Of a stretch of 64,000 bases of DNA, positions 1-64,000 are shown piece after piece. Numbering within the stretch: position 1 is the stretch's first letter; every line of letters begins with the position of its first letter. A program made the position numbers and the translations under genes. The notes beneath the pieces are model-generated. The model was not told the origin of the DNA, did not search any database, and saw only the letters and a program-made list of their open reading frames with translations. Source of the stretch: Nonomuraea gerenzanensis (GTDB taxonomy: Bacteria; Actinomycetota; Actinomycetes; Streptosporangiales; Streptosporangiaceae); assembly GCF_020215645.1 (NCBI RefSeq), contig NZ_CP084058.1, positions 6,572,001 to 6,636,000 of the forward strand, written 5' to 3'.

Positions 1-98
1 ACGGCGAGCGCGCCGATGCCGCGCAACGCGTCCAGCCAGGCGAGCCTGGTGGAGACCTGGCGTTCGGTACGGGGGACGGCGGGGAGGGCCAGGGGCAT
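1..98 (-). CDS. Acyltransferase-3 family protein, N-terminal fragment cut by window edge
   Basis: The 5' end of a gene that leaves the window at position 1. The visible translation starts at ATG (98) and holds the motif RLAWLDALRGIGALAV about 20 residues in. This is the hallmark start of the first membrane segment of membrane O-acyltransferases (acyltransferase 3, OafA-like), which acylate cell-surface sugars or secondary metabolites. Only about 32 residues are visible, so substrate and completeness cannot be judged. No convincing ribosome-binding site precedes the ATG. Confidence 0.6.
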   Translation of the reverse strand, partial: MPLALPAVPRTERQVSTRLAWLDALRGIGALA

Positions 99-261
99 AG
101 GGGTCAAGGTATAGGAAACGTGATCCCGGAGACACCGGGGCCGCCTCATCCCGGGCCAGTAGGCTGTCCCCCACGAGGGCCGCCCGGCCACAGGTTTTCC
201 CGTTCCGGCTGCCCGCGGCCGCGAGCAGACGGGAGTTCGGTCATGACGAGCCACGACCAGC

Positions 262-376
262 GGACGACGAGCGGCACCGCCTGGCGCTCGCTCCCGACGT
301 GGTGTTCCACGGGCCGCTGGGACAGGGCGTCGGGCGCGGTGCGGTAGTGGTCTTCGCGGGGCCGCTGCCCGGCTAG
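262..376 (+). pseudogene. Possible NTF2/SnoaL-like fragment
   Basis: Within 121-500, otherwise without a gene, one frame reads ALAPDVVFHGPLGQGVGR before a stop at 374-376. That resembles the N-terminal part of SnoaL-like NTF2-fold proteins (DVVFHGPLG followed by a glycine-arginine turn). There is no start with a ribosome-binding site and nothing recognisable downstream, so if real it is a relic. The rest of the 121-500 interval shows nothing I can support. Confidence 0.2.
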
Positions 377-500
377 CACTCGCCGGCGCCGGCCCCACCG
401 CACGTGGTCGCGCGCTCGCCGCCGCCTCGTGCGTCCTCCGCCGGCCCTGGGGTAGCAGCCGTCCATGAACGGCAGTTTCCCGACGGGCAAGGAGCAGCCC

Positions 501-1259
501 ATGAGTCAGCCGTGGACCTCCCTGTCCAGATCGGCCCTGGCCGCCGCCTTCGGTACGGCGGCCCGCCTGCGGGGCGGGCGGCCGTTGCACCCGTCCGGGC
601 TCGTGTTCGACGCGCACCTGCGCCTGCACGGGACGGCACGCCGATGGGGCGCCCCGTTCCTCGACGAGCCGATGGAGCTGCGCGGAATGGCCCGCCTGTC
701 CCGCTCCATCGGCGTGCCCTGGCCGCTCCCGGACATCCTGGGCATCGCCTTCCGCTGGCAACAGGCCGGCGCGACCGCCGAGCTGCTGCTGGCCACCACG
801 GGCCGTTCCGCGCTGGGCCGCCGTCTGCTCCGGCCCGCGACCCGGTGGACGGGCCTGTACACCTCGCTGTTCCCGTACCGGACGGGTGAGCGGCGGCTGC
901 TGCTGGGCGCGCTGCTGCACGCGCCCGTGCCGGTGCCCGCCACGTTCGACGCCCTGACCCGAGCCGTCGCGGCCGGCCCGCTCACGCTCGAACTGCTCGC
1001 CGCCGACCCCTCGGGGCCGTGGCAGCTGCTCGGCCAGGCGCGGCTGTTCGCTCCGGCGTCGCCGGACGCGGACCGGCCGACGCGGTTCAACCCCCTGCGG
1101 CATCCCGTCCCGGGGCTGCGCCCGGCGGGCTGGCCGAACGAGGTCCGCGACGCCGCCTACACGGCCGCCCAGCGGGTGCCCGACGCCGGCACGGACGACC
1201 GTCCGGCGTACGATACGGAGTACTCGCAACCGGTGCGAGAAGGGACATCCCATGCCTGA
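501..1259 (+). CDS. Conserved actinobacterial protein of unknown function
   Basis: A 252-residue soluble protein. The start is the ATG at 501 because AAGGAG lies at 489-494; an in-frame ATG at 465 lacks one. The protein has the features of an actinobacterial family sometimes labelled phosphodiesterase: RGGRPLHPSGLVFDAHLRLHG near the N-terminus, then PLPDILGIAFR, LLLATTGRS, TSLFPYR, and a C-terminal RFNPLRHPVPGLRPAGW stretch. The spacing of these blocks is collinear with family members as I remember them, but I know of no demonstrated activity. The stop overlaps the start of the next small gene, suggesting translational coupling. There is no signal peptide or membrane segment. Confidence 0.75.
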   Translation: MSQPWTSLSRSALAAAFGTAARLRGGRPLHPSGLVFDAHLRLHGTARRWGAPFLDEPMELRGMARLSRSIGVPWPLPDILGIAFRWQQAGATAELLLATTGRSALGRRLLRPATRWTGLYTSLFPYRTGERRLLLGALLHAPVPVPATFDALTRAVAAGPLTLELLAADPSGPWQLLGQARLFAPASPDADRPTRFNPLRHPVPGLRPAGWPNEVRDAAYTAAQRVPDAGTDDRPAYDTEYSQPVREGTSHA

Positions 1260-1422
1260 TGGGTTGCAAGTCATCGGTATCGGGCTGCATCGGACCGGAT
1301 CGATGTCGGTGAAGACGGACGAGGAGCAGCGGCGGGCGGCGGAGTCCGGGTTCGCGCGGATGCAGGAGGCGCTGGCCACGGTCGTGACGACGACCTTCGA
1401 CGGGCGGATGTCGGACGGGTGA
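1252..1422 (+). CDS. Small hypothetical protein coupled to the upstream gene
   Basis: A 56-residue ORF whose ATG sits inside the end of the preceding gene (8-nt overlap) and has GAAGGGA upstream. The N-terminal MPDGLQVIGIGLHRTGSMSV is followed by a charged, methionine-containing amphipathic stretch (DEEQRRAAESGFARMQEAL). Overlap and ribosome-binding site argue that it is translated. I do not recognise the family. Confidence 0.5.
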   Translation: MPDGLQVIGIGLHRTGSMSVKTDEEQRRAAESGFARMQEALATVVTTTFDGRMSDG

Positions 1423-1541
1423 ACGCCGGCGGGAACCTGCCGCGCAACATCCGTACGGCGATGAGCCAGGCCGGAGCCCGCACGGGCGGAGCGGTCCGGC
1501 GCTGACGGTTGACCGGGCGAGCCCGGGGCAGTTGCGAGCAC

Positions 1542-1775
1542 ATGGACGACAGACGCCCCGAGGAGATGCCACCCGCCGTCGGCCAGGTCTGCGGAGAGTC
1601 CGACACGCTCGCCGCACGGGCCGGAGTCGAGGTGCGGCGCACCCCGCGACCGATCCCCGCCGAGCCGGTGGAGCCGCCGCCCGATCCCGAGGAGAAGGCG
1701 GAGGAGGAGCGGCGCGAGGCGGCCCGCGAGCCCGGCGAGGACGACGCCCAGACGGGCACCGAACCCACCGACTGA
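1542..1775 (+). CDS. Small acidic, probably disordered protein
   Basis: A 77-residue ORF from ATG 1542. The C-terminal half is proline- and glutamate-rich low complexity (EPVEPPPDPEEKAEEERREA). Codon third positions are almost all G or C, as in real genes of this genome, but the ribosome-binding site is poor and no family is recognised. It could be a genuine small disordered protein or a fortuitous ORF. Confidence 0.4.
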   Translation: MDDRRPEEMPPAVGQVCGESDTLAARAGVEVRRTPRPIPAEPVEPPPDPEEKAEEERREAAREPGEDDAQTGTEPTD

Positions 1776-1893
1776 CCGCGAGCCCGAAGCGCCATGCGGC
1801 GTCGGTCCGGGCCGCTCTGTTCCACGTGGTGGAACCTCATGGAAGGCCCGAGGGGATGAGCGGACGAAGGATCGATCGGGAAAAGGGCGCGAG

Positions 1894-2214
1894 ATGGCCC
1901 CATCCCCTTGGGCGGACAACTCGGACACTGCGGACGGCTCGGACACTGCAGACAGCACGCACCCAGCGCACAGTGCGCACCCATCGCACTCACCGCACAG
2001 TGCGCACCCATCGCACTCACCGCACAGTGCGCACCCAGCGGACGGCGCGCATGCAGCGGGCCGTGACCGCGCGGACTGCCCGCACGTGCACCCCCGCTCC
2101 CCGGCGACCTGGCTCCACTACGGCCTGATTCCGACCGGCGGCCCGCCCTGTACGCCGAGCTGTACGCGCTGGGCCTGCGCGGATACGAGAACCCCGCCGG
2201 CCGGACCCCCGTGA
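1894..2214 (+). pseudogene. Decayed ORF with His/Ser/Pro repeats and a frameshifted C-terminus
   Basis: From ATG 1894 the frame encodes MAPSPWADNSD, then a Ser/His/Pro repeat tract, then ATWLHYGLIPT. After about 2135 this frame becomes anomalous, while the neighbouring frame reads RPALYAELYALGLRGYENPA, which looks like ordinary protein and continues the sense of the preceding segment. One base appears gained or lost near 2135-2140. The shifted frame runs into the end of the LacI gene without a stop of its own, so the 3' end was probably replaced. I do not recognise the parent family. Confidence 0.35.
1972..2037 (+). repeat. 27-bp tandem repeat, in frame
   Basis: Two identical 27-bp units (1972-1998 and 1999-2025) and 12 bases of a third. 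Each unit encodes nine residues, SAHPSHSPH. A looser (SDTAD)-type repeat precedes it at 1918-1955. Unit length is a multiple of three, so copy-number change preserves the frame. Confidence 0.85.
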
Positions 2215-2231
2215 CGGGGCCGGGCCGGCGG

Positions 2232-3266
2232 TCAGGCCGACTGGCGTTCGACCAGCTCGGCGGGGAGCCGGGTGCTGGTCCTGGGCCGGTCGGGGTCGGC
2301 GATCCGGCGCAGCAGCAGGTCCACCGCCGCGCTGCCCACCTCGTCGGCCGGCAGCCGGATCGTGGTCAGAGCCGGCTGCAGGTAGGCGGCGAACGGGTGG
2401 TCGCCGTAGCCGAGCACGCGCACGTCACCGGGCACGCTCAGCCCGCACTCCCGCACGGCCCGGTAGACGCCCAGCGCCACGTAGTCGTTGGCGGTGATCA
2501 CCAGGTCCGGGTGGTTGCCCGGCGTGATCAGGCCGGCGGCCAGGGCGTAGGCGTCGTCGGGACGCCAGGGCAGGCTGGCGCCGCTCGTCCGGCGGGTGGG
2601 CACCTTCAGCACGGGGGCGTGCTCGTGGGCGATGCCCAGGTCGTCCAGCGCGCGCCGGAAGCCCGCGATCCTGGCGGCGACCGTGCTGACCCGCAGGTCC
2701 TCCTCCAGCAGCCAGATCCGGCGCAGGCCGGGCGCGGCCAGCCGCACCACCGCGTCGCGGATGGCCGACTCCACGTCGATGCCGACGAAGTCCAGCCCGC
2801 GGCCGGGGATGTCGCGGCTGACCTGCACCACCGGGATGTTCGCCGAGCCCAGCGCGTCCCACACGTCGCTGCTGGACTCGGTGGCCACGCCCAGCACGCC
2901 GTCCACGCCGAAGCGCAGGAGCTCCTGCACCGCGCGTTCCTCGTTCTCCGCGGAGTCCTCGGTCACGAGGAGCAGCACGGAGTAGCCGGCCGCGCGGCAC
3001 TGCCGCTCGACCGCGGAGATCAGCGCGGCGTAGAACGGGTTGGACGGGTTGGTGATGACCAGGCCGACGACCATGGTCCGGCCGGACACGAGGGAGCGGG
3101 CGTGGCTGTTCGGCACGTAGCCGAGCCGCTTGGCCTCTGCCGCCACCAGGGCCCTGGTGCTCTCGCTGACCTGGTCCTTGCCGGCCAGCGCCCGGGACAC
3201 GGTGTTCGCCGACAGACCCAGCCGGTCGGCGACGTCCTTCAGCGTCACCCGTTGCGAACGTGCCAT
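2232..3266 (-). CDS. LacI-family transcriptional regulator
   Basis: A 344-residue regulator. The ATG at 3266 is preceded by GGAGGG. An N-terminal LacI helix-turn-helix (RVTLKDVADRLGLSANTVSR, residues 6-25) and hinge helix are followed by a periplasmic-binding-protein-like effector domain: VVGLVITNPSNPFYAALISA, the FVGIDVESAIRDAV region, and a C-terminal VRVLGYGDHPFAAYLQPALT. Length is normal. It is the last gene of a three-gene minus-strand operon beginning at 4536, and two near-identical palindromes in the divergent promoter (4551-4564, 4626-4639) are the probable operators. It probably represses this operon and the divergent transporter until a sugar or sugar-acid effector binds. Confidence 0.9.
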   Translation of the reverse strand: MARSQRVTLKDVADRLGLSANTVSRALAGKDQVSESTRALVAAEAKRLGYVPNSHARSLVSGRTMVVGLVITNPSNPFYAALISAVERQCRAAGYSVLLLVTEDSAENEERAVQELLRFGVDGVLGVATESSSDVWDALGSANIPVVQVSRDIPGRGLDFVGIDVESAIRDAVVRLAAPGLRRIWLLEEDLRVSTVAARIAGFRRALDDLGIAHEHAPVLKVPTRRTSGASLPWRPDDAYALAAGLITPGNHPDLVITANDYVALGVYRAVRECGLSVPGDVRVLGYGDHPFAAYLQPALTTIRLPADEVGSAAVDLLLRRIADPDRPRTSTRLPAELVERQSA

Positions 3267-3283
3267 CCCGTCAACCCTCCGGC

Positions 3284-3622
3284 TCAGCTCTTGCCCACCA
3301 CGTAGATCCGCAGTCTGGCAGCCGGGGCGCCCGCACCGGAAACGAAGCAGCGGACGCGCAGCCACTGGCCGAACCCGGTGACCAGCCAGCTCGTCATCCC
3401 CGGCTCCGTGACCCGGACCGGCGGCTCGTCGGCCGGGCACCAGGTCAGGCCGTCCGGCGAGATCTCGGTGCGCAGCTCCAGCCGCCCGGTCAGCTCGTGC
3501 ACCTGGACGAAGAAGCGCGCCTCCTGCGCCCACGGCAGCTCGTACGGCTCGGTGGCCAGCTCGTCGTGCACCAGCGCGGCACGTTCCAGCACCGCCGTCA
3601 TGGTCGATCGCATCGTCGTCAC
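3284..3622 (-). CDS. Small beta-rich protein of unknown function in the LacI operon
   Basis: About 112 residues. The GTG at 3622 overlaps the stop of the upstream gene by four bases (GTGA), the usual sign of coupled translation; an ATG nine bases further in is an alternative. The sequence is rich in aromatic and beta-forming residues (ARFFVQVHELTGRLELRTEI, GLTWCPADEPPVRV, WLRVRCFV) and ends in an R-L-R-I-Y-V-V-G-K-S strand, like a small beta-sandwich. No signal peptide. It lies between a probable carbohydrate-locus protein and the LacI regulator, so I infer a role in the same pathway; the function is unknown to me. Confidence 0.7.
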   Translation of the reverse strand: MTTMRSTMTAVLERAALVHDELATEPYELPWAQEARFFVQVHELTGRLELRTEISPDGLTWCPADEPPVRVTEPGMTSWLVTGFGQWLRVRCFVSGAGAPAARLRIYVVGKS

Positions 3623-4536
3623 CAATCCACCGAGATGAGCACGGAGTCGAGGAAGAGGAAGTTGCGGATGCCGGCGTGGGTCCGGACGGAGAAGTAGAAG
3701 TTGAGCAGGTTGTCCAGGGTGCTGTAGCGGTCGGGGTAGATCGGCACCGGGACGTCGCTCAGGTCGATGATCCGGTCGTTGAGCCGCAGCTCCACGTTCG
3801 AGCGGGTGGCGGTGTCGATGTCCCAGCGCAGGTAGTGCCAGTTGATCTTGGTGGGCACCTCATTGACGCACAGCTCCAGCGGCTCGCCGAGGTAGCGCCA
3901 GTCGTCCGGGTCGGGCGCGGTGAAGTCGGCCGCGTACGGCAGGGCGAACTTGCCCTCCTGGTGGTCACGCGGCGTCGGCTCCGGCACCACCGGGTACATG
4001 AACCGCTGCGTCATCTCGCCCGCCAGATTCGTGTTCTGGTAGCGGATCACGTTGTGGTAGCGCACGCCGTTGTCCGCGCAGATGTCGGTGGCCACGGTGA
4101 ACGCGCCGAACTGCGACTCCGACGGGTGCCGGTTGCCGTCCCAGGCGACGCTGGCGGGCAACTCGTGGCCGACGGTCGCCTCGGCCTTGAACGCGAAGTA
4201 GGTCTCGATGCGCACCCGGCCCCGGCCGGCCATGGTGAGCCGGCGGATCCCGGTGGCCGTGTGCCCCCGGTGGGCGCGGGTGGCGAGCTTCAGCGCGTAG
4301 TTCCCGCTGAGCGTGCCGTGCGTGCCGACGTCGAAGAACGAGCAGGAGGAGAGCTGCGGCGGCCGGAAGTCGCGCATGTGCTCGTCGACCGTGCCGAGGT
4401 CGCCCTTGCCGTCGTAGTTGCCGATCAGCTCGGTCCAGCCGTGGGTGGTCGAGTCGAACCGGTCGAAGCACAGGATCCGGCCGAGCGGATCGTACTTCGA
4501 CAGGCCGGCGTCGGTGGCCGGCGCTGCGAGTCGCAT
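3619..4536 (-). CDS. DUF6772-like protein, first gene of LacI-controlled operon
   Basis: A 305-residue cytosolic protein from ATG 4536 with GAGAGGG upstream. Notable segments: YDPLGRILCFDRFDS, GWTELIGNYDG, TGIRRLTMAGRGRVRIETYF, and a C-terminal NLLNFYFSVRTHAGIRNFLF. The pattern looks like a jelly-roll or concanavalin-like fold and agrees with what I remember of DUF6772, which I cannot verify here. Two further genes follow on the same strand, with overlapping and short spacings. Its promoter carries an operator-like sequence at 4551-4564. Possible roles are binding or hydrolysis of a plant- or host-derived carbohydrate whose product the divergent MHS transporter imports; this is inference from context. 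Confidence 0.7.
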   Translation of the reverse strand: MRLAAPATDAGLSKYDPLGRILCFDRFDSTTHGWTELIGNYDGKGDLGTVDEHMRDFRPPQLSSCSFFDVGTHGTLSGNYALKLATRAHRGHTATGIRRLTMAGRGRVRIETYFAFKAEATVGHELPASVAWDGNRHPSESQFGAFTVATDICADNGVRYHNVIRYQNTNLAGEMTQRFMYPVVPEPTPRDHQEGKFALPYAADFTAPDPDDWRYLGEPLELCVNEVPTKINWHYLRWDIDTATRSNVELRLNDRIIDLSDVPVPIYPDRYSTLDNLLNFYFSVRTHAGIRNFLFLDSVLISVDW

Positions 4537-4550
4537 GCGTTGCCCTCTCT

Positions 4551-4564
4551 CATTAACGCTCATG
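4551..4564. promoter_or_regulatory. Imperfect LacI-type operator (CATTAACGCTCATG)
   Basis: Matches the perfect palindrome at 4626-4639 at 12 of 14 positions, including the central CG typical of LacI-family sites. It ends 15 bases before the ATG of the minus-strand operon (4536), placing it over the ribosome-binding region or promoter of that operon. Confidence 0.65.
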
Positions 4565-4625
4565 TAAACACTCGATTGCCGAAAGTCTTGACCTGCTGAG
4601 CAGGCCACTCGTAATGTGTCGGCCA

Positions 4626-4639
4626 CATTAACGTTAATG
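4626..4639. promoter_or_regulatory. Perfect LacI-type operator (CATTAACGTTAATG)
   Basis: A 14-bp perfect palindrome with central CG, 49 bases upstream of the transporter start at 4688 and in the divergent intergenic region of a LacI-regulated locus. Its centre lies about 75 bp from that of the second site (4551-4564), compatible with looping or with separate control of each promoter. Confidence 0.75.
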
Positions 4640-4687
4640 GTCCGACTGCGCGGACGCAATCAGCAAGCTGGGATGAGGGAGTCCACG

Positions 4688-5971
4688 ATGACGCTGCGGC
4701 TGAGCCGGGCAACGATCGCTTCCACCGTCGGCACCGCGCTCGAGTGGTACGACTTCTCGCTGTACGGCACGGCCGCCGCGCTGGTGCTGCCCGCGGTGTT
4801 CTTCCCCTCCGGCGACCCGGTGGCGGCGACCCTGTCGTCGCTGGCCACGTTCGCCGTCGGCTTCTTCGCCCGGCCGGTCGGCGGCATCGTCATCGGCGTC
4901 CTGGGCGACCGCGTCGGCCGCCGCACGATGTTGTTCGTCACCCTGCTCCTGATGGCGGTGGCCTCCACGCTGATCGGCCTGCTGCCCTCCTACGCCGCCA
5001 TCGGCCCGGCCGCGCCGATCATGCTGGTGGCGCTGCGCGTGGTGCAGGGGCTCGGCGCGGGCGGCGAGTACGCGGGCGCCATGCTGATGTCCGCCGAGCA
5101 CGCCGAGACCCGCTCGCGCGGGCTCAACGCCAGCGCGCCGACCCTCGGCAACGCGGTCGGCTCGCTGGTCGCGACGGGCGTGTTCTTCCTGGTCTCGGCG
5201 CTGATGCCGCACGAGGCGTTCATCGACTACGGCTGGCGCATCCCGTTCCTGCTCAGCGTCTTCGTCGGCGTGGCCGGCGTGATCGTCCGGGTGAAGATCT
5301 CCGACACCCCGGAGTTCCGCGCCGCCAAGGACAGCGGCGAGCAGGCACAGGCGCCGCTGCGGGCGCTGTTCGCCTCCTCCCGCCACAAGATCGTGCCCGG
5401 CATGCTCATCAGCGTCGCACCGAACGTGATCAGCTACCTGCCGTCCGTCTACGCGCTGACCTACCTGACCACGCACGTGCACGCCGAGTCGTGGGTCGGC
5501 CTGATCGGCGTGGTGATCGCCAACCTGGTCAAGCTGGTCACCGTGCCGACCGCCGGCTGGCTGTGCGACAGGTACGGGCGGCGCCCGGTGATGGTCGCCG
5601 GCTCGGTCGCGGCGGCCGTGCTGTTCTACCCGTTCTTCTTCATGCTCGACACCGGCACCCCCGTCGTGATCTGGGCCGCCTTCGTGATGATCTACACGCT
5701 CTGCAACGACCTGACGCTCGCCTCGCAGGCCACGATGATGTCGGAGCTGTTCGACGTCCGGTACCGCTACACCGGCGTCACCTTCACCCGCGAGATCGCC
5801 GGCGCCGTCGTCGGCGGCTGCATCCCCTTCGCGGCCGCCTGGCTGGACGGCTGGTCCGGCGGCCAGACCTGGCCCATCGTGGCGGTGTCGGCCCTGCTGT
5901 GCCTGCTCTCGGCGGTCGGCACCCGGTTCATCGACGAGCCCGACCACTTGCGCCAGCCCGCGGCACGTTGA
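4688..5971 (+). CDS. MHS-family (metabolite:H+ symporter) MFS transporter
   Basis: A 427-residue integral membrane protein with about twelve transmembrane segments. The start is ATG 4688 because GAGGGAG (4675-4681) precedes it by six bases. The first segment holds the MHS signature GTALEWYDFSLYG, the loop between segments 2 and 3 holds GDRVGRRTML, and the equivalent loop in the second half holds CDRYGRRPVM. ShiA, KgtP and ProP belong to this family, so the substrate is likely a carboxylate, sugar acid or compatible solute. It is transcribed divergently from the LacI operon behind a perfect operator, so probably imports the compound whose breakdown that operon serves. Confidence 0.9.
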   Translation: MTLRLSRATIASTVGTALEWYDFSLYGTAAALVLPAVFFPSGDPVAATLSSLATFAVGFFARPVGGIVIGVLGDRVGRRTMLFVTLLLMAVASTLIGLLPSYAAIGPAAPIMLVALRVVQGLGAGGEYAGAMLMSAEHAETRSRGLNASAPTLGNAVGSLVATGVFFLVSALMPHEAFIDYGWRIPFLLSVFVGVAGVIVRVKISDTPEFRAAKDSGEQAQAPLRALFASSRHKIVPGMLISVAPNVISYLPSVYALTYLTTHVHAESWVGLIGVVIANLVKLVTVPTAGWLCDRYGRRPVMVAGSVAAAVLFYPFFFMLDTGTPVVIWAAFVMIYTLCNDLTLASQATMMSELFDVRYRYTGVTFTREIAGAVVGGCIPFAAAWLDGWSGGQTWPIVAVSALLCLLSAVGTRFIDEPDHLRQPAAR

Positions 5972-6050
5972 CGGAACACCTGCTCCGGCTGTGGAAGCCG
6001 GCACGTGGAAGACGGGAAACGTTACCGATCATCCATCCAAGATCGCCCGA

Positions 6051-6245
6051 CTAGCAGCCGGGCAGCCGGGCCAGTCTCCGGCCGCCGCTCAACCGGGCCG
6101 CTCCCGGCGAGGAGGTGCTGGGACGCCGCGAGATCCGGTGACGCGCCACCCGCCGGCCACAGCCGGAGGCGAAGCCGTGCTTGCGCAGCCCGGCCTCGAT
6201 GTAACGGGCGAGGGGGTGCTCGTCTTCGACCAGGAGCACCCGCAT
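6051..6245 (-). pseudogene. Response-regulator receiver domain, truncated
   Basis: From ATG 6245 the frame starts as a standard OmpR-type receiver domain, MRVLLVEDEHPLARYIEAGL, followed by RKHGFA. After about 27 residues homology stops abruptly and the frame ends at 6051 without the phospho-acceptor aspartate region or an output domain. This is a 5' stub left by deletion or rearrangement. The 5972-6050 and 6246-6363 flanks hold nothing else I can support. Confidence 0.6.
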
Positions 6246-6363
6246 CCGCGCAGTATCGCAACGTCGTCATATGGACGGCATATGGTCCGCCGATCGCCTG
6301 CCGATACGCGCCGGCCGGTAGATGTGATCACCCTCGTCATTCCTAAGAGGAGGATCACAGGAA

Positions 6364-7455
6364 ATGAGCCGTGCACGAGCGGCCGGCGTGACCGGGCTGG
6401 CCTCGGCCATGCTGGCGCTGGGTCTCCACACCTCCGCCACCGCGGCTGTCGAGGCCAGGCCGACAGACGTCCAGCAGGCGATGCAGGACCTGGTGAAGAT
6501 CGACGGCGTGGTGGGGGCCATCGGCGAGCTGTACGTCGACGGCCGGCGCAAGGGGCAGGGCAGCGCGGGAACCCGCCTGCTCGGAGGCAAGGGCGGACGA
6601 ATTCCCGCGGCTTCCCGTTACCGGGCCGGGTCCCAGACCAAGCTCATGACGGCCACCGTGGTCCTGCAACTGGTCAAGGAGGGCAAACTCCGCCTGGAGG
6701 ACACGCTGGCCGCCGTGCTGCCGCAGGTGGCGCGGCAGGATCTGGTCGAGCGGGCCGGCGAGATCACCGTCCAGCAGCTGCTCCGCCACAGCTCCGGCAT
6801 CCCCGACTTCTTCGCCTCCGGGAAGTTCGACGACGCCTTCGACTTCACGACCTCCTACTCCCCGCTCGATCTGGTGAAGGCCTCGCGCGGGGTCTCTCGC
6901 ACCGGGGAGCCGGGCGCGGGGTTCGCCTACTCCAACACCAACTACGTGCTCCTCGGCCTGATCGTGGAGAACGTGACCGGCCGCAGCCTGTCCGCCGAGC
7001 TGGAGCGGCGTCTGTTCGTGCCGCTGGGGATGAGGCACACCTATGTGACCACCAGGCCTCCTCAGGGGATCAAGGGCCCGCACGGGCACGGTTACCACCC
7101 CGACGCCAAGGGCGAGCCGCGTGACGTCGATCGGCAGAACGCGAGCTTCGGCGGCGCGGCCGGAGGAGTGGTCTCCACCTCCGGCGATCTGAGCGCCTTC
7201 TACCGCGCGCTCGGCCAGGGCCGGCTGCTGCCGGCGGACCTGCGAAGAGCGGTGGGACAGCCGCGGCCCGATCTGTGCGGCGGGACGGTCGCGGCGGCCG
7301 CGGGCAGCGGCCCCGGCTTCCTGGCGGTGACCTACACCTCCGCCGACGGCCGGACCCAGCTCGCGGTATCCACCACCTTGGAGATCGACAACCGGCAGGC
7401 CATGCCCGTCGACGAGGCCATGAACAAGGCCGCCGCGAGCGTGCTCTGCCCCTAG
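6364..7455 (+). CDS. Secreted serine hydrolase (beta-lactamase / D-Ala-D-Ala carboxypeptidase fold)
   Basis: A 363-residue exported protein. AGGAGG lies just upstream of ATG 6364. A signal peptide covers about residues 1-28 (cleavage after TSATAA). The penicillin-binding fold is marked by S90-Q-T-K93 (SxxK nucleophile and base), the YSNTN motif (YxN, second motif) and a C-terminal GGAAGGVVSTSGDLSAF block typical of class C-like hydrolases and DD-peptidases. It probably acts on cell-wall peptides or small ester/amide substrates outside the cell. The gene is followed at 65 bases by a second serine hydrolase in the same direction. The C-terminal region is shorter than in many relatives (no clear HxG motif), so activity is uncertain. 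Confidence 0.85.
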   Translation: MSRARAAGVTGLASAMLALGLHTSATAAVEARPTDVQQAMQDLVKIDGVVGAIGELYVDGRRKGQGSAGTRLLGGKGGRIPAASRYRAGSQTKLMTATVVLQLVKEGKLRLEDTLAAVLPQVARQDLVERAGEITVQQLLRHSSGIPDFFASGKFDDAFDFTTSYSPLDLVKASRGVSRTGEPGAGFAYSNTNYVLLGLIVENVTGRSLSAELERRLFVPLGMRHTYVTTRPPQGIKGPHGHGYHPDAKGEPRDVDRQNASFGGAAGGVVSTSGDLSAFYRALGQGRLLPADLRRAVGQPRPDLCGGTVAAAAGSGPGFLAVTYTSADGRTQLAVSTTLEIDNRQAMPVDEAMNKAAASVLCP

Positions 7456-7520
7456 CCGGGCCGCGGTGGCGACAGCGCGATGCAGTCCCCAGTCCATGCA
7501 GTCTCGAAAGGAATACCCCC

Positions 7521-8648
7521 ATGGATGTCAGCCGCAGGGCCTTTGCCGGCGGAGCGTTGCTGGCGGCGCTCGCCGCCACCGGACGGCCGGTCGCGCAGGC
7601 GGCCACTGCTCCCTCGCGAGAAGACTGGCGTGCCTTTCATGCCTACCTGAAGGACCTGGCCGCTGCGGGGAAGTTCTCGGGAGCCGTCCTGGTGGCCAAG
7701 CACGGCCGGCCGGTACTGAACAACGCCTACGGCATGGCCGACAAGGCCAGGAAGGAGGTCAACACGCCGCGGACGCGGTTCTGCATCGGCTCCATGGGCA
7801 AGATGATCACCGGTGTCGCCGTCGCCCAGCTCGTCCAGCGAGGCAAGCTCTCCTTCCAGGACACGATCGGCACGCACGTCAAGGGGTTCCCGAGCGAGAT
7901 CGCCGACACGGTGACCGTCCACCACCTCCTCACCCACACCTCGGGCCTGGGCGAGATTCCGGGCAACGACCATGCGCAGACCGACGTCGACGTGCTGGTG
8001 AAGGAGATCGTCAAGCAGCCGCTGAAGTTCGAGCCGGGTGCCAGGATGGACTACAGCAACGCCGGCTACATCGTCCTGGGCGCGATCATCGAGCGCCTGA
8101 GCAGGCAGGACTACGCGGGCTACGTCCGCAAGCACATCCTGACGCCCGCGCGCATGCACGACACCCTCTACGGGCCCTGGACGCCCGCCGAGGTCAAGCA
8201 CATGGCCCATCCCTACGCGCTGTTCGACGAGAACGGCCAATGGGCCGGCATGCCCAGGATGGACGGCACCGTGCCGGAGGGCCAGCTACGTGATCTCGGC
8301 GACCAGCCCGACGGGGCGTCGCCCGCCGGCGGCGCCATCTCCACCGTGGGCGACATGCTCAACTTCGCCCAGGCCCTGCAGGGACACCGGCTGCTCAACG
8401 CCAAGCTCACCCGGACCGTCATGGAGGGCAAGGTGCAAGGCCTGAACAAGGACAGCAAGTACGCCTACGGCTTCAGCGACGAACTGCGAGGCGGCGTACG
8501 CGTGGTCGGCCACAACGGCGGCATCCCCGGCTACTGGGGCGAGCTGGACATGTTTCCCACCAAGGGCTACACCATCGTCATTCTCACCAACCAGGACCTC
8601 GCCCTCTTCGAGCCACTCAGGAAGGCCAGAACCCTCATAACGGGCTAA
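7521..8648 (+). CDS. Tat-exported serine hydrolase (beta-lactamase fold)
   Basis: A 375-residue protein from ATG 7521 with GAAAGGAA upstream. The N-terminus SRRAFAGGALLAALAAT is a twin-arginine-type signal, unlike the Sec-type signal of the preceding paralogue. Catalytic motifs: S91-M-G-K94 (SxxK), YSNAGY (YxN) and VVGHNGGIPGY near the C-terminus (the HxG triad motif). The length is normal for the Beta-lactamase family (class C-like, PF00144). Export in folded form may mean a different maturation route from its neighbour. Both genes probably share a transcript; a physiological substrate cannot be read from the sequence. Confidence 0.88.
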   Translation: MDVSRRAFAGGALLAALAATGRPVAQAATAPSREDWRAFHAYLKDLAAAGKFSGAVLVAKHGRPVLNNAYGMADKARKEVNTPRTRFCIGSMGKMITGVAVAQLVQRGKLSFQDTIGTHVKGFPSEIADTVTVHHLLTHTSGLGEIPGNDHAQTDVDVLVKEIVKQPLKFEPGARMDYSNAGYIVLGAIIERLSRQDYAGYVRKHILTPARMHDTLYGPWTPAEVKHMAHPYALFDENGQWAGMPRMDGTVPEGQLRDLGDQPDGASPAGGAISTVGDMLNFAQALQGHRLLNAKLTRTVMEGKVQGLNKDSKYAYGFSDELRGGVRVVGHNGGIPGYWGELDMFPTKGYTIVILTNQDLALFEPLRKARTLITG

Positions 8649-8835
8649 CACCACCTCTGGTCTGCGCCCCGTACGGCGTGGTGACCGAAGGGATCGCCTG
8701 CGGCAGGACCGCCACTCGGGTGATCGACCTTGTACGCCCACGAACGGCGGAACCCGGTCTTCGGCGGCGGCCGAAATGGAATTCCGCCACCCAGCCCCAT
8801 GTAAGCGACTCATCCATCCCTGCCGAGGAGGCACG

Positions 8836-8949
8836 ATGCCCAAGGTACGCAAGCTGCTCATCGCCCTGACGACCGCAGTCAGCCTCGCGGTGCTTCTAAA
8901 TAGACGTTCTGCTCAACAGCTCCTCATCCTGATCAGTGGATCAGGATGA
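8836..8949 (+). pseudogene. Beheaded secreted protein: signal peptide only
   Basis: AGGAGG precedes ATG 8836, and the first 22 residues (MPKVRKLLIALTTAVSLAVL then LN) are a textbook Sec signal peptide. The frame then runs through a perfect inverted repeat (8919-8954) and ends at 8949 after 37 residues, so there is no mature domain. Expression signals and export signal are intact while the body is missing, which points to insertion or deletion at about 8900. The 8650-8835 interval upstream holds no gene I can support. Confidence 0.6.
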
Positions 8950-8954
8950 GGAGC
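8919..8954. repeat. Perfect 16-bp inverted repeat with 4-base loop
   Basis: GCTCCTCATCCTGATC, loop AGTG, then its exact complement. The arms contain no mismatch. There is no T-tract, so it is not a classical intrinsic terminator, and it sits exactly where a secreted-protein gene is cut short. The remaining 8955-9183 interval shows no supported gene. Confidence 0.9.
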
Positions 8955-9183
8955 ACGAGACCTCTGCTGCCGTCGCGGCCCGGTGCCCAGATGCCGCTGC
9001 AGCAGCTCCTGCTCGATGCCAGCGGGGCTCCAGATCGGGACGGGACGCCGGATCCGGCAGGGCGCGGTGGTCCGTGGCGGGCACCAAGGCCAGGGGAGGT
9101 TTGGGGCGTGAGTGGCGCTCACCGGCCACTTCTCCGCTGTGTTAACAAGTTGCCTCGCTTGAGTGCTGACAGGCAGAGTGTCG

Positions 9184-10077
9184 ATGATGTTGGGAAGACA
9201 AATCGAGTTGCCCGTTGGCGACGGTGTGCTGTCGGGGCTTGATTTCGGCGGCCAGGGGACAACGGTCGTGTTGCTGGTCCATGGCAGTGGTCATAACGCC
9301 GCGGTCTGGATAGACGTGGCGGCCCGTCTGGTGGACCACTGTCACGCGGTGGCGGTGGACGTGCGTGGGCACGGGCACAGCGAGCCTATCTCGAGCACGC
9401 CCGAGCAGTATTGGCGAGACCTCGGCGACGTCGTTGCGACCTTGGAGCGGGACCGCCTCGTGCTGGTGGGTCATTCCACGGGTGGGTACGCGGTGACCGC
9501 GGCGGTCGCCGCCGGCCTGGTGGACGCGGCGGCGTTGTGCGTGGTCGATGGCATGGTGCTCGACGACCGGGGCACGGCGACACCAGCCCAGGCACAGTGG
9601 CAGGCCCCGGAGGCAGCGGAACGGCTACGGAAGATCTTCCGTTACGGCTGGCGGGCTGACGAACAGCAGATGCACGCCTACGTCGAGCAATGCGTGAGTG
9701 AGGCCGGGACCGACTGGCTCAACGCCGGAGCACGCCCGGAGTTGGTACGTGAGGTCATGCGGCGAGCCTTCCTGCGTCGTGCGGATGAGCTCTGGGAACG
9801 CCGCCCGGCCATCGAGGAGATCGCCACCGTCAGCGCTCCCAGCCCTCACGCGGTGATCTATCCGAGCGTGGATGTGTACGCACATGTCAGGTGTCCGATC
9901 ACGTTCGTGTTGCCCGACCACGGCTTCTACGCCCAGCGCCGCGACGAGGTACAGGCCGTGGTCGAAGCCGCTCCGGGTCGCAAACTGGTCGAGATCGCGG
10001 CCAACCACAATGTGCCCATGACACAACCCGCCGATCTGGCCACGGTCATCGTCGAACTGGTGCGCCGCCAGCTCTGA
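9184..10077 (+). CDS. Alpha/beta-hydrolase
   Basis: About 297 residues; the start could be ATG 9184, ATG 9187 or GTG 9163, since no strong ribosome-binding site decides. The fold is clear: LLVHGSGHNAAVW (oxyanion-hole HG), VDVRGHGHSEP, the nucleophile elbow VLVGHSTGGYA (serine in GHSTGG), the late PDHGF acid region, and a C-terminal NHNVPM with the likely catalytic histidine. Related to epoxide hydrolases, esterases and haloperoxidase-like proteins; substrate unknown. No signal peptide. It stands alone, with decayed sequence on both sides. Confidence 0.85.
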   Translation: MMLGRQIELPVGDGVLSGLDFGGQGTTVVLLVHGSGHNAAVWIDVAARLVDHCHAVAVDVRGHGHSEPISSTPEQYWRDLGDVVATLERDRLVLVGHSTGGYAVTAAVAAGLVDAAALCVVDGMVLDDRGTATPAQAQWQAPEAAERLRKIFRYGWRADEQQMHAYVEQCVSEAGTDWLNAGARPELVREVMRRAFLRRADELWERRPAIEEIATVSAPSPHAVIYPSVDVYAHVRCPITFVLPDHGFYAQRRDEVQAVVEAAPGRKLVEIAANHNVPMTQPADLATVIVELVRRQL

Positions 10078-10113
10078 TCGCCGCGCTCCTGAAGCCGGCC
10101 AAGGGCCCCGCCA

Positions 10114-10795
10114 CTGAACAGGAGCTCTCGGTCGCGGACGCGCAGGCCGACCCCTACGGCATCACGACCGGAGCCCGACGGCGCGTTGTGGCCCACCCTG
10201 GTCCATGGCGGTGAGATCGCCCGCCTGTCCGCAAGCGGTGAACTCAACCGGTATCCCGCAGGTCCTGCAGGGTGCAGGCCGAGCATCATCACCGCAGGTC
10301 CGGTCGGGGCACTGTGGTTCACCCAGATGAACACCGACCGGATCGGCCGCATCACCGCTGATGGCCGGATCACCCACTTTGCTCTCCCCGTGCAGGGGGC
10401 GTTCCCCTCGATGATCACCTCCGGCCCCGATGAGGCATTGTGGTTCACCCTCAATCGGGCCGGCGCCATCGGCCGGATCGACCTCGACGGCAAGGTGACC
10501 CTCCACAGGCTGCCCACCGCTGACGCCGCACCGGTGGGCATCACGTACGGACCCGACGAGGCGGTGTGGTTCGCGGGAATCGCTGCGAGGCAGATCGGCA
10601 GGCTCGGTATGGACGGCACGTTCCAGGAGTTCCCGCTGCCCGATCGGGGCGCCAAACCCCACGCCATCGCCATGGCACCCTCCGGAGAATGCTGGTCGCC
10701 CGACGGCGCAGCGCCGCTGGCTGCCCGCCGGCATCGCCCGCGGACCGGTGACGCTGCCCGTGCGCTTCACCCCCGCCGGCGTCACAGCCCTTCGA
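10114..10795 (+). pseudogene. vgb: Virginiamycin B (streptogramin) lyase-like pseudogene
   Basis: The frame repeatedly encodes the Vgb propeller blade: GPVGALWFTQMNTDRIGRI, GPDEALWFTLNRAGAIGRID, GPDEAVWFAGIAARQIGRLG. Upstream, ADPYGITTG is in a different frame from the following LWPTLVHGGEIARLSASG; one extra G near 10172 shifts the reading. Downstream homology breaks after APSGECW, and the last blade, which carries catalytic residues in true Vgb, is lost. Vgb linearises type B streptogramins; related intact proteins can have other roles. As written this cannot make a complete propeller. Confidence 0.7.
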
Positions 10796-11069
10796 TGACC
10801 AGGGCGTGCGCCTCGGCGAAGGTGTGCCGGAACGCCTTCAACGGCGCGTACTCCTCGGAGTGGTAGAACGCCTCGGCCGCCTGCTTGCTGTCGAAGCGCA
10901 GGATGACGGCCAGCGCGGGGTCGGCGTCGCTCTCCCAGACCAGCGGCTGCGCGTCCCGGGCGACCGGCGCGCCCCCGTAGCGGCCGACGACTTCCAGCGT
11001 GGCGGCTTCGTACTGGCGGAACTTCTCTTCATCGTCAGGAGTGACGCTGATGACCATGTATGCACTCAT
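10782..11069 (-). CDS. DUF1330-family protein
   Basis: A 95-residue ferredoxin-like alpha/beta protein from ATG 11069. Segments MSAYMVISVTPDDEEKFRQY and PLVWESDADPALAVILRFDS, then an AEAFYHSEEYAPLKAFR helix, match DUF1330, whose members have no settled biochemical role. It is transcribed divergently from a MarR regulator with a perfect palindrome between them, so it is probably the regulator's target. A TTG-initiated extension upstream would run through the operator and is unlikely. Confidence 0.85.
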   Translation of the reverse strand: MSAYMVISVTPDDEEKFRQYEAATLEVVGRYGGAPVARDAQPLVWESDADPALAVILRFDSKQAAEAFYHSEEYAPLKAFRHTFAEAHALVIEGL

Positions 11070-11083
11070 GCCAACAACATAAC

Positions 11084-11105
11084 GCACAAGTATCTTGTGC
11101 ACAAA
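11084..11105. promoter_or_regulatory. Palindromic MarR operator between divergent genes
   Basis: GCACAAG-TAT-CTTGTGC (11084-11100) is a perfect 17-bp inverted repeat, overlapped by the second palindrome TTGTGCACAA (11096-11105). Both lie between the DUF1330 gene and the MarR start at 11135. Position and size fit MarR dimer binding and control of both genes. Confidence 0.75.
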
Positions 11106-11134
11106 ATTAGTGTGCGCCTGATAGATTGGGGTCC

Positions 11135-11548
11135 ATGCGGCTTGACGATCAGATCTGCTTCTCCCTCGCGACCGCCTCGCGGTCGGTGGCGGCGCTGTAC
11201 CGGCCTCTACTGGAGGAGGCGGGGCTGACCCAGCCGCAGTACATGGTGATGCTCGCGCTGTGGGAACACAGCCCCGCCACCATCAAGCAGATCGCGGCCG
11301 CCGTCCAGCTCGACCACGGCACCTTGACCCCCCTGCTCAAACGCCTGGAGGCGGCCGGCCACCTCGTCCGCCGCCGCCGCACCGACGACGAACGCAGCGT
11401 CGAGGTCGATCTGACCCCCCAGGGCCGGGCGCTGCGTCAACAGGTCGAAGCGATCCCCGGCAAGATCAGCCAGGCGCTCCCGCTGACCCACGAAGAAAGC
11501 CGCCACCTGCGCGAACTGCTCGCCAAACTCGGCGGCGCATCCACCTGA
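11135..11548 (+). CDS. MarR-family transcriptional regulator
   Basis: A 137-residue winged-helix repressor from ATG 11135. The core reads YMVMLALWEHSPATIKQIAA, VQLDHGTLTPLLKRLEAAGH, and the wing RRRRTDDERSVEVDLTPQG, as in the OhrR/MarR group. No cysteine occupies the N-terminal position used by OhrR for peroxide sensing (the single early Cys, C9, is in a different context), so the signal is open. The operator-like palindrome and divergent DUF1330 gene suggest local autoregulated control. Confidence 0.9.
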   Translation: MRLDDQICFSLATASRSVAALYRPLLEEAGLTQPQYMVMLALWEHSPATIKQIAAAVQLDHGTLTPLLKRLEAAGHLVRRRRTDDERSVEVDLTPQGRALRQQVEAIPGKISQALPLTHEESRHLRELLAKLGGAST

Positions 11549-12048
11549 GATACCCAAAGGTCCTCCGCACGATGCTCGGGGCCTCTGAGCTTTCGGTACA
11601 AGGCCGCAGCCTCGCCGTCGTCCCTCGACCCCGGCTGAGCTTGTGGTCTCGTCCACGACGGCATACGCCTCCTCGGGCCCGCGACGATCCTTGACTCCTA
11701 CGGGTTCATCATCAGCGAGACTGACAAGGACCCTGTCCCTTGCACCATGCTGCCGGCCGCACCAACGTGATCGCCGACGCACGCGATAATCGCCGATCAT
11801 CACGTACATGAGCGATCACGGCGGCGCGCCAACCAGGACAACCGCTCGCCGGGACGGTGTGCGACTCCGGCAAGTCATCCGGTACATCGCCGCAGGCGTC
11901 GCGCGGGCGGCATGAGCGCTTGGTACTGGCCCCCGTCCAGACGAGCCGCGACCGCCTGGCCGAGGCGGTGCGGGAGCGGCGCCGGAGCAGGGGCCCGCGG
12001 GGGTACGGACGGAGCCCCGCCTCTTGACCCTCGGCGCCTTGCCGGTGG
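11549..12048. other. 500-bp interval without a supported gene
   Basis: No frame shows a start with a ribosome-binding site plus a recognisable domain. Short coding-like stretches (for example LDSYGFIISETDKD in plus-strand reading near 11690, and a basic DRLAEAVRERRRSRG near 11950) may be relics but could not be assigned. Confidence 0.5.
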
Positions 12049-12783
12049 TCAGACCTGGCCGATCCCGCCGTCGACGGGCAGGTCGATGCCGGTGACGAAG
12101 CTCGAGTCCGCGGAGGCCAGGAAGAGCGCCGCAGTGGCGATCTCGTGCTCGTCACCGAGGCGGCCGACGGGCACCCGCGAGGCAATCTGCTCCTTGAACC
12201 CCGGCGGGAGGTCCGCGAACGCGGCGGTGTCGATCGCGGCGGGGCTGAGGACGTTGACCCGGATTCCGCGCTGCTTCAAGTCGGTGGTCCAGGTCCGGGC
12301 GAACGACCGCAGCGCCGCCTTGCTCGCGGCGTAGACGGTCGTTCCCGGATCGCCCTTGTCCGCGGCCCCCGATCCGATGAGCACGATCGAGGCGCCGTCG
12401 GACAGCAACGGCAGCAGTTTCTGCACGGTGAAGAACGTCCCGCGCACGTTCACCCCGAACACGGCGTCGAACGACTGCTCGGTCACGTCGCCGATGTGCT
12501 CGTTCCACGTCCAGACGCCGGCGCTGGCGATGAGCACGTCCACCCGGCCCGCTTCGACCGCCACGACCTCGGCCAGGCGGGCCGCGTCGGTGATCTGGCC
12601 GACGTCGCCGAGCACGCCGGTCACGCCGGGGCCGATGGCGGCCACCGCCGCGTCCAGCCGGTCCTGGCGGCGGCCGGTGATGACCACGTGCGCGCCCTCC
12701 TGGACGAACAGCTTCGCCGTCGCCAGTGCCAGCCCAGAGGTCGCGCCGGTGATCACCGCGACCTTCCCGCCGAGCTTCGCCAT
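12049..12783 (-). CDS. Short-chain dehydrogenase/reductase (SDR)
   Basis: A 244-residue NAD(P)-dependent oxidoreductase from ATG 12783, with AAGGAG upstream. Motifs in order: VAVITGATSGLALATAKLF (TGxxxGxG variant, cofactor binding; the last glycine is replaced, ATSGLALA), ITGRRQDRL (NADP-preferring arginines), DVLIASAGVW (NAG-like), the catalytic serine in IVLIGSGAADKG, YAASKAAL (YxxxK), and a C-terminal VTGIDLPVDGGIGQV. Length is normal for classical SDRs. Transcribed divergently from a TetR regulator with inverted repeats between them, so probably induced by that regulator's ligand. Confidence 0.92.
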   Translation of the reverse strand: MAKLGGKVAVITGATSGLALATAKLFVQEGAHVVITGRRQDRLDAAVAAIGPGVTGVLGDVGQITDAARLAEVVAVEAGRVDVLIASAGVWTWNEHIGDVTEQSFDAVFGVNVRGTFFTVQKLLPLLSDGASIVLIGSGAADKGDPGTTVYAASKAALRSFARTWTTDLKQRGIRVNVLSPAAIDTAAFADLPPGFKEQIASRVPVGRLGDEHEIATAALFLASADSSFVTGIDLPVDGGIGQV

Positions 12784-12801
12784 GTCGCTCTCCTTGTCTC
12801 G

Positions 12802-12825
12802 AAAAATGAGCATTCTCTCATTTTT
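12802..12825. promoter_or_regulatory. TetR operator candidate 1, inverted repeat
   Basis: Arms AAAAATGAG (12802-12810) and CTCATTTTT (12817-12825) are exact complements around six bases. They lie 19 bases upstream of the SDR start, in the SDR/TetR intergenic region. Confidence 0.7.
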
Positions 12826-12839
12826 TGGTGCCGCTCACT

Positions 12840-12890
12840 GTAGCGAAAATGAGAGCACCCTCAAAGTTGAGACGTATCGCATTTTGCTAC
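12840..12890. promoter_or_regulatory. TetR operator candidate 2, long spaced inverted repeat
   Basis: GTAGCGAAAATGAG (12840-12853) and GCATTTTGCTAC (12879-12890) form an imperfect inverted repeat and share AAAATGAG with candidate 1. The right arm ends nine bases before the TetR ATG at 12900, so binding would shut off the regulator gene. Confidence 0.55.
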
Positions 12891-12899
12891 GGTGACCTC

Positions 12900-13556
12900 A
12901 TGCCTGCCACGGGGAAGCCGCTGACCGCTCGCCGGGATGCCCGCCGCAACCGCGAGCGGCTGCTCGAGTGCGCCCGGCGCGCGTTCGCCGGGCAGGGCGC
13001 GCAGGCCGCCCTCGACGGCATCGCGCGCGAGGCGGGCCTGGTGGTCGGCACCCTCTACCGGCACTTCCCGACGCGCCTGGACCTGCTGTGCGCGGTGCTC
13101 GAGCCGAAGCTGCGCCACGTGATCGAGGAGGTGGAGGCCGTGCTCGGCCTGGAGGATCCGTGGCAGGCCTTCCGCGGCCTGCTCGAAGTCCTGTGTACGG
13201 CCCAGGCCGGGGACCGGGCGTTCGCCGACTTCCTGGCGCGGCGCTTCCCCGGCGACGACCGCACCGAGACCGCGCACAGCGAGATCTGCGCGCTCGCGCA
13301 ACGGGTGCTGGGGCGGGCGCAGGCGGCCGGCGTCGTCCGCCCGGACGTCACCGGCGCCGACCTCTTCCTGCTGTTGTGGGCGAGCAGCACGGTAGCCGAG
13401 GCCACCCGGCACGCCGCCCCGTCCCTGTGGCGGCGCCACGTTCACCTGGCGCTGGACGGGTTCCGGGCGCCGGACCGGCTCGACCTGGGAGAACCCGCGT
13501 GGGACGCGGACCGGCTCTGCCGCGCGATCGCCACCGGGCCGGCATGGCAGCCATGA
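12900..13556 (+). CDS. TetR-family transcriptional regulator
   Basis: A 218-residue regulator starting MPATGKPLTARRDARRNRER. The DNA-binding helix-turn-helix reads LDGIAREAGLVVGTLYRHFP (residues about 40-60). The C-terminal ligand domain (LEDPWQAFRGLLEVLCTAQA and so on) resembles the TetR_C_33/SbtR-like group. Divergent from the SDR gene, with two related inverted repeats in between. The ribosome-binding site is weak (GGTGA). Confidence 0.9.
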   Translation: MPATGKPLTARRDARRNRERLLECARRAFAGQGAQAALDGIAREAGLVVGTLYRHFPTRLDLLCAVLEPKLRHVIEEVEAVLGLEDPWQAFRGLLEVLCTAQAGDRAFADFLARRFPGDDRTETAHSEICALAQRVLGRAQAAGVVRPDVTGADLFLLLWASSTVAEATRHAAPSLWRRHVHLALDGFRAPDRLDLGEPAWDADRLCRAIATGPAWQP

Positions 13557-13568
13557 CGAAGCTGGTGA

Positions 13569-13772
13569 TCGCGGTTCCGCTGGTCTGCCTTCTGGTCGTG
13601 CTCGGGTGGAGCGCGCGAACGCCTGCGTGAGCAGGTGGCCAGGCTCAAGGAACTCCGCAGGGAAGACCAGGACGAGCTGTCCCGGCTACGCGCCGACGAC
13701 AACGCCCTCGTCCGCGTCGTCAACCAGTCGACTCTGGAGAACCGGCAACTATGCGGTGGCGACTCGAACTGA
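13569..13772 (+). pseudogene. Coiled-coil fragment, possibly a mobile-element helper relic
   Basis: One frame without a usable start encodes ARERLREQVARLKELRREDQ, continuing DELSRLRADDNALVRVV, and ends at TGA 13770-13772. The heptad-like leucine and charge pattern is a coiled coil. It recalls small helper proteins encoded beside some integrases and transposases, but I cannot assign it firmly. A 25-codon ORF (13553-13630, MTKLVIAVPLVCLLVVLGWS) overlaps in another frame and the TetR stop by four bases; it could be a coupled membrane micropeptide or chance. Confidence 0.3.
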
Positions 13773-13847
13773 TCACGGTTGACCGCTGACCGTGTTACGG
13801 AGGAGGCTTGCGCCGGATTCCGATCGACCTCACAGCGTGACTTCGAG

Positions 13848-14687
13848 CTACGTGTCGCGGGCGGCGAGCCGGGCGAGCGCGGCGGCGCTGGCGCTGCCCG
13901 GTCGCGCGGTGTAGATCACCATCCGCAGATCGGTGCCGGGCAGCAGCAGAGTCTGGCAGTCCAGCTCCAGGGCGCCCAGCTCGGGGTGGTGCAGGTGCTT
14001 GCGCAGCGTCGGTATGGGGCGTACCTCGTGGTTGCGCCAGCTGGCGGCGAAGTCGGGGCTGTGCGCGGCGAACTCGTTGACCAGCTCGCCAAGCACGCGT
14101 TCGGCCGGGTACCGGGCGCTGGCCGCGCGCAGCTGGGCGGCGCTCTGCCGGGCGTATGCGCCCTGCGAGCCGTCGGCGGCCGAGCAGAGGGTGCCGTTCA
14201 GCCGGATGGACAGCCGCACGGCGTTGCGTTCCCCAGCGGGCAGCGACCCGAAGTCGGTGATCAGGTCGGCTGCCGCGTTGTTCCAGGCCACGATGTCCTG
14301 GCGTTCGTCGGTGAGGTAGGCGGGCACCTGCCCGAGCCGGTCCAGCAGCTCGCGGGCGAAGGCGGGCACCGGCGCCCGGCCGGTCTCCGTGGCGGGCGGG
14401 GCCTGCCCGGCCAGCCGCGCCAGGTGCTCGCGCTCGGCGTCGGTGAGCCGCAGTGCCGTGCCCAGCGCGGCTATGACCTGCGGGGACGGATGCGGAGCGC
14501 GGGCCTGCTCAAGTCGTTCGTAGTAGCTGGTGGAGACCCCGGCCAGCGTGGCCACCTCTTCGCGGCGCAGGCCGGGAGTACGGCGGGCGCGGCGGCCTGG
14601 CGGGTGGACGGCCGTGGCCGGCAGCTGGTCCGGGCGCAGCGCCTCCCGCCGGCGACGGAGAAAGTCGGCCAGTTCAGCTCTGCTCAC
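13848..14687 (-). CDS. XRE-family regulator with MmyB-like C-terminal domain
   Basis: A 279-residue regulator from GTG 14687 (VSRAELADFLRRRREALRPD). The helix-turn-helix GLRREEVATLAGVSTSYYER covers about residues 34-60. A longer C-terminal domain (FARELLDRLGQVPAYLTDER, VAWNNAAADLITDFGSLP, and a distal LLLPGTDLRMVIYTARPGS) matches the MmyB/DUF-type PAS-like sensor common in actinobacteria. Divergent from the SnoaL-NmrA operon, which members of this family usually control. GC-rich spacing gives no clear ribosome-binding site, so the start is tentative. Confidence 0.88.
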   Translation of the reverse strand: MSRAELADFLRRRREALRPDQLPATAVHPPGRRARRTPGLRREEVATLAGVSTSYYERLEQARAPHPSPQVIAALGTALRLTDAEREHLARLAGQAPPATETGRAPVPAFARELLDRLGQVPAYLTDERQDIVAWNNAAADLITDFGSLPAGERNAVRLSIRLNGTLCSAADGSQGAYARQSAAQLRAASARYPAERVLGELVNEFAAHSPDFAASWRNHEVRPIPTLRKHLHHPELGALELDCQTLLLPGTDLRMVIYTARPGSASAAALARLAARDT

Positions 14688-14820
14688 CCGTCCAGGCTGC
14701 CACAGTGGCGGCCGCCTTAGCCACGGACCAGGGGTCCGGGGCTTACCCGTCCGTTCCGCGGCGCCCGGATCCGCGGCCAGGCTGGCATGACCACATTTCA
14801 CGGGACACCGGAGGACGAAC

Positions 14821-15264
14821 ATGCCACGCACTCCTGAGGAGACGATCCGCCGCCTGCTGGATCTGCTGCTGGCCAAGGACATGGATGCCATCGCCGACCT
14901 GTGGGCGGAGCAGGGCACCGGCGAGTTCCCGTTCGCTGCGGGGGACGCGCCGCGACGGCTGGCGGGGCGGGATGCCGTCCGTGACTATCTGGCCGGATAT
15001 CCGGAACGGATGGACGTGCGGGAGATACCTGTGGTGACCGTGCATCACACGCGACGACCGGACACCATCGTGGTGGAGTTCACCGCGCACGGGTACACGG
15101 TGCGCACCGGCGAGCCTTACCGCATGGACTACATCTCCGTGATCACGGTCCAGGATGGCCTGATCACGCGCTACAGGGACTACTGGAGCCCGCTTGCCGC
15201 CGCCTCGGCGACCGGGACGCTGCCCGAGTTGCTCGGCTCGCTGCGCTCGGGGGCCGCCCGATGA
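14821..15264 (+). CDS. SnoaL-like NTF2-fold protein
   Basis: A 147-residue protein from ATG 14821 with CCGGAGGAC upstream. Family features: an N-terminal TPEETIRRLLDLLLAKDMDA helix, IADLWAEQGTGEFPFA, GRDAVRDYLAGYPERMD, and a late ISVITVQDGLITRYRDYWSP strand. SnoaL-like proteins include polyketide cyclases and many unassigned small-molecule binders. Its stop overlaps the next start by four bases (ATGA), so it is coupled to an NmrA-type reductase and probably acts on the same metabolite. Confidence 0.88.
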   Translation: MPRTPEETIRRLLDLLLAKDMDAIADLWAEQGTGEFPFAAGDAPRRLAGRDAVRDYLAGYPERMDVREIPVVTVHHTRRPDTIVVEFTAHGYTVRTGEPYRMDYISVITVQDGLITRYRDYWSPLAAASATGTLPELLGSLRSGAAR

Positions 15265-16217
15265 GCGGCGTGCTGGTCACCGGCGGCACCGGGAAGACCG
15301 GCAGCGTGCTGGCGGAGCTGCTGCGAGGCAACGGCGTACCGGTCCGGGTGGCCGCTCGTAACCCATCTGCCGGGGATCCTGACGCGGTCCGGTTCGACTG
15401 GAGCGACCCGGGCACGCATCGGGCCGCGCTGCACGCGATGGACCGCGTCTATCTGGTGCCTCCGGTGAACGCCGTGAATCCGATGCCACTGGTCGAGCCG
15501 TTCCTGGACGAGGCGGAGCGGCTCGGCGTGCGCCGCGTGGTGCTCCTCGGCTCCGCCATCGTGCTGCCGAACGCCCCCGGCGCGCTTGAGCTGGCCGCAC
15601 GGGTACGGACCCGGCCCGGGTGGGTCGTGCTGCGCGCGTCCGGGTTCATGCAGAACTTCCTGCGCCCGCATCCGCTGGGCGAGCGGCTCCGGCGGCACGG
15701 CGAGATCCACACCGCCGCCGGTGGCGGCCGGCTGGGCTGGATCGACGCGCGCGACATCGCGGCCGCCGCCTCCGCCCTGCTGACCAACCCCGATGACGGG
15801 TCCAGCGAGAGGCCCAGTGAGAGGCCCAGTGAGAGGCGGGGTGAGAGGCGGGGTGAGAGGCGGGGTGAGAGGCGGGGTGGGTGGCTCAGTGATGGGCCGG
15901 GTGACCGGCGCGACTACCTGCTCACCGGGCCGAAAGCGTTGAGCTACCAGGACGCGGCGGCGATCATCACCGCCCGCACCGGCAGGCCGATCCAGGTGCT
16001 GCCCGTCGACACCGACGAGCTGACGGCCGGTTACCGGGCCGCCGGCATGCCGGCCGAATTCGCCGCCGCCCTCGCCGCCGTGGACGCCGGCCTCAGCGCC
16101 GGCCGGGACGACCTGGTCAGCACCGCGGTGCTGGACCTGACCGGCCGCCCGCCCCGCTCCTTCGACGAGTTCGTCCAGGACCACGCGTCCGAGTGGGCGA
16201 ACGGCGTGGCGCCCTAG
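15261..16217 (+). CDS. NmrA-like NAD(P)-binding protein with in-frame repeat insert
   Basis: A 318-residue atypical SDR. VLVTGGTGKTGSVLAELLRG (residues 4-23) is the GxxGxxG cofactor motif; VRVAARNPSA follows, then RVYLVPPVN, VVLLGSAIVLPN and VVLRASGFMQNFL, as in quinone oxidoreductase/NmrA redox sensors. At about residues 182-217 an arginine-glutamate repeat (SERP/GERR units) interrupts the domain just after SALLTNPDDG. Relatives normally go directly into a short loop and the YLLTGPKALSYQDAA region here seen afterwards, so the repeat appears to be a surface-loop expansion. It is the second gene of the operon with the SnoaL-like protein. Confidence 0.9.
   Translation: MSGVLVTGGTGKTGSVLAELLRGNGVPVRVAARNPSAGDPDAVRFDWSDPGTHRAALHAMDRVYLVPPVNAVNPMPLVEPFLDEAERLGVRRVVLLGSAIVLPNAPGALELAARVRTRPGWVVLRASGFMQNFLRPHPLGERLRRHGEIHTAAGGGRLGWIDARDIAAAASALLTNPDDGSSERPSERPSERRGERRGERRGERRGGWLSDGPGDRRDYLLTGPKALSYQDAAAIITARTGRPIQVLPVDTDELTAGYRAAGMPAEFAAALAAVDAGLSAGRDDLVSTAVLDLTGRPPRSFDEFVQDHASEWANGVAP
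15804..15911 (+). repeat. 12-bp in-frame tandem repeat in the NmrA-like gene
   Basis: Nine consecutive 12-bp units. The first six are nearly identical (AGTGAGAGGCCC or GGTGAGAGGCGG types); the last three have drifted. Each unit encodes four residues (SERP, GERR). Confidence 0.9.
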
Positions 16218-16439
16218 CCCGGTTCTTCGCAGGTAGGTGAATGCTGTCGCTGGCTGGCCGTCTGGATCATGGATTACAACAGCAGCCGGCGCGGCCGGGT
16301 GGGATCGACGTTCAGCAACTCCAGTAGCCGGTTTGCGGAAGGTCGGGGATCAGGACCTGGGGTGGGCTGGTGGCGGTGGCGGAGATGAGCCGGATGCGTT
16401 CCAGGGCGGCGAAGATCAGTCGTCCGATGGGCCGGTCGG

Positions 16440-16680
16440 GGCTCTGCTCGGCCATCTGGTGTGGCGCGATACCAAGGCCGCCCTGCTGATCTCCGACAGG
16501 TCCGTGACCGTGCTGCGGAGAAGCGACGTGATCGTGCAGCGCGGCACCGACCATCGCTGGGAGAACCGCTCGGCCGCCCCGGTGCGGACGGTCTTCGTCA
16601 TGGTCGGCGGCGCGTTCACCCCGGAGCTGCGCGAGACGCTCGGCCCGGTCGTGCGGCTGCTGGACTCCGGTGGGGACCTT
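16440..16680 (+). pseudogene. Cupin-domain C-terminal fragment
   Basis: One plus-strand frame reads VTVLRRSDVIVQRGTDHRWE, NRSAAPVRTVFVMVGGAF and TPELRETLG. This is the second half of a small cupin (the G-D-V-I-V-x-x-G-T-x-H-x-W-x-N metal-binding motif and final strands). The first half is replaced by unrelated sequence and the frame runs on, antisense, into the LuxR gene without its own stop. It cannot encode a full cupin. The interval 16218-16440 shows nothing else I can assign. Confidence 0.55.
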
Positions 16681-16689
16681 CAAGGGCTC

Positions 16690-17820
16690 TCAGACGTGCA
16701 CGATGTCGGCGTCGGGGGCGTGCAGGAGGGGGTTCGCGTGCTCGCCGAACAACCTCGCCACCAGCTCGCCGCGGCTGCTGACGCCCACCTTGGTGAAGAT
16801 CGCCTTGAGATGATCGCGCACCGTGTGCGACGACAGCCGCAGCCGCGTGGCGATCTCCGCGGTGGTGTGCCCGCGCGCCACACATTCGGTCACCTCGCGC
16901 TCGCGCGGCGTCAGCGCGTACGCCTCGACGATGATCGGGACGATCTGCGTCGCCGTCGCCGGCTCGAACACCACCGAGACCGGCCCCGCCTGGCCCCGGC
17001 CGTCCTGCAGCACCGAGGCGTGGATGCTGACCCAGCGCCCGCTCCCGCCGCGCACCCGGATGACGGCGGGGCCGGACTCCCGCTCGGCGGCCACGGCCCT
17101 GGCGCGCGCCACCACCGAGGTGACGGCTCCCGTCCGCAGGCTGACCGTCAGGGGCAGCCAAGGGGAGCCGCCCAGCTCGGCGAGCCAGTGCTCGGCCTGG
17201 GCGTCGGCGAAGATCACCCGGTCGTCGGCGTCGAACAGCGCCGTTCCCGGCGCGTCGAGAGCGCCTGAAGTCCCGCCCTCCTGCCTGCCGGCGACGGCCA
17301 GCCCGGCCAGGCTCAGCGCGATCTCCGGCCCCAGGCCGGCCACGTGCCGCAGGTCGCGCTCGTCGAAGGGCGGCCGGTCGCCGGAGCGGAACAGGTCCAC
17401 CACTCCCCACACGCCCGCGCCGATGCGGAAGGCGGCGCGCAGGTTGTCGGTGTATCCCAGCGGGCGCATGAACTCCCGGAAGCGCACGCTCCTGCCCACG
17501 TTGCCGAGGGTGGCCTGCCGCAGCGTCGCCACGGGGGAGGCCGAGCGGGCGACGTCGCGGAAGGTCAGCACGTCGTGCGCGCCGTACTCACGCCGCCAGT
17601 ACGCCTCGCAGTGCTCCTGGCCGATGTTCTCCACGCGCATGGGCGAGGTCGGCAGGACGGTCGCCGGGTCAGTGCCGATCCAGGCCGCCGCGTCGTAGGG
17701 GACCACGCGGCGCAGGCGGCGCGCGGCCGCAGCGAACACCTCCGACCCCTTGCCCGACACTTCCAGCGCCTGCTCACCGGCGCACGCGCGCACGCCTGCC
17801 AACCCCCCGATGGTGCCCAT
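16690..17820 (-). CDS. LuxR-family regulator with GAF/PAS-like sensor region
   Basis: About 376 residues from ATG 17820; an ATG at 17856 is an alternative and neither has a strong ribosome-binding site. The N-terminal two thirds (RRLRRVVPYDAAAWIGTDPA, GYTDNLRAAFRIGAGVWGVV, LRHVAGLGPEIALSLAGLAV) look like a GAF-type sensor followed by a PAS-like segment (ALFDADDRVIFADAQAEHWL). The C-terminus is a LuxR DNA-binding domain: ALTPREREVTECVARGHTTA then EIATRLRLSSHTVRDHLKAI. There is no receiver domain, so it is not a classical response regulator. Flanked by two pseudogenes; targets unknown. Confidence 0.85.
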   Translation of the reverse strand: MGTIGGLAGVRACAGEQALEVSGKGSEVFAAAARRLRRVVPYDAAAWIGTDPATVLPTSPMRVENIGQEHCEAYWRREYGAHDVLTFRDVARSASPVATLRQATLGNVGRSVRFREFMRPLGYTDNLRAAFRIGAGVWGVVDLFRSGDRPPFDERDLRHVAGLGPEIALSLAGLAVAGRQEGGTSGALDAPGTALFDADDRVIFADAQAEHWLAELGGSPWLPLTVSLRTGAVTSVVARARAVAAERESGPAVIRVRGGSGRWVSIHASVLQDGRGQAGPVSVVFEPATATQIVPIIVEAYALTPREREVTECVARGHTTAEIATRLRLSSHTVRDHLKAIFTKVGVSSRGELVARLFGEHANPLLHAPDADIVHV

Positions 17821-17889
17821 GCCGCCATGGTCGCACGCCGTCCCCCGGGTTCCCATCCCCCGTTCGAGGGGGGTGGGCCGGTACGCCTG

Positions 17890-18740
17890 TCAGGCCGGCT
17901 TCTTCAGCCTGACGGCCTCCTTGAGGAAGACGATGCCGTCGATCTCGCCGAGCCGGGCCGGTTCCGGCGGGAAGCAGGCGAAGTCGGCGGAGGTGCGCCG
18001 GGGGTGGGCTGCGTGAGAGCCTCGGCGAGGCGGCGGGGGTCGACGAGGGAGCGATCCCAGGGGAACGCGGACGGCAGGCCCCCAACGGTGTCCGGGGACG
18101 GGACATCGTCGCCGACCGTGCCGAGGGCCGAGGCCGGGAAGGCGTACCGCCGCCCACATGCGCTCCGGCGATCGCGCCCGCGCTCCACCACTCCAGTGTC
18201 CGGTCACCCAACGACATGGAGGTCTTGTTCCGCTGCAGGTGCAGGTTGCTGGCATGGATGAGGGCCGGGCCCTGCTCGGCGACGGCCCGCAGGTTGCCGG
18301 CCATCATCCCCTCGCGCAGCGCCGACAGCCGGCCCCACCGTCCGGGGAGGCGTCGGCCAGCCAGTGGTGGTGGCGGCGGAGCAGGCCGACGGCGGTGCGC
18401 CCGTACAGCTCCGCCTCCTGGCCTCGTTCGACCACCGCTTGTCCGGGCCCAGTAGCGCGTCGAGCGTCTCAAGTTGTACAGGGGAGCGGGCCGTCCAGGA
18501 CGGTGTGGAGCGCGGTGAGCGCCTCGCGCGGGCTCTCCGCCCAGTACTCCAGCGGGCCGTCGGCCCCGAAGAAGCGGAGCTTCTCCTCATGCTCCTCGTT
18601 GTACGCCCGCATCCAGCTCACCAGCTCGCGGTTGGCCGGGACGGCGCCGAAGTCTTCAATCACCGGTACGGCGATCCGCCGCTCCTCACCCGCCTGACTC
18701 CCGCAGCCGCGGGGGGTGGCGGCCCTGAACACCCCCGGCG
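17890..18740 (-). pseudogene. Erythromycin-esterase-like pseudogene
   Basis: Several minus-strand frames, read in succession from 18740 to 17890, give pieces of the family in correct order: ANRELVSWMRAYNEEHEEKL and RFFGADGPLEYW; LETLDALLGPDKRWSN; LHLQRNKTSMSLGDRTLEWW; PDTVGGLPSAFPWDR; and a C-terminal EIDGIVFLKEAVRLKKP. At least three frameshifts separate them, and the N-terminal catalytic part (the histidine and glutamate region near the start of the family) is missing. Erythromycin esterases hydrolyse macrolide lactones; many homologues are uncharacterised. The gene is dead. Confidence 0.75.
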
Positions 18741-18815
18741 GGTGGGATGGGATCGGCGGCCGCGCCCCGGCATCGTCGATCAGGACGACGACTCACTGAT
18801 CGAAGAGGACGAACG

Positions 18816-20306
18816 ATGCCTATCACTCCTGCTCCCGGCCCCGGCCTCGGCACTGACGGTGGTGGCGGCGGCTTGCGGGCGCTGGGCTCGCGACTCGAAG
18901 GGGTGCTGGTCCTGCCCGGTGACCCGGGCTGGGACGCCGCCCGCGCGGCCTGGCAGCTGGCCGTGGACCAGCGCCCGGCCGCCGTGGTCCTGGCCCGCTC
19001 GGCCGCAGACGTGGCCGCCACCCTGAAGACGGCCCGCGTCTGCGGCCTGCGCGTCGCGCCGCAGTCCAGCGGCCACAACGCCGCCCCGCTCGGACCGTTG
19101 CACGACACCATCCTGCTGCGCACGTTCGAGATGGCGCACGTGCACATCGACCCCGTGCGGCGACTGGCCCGGGTGGGAGCCGGGGTGGTGTGGGCGGAGG
19201 TGAGCGCGGCCGCCGCCAAGCACGGCCTGGCCGGGCTCGCCGGCACCGCCTCCGACGTCGGCGTGGTCGGCTACACCCTGGGCGGCGGCCTGTCCTGGTT
19301 CGCCCGTTCCCACGGCCTGGCCGCCAACCATGTCACCGGTGCCACCGTGGTGACCGCCGACGGCCGCGTGCTGCGTGTGGACGCCGGTCACGAGCCCGAC
19401 CTGTTCTGGGCGATCCGGGGCGGCGGGGGCGCGTACGCGGTCGTGACCGAGCTGGAGTTCGCCCTGTTCCCCATCACCGAGGTGTACGCGGGCGCGCTGT
19501 ACTGGCCGATCGGGCGGGCCGAGGAGGTGCTGCGGCGGTGGCGCGACTGGACCGCCACCGTGCCGGACACGGTCACGTCGCTGGGACGGCTGCTGCGCTT
19601 CCCGCCGCTGGAGGACATCCCGGAGCCCTTCAGGGGCCGCTCGCTGGTCGCCGTCGAAGCAGTCGCCCAGCTCAGCCAGGGGACGCAGCTCAGCCAGGGG
19701 ACGCAGCTCGGCCAGGGCGGCCCGCTGAGCCAGGGCGGCCCGCTGAGCCAGGAAGCGGCCGACGCGCTGCTCGCGCCGCTGCGGGATCTGGGTCCCGAGC
19801 TCGACACCTTCGCGCCCACGCCGCCGTCCCGGCTCGACCTGCTGCACCTGGACCCGCCCGGCCCCACCCCGGCCGCCGGTGACGGCCTCCAGCTCGCCGC
19901 CCTCACCGACGACACACTCGCGGCCCTGCTGGCCGTGGCCGGCGCTGACGCCGACGTCCCGCTGCTGACGGTCGAGGCCCGCCACCTCGGCGGCGCCCTG
20001 GCCCCGGACGCCGCCCGTCCCGGCGGCGCGGTGTCCTCGCTGGACGCGGCCTTCGCCGTCTTCTCCGGCGGCCTCACCTTTGACGCGTCCTCCACGGCCG
20101 CCGTGCACGCGGCTCTCGACACGCTCACCACCGTCCTGGCTCCCTGGCGGGCGCCACTGTCCTACCGCAACTTCACCGAACGGCGGCCGGACGACGGGCT
20201 CGCCTTCGAGCCCGACCAGGTACGGCGACGGCTGCAGCGGATCAAGCAGACCTACGACCCGGGCGACGTGATCAGAGCCAACCATCCGGTCGAGCCCTCC
20301 CGATAG
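18816..20306 (+). CDS. FAD-linked oxidase (berberine-bridge-enzyme type)
   Basis: A 496-residue flavoprotein from ATG 18816 (GAGGA upstream). The PP-loop FAD-binding domain is present: AAVVLARSAADVAATLKTAR, VAPQSSGHNAAPLG (the histidine is the usual 8-alpha covalent FAD attachment), GVVGYTLGGGLSWFAR and the FWAIRGGGGAYAVVTELEFA strand. The second attachment residue, a cysteine in bicovalent relatives (GxC), is absent (GTASDVG), so FAD is probably monocovalent. The C-terminal BBE element is YRNFTERRPDDGLAF then YDPGDVIRANHPV. A repeat tract (LSQGTQ units, about residues 285-314) lies in a loop of the substrate domain. The enzyme probably oxidises an alcohol or sugar. Confidence 0.9.
   Translation: MPITPAPGPGLGTDGGGGGLRALGSRLEGVLVLPGDPGWDAARAAWQLAVDQRPAAVVLARSAADVAATLKTARVCGLRVAPQSSGHNAAPLGPLHDTILLRTFEMAHVHIDPVRRLARVGAGVVWAEVSAAAAKHGLAGLAGTASDVGVVGYTLGGGLSWFARSHGLAANHVTGATVVTADGRVLRVDAGHEPDLFWAIRGGGGAYAVVTELEFALFPITEVYAGALYWPIGRAEEVLRRWRDWTATVPDTVTSLGRLLRFPPLEDIPEPFRGRSLVAVEAVAQLSQGTQLSQGTQLGQGGPLSQGGPLSQEAADALLAPLRDLGPELDTFAPTPPSRLDLLHLDPPGPTPAAGDGLQLAALTDDTLAALLAVAGADADVPLLTVEARHLGGALAPDAARPGGAVSSLDAAFAVFSGGLTFDASSTAAVHAALDTLTTVLAPWRAPLSYRNFTERRPDDGLAFEPDQVRRRLQRIKQTYDPGDVIRANHPVEPSR
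19668..19757 (+). repeat. 18-bp in-frame tandem repeat in the FAD-linked oxidase
   Basis: Five units of 18 bp (19668, 19686, 19704, 19722, 19740). The first two are identical; the others vary at a few positions. They encode QLSQGT, QLSQGT, QLGQGG, PLSQGG, PLSQEA. Confidence 0.9.
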
Positions 20307-20419
20307 CCGCCGTGACCTCGATCACTTCGCGGTCGAGCGCGTATTTCGCCACAGAGCGCCCCCCGGGCCGCTCCCTACCTTCGTTGCCGAACAACCCCAG
20401 ACTCACGGAAAGCACTCCT

Positions 20420-20881
20420 ATGTTCTCTCGTGTCGCCCGCTCGCTCGCCGCCCCCGCCCTGGCCACGCTGGCCGCCATGGCCATCGCCACCTCCACTGCC
20501 ACGCCGGCCTCCGCAGCGACCACCGCCGGGGCCGCCGTCGCCGCCGACAAGCTGGCGTTGTGCAAGCCGGGCATGTTCTGCATCTTCGGCGACACCGGCT
20601 ACCGGGGCCTGTTCTTCGGCAGCGCCACCAACGTCCCGAACGTCGGCACGGCGACCGCGCCGTTCGGCTTCAACATCAACGACCACACGAGCTCGTTCTG
20701 GAACCGCACCGGCCGCACGATGTGCCTGTTCACCCACACCAACTTCAGGACCCCGCTCCAGTGGCAGCGCGCCAACAGCACCGCGATCGCCGTGGGAATC
20801 CCCCCGAACGAGTTCACCCCGAACGTCGGCAAGCTCGCCAACGACGCGACCAGCTCCTTCGCCGCCTGCGCCCAGACCTGA
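20420..20881 (+). CDS. Secreted I36-type peptidase inhibitor, copy 1
   Basis: A 153-residue exported protein from ATG 20420 (GGAAAG upstream). A Sec signal peptide ends at about ATPASAA. The mature part has the inhibitor I36 (SMPI-like) signature CKPGMFCIFGDTGYRG followed by NINDHTSSFWNRTGRTMCLF and spaced cysteines (Cys in CKPG, FCIF, MCLF, AACA) that fit two disulphides. Such proteins inhibit metalloproteases in Streptomyces; target not known here. A paralogue follows 50 bases later. Confidence 0.85.
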   Translation: MFSRVARSLAAPALATLAAMAIATSTATPASAATTAGAAVAADKLALCKPGMFCIFGDTGYRGLFFGSATNVPNVGTATAPFGFNINDHTSSFWNRTGRTMCLFTHTNFRTPLQWQRANSTAIAVGIPPNEFTPNVGKLANDATSSFAACAQT

Positions 20882-20931
20882 CCGCACGACCCCGTCACCA
20901 GCACGTTCACCACAGCACAGAAAGCACTCTC

Positions 20932-21366
20932 ATGATCTCCCGCATCATCCGCCCGCTCGCCGCCGCCGCCTTCGCCGCCCTGGCCGTCGTGGCCGTCTCC
21001 TCCGCCACGCCGGGTCCGGCCGAGGCCGCCGTCGCCGCTGACAAGCGAGCGTTGTGCAAGCCGGGCATGTTCTGCATCTTCGGCGACACCGGCTACCGCG
21101 GCCTGTTCTTCGGCAGCGCCACCAACGTCCCGAACGTCGGCACGGCGACCGCGCCGTTCGGCTTCAACATCAACGACCACACCACCTCGTTCTGGAACCG
21201 CACCAACCGCGACATCTGCATCTACGCCGACACCAACTTCAGGAAGAAGATGTTCTGGCGCGTGAACAACGGCACCCTGGTCGTCGGCCCGGTCGGGGCC
21301 GGGCGCTCCACGTCCAACATCGGCAGCGACACCAACGACAAGCTCAGCTCCTTCGGCCCCTGCTGA
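20932..21366 (+). CDS. Secreted I36-type peptidase inhibitor, copy 2
   Basis: A 144-residue paralogue of the preceding gene, from ATG 20932. A separate Sec signal (PLAAAAFAALAVVAVSSATP) is followed by the same I36 core, then a diverged C-terminal half (RDICIYADTNFRKKMFWRVN) ending in FGPC. DNA of the core (about 21049-21184) is almost identical to 20555-20690, while signal and tail differ strongly. Same four-cysteine layout. Probably co-transcribed with copy 1. Confidence 0.85.
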   Translation: MISRIIRPLAAAAFAALAVVAVSSATPGPAEAAVAADKRALCKPGMFCIFGDTGYRGLFFGSATNVPNVGTATAPFGFNINDHTTSFWNRTNRDICIYADTNFRKKMFWRVNNGTLVVGPVGAGRSTSNIGSDTNDKLSSFGPC

Positions 21367-21390
21367 CCGCCGTAACGGCAAGTCTCACCA

Positions 21391-21439
21391 GGAGGCCCGC
21401 CGCCCGCCGTCGTGAGGATGGCGCGCGGCGGGCTCCTCC
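21391..21439. terminator. Candidate terminator hairpin after the inhibitor pair
   Basis: GGAGGCCCGCCGC (21391-21403) pairs with GCGGCGGGCTCCTCC (21425-21439) with one bulge, 25 bases after the second inhibitor stop. It is GC-rich without a T-tract, common for actinobacterial terminators. Confidence 0.5.
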
Positions 21440-21649
21440 ACGCCTTCCAGCAGACCGCGCCAGCGAGACCCGAGACGACGCCGAAAGCCTCAGGCGTCGA
21501 TGGGGCGCGGGCGGGAGCCGGAGAGTACGCGTACGCGGTGGCGCCCGTGCCGGCGACGGCGATCGTGGGGGCGCTGCCGGGGTGAGGCGTCGCTGACCCT
21601 GACGATGGCGGGCACTTACCCGCAGGTCCCGGCCCGCATGAGGCTGTGC

Positions 21650-21785
21650 GGGCCAGGGACATCAGCCGGATGACGTCGTTGCGGTTGCCGCCGGTCAGGG
21701 AGACGGCCAGGGGGAGGCCTCCCCCTTCGGTGATGACGTGGTGTTTCGAGCCCGGCTTGGCGCGGTCGACCGGGCTCGGATCGGT
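21650..21785 (-). mobile_element. IS5-type transposase fragment
   Basis: A minus-strand frame reads DPSPVDRAKPGSKHHVITEG then GGLPLAVSLTGGNRNDVIRL. This is the DDE core of IS5-family (IS1182/IS4-like) transposases, where PGSKHH precedes the first strand and G-N-x-N-D-V-x-x-L follows. Only about 45 residues remain and no terminal repeats were found. It lies in the middle of a region with no intact gene (21440-21860). Confidence 0.65.
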
Positions 21786-21859
21786 TCTGGGCCGCCCTTG
21801 AGCGCCCGGGTTGGCAGCTTGTGTGCGTCTTGTCGCTGGAGGTTTGCCGTCGAAGGCGA

Positions 21860-22060
21860 TCAGTCGCTGCTGAGCACGCCGGCGTTCTGGCAGGCGGTCA
21901 GGCGCCACTGCCCGTCCTCCTTGGCCATGACGAACAGTGGCGTGCCCACCTCCTCCGTCCCGTCGGGGTTCCGATGGACCTGGCGCACCTTCACGGCTGC
22001 GACGTCGGGACGGATGAACAGAAGGTGTTCGACCTCGAACGTGACCGTCGCGCCCTGCAT
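21860..22060 (-). pseudogene. SgcJ/EcaC-type NTF2-fold protein, C-terminal remnant
   Basis: Sixty-six codons: MQGATVTFEVEHLLFIRPDV, AAVKVRQVHRNPDGTEEVGT, PLFVMAKEDGQWRLTACQNA. This is the last half of the SgcJ/EcaC oxidoreductase family, which has a SnoaL-like fold and usually runs to about 130 residues. The N-terminal helices are missing and the internal methionine has no ribosome-binding site. It is probably a deletion remnant, although a short product cannot be excluded. Confidence 0.55.
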
Positions 22061-22181
22061 CGGGACGTCATGGCGGCGCCGATGGGGCCCTTGCCGGGGT
22101 GCAGGTCCGGCATGGCGGCCACGTGCGAGGCGAAGACGGTGACCGTGGGAACCCGTCCCACGGCCGTGCGTGTCAGCTCGT

Positions 22182-23654
22182 CTACTGCCCGAACACCTCC
22201 TGCACGAGCCGCTGCAGGGCCTGCTGGAACGCCCCGCTCAGGGACAGCGCGGCGTCGTCCACGTAGTTCAGCGCCGCGGTCAGGGTCTTGCTCCCGTCGG
22301 GCAGGCTGAACATCAGCGCCGCGTGACCGGCGGCGCCGCCGTTGTGGGTGATGAGGGTGCCGCCGCCCGGCGCCTGCTGCACGAACACGCCCAGGCCGTA
22401 GCTGGCCTTCGACTCCGGCGTGAACATCTCGGCCAGCAGCTCGGCCGGCACCAGCTTGCCGCCCACCAGCGCGGTGATGAACGTCTGCAGGTCCCGGGTG
22501 GTGGAGATCATGTCGCCGCCGCTGGAGATCCAGGACGGGTTCAGCCGGGTGACGTCGATGGTCTCGGTCCGGCCGTCCTCCTCGTAGCGGTAGTAGGCGT
22601 GCGTGTGCGGGGCGGGGATGTCCGTCTCCGCGAACGGCTGGACGGTGCCGGTCAGCCCGAGCGGCTCGAGGATCAGCCGCCGCATCTCCTCGGCGATGGA
22701 ACGGCCGGTGACCTTCTCGATCAGCAGCCGGGCCAGCACGTAGTTGGTGTTGGCGTAGCTCCAGTCGGTGCCCGGCTCGAAGCGGGCGGGCTTGGACAGC
22801 GCGAAGCGCACCAGCTCTTCCGGCTGGTAGGTGTGGAAGCGGCTGTCCACCCACTCCTTGCCCGAGGTGGTGGCGGGGGTGCCCGGCACGAACGTGCCGT
22901 CCTCGTAGTACTCGCCGGTGAAGTTGAACACGCCGCTGGTGTGCTGCAGCAGCATCCGCACGGTGATCCGCTCGTCCAGCCCGAACTCGGGCAGGTAGCC
23001 GGCGACCGGGTTGTCCAGCCCGATCCTGCCCTCGGCCACGAGCTGCAGCACCACGGTCGCGGTGAAGGTCTTGGTGTTGCTGCCGATCCTGACGTGCCCG
23101 TCCACCGGCGGCTCGGCGGTGCCGCCCAGCTCGGCGAGGCCGGCGCCGGCGGTCCACTCGCCCTGCTCGTCGCGCAGGCGCAGCGCCACGCCGACGAAAC
23201 CGGAGTCGACCATCTCCTGCATGATCTTACGCAGCTCGGGGCGGTCCTGCTCGGCGGCAGCGTCGAGGGTTTCGGTGATCTTGCGGGCCATCTCCGCCAT
23301 GGCCGGGCCGGGCGCGCCCTGCTGGGGCCGGGTGGCCGCTTCGACGGCGACCAGGACGGTGCGGCGGAAGTTGTCGGCCTCGGCCGGCGCGTGCTCCTTG
23401 AGCAGTTTCACGGAGGCGGTCAGCGCGGGCAGCACCTCGTCGGCGAGCGCGGCGGTGGTCTTGACGGCCAGTCCCTTGGGCGCCTTGGCCAGCACGTGCC
23501 CGACCAGGCCGGTCGCGGAGGTCAGGGCGATGGAGCCCTCGGTGGCGGCCTTGTGCGGCGAGCCGGCCGCGCCGGCGGCGGTCATCAGCGACACCGCGCC
23601 CCAGGCGGCGGTCCGCAGGGTGTGCTGGTCCTGCTCGGAAAGGGTGACGGACAT
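22182..23654 (-). CDS. Serine hydrolase (beta-lactamase fold) fused to an N-terminal helical domain
   Basis: A 490-residue protein from ATG 23654 with AAGGAG upstream. Residues 1 to about 130 (SEQDQHTLRTAAWGAVSLMT, AGSPHKAATEGSIALTSATG, AEADNFRRTVLVAVEAATRP) match an actinobacterial family of about 140 residues that I know only as a stand-alone protein of unknown function. From about residue 138 a complete PF00144-type hydrolase follows: S192-N-T-K195, YANTNY (YxN) and a late THNGGAAGHAALMF (HxG). The catalytic part closely resembles the exported hydrolase at 26133-27329. There is no signal peptide, so this enzyme should be cytoplasmic unless the N-domain directs it. The fusion is the unusual feature. 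Confidence 0.88.
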   Translation of the reverse strand: MSVTLSEQDQHTLRTAAWGAVSLMTAAGAAGSPHKAATEGSIALTSATGLVGHVLAKAPKGLAVKTTAALADEVLPALTASVKLLKEHAPAEADNFRRTVLVAVEAATRPQQGAPGPAMAEMARKITETLDAAAEQDRPELRKIMQEMVDSGFVGVALRLRDEQGEWTAGAGLAELGGTAEPPVDGHVRIGSNTKTFTATVVLQLVAEGRIGLDNPVAGYLPEFGLDERITVRMLLQHTSGVFNFTGEYYEDGTFVPGTPATTSGKEWVDSRFHTYQPEELVRFALSKPARFEPGTDWSYANTNYVLARLLIEKVTGRSIAEEMRRLILEPLGLTGTVQPFAETDIPAPHTHAYYRYEEDGRTETIDVTRLNPSWISSGGDMISTTRDLQTFITALVGGKLVPAELLAEMFTPESKASYGLGVFVQQAPGGGTLITHNGGAAGHAALMFSLPDGSKTLTAALNYVDDAALSLSGAFQQALQRLVQEVFGQ

Positions 23655-23762
23655 GGCTGCATGCTCCTTGGACGCTTGTGTGTGATGTTCATTGCAATGG
23701 ACGGCGCTGATACCGGGCCGTCGTGCTCCTGACGTGGCGCGCTCCGGCCGGCGTTCGCCGTG

Positions 23763-24143
23763 TCAGCTCGTGATCGGGGGGATCCACTCGTTGAGCTGGA
23801 CCGTCACCCCGTTGGGGTCGGCCAGCCGCGTCACCAGCTCGCCCCACGGCTCCCGCCGCAGCGGGGCGGTGATGGGGGCGCCTTCGGCGCGCAGCCGCTC
23901 GTACTCGGCGGCCAGGCCGGTGACCGAGAAGACGACGGTCGCGTCCGCCAGGCTTTGTCCCGGTTGCCACCGCTCGGGGTCGAGCGCCACCAGGATCAGA
24001 TCGACGGCCCCGTCGTCCCGGCCCAGCACGATGAAGTCCTCGCCGGCCAGGACCTCGCGGAAGCCGAGGTGGCCGGTGAAGAACCCGCTGGAGGCGGCCG
24101 GGTCGGCGACGGTCAGGGAGATCGCGGAAGAGACGATGTTCAC
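23763..24143 (-). CDS. VOC-family (glyoxalase/bleomycin-resistance fold) protein
   Basis: A 126-residue protein from GTG 24143 (VNIVSSAISLTVADPAASSG). Two beta-alpha-beta-beta-beta modules: FFTGHLGFREVLAGEDFIVL, then ADATVVFSVTGLAAEYERL and a terminal LADPNGVTVQLNEWIPP whose glutamate position is the typical metal ligand site. Members include dioxygenases, glyoxalases and resistance proteins; substrate unknown. It sits downstream of the LysR gene, and a conserved palindromic block occupies its upstream region. Confidence 0.82.
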   Translation of the reverse strand: MNIVSSAISLTVADPAASSGFFTGHLGFREVLAGEDFIVLGRDDGAVDLILVALDPERWQPGQSLADATVVFSVTGLAAEYERLRAEGAPITAPLRREPWGELVTRLADPNGVTVQLNEWIPPITS

Positions 24144-24194
24144 ACCGCGACACCAGAAAAAGACATATGCCCATCTACCTCGCAAACAGGTGCG

Positions 24195-24281
24195 CTTGTT
24201 CGATGGGTCAAGCATCGTGGCGGACAGCACCGTGGATCAACGGCGACTATCGCAACGGTCGTCAACCTGTGGTTGACGGTC
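24195..24281 (-). repeat. Promoter-block copy 1 (inverted relative to 25958-26045)
   Basis: Read on the minus strand this roughly 85-bp block is alike in sequence to the plus-strand block at 25958-26045: a 17-bp palindrome, then GACCGTTGCGAT, TCGCCGTTGATCC, and GATGCTTG followed by CCATC, with about three quarters of positions identical by eye. It covers the last codons of lysR and the space before the VOC gene. Confidence 0.75.
24261..24277. promoter_or_regulatory. Palindromic operator GTCAACC-N3-GGTTGAC (copy 1)
   Basis: A perfect 17-bp inverted repeat overlapping the stop codon of the LysR gene (24262-24264), upstream of the VOC gene on the same strand. The same palindrome with one mismatch precedes the serine hydrolase gene at 26133. 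Dyads of this size are typical LysR-family targets. Confidence 0.7.
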
Positions 24282-25152
24282 CCAGCTCGCGCACCACGCG
24301 GGCGAGGGCGCGGATCATGTCGTTCTCCGCCTCGGTACGCCACACCAGTCCGTACGGCAGCGGCTCCATGTCCGAGACGGGCAGGTACACGATGTCCGGG
24401 CGCGGATAGTAGTGGGACACGTGGGCAGGGAAGAGCGAGACCGTCTCCCCCATACCCGTGTGCATGAGGATGTCCTCGGCGCTCCGCACGGTGACGGTCC
24501 GCTCGATTGACCGGCCCTTCGGCGTCAGCCTCGGCACATAGCGGTCCAGCCATTCGCCGGGCACCGCCTCGACGTCGATGTGCTGGAAGTCGCCGACCGC
24601 CTCCAGAGAGGCCGTGGACCACTTGGCCAGGGCGTTGTCGCCGGCCACGGCCAGCACCCTCGGCTCGGCGAAGAGCAGGGGTCCCACGGTCAGGTCGGGC
24701 TCGTCCACGGGCGGCCAGGTGACCAGCACGTCCGCCTCCCCGTTGCGCAGCTGGGCGAACGGGTCGGAGTAGCCCGACACGCGCAGCCGCAGGTCCCACT
24801 GCGGGTGCAGGGCGCGGAAGGTCTCCCAGTACCGGCGCTGCTCCTGGACGTTGACGGGGAACAGGCTGACCCGCAGGGTGCCGCTCTTGCCCCGGGCCGC
24901 CAGCCGGGCCCGCTCCAGGCTCTGCGTCAGCCCCTGGTGCACCTGGCGCAGGTCGTCGCGGAGCTGCTCGCCCACCGGGGTGAGCCGGACGTTGCGGCTG
25001 TCGCGGGCGAACAGCTCGACGCCGACGGCCCGTTCCTGCTTCTTCAGCGCCTTGCTGACGGCGGCCACGGAGACGTGCAGCCGCTCGGCGGCGCGGCCGA
25101 AGTGCAGCTCCTCGGCGAGGGTCAGGAAGATCTCGATGTCGCGCAGTTCCAT
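24262..25152 (-). CDS. LysR-family transcriptional regulator
   Basis: A 296-residue regulator from ATG 25152 with GGAGGG upstream. The N-terminal winged helix reads IEIFLTLAEELHFGRAAERL then HVSVAAVSKALKKQERAVGV, followed by a linker helix and an effector domain (GTLRVSLFPVNVQEQRRYWE, LRNGEADVLVTWPPVDEPDL, LPYGLVWRTEAENDMIRALA). Length normal. A 17-bp palindrome overlaps its own stop and recurs before the serine hydrolase at 26133, so this protein is the best candidate for controlling both the VOC gene and that hydrolase. Confidence 0.9.
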   Translation of the reverse strand: MELRDIEIFLTLAEELHFGRAAERLHVSVAAVSKALKKQERAVGVELFARDSRNVRLTPVGEQLRDDLRQVHQGLTQSLERARLAARGKSGTLRVSLFPVNVQEQRRYWETFRALHPQWDLRLRVSGYSDPFAQLRNGEADVLVTWPPVDEPDLTVGPLLFAEPRVLAVAGDNALAKWSTASLEAVGDFQHIDVEAVPGEWLDRYVPRLTPKGRSIERTVTVRSAEDILMHTGMGETVSLFPAHVSHYYPRPDIVYLPVSDMEPLPYGLVWRTEAENDMIRALARVVRELGPSTTG

Positions 25153-25176
25153 GGACCCTCCTGCCAGGGAGATCGT

Positions 25177-25410
25177 TCATTCGGTGCGTAAGTATGACAT
25201 GCTCGACACCGTCTCCCGGCCGCGCGACGGCTGGGACGCTCGGGTTGTCCAGCGCCCGTGCCCGCGTCGGGCGGCCGCGCCCGAGCCTGGCAGCAGATCG
25301 ACGTCGCCGGCGCGCATCGGCTCGCCGCAGCCGGCGCAGCGCAGCTCGACGTGGCCGATCTCGCCGCACGCGTGATGCCGGTAGAGCAGCAGCGTGCCGA
25401 TGGCGGCGCC
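25177..25410 (-). pseudogene. HxlR-type regulator C-terminal fragment
   Basis: Minus-strand reading gives GTLLLYRHHACGEIGHVELR then CAGCGEPMRAGDVDLLPGSG, ending at TGA 25177-25179. The CGxxGHVELRCxGCGEPM zinc-ribbon-like end is characteristic of some HxlR winged-helix regulators. The DNA-binding part is missing; upstream the reading joins directly to the metallo-hydrolase fragment. Confidence 0.5.
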
Positions 25411-25418
25411 GGGGACGG

Positions 25419-25667
25419 TCAGGGCGTCTCCGGGGTGGAACAGGACGTCGTCGATGAGGAGTCGGCCCAGATGCGCGGGCCCGGGTTGGCCGCGGCGGCC
25501 CGGCGCAGCCGCTCCTCGGAGAAGTGGTCGAAGTGCTCATGCGTGACCAGGACCGCGTCGGCGCCGTCCAGCGCCTGCGGCTCGGTCAGGCCGCCGGGGT
25601 CGATGACCAGGCGGCGGCCGTCCTTCTCGACGCGGACGCAGGCATGGCCGAACTTGGTGAGCAGCAC
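25419..25667 (-). pseudogene. Metallo-beta-lactamase-fold hydrolase, N-terminal fragment
   Basis: From GTG 25667 (GAAAGG upstream) the frame reads VLLTKFGHACVRVEKDGRRL, VIDPGGLTEPQALDGADAVL, VTHEHFDHFSEERLRRAA. HEHFDH is the HxHxDH zinc motif of UlaG-like MBL hydrolases. After about 75 residues the frame is lost; GRLLIDDVLFHPGDALTV appears in another frame and then homology switches to a HxlR tail. Roughly the last half of the enzyme is deleted. Confidence 0.65.
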
Positions 25668-25705
25668 AGGGGGCAACCTTTCTCGCACAGTACAACGCCG
25701 GTCTG

Positions 25706-25915
25706 GTGCGTACCGAGCCCCATCCCGGCGACGGCCGCAAACTCCTGCTGCACATCACTGGCGACTGGCGCGCCCGCCTGCAGCGCGAACGCGACCGGCG
25801 CGCCGGCACCCTGGACGCCGCCATCCGGGACGTCTTCACCCCCGAAGAGCGGCAGCAACTACGCGCCTGCGTCCCCCTGCTCTCCCGCCTGACCGCGCAC
25901 CTGACCGGAGACTGA
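25706..25915 (+). pseudogene. MarR-family regulator, C-terminal fragment
   Basis: Sixty-nine codons: RTEPHPGDGRKLLLHITGDW, RARLQRERDRRAGTLDAAIR, DVFTPEERQQLRACVPLLSR. This is the wing and C-terminal dimerisation helices of a MarR protein (usually about 150 residues). The recognition helix and N-terminus are absent. Confidence 0.6.
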
Positions 25916-25957
25916 CGCGCGGCGAACGGCATGATCCACGGGGCTCTTGCCCGGTTG

Positions 25958-26045
25958 CGACCGTCAACCGCGGGTTAACGACCGTTGCGATGCTCGCCGT
26001 TGATCCGCGGCGCCGCCCGGCGGGATGCTTGGTCCATCCCGAGAA
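25958..26045 (+). repeat. Promoter-block copy 2, upstream of the serine hydrolase
   Basis: Plus-strand counterpart of the block at 24195-24281. It keeps the palindrome, the GACCGTTGCGAT and TCGCCGTTGATCC strings and GATGCTTG, and ends about 90 bases before the ATG at 26133. Confidence 0.75.
25963..25979. promoter_or_regulatory. Palindromic operator GTCAACC-N3-GGTTAAC (copy 2)
   Basis: Same 17-bp dyad as 24261-24277 with one mismatch between arms, 153 bases upstream of the hydrolase start at 26133. Probable LysR site. Confidence 0.65.
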
Positions 26046-26132
26046 CACGCCCGCCGGAAGGCTGATCAGCCATGTCCCGACACACGGCGGCGCGCGTCGT
26101 TCACCTGAGCTCCACACCGAAGACGAGGAACC

Positions 26133-27329
26133 ATGAGAACCCAAACCCCACCGGCGACCAAGGCCCTGCGGCGTGCGGCGGTCACGGCGGTGGCCGCCGC
26201 ACTGCTGGCCGGGACGGCCACCCCCGCGACGGCCGCCACGGACCGCGACCGCCCGGAACTGCGGAAGGCCATGCAGGCGTTCGTCGACGCCGGTTTCACC
26301 GGGGTGCAGCTGCGCGTACGCGACGAGCGGGGTGAGTGGACCGGCAGCGCCGGGGTGCGCAAGCTGGGCCAGGCCGCCAAGCCTCCGACGAACGGCTCGT
26401 TCTGGGTGGGCAGCAACACCAAGACCTTCGTCTCGACCATGGTGCTGCAGCTGGTGGCCGAGGGCAGGGTCCGCCTGGACGGCCCGGTGGACGACTACCT
26501 GCCCGAGTACGGGCTGGACCGGCGCATCACGGTGCGGATGCTGCTGGAGCACACCAGCGGCCTGTTCAACTACACCGGTGACTTCGACCCCGACGGTTCG
26601 TGGGTGACCGGCATCCCCGCGATGAACAAGGACTGGCTGGACAACCGGTTCAAGACCTACCAGCCCGAGGAGCTCGTACGGCTGGCGCTGTCCAAGCCGG
26701 CCAGGTTCGAGCCGGGCGCGGACCAGCAGTACACCAACACCAACTACACCCTGGCCATGCTGCTGGTCGAGAAGGTCAGCGGCCGCACGTACGGCGAACA
26801 GCTGCGGCAGCGCATCCTGCGCCCGCTCGGCCTGAAGGACACCCTGCCGGCGGGCGACCGGACGGAGCTGCCCGGGCCGCACGCCCACGGCTACTACCGC
26901 CATGAGGAGGACGGCCGGTCCAGGACGGTCGACATCAGCCGCCAGAACGTGTCCCTGTTGTCCGGCGCCGGTGACCTGATCTCGACCACGAAGGACCTCG
27001 CGACCTTCTTCTCCGCGCTGAACGCCGGCAAGCTGCTGCCGCCCGCGCTGCTGACCGAGATGCGCACGCCGAACCCGAAGATGAGCTACGGCCTGGGGAT
27101 GTACGCGGAGAACCTGGGCTCGGACTGCGGCATCGTCTATCGCCACAACGGCAGCCCGCCGCACGGTTACGGGGCGCTGATGTACAGCTCGCCCGACGGC
27201 AAGACGACCGTGACCGGCTCGGTGACCTGGGTGGACGACGCCACCAGGGGCCCGGCGGCGGCGAAGTGGCCGTCTCTGGTGGACGGCCTCGTCAAGCAGG
27301 TGTTCTGCGACGGGCAGACCGCAGGCTGA
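26133..27329 (+). CDS. Secreted serine hydrolase (beta-lactamase / DD-carboxypeptidase fold)
   Basis: A 398-residue exported protein from ATG 26133 (GAGGAA upstream). Sec signal peptide to about residue 35 (ATPATAA). Motifs: S94-N-T-K97 (SxxK), QYTNTNY (YxN) and a late YRHNGSPPHGYGALMY (HxG). The closest relative in the window is the catalytic half of the fusion at 22182-23654: both share DRPELRK, GEWT, LQLVAEGR and the EHTSG/QHTSG strands. It probably acts on peptidoglycan stems or peptide substrates in the wall. The duplicated palindromic promoter block suggests LysR control. Confidence 0.9.
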   Translation: MRTQTPPATKALRRAAVTAVAAALLAGTATPATAATDRDRPELRKAMQAFVDAGFTGVQLRVRDERGEWTGSAGVRKLGQAAKPPTNGSFWVGSNTKTFVSTMVLQLVAEGRVRLDGPVDDYLPEYGLDRRITVRMLLEHTSGLFNYTGDFDPDGSWVTGIPAMNKDWLDNRFKTYQPEELVRLALSKPARFEPGADQQYTNTNYTLAMLLVEKVSGRTYGEQLRQRILRPLGLKDTLPAGDRTELPGPHAHGYYRHEEDGRSRTVDISRQNVSLLSGAGDLISTTKDLATFFSALNAGKLLPPALLTEMRTPNPKMSYGLGMYAENLGSDCGIVYRHNGSPPHGYGALMYSSPDGKTTVTGSVTWVDDATRGPAAAKWPSLVDGLVKQVFCDGQTAG

Positions 27330-27493
27330 CGGCCCCTGGAAGTGCCGCGTCCACTCGAGGAACTGCCGGGGTGGTCGCCGTGATCGTGGTACCGAGCGCG
27401 GCTCACGCCCGGATCAACGAGCTTGCCCCTCCGGGAACTTCTTGATCACGCCGCGGTGGCGCCCGGCGCCGGCGGCGGCTAGGCTATGAACGA

Positions 27494-27510
27494 ATGACCA
27501 AAGGAGTCAT
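27494..27510. promoter_or_regulatory. TetR autoregulatory operator overlapping the ribosome-binding site
   Basis: ATGAC-N7-GTCAT encloses AAAGGAG (27500-27506), the ribosome-binding site of the TetR gene at 27515. A wider dyad CTATGA...TCATAG extends it. Binding would block both transcription start and translation-region access of its own gene. Confidence 0.65.
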
Positions 27511-27514
27511 AGCC

Positions 27515-28111
27515 ATGGCAGTCGCGTTCACGACCGGCGAGAAGGCCCGCATCACCGGCCTGCTGCTCGACACCGCCGAGGAGCTGTTCACCACCCAGGG
27601 CCTGAAGAAGACCTCGCTGGACGAGCTGGTGGCGGCGGCGGGCATCGCCAAGGGGAGCTTCTACGCCTTCTTCGACTCCAAGGAGTCGCTCTACCTGGAG
27701 GTCATGCTCCGCCGCGCCCCCCGGGTGGCCGCCCGCGTCACCGAGGCGCTCACGGGCCCGCCGGGGCTGGAGAGCCTGATCGCCGTCATGCGCGCCATCA
27801 CCGACGTGCTCACCGGCGACCCCCTCTACCGGCGGCTCCTCACCAGGCCGGACGAGCTGGAGGCGGTGACCAGGCGCGTCGGCCCCGAGCAGATCGCCCG
27901 CGTGACCCCGCAGCTCGTCACCCCGCTGCTCGACCACCTGGCCGCCGGCCAGCGCGCCGGGGTCGTGGTCGCCGACATCCCGCCGGAGACCCTCGTCGGC
28001 GTGATCCGCGCGGCGGGGCTCATCGTCGTCGACCGCGACCGCTTCGGCCCCGCCTACGAGCAGGTGCTCGATGCCACCATCACGATTCTTGCGAGGGGGA
28101 TGCTCGCATGA
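27515..28111 (+). CDS. TetR-family transcriptional regulator
   Basis: A 198-residue regulator. ATG 27515 is chosen over 27494 because AAAGGAG lies nine bases upstream of it. The helix-turn-helix reads TSLDELVAAAGIAKGSFYAF (about residues 34-53), then FDSKESLYLEVMLRRAPRVA. The ligand domain (LTGDPLYRRLLTRPDELEAV) is of the QacR/AcrR-like type with about eight helices. Its stop overlaps the DUF6653 gene by four bases, so that gene is its likely target. Confidence 0.9.
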   Translation: MAVAFTTGEKARITGLLLDTAEELFTTQGLKKTSLDELVAAAGIAKGSFYAFFDSKESLYLEVMLRRAPRVAARVTEALTGPPGLESLIAVMRAITDVLTGDPLYRRLLTRPDELEAVTRRVGPEQIARVTPQLVTPLLDHLAAGQRAGVVVADIPPETLVGVIRAAGLIVVDRDRFGPAYEQVLDATITILARGMLA

Positions 28112-28656
28112 GCGTTCTGGACAGGTACGCGAAGCTGGCCGGGATGAGCGAGGAGGCGTGGCGGCGGCACGCCAACCCGTGGAGCGTCTGGACCCGCTTC
28201 GCCGCCATCCCGCTCGCCGTCCTGGCGATCTGGAGCCGCACGTGGATCGGCTGGTGGGCGCTGGTGCCGCTGGCGCTGGTCGCGCTGTGGCTGTGGGCCA
28301 ACCCGCACGCCTTCCCGCCGGTCGGCACGCCGGTCGCCTGGTCCTCCCGGGGCATCTACGGCGAGCGCCTGTGGCTGGCCGACCGCTCCCGCATGCCCAC
28401 CGGGTTCGCGGTCGTCCAGCGCGTCTGGGTCGCCGGCGCGCTCGCCGGGGTCGCCGTGCTGGCCTGGGGGCTGATCGCCCTGGAGGTGTGGCCGACCGTG
28501 TTCGGCGCGACCCTCGTCGTGTACGGCCAGCTCTGGCGCATCGACCGCCTGGGCATCTTCTACGACCAGGCCACCGCAGGATCAGCCGAACAGGGTGCGC
28601 CCCCAGTAGTCCCCGGCGTCCCTGACCCCGGGCGGGCAGGCGAACAGCCCGCTTGA
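28108..28656 (+). CDS. DUF6653-like membrane protein
   Basis: A 182-residue protein coupled to the TetR gene through ATGA. Four hydrophobic segments: FAAIPLAVLAIWSRTWIGWW, ALVPLALVALWLWANPHAFP, VWVAGALAGVAVLAWGLIAL, and VWPTVFGATLVVYGQLWRID. The motif WSVWTRFAAIP and the ending DRLGIFYD fit DUF6653 as I remember it. The last 28 residues (ATAGSAEQG...) lie over the convergent efeB gene and look like read-through rather than part of the domain. Function unknown. Confidence 0.75.
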   Translation: MSVLDRYAKLAGMSEEAWRRHANPWSVWTRFAAIPLAVLAIWSRTWIGWWALVPLALVALWLWANPHAFPPVGTPVAWSSRGIYGERLWLADRSRMPTGFAVVQRVWVAGALAGVAVLAWGLIALEVWPTVFGATLVVYGQLWRIDRLGIFYDQATAGSAEQGAPPVVPGVPDPGRAGEQPA

Positions 28657-29799
28657 GATGTGCCTGATGTACTCGTTGAGCGGATCCGTTCTGGCCAGGC
28701 TCGCCTGGATCGGCACGAACTGCTTGCGCGGGTCGCGCTGGTAGGCGATGAAGAACAGCCCGGCGTCGAGCCTGCCCAGGCCGTCCGAGCCGTCCACGTA
28801 GTTGTAGCCGCGCCGTAGCAGGCGCGCGTCGCCGTGGTTGCTGGGGTGGGCCAGCCGGACGTGCGCGTCGGGCTTCATCGCCGCCAGGTCCACGGGGTCG
28901 AACTCGTGCCGCTTGCCCACCGGCGCGCCCTCGCCCTTGTCCCGGCCGAAGATCTCCTCCTGCTCGCGCAGCGAGGTGCGGTCCCAGGTCTCGACGGTCA
29001 TGCGGATCTTCCTCGTGACCAGGTAGCTGCCGCCCGCCATCCAGCCGGCGCCGTCCGCCGCGTCGGCCCAGAGCTGCTCGCGCAGCAGGTCGGCGTCCTC
29101 CAGTTTCATGTTGCTGGTGCCGTCCTTGAAGCCCATCAGGTTGCGCGGGGTCACCTGGGCGCGCGAGGTGGAGGAGGTGCGGCCGAAGCCGAGCTGCGAC
29201 CAGCGGACGGAGACACGGCCGAAGCCGATCCTGGCCAGGTTGCGGATGGCGTGCACGGCCACCTGCGGGTCGTGGGCGCACGCCTGCACGCACAGGTCGC
29301 CGCCCGAGATCTCCGGGATCAGTTTCTCGCCGGGGAACGCCGGCAGGTCGGCCAGGGCCGGCGGACGCCGGGCGGCCAGCCCGAACCGGCCGTCGAACAG
29401 GGACGGGCCGAAGCCGACCGTCAGCGTGAGGCCCGAGGCGGGCAGGCCGAGCGCCTCACCGGTGTCGTCGGGCGCGGCCTCCGGCGAGCCGCCGACCGCG
29501 CCGAAGGAGCCGGCCTGCTCGCCCTGGGTGAGCCGGGCGGCGGCGGCCGTCCACTCCTGCAGCAGCTCCACCAGCTCGGCCCTGCTGCCGGTGGTGACGT
29601 CGAAGGCGACGAAGTGCAACCGGTCCTGGGCGGGGGTGACGATGCCCGCCTGGTGCTCGCCGTAGAAGGGGAAGGGCTCGGCGGCGGTGGCGTGCGCGAC
29701 CGGCGGCTCCCGCACCAGCGAGCGGGCGGTGATCGCGCCGGCGCCCGCCGCCGCGACCCCGGCCGCGCCGAGGCCGAACAGCTTTCTCCTGGTCACCAT
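28582..29799 (-). CDS. efeB: EfeB, Tat-exported DyP-type haem peroxidase
   Basis: About 405 residues from ATG 29799 (a GTG at 29808 is possible). The twin-arginine signal TRRKLFGLGAAGVAAAGAGA is followed by the DyP fold: FVAFDVTTGSRAELVELLQE, the distal GxxDG motif LMGFKDGTSNMK (catalytic aspartate), ETWDRTSLREQEEIFGRDKG, the HVRLAHPSNHGDARLLRRGY segment near the haem ligand, and the terminal LFFIAYQRDPRKQFVPIQAS. In EfeUOB systems EfeB oxidises ferrous iron or takes part in haem-iron release outside the membrane. Third gene of efeUOB, 12 bases after efeO. Its end overlaps the convergent DUF6653 gene by 75 bases. Confidence 0.93.
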   Translation of the reverse strand: MVTRRKLFGLGAAGVAAAGAGAITARSLVREPPVAHATAAEPFPFYGEHQAGIVTPAQDRLHFVAFDVTTGSRAELVELLQEWTAAAARLTQGEQAGSFGAVGGSPEAAPDDTGEALGLPASGLTLTVGFGPSLFDGRFGLAARRPPALADLPAFPGEKLIPEISGGDLCVQACAHDPQVAVHAIRNLARIGFGRVSVRWSQLGFGRTSSTSRAQVTPRNLMGFKDGTSNMKLEDADLLREQLWADAADGAGWMAGGSYLVTRKIRMTVETWDRTSLREQEEIFGRDKGEGAPVGKRHEFDPVDLAAMKPDAHVRLAHPSNHGDARLLRRGYNYVDGSDGLGRLDAGLFFIAYQRDPRKQFVPIQASLARTDPLNEYIRHISSGLFACPPGVRDAGDYWGRTLFG

Positions 29800-29811
29800 G
29801 ACGATCACCGC

Positions 29812-30948
29812 CTACTTCGCCACGATGGGGGCGATCCTGCTGATCGGCTCGCCCAGCGCGTTGATCACGTCGGAGAGGCTCTTCAGCTCGGCCTCGGACA
29901 GCTCGTCGTGCAGCCGCCAGCCGTCGCCCCGCTGGTGCTTGTTCAGCTCGGCCTCGGCGGCGGCGAACTTCTCATCCAGCGTCCCGACCAGCTCCGGGGC
30001 GCGTTCCTCCAGCACGGGGCGGAGCGCCTGGACCGCCGCCTTGGAGCCTTCGAGGTTGGCGTCGAAGTCCCACAGGTCGGTGTGGGACCAGATGTCCTCC
30101 TCGCCGGTGATCTTCCCGGTGGCCACCTCGTCGAGCAGCTCCTTGGCGCCGTTGGCCAGGTTCAGCGGGGTCAGCTCGGTGGCGTTGGCCTTGGCCACGA
30201 TCGTCCTGACGTCCGCGATCAGCTTGTCGGCGACGGGTCCGTCCTGGCTGACGTCCTTGTGGATCCACAGATCCTTCTCGATCTTGTGGAAGCCGGTCCA
30301 CTCCTCACCCTCGGCCAGGTCCGCCTCGCGGGCGTCGATGGCCGGGTCGAGGTCGCCGAAGATCTCGGCGACCGGCTCGATGCGCTCCCAGTACGTCCGC
30401 GAGACCGGGTACAGCTCCTTGGCCCGCTTCAGGTCGCCGGCCTTGACCGCGTCCACGAACTCCTGGGTCTTGACCAGCAGCGTGTCGCTCTGCGACTTGA
30501 CGTAGCGCTGGTAGCTCCGCGTGGCCTCGGCCAGCTTGGCGTCGGCGTTGAGCGCCTTGTGCTCGCCGGTGACCTTCAGCGGGTTGCGGATGCCCTTGCC
30601 GACCATGCCGGGCTTGCAGGCCGTCTCGTACGTCCCGGCGGGCAGCTCGGCGATCAGCTCGCGGGTCAGGCCGGGCACGATGTTCTCCACCTCGGCCATG
30701 ACCCGGTCGCCGGGAGCGTACACGTAGAACTCGGTCACCTTGCTGCCGCCGTTCGTGATCGCGAACGTGCTGGTCCCGGCGGCGACCTCGGAGACGGCGA
30801 CCTTGCACTCGGTGTCGCCGGCCGCGACCGCGATCCTGCCCGGCTGCCGCGCCGCGGCGGAGCCGCCGGGGGCGGGGGGCTCGGCCGCGCAGGCGGTGAG
30901 CGCGGCCAGGGCCAGGGCGCCGGCGGTGAGACGGATGATGGCGGACAT
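29812..30948 (-). CDS. efeO: EfeO, iron-binding lipoprotein of the EfeUOB system
   Basis: A 378-residue exported protein from ATG 30948 (AGGAG upstream). A lipobox LTAC lies after a hydrophobic signal (ALALAALTAC). An N-terminal cupredoxin-like part (TECKVAVSEVAAGTSTFAIT, TEFYVYAPGDRVMAEVENIV, GTYETACKPGMVGKGIRNPL) is followed by the M75 imelysin domain with FGDLDPAIDAREADLAEGEE, WTGFHKIEKDLW (HxxE motif) and HTDLWDFDANLEGS. It binds iron outside the membrane and hands it to EfeU. Middle gene of the operon, downstream of efeU and an iron box. Confidence 0.94.
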   Translation of the reverse strand: MSAIIRLTAGALALAALTACAAEPPAPGGSAAARQPGRIAVAAGDTECKVAVSEVAAGTSTFAITNGGSKVTEFYVYAPGDRVMAEVENIVPGLTRELIAELPAGTYETACKPGMVGKGIRNPLKVTGEHKALNADAKLAEATRSYQRYVKSQSDTLLVKTQEFVDAVKAGDLKRAKELYPVSRTYWERIEPVAEIFGDLDPAIDAREADLAEGEEWTGFHKIEKDLWIHKDVSQDGPVADKLIADVRTIVAKANATELTPLNLANGAKELLDEVATGKITGEEDIWSHTDLWDFDANLEGSKAAVQALRPVLEERAPELVGTLDEKFAAAEAELNKHQRGDGWRLHDELSEAELKSLSDVINALGEPISRIAPIVAK

Positions 30949-30959
30949 GGTGCTCCTGT

Positions 30960-31784
30960 TCAGGCCGCGGGCGCGGGTGTGGTCCGGGTGCGCGAGGGAC
31001 GCAGGAAGAGGTAGAGGGTGGGGATCAGGTAGGCGGCCCAGGCGACGGTCTCCAGGACACTGGGCTGCGGGGTGAGGTTGAGCGTCCCGGCCAGCACGGC
31101 GCCGTACCACGAGTCGGCGGGCAGCACGGCGCCGAGGTCGAAGGCGTAGACGCTCAGCCCCGGCAGGAGGGCGGCCTCCTGAAGGTCGTGCACGCCGTAC
31201 TTGAAGATCCCGGCGGCGACGAGGATGAGCAGCAGGCCGGTCCAGGCGAAGAACGTGGTGAGGTTGACGCGGACGGCGGACCTGTACAGGCCGTAGCCGA
31301 GCAGCACCGCGGCGAGCAGGCCGAGGCTGATGCCGATGAGCGGCTGCGCCGAGGTGGTCGCGCCCTGCACGGAGGCGAAGAACAGCAGCGCCGTCTCCAG
31401 CCCCTCACGCGCCACGGCCAGGAACGCCATCACGACGACGGCGGCCGGGCCCAGCTTCAGCGCCTCGGCGAGCTTGCCCCGCAGCTCGCCCGAGAGCGCG
31501 CGGGCGGCCCGCCGCATCCAGAAGATCATCCAGGTGACGAAGCCGACGGCCAGCAGCGAGGTGATCGCGTCGAAGAGCTCCTGTCCCGTGTGCCCGAGGT
31601 GGGCGGCGGTGAAGGTCAGGATCGCGCCGAACCCGACCGAGAGCGCCACGGCGGCGAGCACGCCGGTCCAGACGTACGGCAGCCGGTCCGTGCGGTCGCT
31701 CTTGACCAGGAAGGCGACCAGCACCGAGACGACGAGCGCCGCCTCGAGCCCTTCGCGCAGGCCGATGAGAAAGCTGGCGAACAC
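30960..31784 (-). CDS. efeU: EfeU, FTR1-family iron permease
   Basis: A 274-residue membrane protein from GTG 31784 (TTGGAGC upstream). Two REGLE iron-binding motifs, IGLREGLEAALVVSVLVAF in the first segment and AVAREGLETALLFFAS in the fourth, are diagnostic of FTR1 permeases. About seven transmembrane helices; normal length. First gene of efeUOB; a near-consensus iron box at 31849-31867 lies in its promoter, so it should be repressed when iron is plentiful. Confidence 0.94.
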   Translation of the reverse strand: MFASFLIGLREGLEAALVVSVLVAFLVKSDRTDRLPYVWTGVLAAVALSVGFGAILTFTAAHLGHTGQELFDAITSLLAVGFVTWMIFWMRRAARALSGELRGKLAEALKLGPAAVVVMAFLAVAREGLETALLFFASVQGATTSAQPLIGISLGLLAAVLLGYGLYRSAVRVNLTTFFAWTGLLLILVAAGIFKYGVHDLQEAALLPGLSVYAFDLGAVLPADSWYGAVLAGTLNLTPQPSVLETVAWAAYLIPTLYLFLRPSRTRTTPAPAA

Positions 31785-31848
31785 CGTTGCTCCAATGCTG
31801 GGTAAGCCCGGGACGCCGACGTGCCGGACTGCTACACGCCTGTAGAAG

Positions 31849-31867
31849 TTAACATAGGCTCACCTAA
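31849..31867. promoter_or_regulatory. Iron box upstream of efeUOB
   Basis: TTAACATAGGCTCACCTAA agrees with the DtxR/IdeR/DmdR consensus TTAGGTTAGGCTCACCTAA at 16 of 19 positions. It is 64 bases upstream of efeU and 64 bases from the divergent BlaI gene. Confidence 0.85.
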
Positions 31868-31931
31868 CCTAGCCAGAGAGCCTGGTTTCGGGCGCGTCCG
31901 GCGGGTGCGGTGATCGCATAGGGTGTGCGCG

Positions 31932-32348
31932 ATGGACACTGACCCGGAGGATCGCGCCGACCAGGGCGAGCGCCGCCGGCCCGGCGAGCTGGAAGCGGCG
32001 ATCCTGGCCGCCCTGCGTGACGCGGGCTGTTCGCTGACCTCCGGCCAGGTGCGCGATCTGATCGACCCCACGGGCGGGTTGTCCTACAGCGCCGTCGTCA
32101 CCACGCTGGTCCGCCTGCACAAGAAGCGGGCCGTCACCCGCCGCAGGGAAGGCCGCGCCTACCGCTACGGGGCGCTCACGGACGCCGCCGGGCTCGTCGC
32201 GCAACGCATGAACGCGCTGCTCAGCGCCGAGGACGATCGTGCCATGGTGCTGCGGCGGTTCGTGCGGGAGCTGGAGCCGGGCGATGAGGAGCTGCTGCGC
32301 CGGTTGCTCGCCGACGAGCCGGATCCGCCGGGCGGAACCGGCACGTGA
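31932..32348 (+). CDS. BlaI/MecI-family transcriptional repressor
   Basis: A 138-residue winged-helix protein from ATG 31932 (GTG starts further up are possible). PGELEAAILAALRDAGCSLT, SGQVRDLIDPTGGLSYSAVV and TTLVRLHKKRAVTRRREGRA correspond to the BlaI recognition helix and wing; the C-terminus RRFVRELEPGDEELLRRLLA is the dimer helix. Followed by an M56-type metalloprotease gene, the classical BlaI-BlaR arrangement. Divergent from efeUOB, sharing the iron-box region. Confidence 0.88.
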   Translation: MDTDPEDRADQGERRRPGELEAAILAALRDAGCSLTSGQVRDLIDPTGGLSYSAVVTTLVRLHKKRAVTRRREGRAYRYGALTDAAGLVAQRMNALLSAEDDRAMVLRRFVRELEPGDEELLRRLLADEPDPPGGTGT

Positions 32349-32412
32349 CCGGGGCGCCCAGGCGCTCCACCGTACGAAAGCGTCGGGTCACTTGACCGGC
32401 TTCGCGCCCGCG

Positions 32413-32431
32413 TTAGGTTAGCTTTGCCTGA
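32413..32431. promoter_or_regulatory. Iron box upstream of the M56 peptidase gene
   Basis: TTAGGTTAGCTTTGCCTGA keeps the left half of the DtxR/IdeR consensus intact and 14 of 19 positions overall. It lies between the BlaI gene and the peptidase start at 32461. Confidence 0.7.
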
Positions 32432-32460
32432 ACGCATGCGACTGAAAGCCGGCTGGTGCC

Positions 32461-33384
32461 TTGTTTGATCATTTCGTCTGGTCCGTCCTGGCGGTCCCGG
32501 TCCTGGTGGTCGCCCTCGTGACGCTGCTCGCGGACCGGTTGCCGCCCTCGCCCGCCGCCAAGGTGCTCGCCTGGTCGGCGGCGGGCGCCGCGCTGGCGAG
32601 CCTCCTCAACGTGGCCGCCTTCACCGTGAAGGCCGTGGCCGAGATCCCGTTCGTCGCCGGCCTGTTCGGGTGGTCGTACCGGACGGTGATCGCCGACACG
32701 GGGCACGTGCGGTGGGTTCCGTGGCTGTGCGTGCTGCTGACGGGGTGGGCGGCGGTGGCCGCCGTCAGGGTGGTGCGCCGCCATCGCGGCGGCCGGGCGT
32801 GGGCGCTCGGGCTCGGCGGCGTCGCGGCGGGTGACGGCGTCGTCGTGGTTCCCGGCACGGAGGTCGAGGCCTTCGCCGTGCCCGGCAGGCCGGGGCACGT
32901 CGTGGTCACGGCCGGGATGCGGCAGGCACTCGACGACGAGCAGTACGCGGCGTTGCTGGCCCACGAGCGGGCGCACCTGGAGCAGGACCATCCCCGGCTG
33001 ATGCTGCTGAGCGATCTGGCGGGGGCGGTCCATCCGGCGCTGCGGTGGGTCTCCGGCCGGGTGGGATACCTGGTCGAGCGGGCCGCCGACGAGCACGCGG
33101 CCACGGTGATCGGCGACCGCCGCGTTCTCGCCCGGGCGATCGGCGCGGCGGCGCTGGCCGCTCATGGCAGGCCGGCGCTCAGGTCGTCCGGCCCCTTCGC
33201 CTCCTTCGCCGGGGCCCGGCGGCCGGGGGCCATTCCGCTCAGGGTCGCCGCGCTGCTGGCTCAGGCGCGCGGCGGCCGGCTGTGGCCGGCCGCCGTTCCC
33301 GCCGTCCTGGCGGCGAGCTCGCTCGTCTGGACCGGTGAAGCTCTCTATGACCTGGTGGAGCTGCTCGTTCTCGCGCACGGCTGA
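32461..33384 (+). CDS. M56 (BlaR1/MecR1-type) membrane metallopeptidase
   Basis: A 307-residue membrane protein starting at TTG 32461 (no better start in frame; ribosome-binding site weak). Hydrophobic helices near residues 5-25, 36-60 and 80-100 precede the zinc motif LLAHERAHLEQDHPRL (HExxH variant with arginine, H-E-R-A-H) and the downstream ERAADEHAATVIGDRRVLAR helix with the third ligand. There is no penicillin-binding sensor domain, unlike BlaR1 proper. The iron box just upstream suggests that the protease is expressed in iron starvation. Its natural substrate may be the BlaI repressor encoded upstream. Confidence 0.85.
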   Translation: MFDHFVWSVLAVPVLVVALVTLLADRLPPSPAAKVLAWSAAGAALASLLNVAAFTVKAVAEIPFVAGLFGWSYRTVIADTGHVRWVPWLCVLLTGWAAVAAVRVVRRHRGGRAWALGLGGVAAGDGVVVVPGTEVEAFAVPGRPGHVVVTAGMRQALDDEQYAALLAHERAHLEQDHPRLMLLSDLAGAVHPALRWVSGRVGYLVERAADEHAATVIGDRRVLARAIGAAALAAHGRPALRSSGPFASFAGARRPGAIPLRVAALLAQARGGRLWPAAVPAVLAASSLVWTGEALYDLVELLVLAHG

Positions 33385-33415
33385 GCCCTGCGGTCACGGC
33401 TCCCGGGGTCAGCCG

Positions 33416-34228
33416 TCACGGCGTGCGGAAGCCTCGGAAGGTCACGGGTTCGCGGGTTTCGAAGCCGAGCCGCTCGTAGAGGGCGATCGCGCCGGTGTTC
33501 GTCTCGGCGACGTGCAGGAAGGGGCGTTCGCCGCGGGCCAGGATGCGCGCGACTAGCGTGCCGACCAGGCGGGCGGCGTAGCCTCGCCCGCGCGCCTCGG
33601 GGGCGGTGCAGACGGCGCTGATCTCGGTGTGTCCCGCGGGCCGCAGCCGCTCGCCCGCCATCGCCACCAGCCTGCCGCCCTCGCGGACGCCCAGGTAGGT
33701 GCCCAGCTCGCGGGTGCGCGGCCAGAACGGCCCCGGCTGCGCCCGCGCGACGAGGTCGAGCATCTCGGGCACGCTCTCCACGCCCAGCTCGACGACCGCC
33801 GCCCTCTGCTCGGCCACCTTCACGCCCGGCTCGGCCACCTTCACGCCCGGCTCGGCCACCTTCACGCCCGGCTCGGCCGCTTCCGCGCCCGGCGCCACGA
33901 CCACCGCGTCCAGCGCGACGACCGCCGCATCCAGCTCGGGCCGGTCGCCGTTCCAGACGAGCTGGCGGCCGTCGAGGGCGAAGACCGGCTCCCAGTCCGG
34001 CGGCGGCAGCGCCGGGCAGCTGAACAGGTCGGCCAGCTCGCCCCGGCCGAGCAGCGCGGCGAGATCGGCCCACTCCTGCCCGTCCGGGTCGGCGCTCACC
34101 GCGCAGAACGTCGCCACCCCCGGCTGGTAGGTGGCCGCCCTGCCGAGCCGGCGGGCCAGGTGTGCGTGGTGGCCGCGCAGCGACGCGCCCACCGGGTCGT
34201 CCAGGGCGGTGGCGTCCCCGTTCGCCAT
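33416..34228 (-). CDS. GNAT acetyltransferase (FR47-like) with repeat insert
   Basis: A 270-residue enzyme from ATG 34228 (GAGGCAC upstream). The C-terminal FR47/GNAT domain contains YLGVREGGRLVAMAGERLRP, the acetyl-CoA loop CTAPEARGRGYAARLVGTLV, and AETNTGAIALYERLGFETRE. The N-terminal half is a degenerate GNAT-like domain (YQPGVATFCAVSADPDGQEW). Between them a 7-residue repeat (AEPGVKV three times, then AEQRAAV) forms an interdomain linker. The acceptor is unknown. Confidence 0.88.
   Translation of the reverse strand: MANGDATALDDPVGASLRGHHAHLARRLGRAATYQPGVATFCAVSADPDGQEWADLAALLGRGELADLFSCPALPPPDWEPVFALDGRQLVWNGDRPELDAAVVALDAVVVAPGAEAAEPGVKVAEPGVKVAEPGVKVAEQRAAVVELGVESVPEMLDLVARAQPGPFWPRTRELGTYLGVREGGRLVAMAGERLRPAGHTEISAVCTAPEARGRGYAARLVGTLVARILARGERPFLHVAETNTGAIALYERLGFETREPVTFRGFRTP
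33810..33893 (-). repeat. 21-bp in-frame tandem repeat in the GNAT gene
   Basis: Three identical 21-bp units starting at 33810, 33831 and 33852, plus a diverged fourth at 33873. On the minus strand they encode AEPGVKV heptads. Confidence 0.92.
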
Positions 34229-34328
34229 GGTGCTGTGCCTCGTTCCGTACGGGACCGGCGCCGGCCCCGCTGGACGGCGCTGCGATCCAGCCGGTCATCC
34301 TACGGCGTACAACTGGGACGAAGGTGAC

Positions 34329-34844
34329 ATGCTTGCGCTCATGAGCATCGAGCACCACGATGTCCACATCCGACCCGTACGCGAGGAGGATCGCGACGCC
34401 GTCATCGGCCTGGCCGCGCAGCTCGCCGAGGGGGTGCCGGAATGGCGTGACCCCGGGGCCGTCGTGGAGGCGGCGCGGCAGTGGCTCGCCGGTTACTTCA
34501 CCCCCGCCTCGCAGCAGCCCGGAGCCGTGTTCGTGGCCGTGGCAGGGGGCGAGGTCGTCGGCATGGTCTCCGTCAACACCCACCGGCACTTCACCGGGCC
34601 GGTCGAGGCCTACATCGGCGAGGTGGCCGTCGCCCCGCACGCCGTCCGGATGGGGCTGGGCAGGCGGCTGCTGGGCGCGGCGGAGGACTGGGCGCGCGGG
34701 CAGGGCCTGCGGCATCTGACGCTGGAGACGGCGGCGGGCAACACGACCGCCAGGCGGTTCTACGCCGCCGTGGGCTACCAGGAGGAGGCGATCCGCTTCA
34801 CCCGCGTGCTCGACCGGCTACGGGATCGCCCAGATACAGCGTAG
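34329..34844 (+). CDS. GNAT-family N-acetyltransferase
   Basis: A 171-residue enzyme from ATG 34329 (GAAGGTGAC upstream). Order of motifs: HIRPVREEDRDAVIGLAAQL (start of domain), FVAVAGGEVVGMVSVNTHRH, YIGEVAVAPHAVRMGLGRRL (acetyl-CoA binding, R-M-G-L-G-R), LTLETAAGNTTARRFYAAVG (motif B). Length normal. The acceptor is unknown. It converges on the malic-enzyme gene with 10 bases between stops. Confidence 0.9.
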   Translation: MLALMSIEHHDVHIRPVREEDRDAVIGLAAQLAEGVPEWRDPGAVVEAARQWLAGYFTPASQQPGAVFVAVAGGEVVGMVSVNTHRHFTGPVEAYIGEVAVAPHAVRMGLGRRLLGAAEDWARGQGLRHLTLETAAGNTTARRFYAAVGYQEEAIRFTRVLDRLRDRPDTA

Positions 34845-34854
34845 GCCCGCGCGC

Positions 34855-36591
34855 TCACTGCCCGTTCCCGTGGACGCGGCGGTAGACGGGCTGCCACATG
34901 GCGTCCTGGACCTGCTGGACGGTGTCGCGCAGCTCGACGCGGGCCAGGTGTTCCTCGGCGGCCCTGTTGGCGACGGCGACGGCCACGGCGGCGGAGATTG
35001 CGCGCAGGTTGTCCACCGGGGGCAGCAGGCAGGCACCAGGGGCGGAGACGTCGACCATGGCGCCGATGGCCTCGGCGGCGGCCTGCAACATGCCGGGGCT
35101 GACCCGGCGGGCCCGCGCGACCACCGCGCCCAGCCCGAGGCCCGGGTAGAGCAGGGCGTTGTTGGCCTGGGCGATGGCGTAGGTGACGCCGTCGTGGGTG
35201 ATCGGCTCGATCGGGATGCCGGTGGCGATCAGCGCCCGTCCGTCGCTCCAGCGGATCAGGTCGGCGGGCATCGCCTCGATGCGCTCGGTCGGGTTGGAGA
35301 TCGGGAAGATGATCGGGCGCTCCACACCCGCCGCCATCGTGCGCACGATCTGCTCGGTGAACGCGCCGTGCGCCGTGGAGGTGCCCAGCAGCATGGTCGG
35401 CTTGACGCGTTCGACGACCTCGGCCAGGAAGATGCCGTGCCCGTCGCCGGCCCAGCCGGTCACCTCCTCGCGCGGGCGCGCGTACGGCTGCTGGAAGTCG
35501 CGCAGCTCCCGCATGTCGTCGACCAGGAGGCCCTGCTTGTCGATCGGCCAGATCCGCCGCGTCGCGGTGTCGTGGTCCAGGCCGTCGCGGATCATCGCGT
35601 CGCGCAGCTGGTCGGCGATGCCGGTGCCGGCGGTGCCTGCGCCGAAGATGACGACGCGCTGCTCGCGCATCGGGGTCCGGGAGACCCGGACGGCGCCGAG
35701 CATGGCGGCCAGCACGATGGCGCCGGTGCCCTGCATGTCGTCGTTGAACGTGCAGATCCGGCCGGTGTACCGCTCCAGGATCCGGCGGGCGTTGGACGGG
35801 CCGAAGTCCTCCCAGTGCAGCAGGGCGCCGGGGAACATCCGGGTGGCCGTGGTGACGTAGGTGTCGATGAAGTCGTCGTAGCGCTGCCCGCGCACCCGCG
35901 CGTGCCGGTTGCCCACGTAGGCGGGGTCGTTCAGCAGCGCCTCGTTGTCGGTGCCCACGTCCAGGGAGACCGGGATGACCCGGCCGGGGTCGATGCCCGC
36001 GGCGGCGGTGTAGACGGCCAGCTTGCCGGTCGCGATGCCGATGCCGCCGCCGACGCCCCAGTCGCCGATGCCCAGGATCTCCTCGGCGTCGGAGGCGACG
36101 ATCAGATCGACGTCGTCCGGGCCCAGCCCGGTGTTCTGGAACGCCTGCTCGATCCCGCCGGCGTCGTCGACGGACAGGTACACGCCCCGGGGGCGGCGGT
36201 ACTCGTGGCTGTAGTTCTTGATCGCCTCGGACACGGTGGGGTCGTACACGATGGGCAGCATCTCGTGCAGGTGGTCGCCCAGCAGGCGGTAGTACAGCAC
36301 CTCGTCACGGTCCCGCAGCGCCTCCAGGTAGACGTTCTTGAGCAGGTCGCTCGGCTGGGCCCGCACCTGGTGGTAGACCCGCCCGACCTGCTCCTCCAGC
36401 GTCTCCACCACGGGCGGCAGCAGGCCCTCCAGGCCGAGCTCGGCGCGTTCCGCGGCCGAGAACGCCGTGCCCTTGTTCAGCAGCGGCTCCTGCAGCACCG
36501 CCTGGCCGCGCAGGCGCGTCAGGTAACTTCCGTCCGGCTGCTCCGCGAACGCGTGGCTGACCGGCTCCGGTTTCCGCTTCCCCGGCGACAT
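34855..36591 (-). CDS. NAD-dependent malic enzyme
   Basis: About 578 residues. AGGGAGG touches the ATG at 36600 but lies nine bases from the second ATG at 36591, which I prefer. It decarboxylates malate to pyruvate. N-terminal malic domain: QEPLLNKGTAFSAAERAELG, IVYDPTVSEAIKNYSHEY (catalytic tyrosine), SLDVGTDNEALLNDPAYVGN and GQRYDDFID. Metal site: CTFNDDMQGTGAIVLAAML. NAD-binding domain: VVIFGAGTAGTGIADQLRDA, with PIIFPISNPTERIEAMPADL. This is the large bacterial MaeA/SfcA-like form. It stands alone and is divergent from a permease gene. Confidence 0.93.
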   Translation of the reverse strand: MSPGKRKPEPVSHAFAEQPDGSYLTRLRGQAVLQEPLLNKGTAFSAAERAELGLEGLLPPVVETLEEQVGRVYHQVRAQPSDLLKNVYLEALRDRDEVLYYRLLGDHLHEMLPIVYDPTVSEAIKNYSHEYRRPRGVYLSVDDAGGIEQAFQNTGLGPDDVDLIVASDAEEILGIGDWGVGGGIGIATGKLAVYTAAAGIDPGRVIPVSLDVGTDNEALLNDPAYVGNRHARVRGQRYDDFIDTYVTTATRMFPGALLHWEDFGPSNARRILERYTGRICTFNDDMQGTGAIVLAAMLGAVRVSRTPMREQRVVIFGAGTAGTGIADQLRDAMIRDGLDHDTATRRIWPIDKQGLLVDDMRELRDFQQPYARPREEVTGWAGDGHGIFLAEVVERVKPTMLLGTSTAHGAFTEQIVRTMAAGVERPIIFPISNPTERIEAMPADLIRWSDGRALIATGIPIEPITHDGVTYAIAQANNALLYPGLGLGAVVARARRVSPGMLQAAAEAIGAMVDVSAPGACLLPPVDNLRAISAAVAVAVANRAAEEHLARVELRDTVQQVQDAMWQPVYRRVHGNGQ

Positions 36592-36748
36592 CGTCGTCAT
36601 CCTCCCTGAGCGCGACACCCGCTCACAGAAGTTGCCCGGCCGCTGGGAGACGGACACTGAGCCGGACCTCAGAACTGCGCCAAAACCAGACAAAGGGATG
36701 CGTGTCGCCGGGCAGGCCACGGCGCGCCCGTGCCTAGCGTCTGTGAGC

Positions 36749-37762
36749 ATGGACGAAGGACGGGCACGCCACCGGTGGACGGCCTTCAAGCAGTCGCCGT
36801 TCCTGCCCGCCAGCGTGCTCGTGCTGATCCTCGCCGCCGCCGCCGGGCTCTTCGCCGGGTCCTACACCTACGCCATGGCCGATCCGACCCCGCACCGCGT
36901 CCCGGTCGCGGTCGTGGGGGTCAGCCACCAGAGCGTACGCGGCAAGGCGTTTGCCGCGGGCATGGAGGAGCAGCTGAACGCCTCGCTCGCGCTGTCCTTC
37001 GAGGGCTCCTTCGAACGGGCCAGGCAGGCGGTCGAGGAGCAACGGGTGTTCGGCGTCATCGTGGTGCATCCGGGCAACGAGGTCACGCTGTACGTGTCGG
37101 GCGCCTCCGGGGCGTCGGTGGCCCAGCTGCTCAGCGAGGCCGCGCCGAAGGTGGCCCCGCAGGTGGGCGTGCGGCTGACGGTGCGGGACATGAAGCCGCT
37201 GCAGCCGGGCGACCCGCGCGGGCTGGCGCTGTTCTACATCACGCTGGCGGCGGTGATCATCGGGTTCATCGGAGCCGTCCAGCTCAGCGTCCAGGCCGAC
37301 GGGCTGAGCGCGTGGGAGCGCATCGCGTTCACGGTGGCGTACGCGGTGCTGGGCGCGCTGTCCATCGTGGCCGTGGTGGACTGGGGGCTGGGCGCGCTCG
37401 ACCTGCCGCTGCTGGAGTCGTGGTTCATCCTGGCGCTGACCATGTTCACCTCCGGGATGGTGTTCACCATGTTCAACACGCTCGTGCGGCGCTGGGCGAT
37501 GGTGCCCACCTGGGGGCTGATGGTGCTGCTCGGCAACCCGTCCTCCGGCGGGGCGGTGTCCTGGCCGCTGCTGCCCTCGCCGCTGGGCGCCATCGGGCGC
37601 TGGCTGCCGCCCGGGGCCTCGATCAACGCCCAGCACACCGCCGTCTACTTCGGCGGGCACCAGCGGCTGATGCCGTTCCTGGTGCTGGCGGCCTGGGCGC
37701 TGGTGTCGTGCACGGTCTTCCTGGTCTGGCGCGACCGCCACCCCGGGCCCGAGACGTCTTAG
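36749..37762 (+). CDS. ABC-2/YhgE-like membrane protein
   Basis: A 337-residue protein from ATG 36749. One N-terminal transmembrane helix (LPASVLVLILAAAAGLFAGS) is followed by an extracytoplasmic domain of about 130 residues (VPVAVVGVSHQSVRGKAFAA, FGVIVVHPGNEVTLYVSGAS) and then about five helices (FYITLAAVIIGFIGAVQLSV, SWFILALTMFTSGMVFTMFN). The topology matches DUF3533/YhgE-Pip-type and ABC-2 permease-like proteins. No ATPase gene is adjacent, so an export role is only inference. Confidence 0.75.
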   Translation: MDEGRARHRWTAFKQSPFLPASVLVLILAAAAGLFAGSYTYAMADPTPHRVPVAVVGVSHQSVRGKAFAAGMEEQLNASLALSFEGSFERARQAVEEQRVFGVIVVHPGNEVTLYVSGASGASVAQLLSEAAPKVAPQVGVRLTVRDMKPLQPGDPRGLALFYITLAAVIIGFIGAVQLSVQADGLSAWERIAFTVAYAVLGALSIVAVVDWGLGALDLPLLESWFILALTMFTSGMVFTMFNTLVRRWAMVPTWGLMVLLGNPSSGGAVSWPLLPSPLGAIGRWLPPGASINAQHTAVYFGGHQRLMPFLVLAAWALVSCTVFLVWRDRHPGPETS

Positions 37763-37776
37763 GGCTCGCGAATCCG

Positions 37777-38988
37777 TCACCTGTGGGAGGCGCGCTCACC
37801 CCTGGCCGGCTCGTGGCCGGAGCTTCCCGCCATGGTGATCGCGACCGCCAGCACGCAGGTCGCCGCGATGGCCGTGATCACGCCGTGCACGCCGATCCAG
37901 GGCACCGCGAGCGGCAGCACCAGGACGGCGGCGGCGCAGCCCGAGATGACGGCCGGATGGATGACGGACTCCGGCTCGATCGGCGTGTGCACCATCCAGA
38001 GCAGCAGGAGGAACATCCCGACGGGGATCGCGACGGCGTAGGCGACGGTGAGCGCGGGGGCCGCGACGTGGTGCCCGCTCTGCTCGACCGCGACCTCCAG
38101 GCCCGCGCCGAGGGCGGCCAGGGCCGCGAAGATGCCGTAGTGGCCGTAGCCCCACCGGTAGGAGCGGTCCCGCCGCCCGCTGAGCCCCTCGCCCGCCTCC
38201 ACCAGGAAGTACAGCCACCACAGGGCGAACAGCACCACGAGGCCGGAGACGGCGATCATGACGAAGGGGCTGCTGATCCGGCTCGACTCGAGCGCGCTGG
38301 CGACGCCCCTGGACGCGGCGAGCACGCTCTCACCGAGCAGGATGATCGTGAACAGGCCGTAGCGCTCGGCGATGTGGTGGGGATGCCAGGTGGTGGGCTC
38401 GGCCCGTTCCGCCCACAGCGGCACGGCCAGCTCCAGGACGGCGAGCAGCACGAACAGCGGCAGCTCGATGGACAGGGGCGCGGCCCACGAGTGGTACATC
38501 CAGGCCACGGTCAGGACGGTGATGCCGCCGGCGTAACGCAGCGCGGTAGGCCGGCGCGCCGGGTCCTCCACGGCGACCCGCACCCACTGGGCGACGAGCC
38601 CGATCCGCATGATGACGTAGCCCAGCGTGACGAACCGGTAGTCGGTGTGCTCGCTCGCCGCCGGCACGCCCGCGGCCAGGACCAGCACACCGGCCATCTG
38701 CACCATGGTCAGCACCCGGTAGGCGACGTCGTCGGTGTCGTAGGACGAGGCGAACCAGGTGAAGTTCATCCACGCCCACCAGATCGCGAAGAACACCTGC
38801 AGGAACGGCACGATGCCGGCCAGCGCGTGCCCCTCGACGACGTGGTGCGCGAACTGGGCGGTGATGGCCGCGACCGCGACCACGAACGTGAGGTCGAACA
38901 GCAGCTCCAGCTGGCTGGCCACGCGGTTCGGCTCGTCCACGGGACGCGCGCGCATGCGCATGCGGAGGCGGATTCTGGCGGGTGGCAA
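37777..38988 (-). CDS. Low-temperature-requirement protein A (LtrA) family membrane protein
   Basis: A 403-residue membrane protein. TTG 38988 is chosen because AGGAG lies eight bases upstream; the internal ATGs at 38961 and 38955 have none. LtrA features: SQLELLFDLTFVVAVAAITA in the first segment, ITAQFAHHVVEG, FFAIWWAWMNFTWFASSYDT, HHIAERYGLFTIILLGESVL and a late GYGHYGIFAALAALGAGLEV. About ten helices. The name comes from a Listeria mutant; the molecular function is unknown. Confidence 0.88.
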   Translation of the reverse strand: MPPARIRLRMRMRARPVDEPNRVASQLELLFDLTFVVAVAAITAQFAHHVVEGHALAGIVPFLQVFFAIWWAWMNFTWFASSYDTDDVAYRVLTMVQMAGVLVLAAGVPAASEHTDYRFVTLGYVIMRIGLVAQWVRVAVEDPARRPTALRYAGGITVLTVAWMYHSWAAPLSIELPLFVLLAVLELAVPLWAERAEPTTWHPHHIAERYGLFTIILLGESVLAASRGVASALESSRISSPFVMIAVSGLVVLFALWWLYFLVEAGEGLSGRRDRSYRWGYGHYGIFAALAALGAGLEVAVEQSGHHVAAPALTVAYAVAIPVGMFLLLLWMVHTPIEPESVIHPAVISGCAAAVLVLPLAVPWIGVHGVITAIAATCVLAVAITMAGSSGHEPARGERASHR

Positions 38989-39076
38989 GCGTTCGCTCCT
39001 GTCACTGCGTGAGACGGGTCCTCACGGTGGACAGGGCGGCGGGCCGGCTTCGTGACAGGTCCGCCCGGAAATCTCA

Positions 39077-39495
39077 GGATTCGGCCGGCGCGCTCCTCGC
39101 GGCGGCGGGGCGCCGCTCGTACGCGGTGCGGCGGGCGAGCGTGAGCACGCAGGCGAGCGTGAGGACGAGCAGCGCGACGTAGTGCCTGACGACCGGCCTG
39201 TGGCTGCCGCCGCCGCTGGTCAGCAGCCACTGGGCGACCGGCGGGGTGGAGCCGCCGATGATCGTGCCGCACAGCTGGTAGGACTCAGCAGCACGTCCAG
39301 CATCGTCTGCCGGGCGGCGCCCAGGTCGGTGGTGGCCCAGGCGACGAGGAAGGTGTCGGTGAAGTAGGTCGCCGAGATCCCCAGCGCGCTCGCCCCGACG
39401 CCGAGGGCGACCAGTGGCCACGCCGTGCGCAGCACGGTCACGAGGGGCAGACTGCCGGCCATGTGCAGGGCGCGGCTGTCGGGCTTCGGCGCCAC
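39077..39495 (-). pseudogene. MHS-type MFS transporter remnant
   Basis: Two minus-strand frames in order give [40 protein letters not shown], and then, after a jump and frameshift near 39290, [20 protein letters not shown] and VALLVLTLACVLTLARRTAY. These correspond to the seventh and the eleventh to twelfth transmembrane regions of an MHS transporter. The N-terminal half and the middle of the C-terminal half are deleted. Confidence 0.6.
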
Positions 39496-39756
39496 GGCCT
39501 TCGCCGCGCGGGCCTACCGGGAGCTGCCGGCCACCGGCGAGAGCGTCCGCAAGCGCAAAGCCGACAGGAACGACGGGCTGCCCCCCAGGAGACCCAGGTC
39601 GCCCGCCTGGCCAGGGCCGGCCTGTCGAACCCGGAGATCGCCGCCCAGCTGTTCCTCAGCCCGCGCACCGTCGAATACCACCTGGGCAACGTGTTCACCA
39701 AGCTCGCCATCACCTCCCGCCACCAGCTTCCCGAGGCGCTGCCCGAACATCCGTGA
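39491..39756 (+). pseudogene. C-terminal end of a large LuxR-family regulator, frameshifted
   Basis: [20 protein letters not shown] (one frame) and [57 protein letters not shown] (another frame) are adjacent parts of the output end of ATPase-type LuxR regulators. A missing base near 39583 breaks the frame between them, and the N-terminal roughly 800 residues are absent. Confidence 0.65.
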
Positions 39757-39771
39757 CCGGCCGGCTTGCGT

Positions 39772-39786
39772 CTCAAGCAGCTTGAG
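39772..39786. promoter_or_regulatory. Palindromic MerR operator
   Basis: CTCAAG-CAG-CTTGAG, a perfect inverted repeat eight bases upstream of the MerR start; its right arm overlaps the GAGG ribosome-binding sequence. Sites of this form, CTCAAG...CTTGAG, are typical of MerR autoregulators. Confidence 0.65.
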
Positions 39787-39794
39787 GTACCACA

Positions 39795-40826
39795 GTGACC
39801 CTCATGAACGACCACGAGCTGTACCCCATCGGGGACGCCGCCCGCCGCAGCGGCCTGAGCGTCAGCGCCGTCCGCTTCTACGCCGACACCGGCCTCGTCG
39901 AGCCCACGGCCGTGAACGAGGCCGGCCACCGCCTGTACGACCCGCACGCCATCGCCCGGCTGGAGCTCGTCCGCACCCTGCGCGAGCTGGACGCCGACCT
40001 GGACGAGATCCGCCGCCTGCTCGGCGGCGGCACCACCCTGCACGACCTGCTCACCACGCACCTGGAGATCGTCGAACGCCAGGAACGCACGCTGCGGGCC
40101 AGACGGGCGGTGCTGCGTGCCCTGATCAAGCAGGGTGGCACGACCGCGCAGGCCGCCCTGATGCACAAGCTCGTCTCCATGACCGACGAGGAGCGCGAGC
40201 AGATCATCGACGACTTCTGGAACGACGTCGGCGCGCACCTCGACGTCCCCGCCGGCTTCGTCGACCGGCTCAGGACGATGCGCCCCGTCCTGCCCGCCGA
40301 CCCCACCGCCGCCCAGCTCGAAGCCTGGATCGACCTGGCCGACCTGGTGTCGGACCCGGCGTTCCGCGACGCCGTCCGCGCCTACCTGCGCGACACCTAC
40401 GCCGCCCCCGAGGCCCGGATCCTGGCCACGGAGCCGTTCCAGGACTTCATCCACGTCAGCGGGGCTCCCCTCATGGAGGAGCTCCTCGCCGCGCACCGCG
40501 CCGGGGACTCACCCCGCTCCCCGCGAGCCCAGCAGGCCGTCACCCGCTTCATGGCGGCGGCCACCGCGCTGTCCGGCACCCCGCTCACCCCGGAGGTCCG
40601 CGACCGGATGGCCGACGGGTTCCGTCAGGTGCCCGACCTGATGCGGCAGCTCGCCGAGGAGGACGCCGCGTCCGGCGGCCCGGTCTACGACGACACCCAC
40701 GGCCGCTACGTGGCCCTGGTGGCGCTGATCAACGGAACCGCCGCCGAGGAGGACACCCTGCCCTTCGCCTGGATCGCCGACGCCATGCGCGCCGGAGGCG
40801 GCGTTCATGACGCCGGGGAGGGGTAG
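39795..40826 (+). CDS. MerR-family transcriptional regulator
   Basis: A 343-residue regulator. GTG 39795 has GAGG seven bases upstream; ATG 39804 is an alternative. The N-terminal winged helix is YPIGDAARRSGLSVSAVRFY, ADTGLVEPTAVNEAGHRLYD, then a dimerisation helix DADLDEIRRLLGGG. A C-terminal domain of over 200 residues (GTTAQAALMHKLVSMTDEER, EQIIDDFWNDVGAHLDVPAG) is helical and of the TipAS-like effector-binding type by position, although I see no specific ligand motif. A perfect palindrome sits in its own promoter. Its end overlaps the convergent gene by 22 bases. Confidence 0.88.
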   Translation: MTLMNDHELYPIGDAARRSGLSVSAVRFYADTGLVEPTAVNEAGHRLYDPHAIARLELVRTLRELDADLDEIRRLLGGGTTLHDLLTTHLEIVERQERTLRARRAVLRALIKQGGTTAQAALMHKLVSMTDEEREQIIDDFWNDVGAHLDVPAGFVDRLRTMRPVLPADPTAAQLEAWIDLADLVSDPAFRDAVRAYLRDTYAAPEARILATEPFQDFIHVSGAPLMEELLAAHRAGDSPRSPRAQQAVTRFMAAATALSGTPLTPEVRDRMADGFRQVPDLMRQLAEEDAASGGPVYDDTHGRYVALVALINGTAAEEDTLPFAWIADAMRAGGGVHDAGEG

Positions 40827-41416
40827 CCGATCTCGGCCCGGTCCTCTTCGAGGCCGGCCGGATCGGCCTCGGGGTTCAGCGCGGCCACGACGTCCTGTGT
40901 CAGCGGGCGCAGAGCGTAGACCCACCGCACCGCCTCCGGATCCACCGCCACCTCGTAGTACTCCTGAGCGAACGCCTGATACGCCTCCGGCCGCCCGTCG
41001 AGCAGGACGCCGAACAGCCACTCGGCGCTGCCGTCGTCCTTCGTCCCCTCCGGCAGGCCGGCGACGGTGCCCGTCCGCCACCGCTCGTCGCCGGTCTCGC
41101 GCCAGAAGCACATCGTCGCCAGGGGTGTCCCGGCCTCGTCGCTGAACGCGGGCTCGGCGACCATGGCCCTGAACACCTCGGGCACGTCGTCGAACAGGCC
41201 GGGCCACGGGGTGGGAGGGTCGGTGCGGTACGGGCTCGTCGGCGACTCGTGGTCGAAGCCCCGCGCGTACGCGCCCGCCGGCGAGAAGACGATCGAGTAG
41301 TCGTTGCCGCTGCCGTCACGCATGGAGGCCAGCTCCTGCGTGGGGGCCCCTCTGGAGTCGACGGAGAAGTACCGGTACTCCCAGGTGGGGCTCATGATCG
41401 CGTCGAGCATGGCCAT
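40805..41416 (-). CDS. Conserved actinobacterial protein of unknown function
   Basis: About 203 residues from ATG 41416 (MAMLDAIMSPTWEYRYFSVD); other ATGs nearby are possible and no ribosome-binding site decides. Distinctive blocks: ELASMRDGSGNDYSIVFSPA, GAYARGFDHESPTSPY, WPGLFDDVPEVF, SDEAGTPLATMCFWRETGDE, EWLFGVLLDGRPEAYQAFAQ, EYYEVAVDPEAVRWVYALRP. I have seen this pattern in uncharacterised actinobacterial proteins, some near immunity-type genes, but know no function. Cytosolic by composition. Convergent with the MerR gene. Confidence 0.7.
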   Translation of the reverse strand: MAMLDAIMSPTWEYRYFSVDSRGAPTQELASMRDGSGNDYSIVFSPAGAYARGFDHESPTSPYRTDPPTPWPGLFDDVPEVFRAMVAEPAFSDEAGTPLATMCFWRETGDERWRTGTVAGLPEGTKDDGSAEWLFGVLLDGRPEAYQAFAQEYYEVAVDPEAVRWVYALRPLTQDVVAALNPEADPAGLEEDRAEIGYPSPAS

Positions 41417-41472
41417 GGCGCGGGAGCGGTCGCGCACGAACCGCGGCGCCGCGATGAAAGTTTCACGGCGCG

Positions 41473-41501
41473 TTGACACATGGAAAGCGCTTTCCTACGG
41501 T
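41473..41501 (+). promoter_or_regulatory. Pectate lyase promoter with palindromic operator in the spacer
   Basis: TTGACA (41473-41478), a 17-base spacer and TACGGT (41496-41501) form a near-ideal sigma-70-type promoter. The spacer contains the perfect 14-bp palindrome GGAAAGCGCTTTCC (41482-41495), a LacI-family type operator with central CG. A repressor there would occlude RNA polymerase. The start codon at 41630 lies about 120 bases further on, leaving a long 5' leader. Confidence 0.75.
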
Positions 41502-41629
41502 GTCGCTGTCCGCCGACCCGGGTGAGCGACGCGCACACCCCGAGAAACCCGAGAGCGCAGGAGGTCGTGGCGGCAGCGACCGCGCGGAGCAGAACGCCAT
41601 CGTTGTTCGAAGGAGAAGGTGAACCAGGA

Positions 41630-43213
41630 ATGAGACGAGCAGTCGCGTTACGACTCCACGCGGTGCTGGCCGCCGTGGCCACCGCGGCCGCGGTCGGCGC
41701 GGTGGCCGTGGCCCTGCCGGTGACGCAGGCGTCGGCCGCGGTAGGCGGGCCCACCGGTTACGCCACCGCCAACGGCGGGACGACCGGCGGCGCGGGCGGC
41801 CAGACGGTGCGGGCCACCACCGGGACCGCGATCCACGCGGCCCTGTGCGGCCGGGCCAGCAGCAGCACGCCGATCACCATCGAGGTCGAGGGCACCATCA
41901 ACCACGGCAACACCGCCAAGGTCTCCGGCGAGAGCTGCAACACCGCGGCAGGCGTGATCGAGCTCAAGCAGATCAGCAACGTCACGATCATCGGCGTCGG
42001 CGGCGGGGCCGTCTTCGACCAGCTCGGCATCCACATCCGCGAGGCCGGCAACATCATCATCCGCAACGTGACCATTCGCAACGTCAAGAAGTCGGGCTCG
42101 CCCACGTCCAACGGCGGCGACGCCATCGGCATGGAGAGCGGCGTCCGCAACGTGTGGGTCGACCACGTCACGCTGGAGGCTTCCGGCGGCGAGTCGGAGG
42201 GCTTCGACGGGCTGTTCGACATGAAGGACGACACCCAGTACGTGACGCTGTCCTACAGCATCCTGCGCAACTCCGGCCGGGGCGGGCTGATCGGGTCCAG
42301 CGAGAGCGACCGCTCCAACGGTTACGTCACCTTCCACCACAACCAGTACGAGAACATCGACTCCCGTACGCCGCTGCTGCGGGGCGGCATCGCGCACATC
42401 TACAACAACTCCTACGTGAGCCTGAACGAATCGGGCATCAACTCTCGCGCCGGGGGCCGCGCCAAGGTCGAGAACAACTACTTCAAGAACTCCAAGGACG
42501 TCCTGGGCACCTTCTACACCAGCGAGGCCGGCTACTGGCAGGTCGCCGGCAACATCTTCGACAACGTGACGTGGTCCGCCCCGGGCAGCGACAACAACCC
42601 GGCCGGCCCCAACCCGCAGTCCAACACCTCGGTCAGCGTGCCGTACTCCTACAGCCTCGACGGGGCGAGCTGCGTGCCGGACATCGTCCGGCAGACGGCC
42701 GGCGCCGACAAGGGGCTGCAGGTGTCGAACGGCAACTGCACGCCGACGACGCCCACCGCGACCCCGACCGTCACGCCCACGGTGACTCCCACGGTGACGC
42801 CGACGGTCACCCCGACTGTGACGCCGACTGTGACGCCGACGGCCGGTGGGCCCAACCTGAGCATCGGGGCCGGCTCCGACGGCTCCAGCAAGGCCGACGG
42901 GACGAGCTACGGCAACGTGCGGGACGGCAACCTGAGCACCTACTGGTCGCCGTCGGGCACGACCGGGGACATCTCGATCAAGTGGGGGTCCGCCACGACG
43001 GTCTCCCGGGTCGTCATCCGCGAGGCGGCGGGCTCGGCGGGCGTCATCGGCGCCTGGCAGCTCGTCAACGCCGGCAACGGGGCCGTACTGAAGTCCGGGA
43101 GCGGGGCGGGCACCATCACGTTCACGCCGACCTCGCTGAGCAAGATCACCTTCCGGATCACCGGGGCGGCGGGCACGCCGAAGGTCGCCGAGTTCGAGAC
43201 CTACGCCGGCTGA
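41630..43213 (+). CDS. Secreted pectate lyase (PL1) with C-terminal discoidin-like domain
   Basis: A 527-residue exported protein from ATG 41630 (AGGAGAAGG upstream). Signal peptide of about 37 residues (cleavage near TQASA). The PL1 parallel beta-helix carries RNVWVDHVTLEAS (the vWiDH motif), GFDGLFDMKDDTQYVTLSYS and DSRTPLLRGG (RxPxxR, catalytic arginine). A TPTV linker (nt 42750-42842) leads to a beta-sandwich of about 115 residues, starting NLSIGAGSDGSSKADGTSYG, that looks like an F5/8-type (discoidin) carbohydrate-binding module. It cleaves polygalacturonate by beta-elimination. An operator-bearing promoter precedes it. Confidence 0.92.
   Translation: MRRAVALRLHAVLAAVATAAAVGAVAVALPVTQASAAVGGPTGYATANGGTTGGAGGQTVRATTGTAIHAALCGRASSSTPITIEVEGTINHGNTAKVSGESCNTAAGVIELKQISNVTIIGVGGGAVFDQLGIHIREAGNIIIRNVTIRNVKKSGSPTSNGGDAIGMESGVRNVWVDHVTLEASGGESEGFDGLFDMKDDTQYVTLSYSILRNSGRGGLIGSSESDRSNGYVTFHHNQYENIDSRTPLLRGGIAHIYNNSYVSLNESGINSRAGGRAKVENNYFKNSKDVLGTFYTSEAGYWQVAGNIFDNVTWSAPGSDNNPAGPNPQSNTSVSVPYSYSLDGASCVPDIVRQTAGADKGLQVSNGNCTPTTPTATPTVTPTVTPTVTPTVTPTVTPTVTPTAGGPNLSIGAGSDGSSKADGTSYGNVRDGNLSTYWSPSGTTGDISIKWGSATTVSRVVIREAAGSAGVIGAWQLVNAGNGAVLKSGSGAGTITFTPTSLSKITFRITGAAGTPKVAEFETYAG
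42750..42842 (+). repeat. TPTV-type linker repeat in pectate lyase
   Basis: Seven to eight 12-bp units of the ACGCCCACGGTG / ACGCCGACTGTG kind encode (TPTV)n between catalytic and binding domains. Thr-Pro linkers are normal in secreted glycan-active enzymes. Confidence 0.85.
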
Positions 43214-43249
43214 GCCTCCTCCGGCTGAGCCAGCCTCACCTGCCGGGCC

Positions 43250-43390
43250 GCCCCGGCTGAGCCACAGGGCGTTGTCGCGTTCGACCTGCGTGATGTCGGC
43301 GTGCCGGGTGACAGCGTAGAACGGCGCCTTGCGCGCGCCGCCGGGCAGCTCCACGGCGCAGGGCCGTCCGGCGGCGCGATCAGGGGAAGG
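43250..43390 (-). pseudogene. Cytochrome P450 N-terminal fragment
   Basis: A minus-strand frame reads VELPGGARKAPFYAVTRHAD then ITQVERDNALWLSR. The PFYAVTRHADIxxVxRD pattern is the first beta-strand region of bacterial P450s. Only about 45 residues exist, with no haem-binding or I-helix region. Probable relic between the pectate lyase and the siderophore cluster. Confidence 0.4.
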
Positions 43391-43393
43391 CGG

Positions 43394-44707
43394 TCAGCTG
43401 GAGCGCGACAACAGGTAGGAGTTCAGACTCCCACTACGCAGCCGATCGGCCACCGACTCGGCGATCTCCCCCACCCGGACCGCGGTGGCGGACAGCAGGG
43501 TCGAGGTGAGCCCATGCGTGTGCTCACTGGCCCCCTGAACGTAGATACCGCACCGCATCGCCGCCGACGTCACGACCCGGTAATCGCGATCCAGCCGCAC
43601 CCCACCACCCGGCAGCCGCTCACAGAACCTCCCGGCCTCTCCGAGCAGGGTGAGCGGATCGGCCGGGCGGTAACCGGTGGCGTACACGAGCACGTCGGTC
43701 TCCAGCAGTGTCCGCTCGCCGGTGGGCAGGAACTCCACGGTGACCCGCAGCCCGTCCTCGTCGCGCTCGACGTCCGCCAGCCGGGAGGCGTTGAGGATGC
43801 GCAGCCGTTCCTTGCCCTGGACCTTCTCCTGATAGTGGCGGCGGTACAGCTCGTCGATGAGGTCCAGGTCCACCACCGAGTAGTTGGTGGAGGCGTGGTA
43901 GCCGTTCAGCCGGGCCTTCACCTCCTCCGGCGCCGAATAGAAATGATCGACCGCCACCGGGTCGAAGATGCGGTTGGCGAAGGAGCTGTCGTCGGCCGGG
44001 GTGTAGCCGTACTTGGCGAAGACGGCGCAGACCTCGGCGTCCGGGTAGGCGTTGTGCAGGTGCTCGGTCACCTCGGCCGCGCTCTGGCCCGCGCCGACGA
44101 CCACGAACCTGCGCGGGCCGCGCAGCGACGGCAGTTTGCCGAGCAGTTCCTCGCTGTGCCAGATCCGGTCGTCGCTCACGAGGCCGTCCGGCAGGACGGG
44201 TTCGAGGCCGGCGGCGAGGACGAGGTTGCGGGTGCGGCGGGTGACCAGGGTGCCGTCGCCCTGCCGGACGACCACGTCGAGCAGCTCGATCGTCCCGGCC
44301 GACTCGACGGGGGTGACGGCGACGACCTCGGCGCCGTACTCCACTTCCTCGGAGAAACGCGCGGCCGCCCACTCGAGATAGTCGTGAAACTCCAGACGGG
44401 ACGGAAACATCGTCTTGTGGTTGATGAAGTCGGGCAACCGGCCCTTGTCCTGCAGATAGCAGAGAAAGCTGAATTCGCTGGCCGGATTGCGCATGGTGAC
44501 CAGGTCTTTCAAAAAGGACACCTGCATGGTGGTGCCTTCCAGCAGCATGCCGCGGTGCCAGCCGAAGGCGGGCTGTTTCTCGAGGAACACCGCGTCCAGC
44601 AGGTCGCCCGTCCGGGTCTGGCGTTCCCGTAACGCGATCGCCAGGGCGAGGTTGGACGGTCCGAAGCCGATGCCTACGAGGTCGTGGACGTGCTGCTCCG
44701 AGGACAT
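43394..44707 (-). CDS. cchB: L-ornithine N5-monooxygenase (siderophore biosynthesis)
   Basis: A 437-residue flavoprotein from ATG 44707 (GGAAAGG upstream). It hydroxylates the side-chain nitrogen of ornithine using FAD, NADPH and O2. Motifs: DLVGIGFGPSNLALAIALRE (FAD), SFLKDLVTMRNPASEFSFLC (substrate-pocket segment of the SidA/PvdA/IucD family), RRFVVVGAGQSAAEVTEHLH (NADPH), DVLVYATGYRPADPL (ATGY motif). First step of hydroxamate formation for the NRPS in this window. Divergent from the formyltransferase; two iron boxes lie between them. Confidence 0.95.
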   Translation of the reverse strand: MSSEQHVHDLVGIGFGPSNLALAIALRERQTRTGDLLDAVFLEKQPAFGWHRGMLLEGTTMQVSFLKDLVTMRNPASEFSFLCYLQDKGRLPDFINHKTMFPSRLEFHDYLEWAAARFSEEVEYGAEVVAVTPVESAGTIELLDVVVRQGDGTLVTRRTRNLVLAAGLEPVLPDGLVSDDRIWHSEELLGKLPSLRGPRRFVVVGAGQSAAEVTEHLHNAYPDAEVCAVFAKYGYTPADDSSFANRIFDPVAVDHFYSAPEEVKARLNGYHASTNYSVVDLDLIDELYRRHYQEKVQGKERLRILNASRLADVERDEDGLRVTVEFLPTGERTLLETDVLVYATGYRPADPLTLLGEAGRFCERLPGGGVRLDRDYRVVTSAAMRCGIYVQGASEHTHGLTSTLLSATAVRVGEIAESVADRLRSGSLNSYLLSRSS

Positions 44708-44754
44708 GAACACCTTTCCGCCGGGATGAAACTGGGGTGGAGACATTGCCCAAA

Positions 44755-44773
44755 TTAGGTTAGCCTGACCTAA
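44755..44773. promoter_or_regulatory. Iron box A between hydroxylase and formyltransferase
   Basis: TTAGGTTAGCCTGACCTAA, a near-perfect DtxR/IdeR dyad, 48 bases upstream of the hydroxylase start. Confidence 0.92.
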
Positions 44774-44774
44774 T

Positions 44775-44793
44775 TAAGGCGAGCCTAACCTAA
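44775..44793. promoter_or_regulatory. Iron box B between hydroxylase and formyltransferase
   Basis: TAAGGCGAGCCTAACCTAA, read in reverse TTAGGTTAGGCTCGCCTTA, a close match to the DtxR/IdeR consensus. It abuts box A with one base between them and lies 27 bases before the formyltransferase start. Two adjacent dimers could cover both promoters. Confidence 0.88.
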
Positions 44794-44819
44794 TCCGATC
44801 CCCTCGACAAGGAGGCACC

Positions 44820-45767
44820 ATGCGGGTCGTGATGTTCGGCTACCAGACCTGGGGTCATCGCACGCTCCAGGCACTTCTGGATTCCGCGCACGAGGTCGTC
44901 CTGGTGGTCACCCACCCCAGGAGCGAGCACGTCTACGAGAGGATCTGGAGCGACTCGGTGGCCGAGCTGGCGCAGGCGCACGACGTCCCGGTGCTGCTGC
45001 GCAACCGGCCCGACGACGAGGAGCTGATGGTCCGGCTCAAGGAGGCCGAGCCGGACCTGATCGTCGCCAACAACTGGCGGACCTGGATCCCGCCGGAGAT
45101 CTTCACCCTGCCCCGGCACGGCACCCTCAACGTGCACGACTCGCTGCTGCCCGCCTACGCCGGCTTCTCCCCGCTGATCTGGGCGCTGATCAACGGCGAG
45201 CCGGAGGTGGGGGTCACCGCCCACATGATGAACGAGGAGCTGGACGCGGGCGACATCGTCGTGCAGCGGGCCGTGCCCGTCGGCCCCCAGGACACCGCCA
45301 CCGACCTCTTCCACCGCACGGTCGATCTGATCGCGCCGATCGTCACCGAGGCGCTCGGTCTCATCGACTCGGGCCGGACGGACTGGGCCAAGCAGGACAG
45401 GTCGAAGGCCAGCTTCTTCCACAAGCGCTCGATCGAGGACAGCAACATCGACTGGACCTGGCCGGCCGAGGACATCGAGCGGCTGGTCCGCGCCCAGTCC
45501 GACCCGTACCCCAACGCGTTCACCCACTACCGGGGCGAGCGCGTACGCGTCCTGAAGGCCTCGGTCTCCCAGGGGATCTACGGAGGCACGCCCGGCCGGG
45601 TCTTCATCCGGGAGGGCGACGGCGTGGTGATCGTCGCGGGCGCCGAGGCCCGCCGCGGGCGCAGCCGCGGGCTGGTGATCGAGCGCGTGCGGACGGAGGA
45701 CGGCACAGAGCTGCCGGCCACCGAGGTGTTCAGGACCATGGGCGGCTACCTCACCCGCACCCCCTAG
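44820..45767 (+). CDS. cchA: N5-hydroxyornithine formyltransferase (siderophore biosynthesis)
   Basis: A 315-residue enzyme from ATG 44820 (AAGGAGG upstream). It should transfer a formyl group from N10-formyl-tetrahydrofolate to N5-hydroxyornithine, giving the hfOrn building block. Family features: MRVVMFGYQTWGHRTLQALL, DLIVANNWRTWIPPEIF, the catalytic block LNVHDSLLPAYAGFSPLIWA (N-x-H...S-L-L-P), and a C-terminal Fmt-like domain (NIDWTWPAEDIERLVRAQSD, YPNAFTHYRGERVRVLKAS). Its stop overlaps that of the convergent esterase gene (CTAG). Confidence 0.93.
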   Translation: MRVVMFGYQTWGHRTLQALLDSAHEVVLVVTHPRSEHVYERIWSDSVAELAQAHDVPVLLRNRPDDEELMVRLKEAEPDLIVANNWRTWIPPEIFTLPRHGTLNVHDSLLPAYAGFSPLIWALINGEPEVGVTAHMMNEELDAGDIVVQRAVPVGPQDTATDLFHRTVDLIAPIVTEALGLIDSGRTDWAKQDRSKASFFHKRSIEDSNIDWTWPAEDIERLVRAQSDPYPNAFTHYRGERVRVLKASVSQGIYGGTPGRVFIREGDGVVIVAGAEARRGRSRGLVIERVRTEDGTELPATEVFRTMGGYLTRTP

Positions 45768-46867
45768 CGCCCGGCGGCGGGGACGTCGCCCGCGAGCACC
45801 CAGGCGACGTCCCTGAGCAGGGCGTGCCGCCAGGCCGCCCGATCGTGCCCCGAGGGCGAGCGCGAGACCCGCACCGTGGCGCCGGCCCGCTCCGTCAGGC
45901 TCTCGACCAGCTCGCAGTGCGGCAGCATGCCCTGCTCGTGCTCCCCCACGTCGAACGCGACGCGCAGCCCCGACAGGTCGGGCCGCTCGCGCAGGCGCGC
46001 GGCGATGGCGCCGCCGGCCGGGCCGCCCATGGGGTCGGCCAGGTCCGCGGCGCCCGGCGCCCACCAGAACGACCCCGACTGGCAGGCCAGCCCGGTCACC
46101 AGCCCGGGGAACTCCAGCGCCGCGTACATCGCGCTCAGCCCGCCGAGGCTCTGCCCGGCTACCACCATCCGCTCCGGGTCGGCGGGCACGCCGCTGCCCT
46201 CGACCAGCGGCAGCAGCTCGTCCCCGATCGCCTCCCACAGCTCCGGCCGGCAGGCGAACTCGGCCTCCCGGTCCCCGGCGGGCACGAAGACGAGCGTGAC
46301 GGGAGGCAGCTCCCCCTTGGCGACGGCCGAGTCGAACGCGGTCATGGCCGGGTGCAGGTAGAGCCAGTCGTCCCCGTCGAGCAGCAGCACGACCGGCCCG
46401 CCGCCGCCCACCGGATGCACGCGCACGGTGCGCCGCCCGCCGAGCCGCGCGCTGGTCCAGCGCACGCGGGCCCGCGGCAGCGGCAGCACGTCGGCGGTGC
46501 CGACGGCGGGCCAGTGCGGCTGGGCCGGGGCGTCGGGGGCCGCGGCGATGGACCGGTCGCCGCCCGCTCCCGTCGGGTTGTGCGGGTCGGCGTGCGCCCC
46601 GTCCCCGGCGCGCACCTGGTAGGTCACCCGCAGCCGCGCGGGCATGGCCACCTCGGCGTACCAGCAGTCGGTCTCGCCCCAGCGGCGCAGCGGGACCGGC
46701 CGCGACCAGCTCTCGAAGTCGAGACTCGCGGGCGAGCCGCGCCACAGGAACAGCGCCGTCCAGCCGGCGTCGCCGCAGGGCGCCCACACGGGCGTCACCG
46801 CAGCGGCCCAGAACGCGTCGGTGCCCGGCTCGGCCGGAAAGCCGAACCTGGCGAAGGTGTCGTCCAC
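45764..46867 (-). CDS. cchJ: Fes-like siderophore esterase (CchJ-like)
   Basis: A 367-residue cytosolic protein from GTG 46867 (GGAGG upstream). The N-terminal enterochelin-esterase domain (FLWRGSPASLDFESWSRPVP, CWYAEVAMPARLRVTYQVRA, DPHNPTG) is followed by an esterase-D type alpha/beta domain: VVLLLDGDDWLYLHPAMTAF, RMVVAGQSLGGLSAMYAALE (nucleophile in GQSLGG), VAFDVGEHEQGM and the PSGHDRAAWRHAL histidine. In coelichelin-type clusters such a protein stands beside an NRPS that lacks a thioesterase, and is thought to release the product or liberate iron from it. An iron box at 46903-46921 precedes it. Confidence 0.88.
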   Translation of the reverse strand: MDDTFARFGFPAEPGTDAFWAAAVTPVWAPCGDAGWTALFLWRGSPASLDFESWSRPVPLRRWGETDCWYAEVAMPARLRVTYQVRAGDGAHADPHNPTGAGGDRSIAAAPDAPAQPHWPAVGTADVLPLPRARVRWTSARLGGRRTVRVHPVGGGGPVVLLLDGDDWLYLHPAMTAFDSAVAKGELPPVTLVFVPAGDREAEFACRPELWEAIGDELLPLVEGSGVPADPERMVVAGQSLGGLSAMYAALEFPGLVTGLACQSGSFWWAPGAADLADPMGGPAGGAIAARLRERPDLSGLRVAFDVGEHEQGMLPHCELVESLTERAGATVRVSRSPSGHDRAAWRHALLRDVAWVLAGDVPAAGR

Positions 46868-46902
46868 GCGCAGCGCCTCCGTCCCTACCGTCGATCAGCG
46901 AC

Positions 46903-46921
46903 TAAGGATAGCTTTACCTAA
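46903..46921. promoter_or_regulatory. Iron box between esterase and permease remnant
   Basis: TAAGGATAGCTTTACCTAA resembles the DtxR/IdeR dyad with a conserved ACCTAA half. It lies 36 bases upstream of the esterase and 22 bases upstream of the permease remnant, able to serve both directions. Confidence 0.8.
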
Positions 46922-46942
46922 ATTGTCGATCTAGGCAGCGGG

Positions 46943-47188
46943 ATGAACATCTGCATGGACACGACTGCGGCAGGACGCCCCGCGTCCGCGCGGTTACGCC
47001 GTCGCCGGATGGCGGGGGCGGTCACGCTGGTGCCGCTCCTCGCGGTCATGGGGGCGGCGTCGCCGGCCGTGGAGGCGCGCACCGGGCAGCGGCCGCGCGC
47101 CCTGCCCGTCGGCGTGGTCACCGCCGCGTTCGGCGGCCCGTTCCTCGTCTACCTGCTGGTCCGGGCCAACCTCAGGAGGGACGCGTGA
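46943..47188 (+). pseudogene. FecCD siderophore permease, C-terminal remnant
   Basis: Eighty-one codons from ATG 46943. After a basic start (ARLRRRRMAGAVTLVPLLAV) comes MGAASPAVEARTGQRPRALP then VGVVTAAFGGPFLVYLLVR. The E-L-P/A-L-P-V-G-V-V-T-A-x-x-G-x-P-F end is the invariant last helix pair of FecCD permeases, which normally have about 330 residues and ten helices. More than three quarters of the gene is missing, yet the iron-box promoter remains. Possible relic of a cchC or cchD homologue. Confidence 0.7.
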
Positions 47189-47204
47189 GGCGCGTACGCG
47201 AAAG

Positions 47205-47223
47205 CAAGGTTAGCCTTACCTAA
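47205..47223. promoter_or_regulatory. Iron box upstream of the binding-protein remnant
   Basis: CAAGGTTAGCCTTACCTAA, a good match to the DtxR/IdeR dyad, 61 bases before ATG 47285. Confidence 0.88.
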
Positions 47224-47284
47224 TATCGGCGTGTTACGGTGCTCGTGGTTCGGCGAGTGTGCAGCGGACAGCAGAGGACTGCGG

Positions 47285-47782
47285 ATGCTTCTCCCAGCGA
47301 CGACAGTGACGAAGAGCCTGCGACGGTCAGCGGTGGTGCCTTCCGCCGTGGCCCAGCTCGACGCGGCCCGCGCCGCGCACCCGGAGTTCGCCGGCCAGAC
47401 CGCCGTCGTGGTGTCCTGGTACAAGAACGCGGTCGCGCCCTTCACCACCACCGACGTGCGCGGGCGGCTGGTGACGGGCATCGGCCTCAAGGGGCAGCCG
47501 GAGATCGACAAGATCGCGGGCGGTAGCTTCTACACCGTGTTGTCTCCAGAACGCATCGACCTCATCGACGTCGATCGCATCTCCGTCATCGCCGACCGGG
47601 CCGACCAGAGTGCGCTGAAGAACGTCGAGCTGTTCGCCAACCTGCCGGCGGTCAAGAACGGCAAGGTGTCGTACCTGCTCGACAGCGAGGGGCCGGCCAT
47701 CGGCGCGGCCATCTCGCAGGGCACGCTGCTGTCGCTGCCGTACGCGATCGACGAGCTCGTCAAGTCGGTCGGCCAGGGGTGA
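47285..47782 (+). pseudogene. Siderophore-binding protein (FecB/FhuD-like), C-terminal half
   Basis: About 165 codons. AQLDAARAAHPEFAGQTAVV, SFYTVLSPERIDLIDVDRIS, SALKNVELFANLPAVKNGKV and AISQGTLLSLPYAIDELVKS are the second lobe of a periplasmic-binding lipoprotein. Signal peptide, lipobox and the whole first lobe are missing, so a translated product would stay in the cytoplasm and could not bind a ferric siderophore in the normal cleft. Iron-box control is preserved. Corresponds to cchF of coelichelin clusters. Confidence 0.75.
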
Positions 47783-47828
47783 CGCCGGTGAACGCGCCCC
47801 ACCGTCCCCGTCCTGTCACGGCGGGGAT

Positions 47829-49604
47829 GTGAGCGGCTCCTCCTCCGCCATCCTGCGCACCGCGACCGGCCGCGAGGCCACCCGCTGGGTCGTCGCGGCC
47901 TGCCGTGAGGCGCCCTGGCTGACGGCCGCCGCCGCGCTGACCACGGTGGCCGGGGCGGCGCTGCAGGTGCTGCCCCTGCTGCTGCTCGGGCGGGTGGTCG
48001 ACGGGGTGACGGCCGGTGAGCCGCAGTCGATCCTGGTCACGATCGGGGTGCTGCTGGTGGCCGCCGCGCTGCTCGGCGCCGCGGCCACCGGGGCGTCGGC
48101 GTACCTGATCGGGCGGCTGGGCGCCGAGTTGCTGGCGAAGCTGCGCGAGGGCGCCGTGCGGGCCGTGCTGGGCATGCCGAGCGCCCGGGTCGAGCAGGTC
48201 GGCCACGGCGACGTGCTGTCCAGGGTGGGTGACGACGTGGCCGTGGTGTCCAAGGGCATCCGGCAGGCCGTGCCGACGGTGCTCTCGTCGGGGGTGCTGG
48301 TCGCGGTCGCCACCGTGGGCATGTTCGGGCTGGACTGGCGGCTCGGGCTGGCGGGCGCCGGGGCGCTGCCCGCGTACGGGCTGGCGCTGCGCTGGTACCT
48401 GCCCCGCTCCGCGCCGCTCTACCGGACGCAGCGCGAGGCCCAGGCGGACCGCGCGCAGGCGCTGATCAGCGGGCTGAACGGGATCGACACCGTGCGGGCG
48501 TACCGGCTGGAGCCCCTCTTCCGCGAGCGGGTCGCCCGCGAGTCGTGGCGGGTGCGCGATCTCGGCATCGAGGTGTTCCGCTTCTTCGGCCGGTTCGTCG
48601 GCAGGGAGAACCGCGCCGAGTTCATCGGCCTGGTCCTGATCATCGTGACCGGGTACGTGCTGCTGGAGGCGGGCGCCGTCACCCTGGGCGAGGCGTCGGT
48701 GGCGCCGCTGCTGTTCCACCGGCTGTTCAACCCGCTGGGCTCCATCATGTTCACCTTCGACGAGGCGCAGAAGTCGGGGGCGAGCCTGACCCGGCTGGTC
48801 GGGGTGCTGGGCGAGGCCACGCAGGAGCGGCTGGTGGGCGGCGCGGCCGTCGAGCCGGCGGGCACCGGGCCGTACCCCGTGCGGGTGGCGGGGCTGACGT
48901 TCGCCTACCCCGGCTCCGAGCGGCCGGTGCTGCGGGAGGTGGACCTGGAGATCCCGGCGGGCGGCTCGCTCGCGCTGGTGGGGGCGACGGGCGCGGGCAA
49001 GTCCACGCTGGCGGCGCTGATCGCGGGCATCGGAACCCCGCAGGCCGGGTCGGTGCGCATCGGCTCCACCGACCTCGCCGACCTGGACGAGGCGGGGGCG
49101 CGGGTCCTGGCGAGCATCCTGACGCAGGAGACGCACGTGTTCTCCGGCTCGCTCGCCGACGATCTGCGGCTGGCCGCGCCGGAGGCGACGGACGCCGAGC
49201 TGTGGCAGGCACTGCGCACGGCCGGCGCGGGCCCGTGGGCCGAGGCGCTGCCCGACGGGCTGGACACCGTGGTGGGCGAGGGCGGCCAGCGCCTCGACGG
49301 CACCCGGGTCGCCCAGCTCGCGCTGGCCCGGCTGGTCCTGGGCCGGTCGCCGGTGGTGGTGCTGGACGAGTCCACCGCCGAGGCGGGCAGCCAGGGCGCC
49401 GCCGAGCTGGAGCGGGCCGTGCTGGCCGCGTGCCGGGGGCGTACCGCGCTGTTCGTGGCACACCGGCTGACCCAGGCGATGGCCGCCGACCGCATCGCCG
49501 TGCTGGACGCGGGCCGCGTGGTGGAGCAGGGAACACATGAGGAGCTCGTCGCCCTGGACGGCCGGTACGCCCGGCTGTGGCGGGCGTGGCGGGAAGCCGG
49601 CTAG
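47829..49604 (+). CDS. cchG: ABC exporter half-transporter with intact Walker motifs (siderophore export)
   Basis: A 591-residue fused permease-ATPase from GTG 47829 (GGCGGGG upstream). Six transmembrane helices (LTAAAALTTVAGAALQVLPL onward) precede the nucleotide-binding domain: ALVGATGAGKSTLAALIAG (intact Walker A, about residue 385), ILTQETHVFSGSLADDLRL (Q-loop), VVVLDESTAEAGSQG (Walker B with catalytic glutamate). The signature loop reads EGGQRLDGTRVAQLAL instead of LSGGQxQR, i.e. degenerate. The partner encoded at 60673 has the opposite defects, so the two are expected to work as a heterodimer exporting the siderophore. Its stop is 27 bases before the NRPS start. Confidence 0.9.
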   Translation: MSGSSSAILRTATGREATRWVVAACREAPWLTAAAALTTVAGAALQVLPLLLLGRVVDGVTAGEPQSILVTIGVLLVAAALLGAAATGASAYLIGRLGAELLAKLREGAVRAVLGMPSARVEQVGHGDVLSRVGDDVAVVSKGIRQAVPTVLSSGVLVAVATVGMFGLDWRLGLAGAGALPAYGLALRWYLPRSAPLYRTQREAQADRAQALISGLNGIDTVRAYRLEPLFRERVARESWRVRDLGIEVFRFFGRFVGRENRAEFIGLVLIIVTGYVLLEAGAVTLGEASVAPLLFHRLFNPLGSIMFTFDEAQKSGASLTRLVGVLGEATQERLVGGAAVEPAGTGPYPVRVAGLTFAYPGSERPVLREVDLEIPAGGSLALVGATGAGKSTLAALIAGIGTPQAGSVRIGSTDLADLDEAGARVLASILTQETHVFSGSLADDLRLAAPEATDAELWQALRTAGAGPWAEALPDGLDTVVGEGGQRLDGTRVAQLALARLVLGRSPVVVLDESTAEAGSQGAAELERAVLAACRGRTALFVAHRLTQAMAADRIAVLDAGRVVEQGTHEELVALDGRYARLWRAWREAG

Positions 49605-49631
49605 GTGATCAGATGGAGGTTTCCGAAAGGG

Positions 49632-52600
49632 ATGGCTGAGTCTGCGATGTTGGAACCAAGCGCTCGTCTCGTTTCGCTTTCTTCCGCACGGCTGGCCGGT
49701 CTGCGCCGGCGGATCGGCGACCATCCCGACGGGACCCTGGCCCGGGCGTGCGCCGTCGGGCTGGCGTACTGGGCGACGGGGCACGGCCCCGACGGCCTCG
49801 GCCTCGCCCCCGGCACGCCGTTCACCGACGTGCTCGGCTGGGACGGCGACCTGCCGGCCGGCTGGGCGGTCGCCGGGGACGGGCGGAGCATCGCCGTCCC
49901 CGAGGGCGTCGCGCCGGCGCAGGCGCAGCTCGCGCTGGACGACCTGGCCGACTTCCCCGACCGGCCGGTGGGCACCATCGGCCCGTCCAGCGTGGCGGAG
50001 CGGCTGCGGACCCTGGCCGGATGGAACGACACCGCGGCCGAACGGGTCCGGCCGACCATCGTGGAGCTGTTCCGCGAGCAGGTGCGGGCCAGGCCGGACG
50101 CCGTGGCCATCGTGGACGAGCGGCGGTCGCTGACCTATCGCGAGACCGCCGCGCTGGCGGGCCAGCTCGCCCGCCACCTGATCGACCGCGGGCTCAAAGC
50201 CGAGCAGGTCGTCGGCATCTCGCTGGAGCGCTCCGCCGACATGGTGATCGGGCTGCTGGGCGTGCTGATGGCCGGGTGCGCGTTCGTGCCGCTCGATCCG
50301 CGCTGGCCGGCCGCGCGGCGGGCGGTGGTCGTCGCCGACGCCCGGCTCGCGGTGCAGCTCAACCGCTCGGGCGAGCACGAGCCCGGCGAGCCGGAGGCCG
50401 TGGCCGTCGATCTCGGCGACTGGCGGTTCGGCTCGTATCCGGCCGAGGTGCCCGAGGTCGCCGTCCCGGGCGCCGCCCTGGCGTACGTGATCTTCACCTC
50501 GGGTTCGACCGGGCGGCCCAAGGGCGCGATGATCCGGCACGAGGCGATCAGCGAGCGGCTGCTGTGGCAGGTGCACGAGATCCTGCACTTCGGCCCCGGT
50601 GACGCATCGCTGTTCAAGGCGCCGCTGTCGTTCGACATCTCCATCAACGAGATCTTCCTGCCGCTGGTGTGCGGCGGCAGGCTGGTGGTCCTGCGGCCCG
50701 GCGGCGAGCGCGACCCGCACCACCTGCTGAGCGTGATCGCCGAGCAGCGGGTCACGTTCACGTACCTGGTCTCGTCCATGCTGGACGTGCTGCTGGAGAT
50801 CGCGGGCGACTCCGGGCGGCTGGACAGCCTGCGGCACGTGTGGTGCGGCGGCGAGGTGCTGACGCCCGAGCTGTACGAGCGCTTCCGCACCCGGCTCGGC
50901 ATCCCCCTCTACCACGGCTACGGCCCGGCGGAGACGACGATCGGCGTCTCGCACGTCATCTACCGGGGCGCGGCCGAGCGCCTGTCCACCTCGATCGGCA
51001 AGGCCAACCCCAACACTCAGCTGTACGTGCTGGACGATGAGCTGCGCCCCGTCCCGGTCGGGGTCGGCGGCGAGCTGTACGTGGGCGGCTTCCTCCTCGG
51101 CCGCGGCTACGTCAACGCGCCCGAGCTGACGGCCTCCCGGTTCGTGGCCAACCCGTTCGCCACCGACGGGTCACGGCTCTACCGGACCGGCGACCTGGCG
51201 CGCTTCACCCCGGACGGGTCGCTGGACTTCCTCGGCCGGGCCGACAACCAGATCAAGATCCGGGGCATGCGGCTGGAGCTGGAGGACGTCGAGGCCGGTC
51301 TCGCCGAGCACCCCGGCGTGCGGCACTCCTGCGTCGTGGCCAGGAAGAACGCCGCGGGCGGCACCTACCTGGTGGGCTACGTGATCCCGGCGGCCGGCAG
51401 CGAGGACCTGCGGCCGGAGGACGTCACGTCCTGGGCCGCCGGGAACATGGTGGACTACATGGTGCCCGCGCACGTCGTCGTGATGCGGGAGTTCCCGCTC
51501 ACCGAGAACGGCAAGCTGGACCGGCGCGCGCTGCCCGAACCGGTCGCCGGGCCCGGCCCGATGGTCGCGCCCGCCACCGAGGCCGAGCGGGTGGTGTGCG
51601 CCGCGGTCGCGTCCGTGCTGGGCCTCGAAGAGGTCGGCGTGGACCGCAGCTTCTTCCAGCTCGGCGGCGACAGCCTGCTGGCGATCTCCCTGCTCGGTGC
51701 GCTGCGCGAGGCGGGCCTGCACGTCACGGCGACCGAGATCTTCACCAGCGCCACCGTGGGCGCGCTGGCGGCGGTGGCCAGGCGCGAGGACGCCCCCGCC
51801 GCCGACCACGAGGACATCGCGACCGGCCCTGTCACGGGCTCGCCCATCGTGCGCTGGCTGGGCGAGACCACGGACGCCGTCGGCGGCTTCGTGCAGTCCG
51901 TGGTGCTGAACAGCCCCGCCGGCCTGACCGCCGGCGCCCTCGGCGAGCTGCTCGCCGCCGTGGTGGAGCGGCACGACATGCTGCGGGCCAGGCTGGTGCG
52001 CGGCGAGCGCTGGGGCTTCGACGTCCCGGAGGCCGGCCGGGCGCAGGTCAGGTGGCAGGAGAGCGACCGGCCGCGCGACGCGTGCGTCGCGCTCGCCGCC
52101 GCGGCGCTGGATCCCGACGGGGGCGCGATGCTCGCCGCCGTCTGGCGGCGCGCGGCCGGGGAGCTGGTCGTGGCCGCCCACCACGTGGTGATCGACGGCG
52201 TGTCCTGGCGGATCCTGATGGAGGACCTGGCCACGGGGTGGCGGCAGCTCACGTCCGGCACGCCGATCGCCCTGCCGCCGGTGCGCACGTCGTTCCGGCG
52301 CTGGACGCAGTTGCTGGAGCGGACGGCGTTCGACGCGGACCTCGCCTACTACCGGCGCCCCCTGCCCGGGGCGGACGAGCCCGTGGGCAGGCGCGCGCTG
52401 TCCGAGGCCGACACGGTCGCGCGGGAGAAGGTGCGGGTCGTCGCGGCCGATCCCGGCGTCACCGCCGCGCTGCTCGGCGAGATCCCCGCCAGGTTCCACG
52501 CCGGCGTCAACGACGTGCTGCTGACCGCGCTGGCCGTCGCCCTCGCCCGGTGGCGCCGCGACCTGGGGCAGGACCAGACGTTCGCGCACATCGAGCTGGA

Positions 52601-55600
52601 GGGCCACGGCAGGGAGGCCCGGCACGTGGCGGACGCGGCCGGGTTCGAGCCGGACCTGTCGCGGACCGTGGGCTGGTTCACCACGCTGTTCCCGGTGGTC
52701 GTGGACCCGGGCGGCGCGGCCGACCTCACGGATCCCGGCTACCTGTCCGCCGCCCTCAAGGCGGTCAAGGAGGACCTCGCCAGGGTGCCGGGCAACGGCC
52801 TGTCCTACGGCGTGCTGCGGCACCTGCACGGCGCCGAGTTCGACGCGCCCGCGCCGCAGGTGCTCTTCAACTACCTGGGCCGCTTCGAGGCGGGCACGTC
52901 CGGGGAGTGGCGGCTCGCGGGCGCCACGGGGCAGCTCGGCGAGCGGCGCGACCCCGGGATGCGGCTGCCGCGCGCCCTGGAGTTCAACGCGATCGCCGAG
53001 CCCGGCCCCACCGGCGCGTACGAGCTGGTCACCACCATCTCGTGGCCGGAGGGCGTGTTCACCGACGGCGACGTGGCCACGATCGGCTCGTACTTCCTGG
53101 CCGCCCTCGCGGGCCTGGCCGCGCTCGACGGGGGCGGCCACTCCCCCAGCGACTTCCGGCCGCTGTCGCTGACGCAGGCCGACGTGGACGCCCTGGACGG
53201 CCCGGCGCTGCGCGACATCCTGCCGCTGACGCCGTTGCAGGAGGGCCTGTACTTCCACTCGGTCTTCGACGACGACTCGGCGGGCAGCTACGTCGAGCAG
53301 CAGGTGCTGACCCTGGAGGGCGAGGTGGACGCCGACCGGCTCGCCACCGCCGCCACCCGGCTGCTCACCGTCTACCCGAACCTGGCCGCCAGGTTCGTGG
53401 CGCTCGCCGACGGCCGGGTGGTCTCGGTGCTGGACGGCGGCCCCGGCAGTGGCGTGGTGGCGCCGTTCACCACGCTGGAACGGCCCGGCATGACCGACGA
53501 GGAGATCCGCGAGCTCGCGGAGCGGGACCGCCGCGCCGGGTTCGACCTGGCCACCGGCCCGCTGATGCGGTACACGCTCATCCGCGCGGGCGCCGGCCGC
53601 ACCGTCCTGGTGCAGACCGTGCACCACATCGTCGCCGACGGCTGGTCGGTGCCGGCGATGCTGCGCGCGCTGCTGGCCGAGTACCACGCGCCGGGCAGCG
53701 TGCACCCGCTGGGCGGCTTCCCCGGCTACGTGCGCCGGCTCGCCGCGCTCGACGAGGAGGAGAGCGACCGGGTGTGGCGGGCGGAGCTCGCGGGCGTGCC
53801 CGGCCCCTCGCTGGTCGCCGAGGGGCACACCCCGTCCGGCCGGTACGCCGACACCGCCGTGGAGCCGGACGGCCTCGACCTCGACGCCGCCGCCCGGTCG
53901 GCGGGGGTGCCGCTGAGCGTCGCCGTGCACAGCGCGTGGGCGCTCACGCTGGGCGGCATCCTGCACCGCGACGACGTGGTGTTCGGATCCACGGTGTCCG
54001 GGCGGGACGCGGACGTGCCCGGGATCGAGGACATGGTGGGGCTGTTCATCAACACGATCCCCGTGCGCGCCCGCTGGGCCGGCGCGACCACCACGGCTCG
54101 CGAGCTGCTGGGCTCCGTGCGGGAGCACCAGAACGCGGTGCTGCCGCACCAGCACGTCTCGCTGGCCAGGATCGGGCGCCAGGCGGGGGGCGGGCCGTTG
54201 TTCGACACGCTGGTGGTGTTCGACGTGGCCACCGACGTGGACAGCCTGCGGCGGCCGGGTGACGAACTGGTCATCACCGGGGTCGTGAACGAGGGGGCGC
54301 CGCACTATCCGCTGACGCTGGTGGTGGAGCGCGGGGCGGGCGGGGGGAGCCGGTTCAACCTGATCTACGACGGTGAGCTGCTGCGGGAGGCGGGGGCGCG
54401 GGCGATCCTGGGCACGTTCACGCGGGCGCTGACCGGGCTGCTCACCCGGCCGGACGGGCTCGTCCGCGACCTGGCCTCCGGCACCACCCGGCGACCGGCC
54501 CCGAGCGCGCGCTCTACCGCGTCCGGCGAACCGCTCGGTCCCGCCGCGATCGACGCCGCGGCGACGCTCGGCGGGCTCTTCGACGCCGCCGCGCGCCGTG
54601 ATCCGGCCGCCACCGCCGTCACCCAGTGCGCGCTGGACGGCGGCACCCGCTCCCTCACCTACGGCGAGCTGGCGGCGGCGAAGGACCGGCTGGCCGGGGC
54701 GCTGCGGGCGGCCGGGATCGGGCCGGGCGAGCGGGTCGCGGTCGCCCTGCCGCGCTCCGTCGAGCAGGTCGTCGCGCTGATCGCCGTCGTCACGGCGGGC
54801 GGCGCGTACGTCCCGCTGGACACGGCCTACCCGGACGAACGCCTGGAGTACGTCCTCACCGACGCCGCCCCAAGGGTCGTGCTCGTGGACCGCGACCAGC
54901 GGGACCGTCTTACGGCGCTGGCGGACAAGGCGGGCGTGCCGGCCCGCGTGCTCGTCGAAGGAGACGAGCCGCCCCCGGAAACCACCGCCGGACCAGGGCC
55001 GGAACCGCACGACCCGGCGTACGTCATCTACACCTCCGGCTCGACGGGCAGGCCCAAGGGCGTCGTCGTCCCGCACTCCAGCGTGGTGGCGCTGCTCGCG
55101 AACACCCAGCCCGACATGCACTTCGGCCCCGACGACGTGTGGGTGCAGTTCCACTCCGCCTCCTTCGACTTCGCCGTGTGGGAGCTGTGGGGCGCGCTCG
55201 CGCACGGCGGCGAGCTGCTGGTGCCGGAGTACGGGCTGACCCGCTCCCCCGTGGACTTCCACCGGCTGGTACGCGAGCGCGGCGTCACCGTGCTCAACCA
55301 GACACCCTCGGCCTTCTACCAGCTCATCGAGGCCGACCGGCACGCGGGCGAGCCGCTCACCGCGTTGCGCCGGATCATCTTCGGCGGCGAGGCGCTGGAC
55401 CTGGCGCGGCTGCGCGGCTGGGTCGAGCGGTACGGCGCCGGCTCGCCCGAGCTGGTCAACATGTACGGCATCACGGAGACCACCGTCCACGTCACCCACC
55501 GGGTGCTGACCGGCGAGGACTTCGCGGCCGGCGGCGAGGCCAGCCCGATCGGCGGCCCCGTCCCCGGGCTGGTCACGTACCTGCTCGACGACCGGCTCAG

Positions 55601-58600
55601 GCCGGTGCCACCGGGCCGGGTGGGCGCCATCTACGTGGCCGGTGCGCAGGTGTCGCTGGGCTACCTGGGCCGGCCGGGGCTGACGGCGAGCCGGTTCGTG
55701 CCTGATCCGTTCGCGGCCGACGGCTCGCGCATGTACCACACGGGTGACCTGGCCTGGCGGACGCTCGGCGGCGAGCTGGTCTTCGCCGGGCGGGCCGACG
55801 ATCAGGTGCAGCTCAAGGGGTTCCGGGTGGAGCCGGGCGAGGTGGAGAGCGCGCTCAGGGAGCTCGACGGGGTGGTGGACGCGGCCGTCACCGTGGCGGA
55901 CAGCGGTGATCATCTGGTCGCGCACGTGGTGGGCGAGGCGGCCGGTGACGTCGCCGGGCTGCTGGCGGTGAAGCTGCCCGCGTACCTGGTGCCGGGGCGG
56001 GTGCTGACCGTGGACGCGCTGCCGCTGACGGTCAACGGCAAGCTGGACCGGGAGGCGCTGCGACGGCACGCGGCCCAGCACGAGGCCATGACACCAGCCG
56101 AGCCGGGCGCGCCCGCCCACGCCGGGCACGGCGCCCCGGCGCACGCCCCGCAGAGGGCCTCAGCGCTTGCTGCACAGGGCGCCACAGCGCACGCCCCGCA
56201 GGGCGCCCCGGCGCTCGACGCGCTGATCGGGATCTTCGCCGAGGCCCTGCCCGCCACCGACGTGGACGCCGACACCGACTTCTTCCGAGCCGGCGGCGAC
56301 AGCATCATCGCCATCACCGTGGTGAACCGCGCCAGAGCCCTGGGCCTGCCGGTCTCCCCCCGCGAGGTCTTCCTGCACAAGACCCCCCGCGCCCTCGCCG
56401 AGCACCTGGACACGAGCACACCACAGCCCGCACCACCCGAGCCGCCCCGCCCGCAGGACGGCCCGCTGGCACCCACCCCGATCATCCTGCGCCAGCGCGA
56501 GCTGGGCGGCTCCCTCGCCCGCTTCGCCCAGGCCAGAGCACTCCAGGCCCCGGAGGGCACCGGACCGGCCGACGCGGAACGCGCCGCGAACGCCGTCGTC
56601 GCCGCCCACCCGGCACTGCGCCTGCGCCTGCGCGTCGAGCACGGGGTGTGGTCGCTGCGCACCGAGCCGTCCCGCCCCGTCACCGTCGTCCGTACGGACG
56701 CGACCGACCCGACGGCCGTGGCGAACGAGGCGGCGGGACGGCTCGACCCCGAGACCGGGGAGGTGATCGCGTTCTCGTGGCTGGAGGCGAGCGGCACCCT
56801 GGTGATCACCGCGCACCACCTGGCCGTGGACGCGGTGTCCTGGCTGATCCTGCTGGACGACCTGACCGCCGCCCTGCGCGGCGCGGCCCCGGCACCCACC
56901 ACCACCTCCTACGCCGAGTACGCCGACGCGCTGGCGATCCGCTCCGCGCACGACGCCGAGGACCTCGGCCGCTGGCTGGAGACGCTCGCCGCGCCCCCGC
57001 TGCTGCCGGCGGTGGGCGGGCTGCGCCGGCTCACGGTGGAGATCGCGCCGGAGACGACCGCCCGGGTGACGCGGACGGCCCCCGCCGCGCTCGGCGTCGG
57101 TCTCACCGAGCTGCTGTGCGGCGCGTTGCGGGCCGCGCTGACGCACGTCCAGGGCTCGCCCGCCGACCTGGCGATCGAGCTGGAGCGGCACGGCCGGGTC
57201 CCGGCGCTGGAGCACCACGACTACACCCGCACGGTCGGCTGGTTCACCGCCATCGCGCCCGTGCGGCTCACCCCGCACACCGACCCGGTCGCGGCGGCCC
57301 GCGAGCTGGCCGGACGCCAGCCGGACGAGCGCGGGCACGCCGGCTACGGCCGGCTCAGGTACCTCAACCCGCAGACCGCGCCGCTGCTGACCGCACGCCC
57401 GCAGGTGCTGTTCAACTACCTCGGCGCGGGCAGCGAGTCGCGGGCGCTGCGGATCACCGGCGGCGACCAGGGCAGCCCGTACGCGGTCGAGGTCAACGCC
57501 TGGCTCGACACCGAGACCGGCACGCTGCGCGCTGACCTCATCCTCGCCGAGGGCGTCCCCGACGAGCTGGCCGGGCACTGGCGGCGCGCGCTGGAGCAGG
57601 TCGCGGACGCCTGCGCGACGGCCGAGCGCACGGCCCCGGTGACCCCGCTGCAACGGGGCCTGTACTTCCAGGCCCAGCTCACCGGCCCGGCCGGGCACTA
57701 CGTCGCCCAGAGCTACTTCACCTTCGACCGGAGACTGGACGCCGGCGCCCTGGCCGAGGCGATGGCGTACGTGATCGCGCGGCACCCGGCCGTGGGGGCC
57801 GGTTTCGGCACTGACGCCGACGGCAACCCCGTCCAGGTGCTCGCGGCGGACCGGCGGGTCGTGGTGCGCACGGTCGAGCTGCCGGACGAGGTGGCGGCCG
57901 AGGAGCTGTGCGCCCGGGACCGCGACACGGGCTTCGACCCCGGCGAGCCGCCGCTGATCCGGCTGACCGTGGTGCGCCTGCCCGGCTTCGACGGCCTGCT
58001 GCTGAGCTACCACCTGCTGCTGTGGGACGGCTGGTCGCGCGAGATCGTGCTGCGGGAGCTGTTCGACGCCTACGCGGCCGTCGTCGCCGGGCAGCCGCTG
58101 GACCCGATGCCCGCCACGCCGAGCTTCGAGGAGCACGCCAGGGCGCTGGCCGCCAGGGACGTCTCGGCGGCGGAGCGCTTCTGGGCCGAGCACCTGGCGG
58201 GCCTGCCCGGCCCGACGCTGCTCGCCGGCCCGTCGCCGTCGCTGCCGGACGAGCTGCCGCCCGCGCTGGTGCACACGCTGACGCCCGCGCGGTCGCGGCT
58301 GCTGCGGGAGGCGGCCAGGACGCACGGCGTCACGCTGAACTCGGTGCTGACCGGCGCCTTCGGCCTGCTGCTCGGCGCGCACACGGGCCGCTGCGACGCC
58401 GTGTTCGGCGTGACCGTCTCCGGGCGGGAGGGCGCGGGCCTGTCCGGCATCGTCGGCGTGCTGCTCAACACCGTCCCGATGTGGACCAGGGCCCGGCCGG
58501 GCGACACGGTGCGGGAGTACCTGTCGGCCGTGCAGGCGGCCAGGGTCGCCGCGATGGAGCACGAGCACCTGGGGCTCGGCGAGATCCAGCGCGGCAGCGG

Positions 58601-60686
58601 GCACGACACCCTGTTCGACAACCTGTTCGTGCTGCAGAACTTCCTGGACCCGGACGCCTTCGCCGAGCGCGACGCCCGGCACGGCATCGTCGCGGAGCGG
58701 GCCGACGACTCCACGCACTACCCGTTCACCTGGGTCGTCACGCCCGGCGAGCAGCTCACGGTCAAGCTGGAGTACCGCGACCGCGACACCGCTCGCGCCC
58801 GCCGGCTGCTGGACGACTACCTGCGCGTGCTCGACGACCTGGCCCGGTGGACGGGGCCCGTGGGGGCGCTGCCCGGCCTGGGCCCCCTGCCCGTGCCGGG
58901 CGAGCGCACGGACATCGGCACGGACACCGTGGTGGACCGGTTCGACCGGGCGGCCGACCGCGACCCGGACCGGGTGGCGCTCGTCGCCCACGGCCGGAGC
59001 CTGACGTTCGCGCAGTTGCGGGATCGCAGCCGGGCGGTGGCCGGGGTGCTCGCCGGTCGCGGCCTCGGCCCGGACAGGACCGTGGGGCTGGCGATCCCGC
59101 GTTCGCTCGACTCGATCGTCGCGCTGTTCGCCGTGCTGCGGGTGGGCGCGGCGTACGTGCCGCTGGAGCTGGACCACCCGGACGAGCGGATCGCCGCGAT
59201 CGTCGCGGACGCCCGCCCTGACGTGATCCTCACCGTCGGCTCCGTCTCCCCCCGGCTCAGCGGCGAGCTGATCGAGCTGGACCGGCCGCTCCCCGAGGCC
59301 GAGCCGTTCGTCACGTTCGCGCCCGGCGACCCCGACCGCCTGCGGCACCCCGCGTACACGATCTACACCTCCGGCTCGACCGGCAAGCCCAAGGGCGTGG
59401 TCACCGAGTACGCCGGGCTGACGAACATGCTGATCAACCACCAGCGGCGGATCTTCGAGCCGGTGCTGGCGGAGCACGGCCACCGGGTCTTCCGGATCGC
59501 GCACACCGTGTCGTTCGCGTTCGACATGTCGTGGGAGGAGCTGCTGTGGCTCGCGGACGGGCACGAGGTGCACATCTGTGACGAGGAGCTGCGGCGCGAC
59601 GCGCCGCGCCTGGTCGAGTACTGCCTCGACCACCGGATCGACGTCATCAACGTGACCCCCACCTACGCGCAGCAACTGGTGGCGGAGGGCCTGCTCGACG
59701 ACCCGGCGCGGCGGCCCCCGCTGGTGCTGCTGGGCGGCGAGGCGGTCACGCCGGCGCTGTGGCAGCGGCTCGCCGGGACCGAGGGGACCGTCGGCTACAA
59801 CCTGTACGGGCCCACCGAGTACACGATCAACACCCTCGGCGTCGGCACGTTCGAGTGCCAGGACCCGGTGGTGGGCGTGCCCATCGACAACACCGACGTG
59901 TACGTGCTGGACTCCTGGCTGCGGCCGGTGCCGGACGGCGTGCCCGGCGAGCTGTACGTCTCGGGGATCGGCATCGCCCGCGGCTATCTCGGGCAGCCGG
60001 GCCAGAGCGCGCACCGGTTCGTCGCGTGCCCGTTCGGCGAGCCGGGCGAGCGCATGTACCGGACGGGCGACCTCGTGCTGCGGCGCCCCGACGGTAACCT
60101 GATGTACCTGGGCCGCACCGACCAGCAGGTCAAGATCCGGGGGCACCGGGTCGAGCTCGGCGAGGTCGAGGCGGCGTTCGCGGCGCATCCGGCGGTGCGT
60201 TTCGTCGCGGCCGTCGCCCAGTCCGATCCGCAGGTCGACGGCGCGTACCGGCTGGCGGCCTACCTCGTGCTGGGCGAGGCGGATCTGGCGACGGTGGCGG
60301 CCGAGGTCGGCGCCGGGCTGCCCGACTACCTGCGGCCCACCCACTACGCGCAGGTGGACGCCATCCCGCTGACCGTCAACGGGAAGGCCGACACCAAGGC
60401 GCTGCCGGAGGCCAAGCCGCTCGGCGCGCTGACCACGTCGGCCGAGCGCGGCCCGGCGACCGAGACCGAGAGGACGGTGTGCGAGCTGTTCGCCGAGGCA
60501 CTGGACCTGGATGACGACGAGGTGAGCGCGGTGAGCGACTTCGTGTCCCTCGGGGGGCACTCCATGCTGGCGGTGCGGCTGGTGGGGCTGCTCCGCCGCG
60601 AGTACGGCCCGGTGATCACCATCCGCGACCTGTTCGCGCTGCTCACCCCCGAAGCGATCGCCCGGCACCTCGATGAGCGCCGCTGA
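49632..60686 (+). CDS. cchH: Trimodular coelichelin-type NRPS (A-T-E-C-A-T-E-C-A-T)
   Basis: About 3,684 residues. I place the start at ATG 49632 (GGAGG at 49615-49619); ATG 49647 is possible. The first roughly 120 residues have no full domain. Module 1: A ([10 protein letters not shown] near 330), T (GGDSLLAIS near 680), E ([10 protein letters not shown] near 850). Module 2: C (HHIVADGWS near 1330), A ([10 protein letters not shown] near 1840), T (GGDSIIAIT near 2216), E ([10 protein letters not shown] near 2395). Module 3: C ([10 protein letters not shown] near 2792, atypical), A ([10 protein letters not shown] near 3296), T (GGHSMLAV near 3640). No thioesterase. Specificity residues read DINYWGGIGK, DFWNIGMVHK and DMENLGLINK, known for hfOrn, Thr and hOrn. 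The product is therefore coelichelin or a close analogue. Confidence 0.95.
56107..56220 (+). repeat. Ala/His/Gln repeat linker in NRPS module 2
   Basis: Between A2 and T2 the protein has an irregular repeat, [34 protein letters not shown]. It is encoded by degenerate units of roughly 21-30 bases sharing GCGCACGCCCCGCAG. Linkers here are normally short and variable, so this resembles the other in-frame expansions in the window. Confidence 0.6.
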
Positions 60687-62373
60687 CCGGCGGGAGCCCC
60701 GCACGGGCTCCGAGATCCTCCGGACGGCGCTGCGGCGCAACGCGGGCGCCATGGCGGGCGGCACCGTGCTCATGGGCCTGTACCAGGCGGGCGAGACGGC
60801 CTTCCCCATCGCGCTCGGCCTGATCGTCGAGCACGCGCTGCAGGAGCGCAGCCTCGGCTCGCTCGGCTGGTCGATCGTCGCCCTGGCGGTGATCATCACG
60901 ACCGTTTCGCTGTCGTGGCGGTTCGGGATGCGCATCCTGCAGAAGGCCAACACGACGGAGGCGCACCGCTGGCGGGTGCGGGTCGCCGACTGCGGGCTGC
61001 AGCCGGTGGCCAGGGACACCGGCCTGAAGTCCGGCGAGGTGCTGACCGTCGCCACGGAGGACGCCGACCAGACCGCCGACATCATCGAGGTGGTGCCGCT
61101 GCTGATCAGCTCGCTGGTCGCGGTGCTGATCACGGCGGTCGCGCTGGGCGTGGCCGACCTCTGGCTGGGGGTGCTGGTGATCGTGGGCACCATCGCGATC
61201 CTGACCATCCTCAGCGTGCTGTCCAAGCGGATCGGCGAGGCCACCCGCGAGCAGCAGGCGCGGGTGGCGCGGGCGGGCGCGAAGGTGGCCGACCTGATCA
61301 GCGGCCTGCGCCCGCTGCACGGGTTCGGCGGCAACCAGGCGGCGTTCCTGTCGTACAGGAAGGTGAGCGCGCAGGCGCGGGACCAGGCGGTCGGCGTCGC
61401 CAGGATCAACGGCGCGTACGCCGGGGCCGCGCTGGCGCTCAACGCGATCCTCGCCGCCGCGGTGACCCTGGCGGCCGGCTGGCTGGCGCTGAGCGGCCGG
61501 ATCAGCATCGGGCAGCTCGTCATGGCCGTGGGGCTGGCGCAGTTCATCATCGAGCCGCTCAAGCTGTTCTCCGAGATGCCGAAGTACGTGATGATCGCGC
61601 GGGCGTCGGCGGACCGGATGGCGCTGGTGCTGGCCGCTCCCCCGGTGATGGATCCGGGCACGGAGCGCCCGTCGCCGGGCGGCGGCCTGGAGGTGGACAG
61701 CGTAAGTCACGGGTCCCTGCGGGAGCTGAAGTTCCACGTGGCGGCGGGCGAGTTCGTGGCCGTGGCCGCCTACCAGGCGCGCGAGGCGGCCGACCTGGCC
61801 GCGATCCTGGCCGTGCACGTCCCGCCCGGCGCCTACGAGGGCGTGGTGCGGGTCGGCGGGCGGGAGCTGCAGGACCTGTCGGTCGAGGCGCTGCGCGAGC
61901 ACCTGCTGGTCAACCCGTACCACGCGGAGATCTTCGCGGGCACCCTGCGCACGAACCTCGACCCGTCGGGGACGGGCCGCCCCGTCGAGGCGGCCGTCGA
62001 GGCGTCCATGCTGACCGACGTCGTCGCCCTCCACCCGGAGGGCCTCGACCACGAGGTCCGCGACCGCGGCGCGAACCTGTCGGGCGGCCAGCGCCAGCGT
62101 CTCTCCCTGGCCCGCGCCCTGGCCGCCGACCCCGGCATCCTGGTCCTGCACGACCCGACGACGGCGGTGGACGCGGTCACCGAGCAGCTCATCGCGCGCA
62201 ACGTGGCGGAGCTGCGGCGGGGGCGCACGATGATCGTGATCACCAGCAGCCCCGCGCTGCTCGACGCGGCCGACCGCGTGCTCGTCCTGGACGGTGGGGT
62301 CGTCACCGCCGAGGACACCCATCGCCACCTGTTGCACACCGACGAGACCTATCGTCAGGCGGTGGCCAGATGA
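60673..62373 (+). CDS. cchI: ABC exporter half-transporter with degenerate ATP site (siderophore export)
   Basis: A 566-residue fused permease-ATPase overlapping the NRPS end by 14 bases. The membrane domain ([40 protein letters not shown]) is normal. In the nucleotide-binding domain the Walker A site reads [20 protein letters not shown], without the G-K-S/T; Walker B reads [13 protein letters not shown], with His at the magnesium-binding Asp and Asp at the catalytic Glu. The signature [17 protein letters not shown] is intact. Alone it cannot hydrolyse ATP, but it can provide the signature to the intact Walker site of the partner at 47829. Confidence 0.9.
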
Positions 62374-62395
62374 CGATCGCGGCCTGAGGCAGACT

Positions 62396-62421
62396 CCGGG
62401 GCGGACGAAGCGCCGCCCCGG
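62396..62421. terminator. Bidirectional terminator candidate after the NRPS operon
   Basis: CCGGGGCGG (62396-62404), loop of eight bases, and CCGCCCCGG (62413-62421): a perfect 9-bp GC stem between the convergent exporter gene (stop 62373) and the small gene ending at 62433. No T-tract. Confidence 0.6.
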
Positions 62422-62432
62422 GTCTCGCCGGT

Positions 62433-62867
62433 TCAGACCAGCAGGAAGGACGGGGTTCTGGCGAGCTCGACCACTTGGAAGCCGGAGCTGACGAAGTCCA
62501 CGTTGTAGTGGAATCGTCCCGTCACCCCGCTCGGCACGGTGATCGAGTACCGCAGCACCCCGGGGCTGGAGCCGGAGCGCACGAAGTCGTTCCCGCTCGG
62601 CGTCCAGGCCGGCGCCTTGAACTCCTCCTTGAAGGGATTCCCCGTCGGCACGAGGCTGGCCACCGGAAGGCCGGTGTTCTCGTTGATGGCGACGATGTTC
62701 AGCGTGTAATCGCCGCCGCTCTGACCGAGTACGTTCCCCGCCTCCAGCTGCAGGACGAGATCGAAGGTCGGCGACCTGGGCGGACCCGCGTTGGGCGTGT
62801 CGTCGGCGACGGTGCCGTTGGGCGCCGTGGTGTAGGCAGCCGCTATTCTCGCGTCGCTGGAATTCAT
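62433..62867 (-). CDS. Small unknown protein downstream of the CHAT protease gene
   Basis: A 144-residue protein from ATG 62867 with GGGAGG upstream, a strong start. Starts MNSSDARIAAAYTTAPNGTV, then a beta-rich body: TFDLVLQLEAGNVLGQSGGD, YTLNIVAINENTGLPVASLV, RYSITVPSGVTGRFHYNVDF, ELARTPSFLLV. This looks like an all-beta immunoglobulin- or jelly-roll-like fold without signal peptide. I do not recognise the family. It follows the CHAT gene on the same strand after 98 bases, so a role as substrate, regulator or co-effector of that protease is possible. Confidence 0.75.
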   Translation of the reverse strand: MNSSDARIAAAYTTAPNGTVADDTPNAGPPRSPTFDLVLQLEAGNVLGQSGGDYTLNIVAINENTGLPVASLVPTGNPFKEEFKAPAWTPSGNDFVRSGSSPGVLRYSITVPSGVTGRFHYNVDFVSSGFQVVELARTPSFLLV

Positions 62868-62965
62868 GTGACCTCCCGAACAGGAATGGCGAAAGCATTT
62901 CCCCCGCCATTTCCATGATGGCCGCGATTTCCAGGTCCCGGAATTCGTGAAATTACGTATCCGAT

Positions 62966-64000
62966 TCACACGCCATAATGCACGAACGAGCCCCAGAAAT
63001 AAGGTGATCCGATCTCTGGCCCGGGCGCGGGCCCTTCGGGTCGCAGGTCCCGCGCCCCGGAGGCCCCGCCTGTGCCGACGTCGCGCCGCAGGGTCTCGTA
63101 CGCGACATCCCGTGCGTCCTCGTCGAGCGTGCGCACCCAGCGCCGGACCGAGGTGAGAGCTCGCGTGACGCCGTCGCCCGCTGCCAGGCGCCGATACATC
63201 CCCGTCATGAGCAGGGCGGCGGCCTGATCGTCGGCCGGCCACAGCGATACCACCACGTGCCGCGCGCCGGCCGTCACCGCGGCACGGACCAGCCCCACGA
63301 TGTCCCCGCCCGCGGTGGCGGTGCCCTTGCCCGTATGGCACGCCGACAGCACCACGAGGTCGGCGCCGAGGTCGAGCCCCATCAGGTCCCCCACGGTGAG
63401 CCGGCCGTCGCCGGCGAGCGCGAGGTAGCTGCGGTGCGGCGCCAGTTCGTCGACGAGGCCGTGCGTGGCGAGGTGCAGGATGCGGCACCCCGGCGCCCGT
63501 GTCCTGACGGCCTGCTCGGTGGCGTCGTCGCCTGTCAGGACCTCCGCGTCGCCGAGCAGACCGGCGATCGCCGCCACTTCGGTGGCGCTGCCTCCCAGTG
63601 GGTGGAGGCCGCGCTGCGGGCTGTACGCCGGGTTGCCCACCAGCAGCGCCGGCCCGTTGAGGTCCGGTACGCGTGCGGCCCCCGGGCGGGCGAGCAGCGC
63701 CGCCGACGGCAGGTGGGAGACGTGGTTGCGCTCTCCCAGGACCTTGTCGCGCCAGGGCAGGGCGTGGAAGGGAAGCAGAGCCAGCGATCGGTGCGGCACG
63801 ACGATCACGTGACTGTCGTCCGGGATCATGGACTCGACCGGTCCGAGCAGCAGCCCCGTGAGCCGTTCGCCGAGTCGCCGGTCGTACCAGCCGGTGGCGC
63901 ACGATTGGTGGAACGCCCTGACGTCGGCGGCCAGGTCACGCTCGCGGATCCGTACGCGGTAGTGGCGCAGGCCGTCCGGGTCGGCGGCCCAGACCACCAG
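62966..64000 (-). CDS. CHAT-domain caspase-like protease, 5' end outside window
   Basis: At least 345 C-terminal residues of a larger protein. The CHAT fold: AFHQSCATGWYDRRLGERLT, VIVVPHRSLALLPFHALPWR, LHLATHGLVDELAPHRSYLA (catalytic His), ADLVVLSACHTGKGTATAGG (catalytic Cys), GARHVVVSLWPADDQAAALL, ending SPYFWGSFVHYGV. Together these are the standard CHAT signature. CHAT proteases act as caspase-like effectors or processing enzymes and often carry TPR repeats N-terminally, which would be beyond the window. Transcribed toward the small gene at 62433-62867. The interval 62868-62965 shows no other gene. Confidence 0.92.
   Translation of the reverse strand: MVVWAADPDGLRHYRVRIRERDLAADVRAFHQSCATGWYDRRLGERLTGLLLGPVESMIPDDSHVIVVPHRSLALLPFHALPWRDKVLGERNHVSHLPSAALLARPGAARVPDLNGPALLVGNPAYSPQRGLHPLGGSATEVAAIAGLLGDAEVLTGDDATEQAVRTRAPGCRILHLATHGLVDELAPHRSYLALAGDGRLTVGDLMGLDLGADLVVLSACHTGKGTATAGGDIVGLVRAAVTAGARHVVVSLWPADDQAAALLMTGMYRRLAAGDGVTRALTSVRRWVRTLDEDARDVAYETLRRDVGTGGASGARDLRPEGPAPGPEIGSPYFWGSFVHYGV

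Follow-up and report, generated by a model that had tools for sequence, protein, structure and literature searches.

Two half-transporters flanking a coelichelin-type NRPS are predicted to form a heterodimeric ABC exporter with a single ATP site

The 64,000-nucleotide stretch of the Nonomuraea gerenzanensis genome analysed here (the window; the genome around it measures 12.07 Mb) carries two ABC half-transporters on either side of an NRPS gene, and the arrangement raises the question of how two proteins with different defects in their ATP-site motifs could work together and on what substrate. Half-transporter A (CchG-like, 591 aa, positions 47829–49604, plus strand) and half-transporter B (CchI-like, 566 aa, 60673–62373, plus strand) each comprise a TMD and an NBD. 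Between them sits the CchH-like NRPS (49605–60686, plus strand), with three adenylation-type TSGSTG motifs, whose end is overlapped by the start of B over 14 bases; its position 49605 is the first GTG after a stop, and the true start may lie slightly downstream. Upstream of A are placed an L-ornithine 5-monooxygenase (CchB-like, 43394–44746, minus strand; PF13434, 1.4e-113), a formyltransferase (CchA-like, 44820–45767, plus strand; PF00551 and PF02911) and an esterase (CchJ-like, 45764–46867, minus strand; PF00756), the cch names being assigned by similarity. Judged by these matches, the monooxygenase, formyltransferase, esterase and NRPS are together the gene set of a coelichelin-type cluster. 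The siderophore uptake genes of the window are remnants: a FecCD permease (46943–47188, plus strand) covers only profile positions 265–311 of 311, and a CchF-like siderophore-binding protein (47231–47782, plus strand) only positions 121–231 of 235. Longer relatives of the latter are present in six of the other loci (L032, L308, L309, L310, L311 and L314).

Three iron-box-like palindromes could be seen in this region, two of them (44755–44773 and 44775–44793) between the divergent monooxygenase and formyltransferase genes and the third (47205–47223) upstream of the binding-protein remnant and A. A match was defined as at most 3 mismatches to an iron-box consensus; 0 were expected from 100 shuffles, and three repeats with order-1 random copies likewise yielded 0. 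Matches were also found in 15 of 20 orthologous loci, in 22 of 39 more distant loci, in 2 of 40 far loci (shorter stretches) and in 6 of 7 re-fetched loci lacking the NRPS (several of these genomes being also among the 20 orthologous ones), and 1 of the 30 exporter loci of the own genome, that of A itself, carries them. Going by this sequence match, the locus of the pair would be under iron-box control.

A profile search matched ABC_membrane and ABC_tran in both A and B and no other domains. The ABC_tran match spans profile positions 1–137 in A and 29–136 in B, so that in B it begins past Walker A. Neither protein reaches an NCBIfam cut-off among the best 25 models for each, and generic exporter models of that collection are matched by 30 B proteins from the wide set. 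A resembles the TetAB subunit model, far under its cut-off.

The motifs were placed by alignment with other exporters of the same genome and with 59 relatives. In A, the A-loop (Y360), Walker A (GATGAGKST, 385–393), the Q-loop (Q433), Walker B with its Glu (LDE, 512–514) and the H-loop (H545) are intact, the signature is degenerate (LDGTR, 489–493, at the LSGGQ position) and the D-loop is lost (AEAGS, 517–521). In B, AYQAREAAD replaces GxxGxGKST at the P-loop, with the glycines gone and A372 at the position of the Lys; the A-loop aromatic is absent, the Q-loop Gln is replaced by Y416, the Walker B Asp by H493, the catalytic Glu by D494 and the H-loop His by S525. The LSGGQ motif (469–473, within LSGGQRQR) and the D-loop (TAVD) of B are intact. 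One composite site has all the losses and the other all the retained motifs; an A+A or a B+B dimer would have no complete site. As read from these motifs, the latter site is canonical and the opposite site should not bind nucleotide. The sequence-only reading had described A as keeping Walker A and B with a degenerate signature, and B as lacking Walker A and the Walker B Asp with LSGGQ kept. Both descriptions hold, the EGGQRLDG that it gave for A being part of the LDGTR stretch with the preceding residues and the state of B being borne out by alignment with the exporters of the genome, and they understated the asymmetry, as the losses in the Q-loop, H-loop, A-loop and D-loop, which had not been listed, all fit.

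The same division is found in relatives. One hundred regions (60 + 40) were fetched, every one from matches to B; one of them (L176) held no half-transporter and was dropped, leaving 99 loci in which the halves were picked by similarity score alone (lowest B score, 189 bits). Earlier counts on halves sorted by motif were circular for Walker A and the signature, and the recount by similarity score gave the same result. Walker A is absent from all 98 B halves that align there (L270 has no aligned letters at the P-loop) and present in 99 of 99 A halves, and SGG[QE] is present in 99 of 99 B halves and in 0 of 99 A halves. The A and B ORFs lie within 1 kb of each other in 91 of the 99 loci, with the NRPS between them in 8. 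All 110 CchI-type rows (the copy of the window, 80 named loci and 29 others, some genomes being counted twice) lack Walker A and carry LSGGQ. In the motif-sorted set, which for B includes the window, the H-loop His of B is found in 0 of 100 and Ser-Pro in 100 of 100, and A keeps LDE in 99 of 99, the H-loop His in all 94 sequences reaching it and the Q-loop Gln in 98 of 99 (one E). Walker B of the B halves is more variable (HD 61, DE 18, VE 8, HE 4 and others 9 of 100). Across these alignments the constant of the B lineage is therefore the loss of Walker A. Walker B is not lost throughout, and the more distant B proteins often retain its DE. Matches to B occur in 178 of 297 genomes of the family (E ≤ 1e-60) and in 164 of 394 of the class (E ≤ 1e-50), motifs having been read in the fetched loci only, and B shares 76–90% identity with the matching proteins of the 80 named actinobacterial contigs that were retained, Streptomyces coelicoflavus included. 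The alignment that had been proposed with CchG/CchI-type homologues shows the asymmetry conserved, with no counter-example in the 99 fetched loci. A homologue with two complete sites is absent among the A/B relatives read, all found via similarity to B, a way of sampling that works against relatives whose Walker A is intact.

The other exporters of the genome served as a control. Of 32 PF00664 matches, 30 were obtained as loci and read, and Walker A is missing in only three of them: B, L200 (10662895) and L204 (10372046), these last two each adjoining a half without an SGG signature (L197 and L194, respectively). The other 27 keep Walker A, and seven of these show one-letter signature changes (SAGQ, SAGE, SMGQ, SRGE), the usual form of asymmetry, which in itself is common. 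Chance motif loss was rejected as an explanation, since the split recurs in the 99 fetched loci and 27 of the 30 exporter loci of the own genome keep Walker A.

In a tree of the 99 pairs and 28 halves of the own genome, the halves without Walker A are monophyletic (support 0.999) and so are the A halves (1.0); A and B jointly are not a clade. The dN/dS ratio is 0.24–0.32 for both halves and is alike in pairs from producers and from species without the NRPS, although high GC constrains synonymous sites and such ratios run high. B as a pseudogene was rejected, as its dN/dS is like that of A and its SGGQ is invariant. The mirror-tree correlation between A and B (r 0.978) was left out of the argument because linked inheritance explains it. 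These data bear on the possibility that B has decayed or become a regulatory subunit, with A working alongside a different partner. The genome does hold two further pairs of the A/B type that could cross-pair, but the shared dN/dS range, the invariant SGGQ and the co-occurrence of A and B in all 37 pair-bearing genomes checked (those whose B is 77% or more identical) make this very improbable. In 35 of the 37 genomes A was found by search and in two (G201 and G234) by direct look, so searches of this kind can overlook a gene that is present. The heterodimer first proposed, obligate and with a single hydrolytic composite site, is well supported by the complementary motifs in the window and the 99 loci, by the monophyly of each half and by the lack of a two-site homologue among the relatives read, as far as sequence data can carry it; physical pairing of the two chains is suggested by their co-occurrence and joint inheritance.

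A closer inspection of the dead site was made by scoring position conservation, as percentiles, over the 74 pairs in which A has a D-loop of the AEAGS type. Walker A, the Q-loop, Walker B and the H-loop of A lie at percentiles 83, 99, 78 and 99, and the signature of B at 94. The P-loop remnant of B lies at percentile 45, about average, as would be expected if nothing were bound there. Other residues of the dead site are kept: the A D-loop (83; AEAGS strongly so, at 0.85–1.0) and, in B, HD (91), PT (97) and the H-loop remnant with Ser-Pro (88). The individual values in B are 0.94 for His at the position of the Q-loop Gln, 0.77 and 0.83 for HD, 1.0 and 0.97 for PT, and 0.97 and 1.0 for Ser-Pro. 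The degenerate signature stretch of A reaches only percentile 60, so special conservation does not extend to the whole dead site. From this pattern we infer that the dead site may have lost its nucleotide and kept a protein contact. The partner of an AEAGS-type A reads HD at Walker B in 59 of 74 pairs, and that of an A with another D-loop reads DE (14), VE (8), DD (2) or HD (1) of 25, the single HD belonging to a locus (L146) whose A is cut by the region end. This relation hints at a contact across the dead site, but it may reflect one or a few events in the tree. AlphaFold models of the single chains have a mean pLDDT of 62 for B (39 aligned sequences; residues 412–507 below 50) and of 37 for A (9 sequences), the latter being unusable. 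A fold search with the B model gave TM-scores of about 0.4–0.5, which confirm the exporter fold only and do not separate import from export.

The same residues allow another reading to be weighed, that of an ordinary degenerate-site exporter, in which tight ATP binding at the dead site would persist and only hydrolysis would be lost. MsRv1273c/72c does bind ATP at its degenerate site (PMC12038006, available in part), a review gives near-normal ATP affinity for the degenerate sites that it treats, and in Pdr5 Lys has become Cys, Glu has become Asn and His has become Tyr (both from the accessible part of PMC7756269). However, the P-loop glycines, the Lys, the Q-loop Gln and the H-loop His are missing from the B proteins read. 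The B of the window and most B proteins of its branch lack the Walker B Asp as well, and what is left of the P-loop shows no special conservation. Tight ATP binding at the dead site is unlikely on these grounds.

The reading preferred here, to which a probability of roughly 0.7 is given, is that A and B form an obligate heterodimeric type IV ABC exporter of a coelichelin-type hydroxamate siderophore, with a single ATP site, a nucleotide-free contact opposite to it, and a role in export or re-export. Binding and hydrolysis of ATP would be confined to one composite site, to which A would contribute Walker A, Walker B, the Q-loop and the H-loop and B would contribute LSGGQ and the D-loop. At the opposite site nucleotide binding would be lost altogether, with the P-loop drifting, and the site would most likely act as a nucleotide-free contact or hinge between the NBDs, through HDPT and Ser-Pro of B and AEAGS of A. 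In producers the pair would export the newly made siderophore; in species with uptake genes and no NRPS it would most likely re-export the iron-free siderophore after use. The state of the motifs and its conservation, the pairing, the iron boxes and the content of the cluster are read directly from sequence, and from them dimer formation, one ATP per dimer, the hinge, the direction of transport and the substrate are deduced.

Evidence on the substrate and on the direction of transport comes from the loci themselves. In 8 of the 20 orthologous loci A and B are separated by the NRPS; in the other 12 they are adjacent without it, their aligned ends −5 to 61 bases apart. The flanking of the NRPS, on which the pair had been called genetically locked together, is true of the window and breaks down in those 12 loci, and a requirement for A and B to flank the NRPS was rejected on the same count. 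A CchH orthologue (83–100% identity; 83–93% in the 13 genomes other than that of the window) was found in 14 of the 37 pair-bearing genomes. The remaining 23 have a best NRPS match of 52% or less, or none passing, in a search that scored 40–47 candidates per genome, among which an orthologue would be expected at the top. The search for the formyltransferase, in which all candidates were scored, agrees: the gene occurs in those 14 genomes and additionally in G264 and G269 (one stop inside), where it lies close to other NRPS genes. Self-made coelichelin is therefore an unlikely substrate in the 23 genomes, and the retention of the pair there indicates a use without synthesis; export of its own siderophore is only part of the story of the pair. 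Among 14 loci read that lack the NRPS, a CchF-like protein (67–85%) lies beside the pair in 10. One of the loci without the NRPS (L308) has two FecCD permeases, an ATPase and a binding protein upstream of A and B, another outside the ten (L312) has a different binding protein with two permeases and an ATPase, and in the scanned stretch of a third (L313, from G058) no uptake gene was seen.

As uptake genes already stand beside the pair, re-export of used siderophore fits these loci best. The chief rival reading makes the pair an importer of siderophore built on the exporter fold, as IrtAB and YbtPQ are, which would take up ferri-siderophore also in species that do not make it. The 23 genomes lacking CchH, the CchF-like protein in 10 of 14 loci, the retention of the pair in a window whose own FecCD and binding-protein genes are remnants, and the presence of YbtPQ and IrtAB chains among the fold matches of B are all in keeping with import. 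Nevertheless, a second importer would be redundant in L308 and L312, where a full set of binding protein, permeases and ATPase is in place; CchCDEF is the named uptake system (in the accessible portion of PMC12161575); 12 near-full-length FecCD permeases are encoded elsewhere in the genome of the window; and A and B show ABC_membrane and ABC_tran only. Import by the pair is, on balance, quite unlikely. Of the original proposal of a siderophore exporter, siderophore transport is favoured by the coelichelin-type cluster, the iron boxes and the siderophore genes near distant relatives, and export of the own siderophore proves an incomplete account. Among 143 neighbouring proteins around 30 distant loci (143 of the 188 called automatically), the tally reads Peripla_BP_2 9, FecCD 7, ABC_tran 6, SIP 6 and ornithine/lysine hydroxylase 5, with Peripla_BP_2, FecCD, SIP and the hydroxylase at or near the top.

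A broader proposal, tentative and somewhat short of an even chance, is that an actinobacterial exporter lineage runs on a single ATP per heterodimer, that its second site is a nucleotide-free hinge (AEAGS against HDPT and Ser-Pro), that no ATP "glue" is needed for alternating access, and that its iron-regulated branch also recycles foreign siderophore in species without the NRPS. The role of the degenerate site in asymmetric exporters is debated, and a natural family without a phosphate-binding loop there, found across many actinobacterial families, would test the ATP-glue model directly. The pair also offers a way into the questions of how siderophores get out of Gram-positive cells and why species without the coelichelin NRPS keep its presumed pump.

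Among known systems, the closest are CchG and CchI of Streptomyces coelicolor (SCO0491 and SCO0493), whose cluster has the same genes as the window except that the uptake genes of the window are remnants. The kinship of the pair to CchGI and its cch context were recognised against named Streptomyces loci, not S. coelicolor itself. CchGI is already in print as the presumed coelichelin exporter, and the available part of that paper makes no mention of a dead ATP site (PMC12161575). A search of the open-access literature, with most subscription papers outside its scope and some sources available in part, found no described family without Walker A in one half, and the apparently ATP-free site looks new.

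The siderophore transporters IrtAB and YbtPQ share with A and B the fold and the build of two half-transporters. Both ATP sites are intact in IrtAB and YbtPQ, and IrtA carries a siderophore-interacting domain fused to one half, a type of fusion absent from A and B. Unlike the export proposed here, they import their siderophore substrate (PMC10246721, available in part).

TM287/288, TmrAB, BmrCD and MsRv1273c/72c resemble A and B in having the exporter fold, two unlike halves, and one consensus and one degenerate site, and in the PDB they rank, beside MsbA, with the bacterial half-transporters that B matches best. The features of degenerate-site exporters are found in the pair (ABC_membrane and ABC_tran in each half, one consensus composite site, a second site changed in its catalytic Glu, H-loop and signature), with the exception of a Walker A kept at the second site, which the B of the window lacks, as do 98 of 98 fetched B proteins aligning there. 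Walker A is kept at the degenerate site of TM287/288, TmrAB and BmrCD, and yeast Pdr5 keeps its P-loop glycines. In MsRv1273c/72c, unlike the pair of the window, ATP is bound at the degenerate site via its Walker A, and in the model put forward for that transporter this ATP acts as glue (PMC12038006, in its accessible part). Pdr5, among the most deviant cases, is like the pair in that every motif of one site is changed, including the Walker A Lys, and differs from it in its inverse domain order, its single chain and its fungal and plant subfamily (PMC7756269, in its accessible part). Since Pdr5 has lost this Lys, a retained Walker A is not strictly defining, and the pair of the window can be placed as a variant of the degenerate-site exporters.

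The CchG-like and CchI-like half-transporters (A and B) are retained in 23 of the 37 family genomes, defined by a B of at least 77% identity, from which an orthologue of the NRPS CchH is absent (for example at loci L308, L309, L310, L311 and L314). The identity of B in these 23 genomes is 77–87%, and siderophore-uptake genes adjoin CchG/CchI in most of the loci read among them. A B match is present in NZ_LT559118.1, an 11.85 Mb Nonomuraea record placed in the plasmid collection, which is evidently a chromosome rather than a plasmid; the collection record lists no feature under this match.

In the window, the siderophore-uptake genes adjoining A are remnants. The profile match of the FecCD permease (46943–47188) covers the last ~47 positions only, and that of the binding protein (47231–47782) about the second half only. 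Among related loci, matches to both permease and binding protein occur in L120 and to neither in the close relative L121, and 12 near-full-length FecCD permeases are found elsewhere in the window's genome.

A second branch of A/B pairs comprises L166, L169 and 22 loci among L247–L276 (n = 24). Its B proteins lack Walker A, with Walker B reading DE in 14/24 and VE in 8/24, and the D-loop of its A proteins is canonical (SLLDP, for example). A scan for iron boxes that allowed up to three mismatches to the consensus found none in these 24 loci, short stretches for the most part. Two further pairs in the window's own genome, L197/L200 (G000:C1:10661177-10664208) and L194/L204 (G000:C1:10372046-10375251), each combine one half without Walker A and another without the signature, and both belong to the branch whose A has the canonical D-loop.
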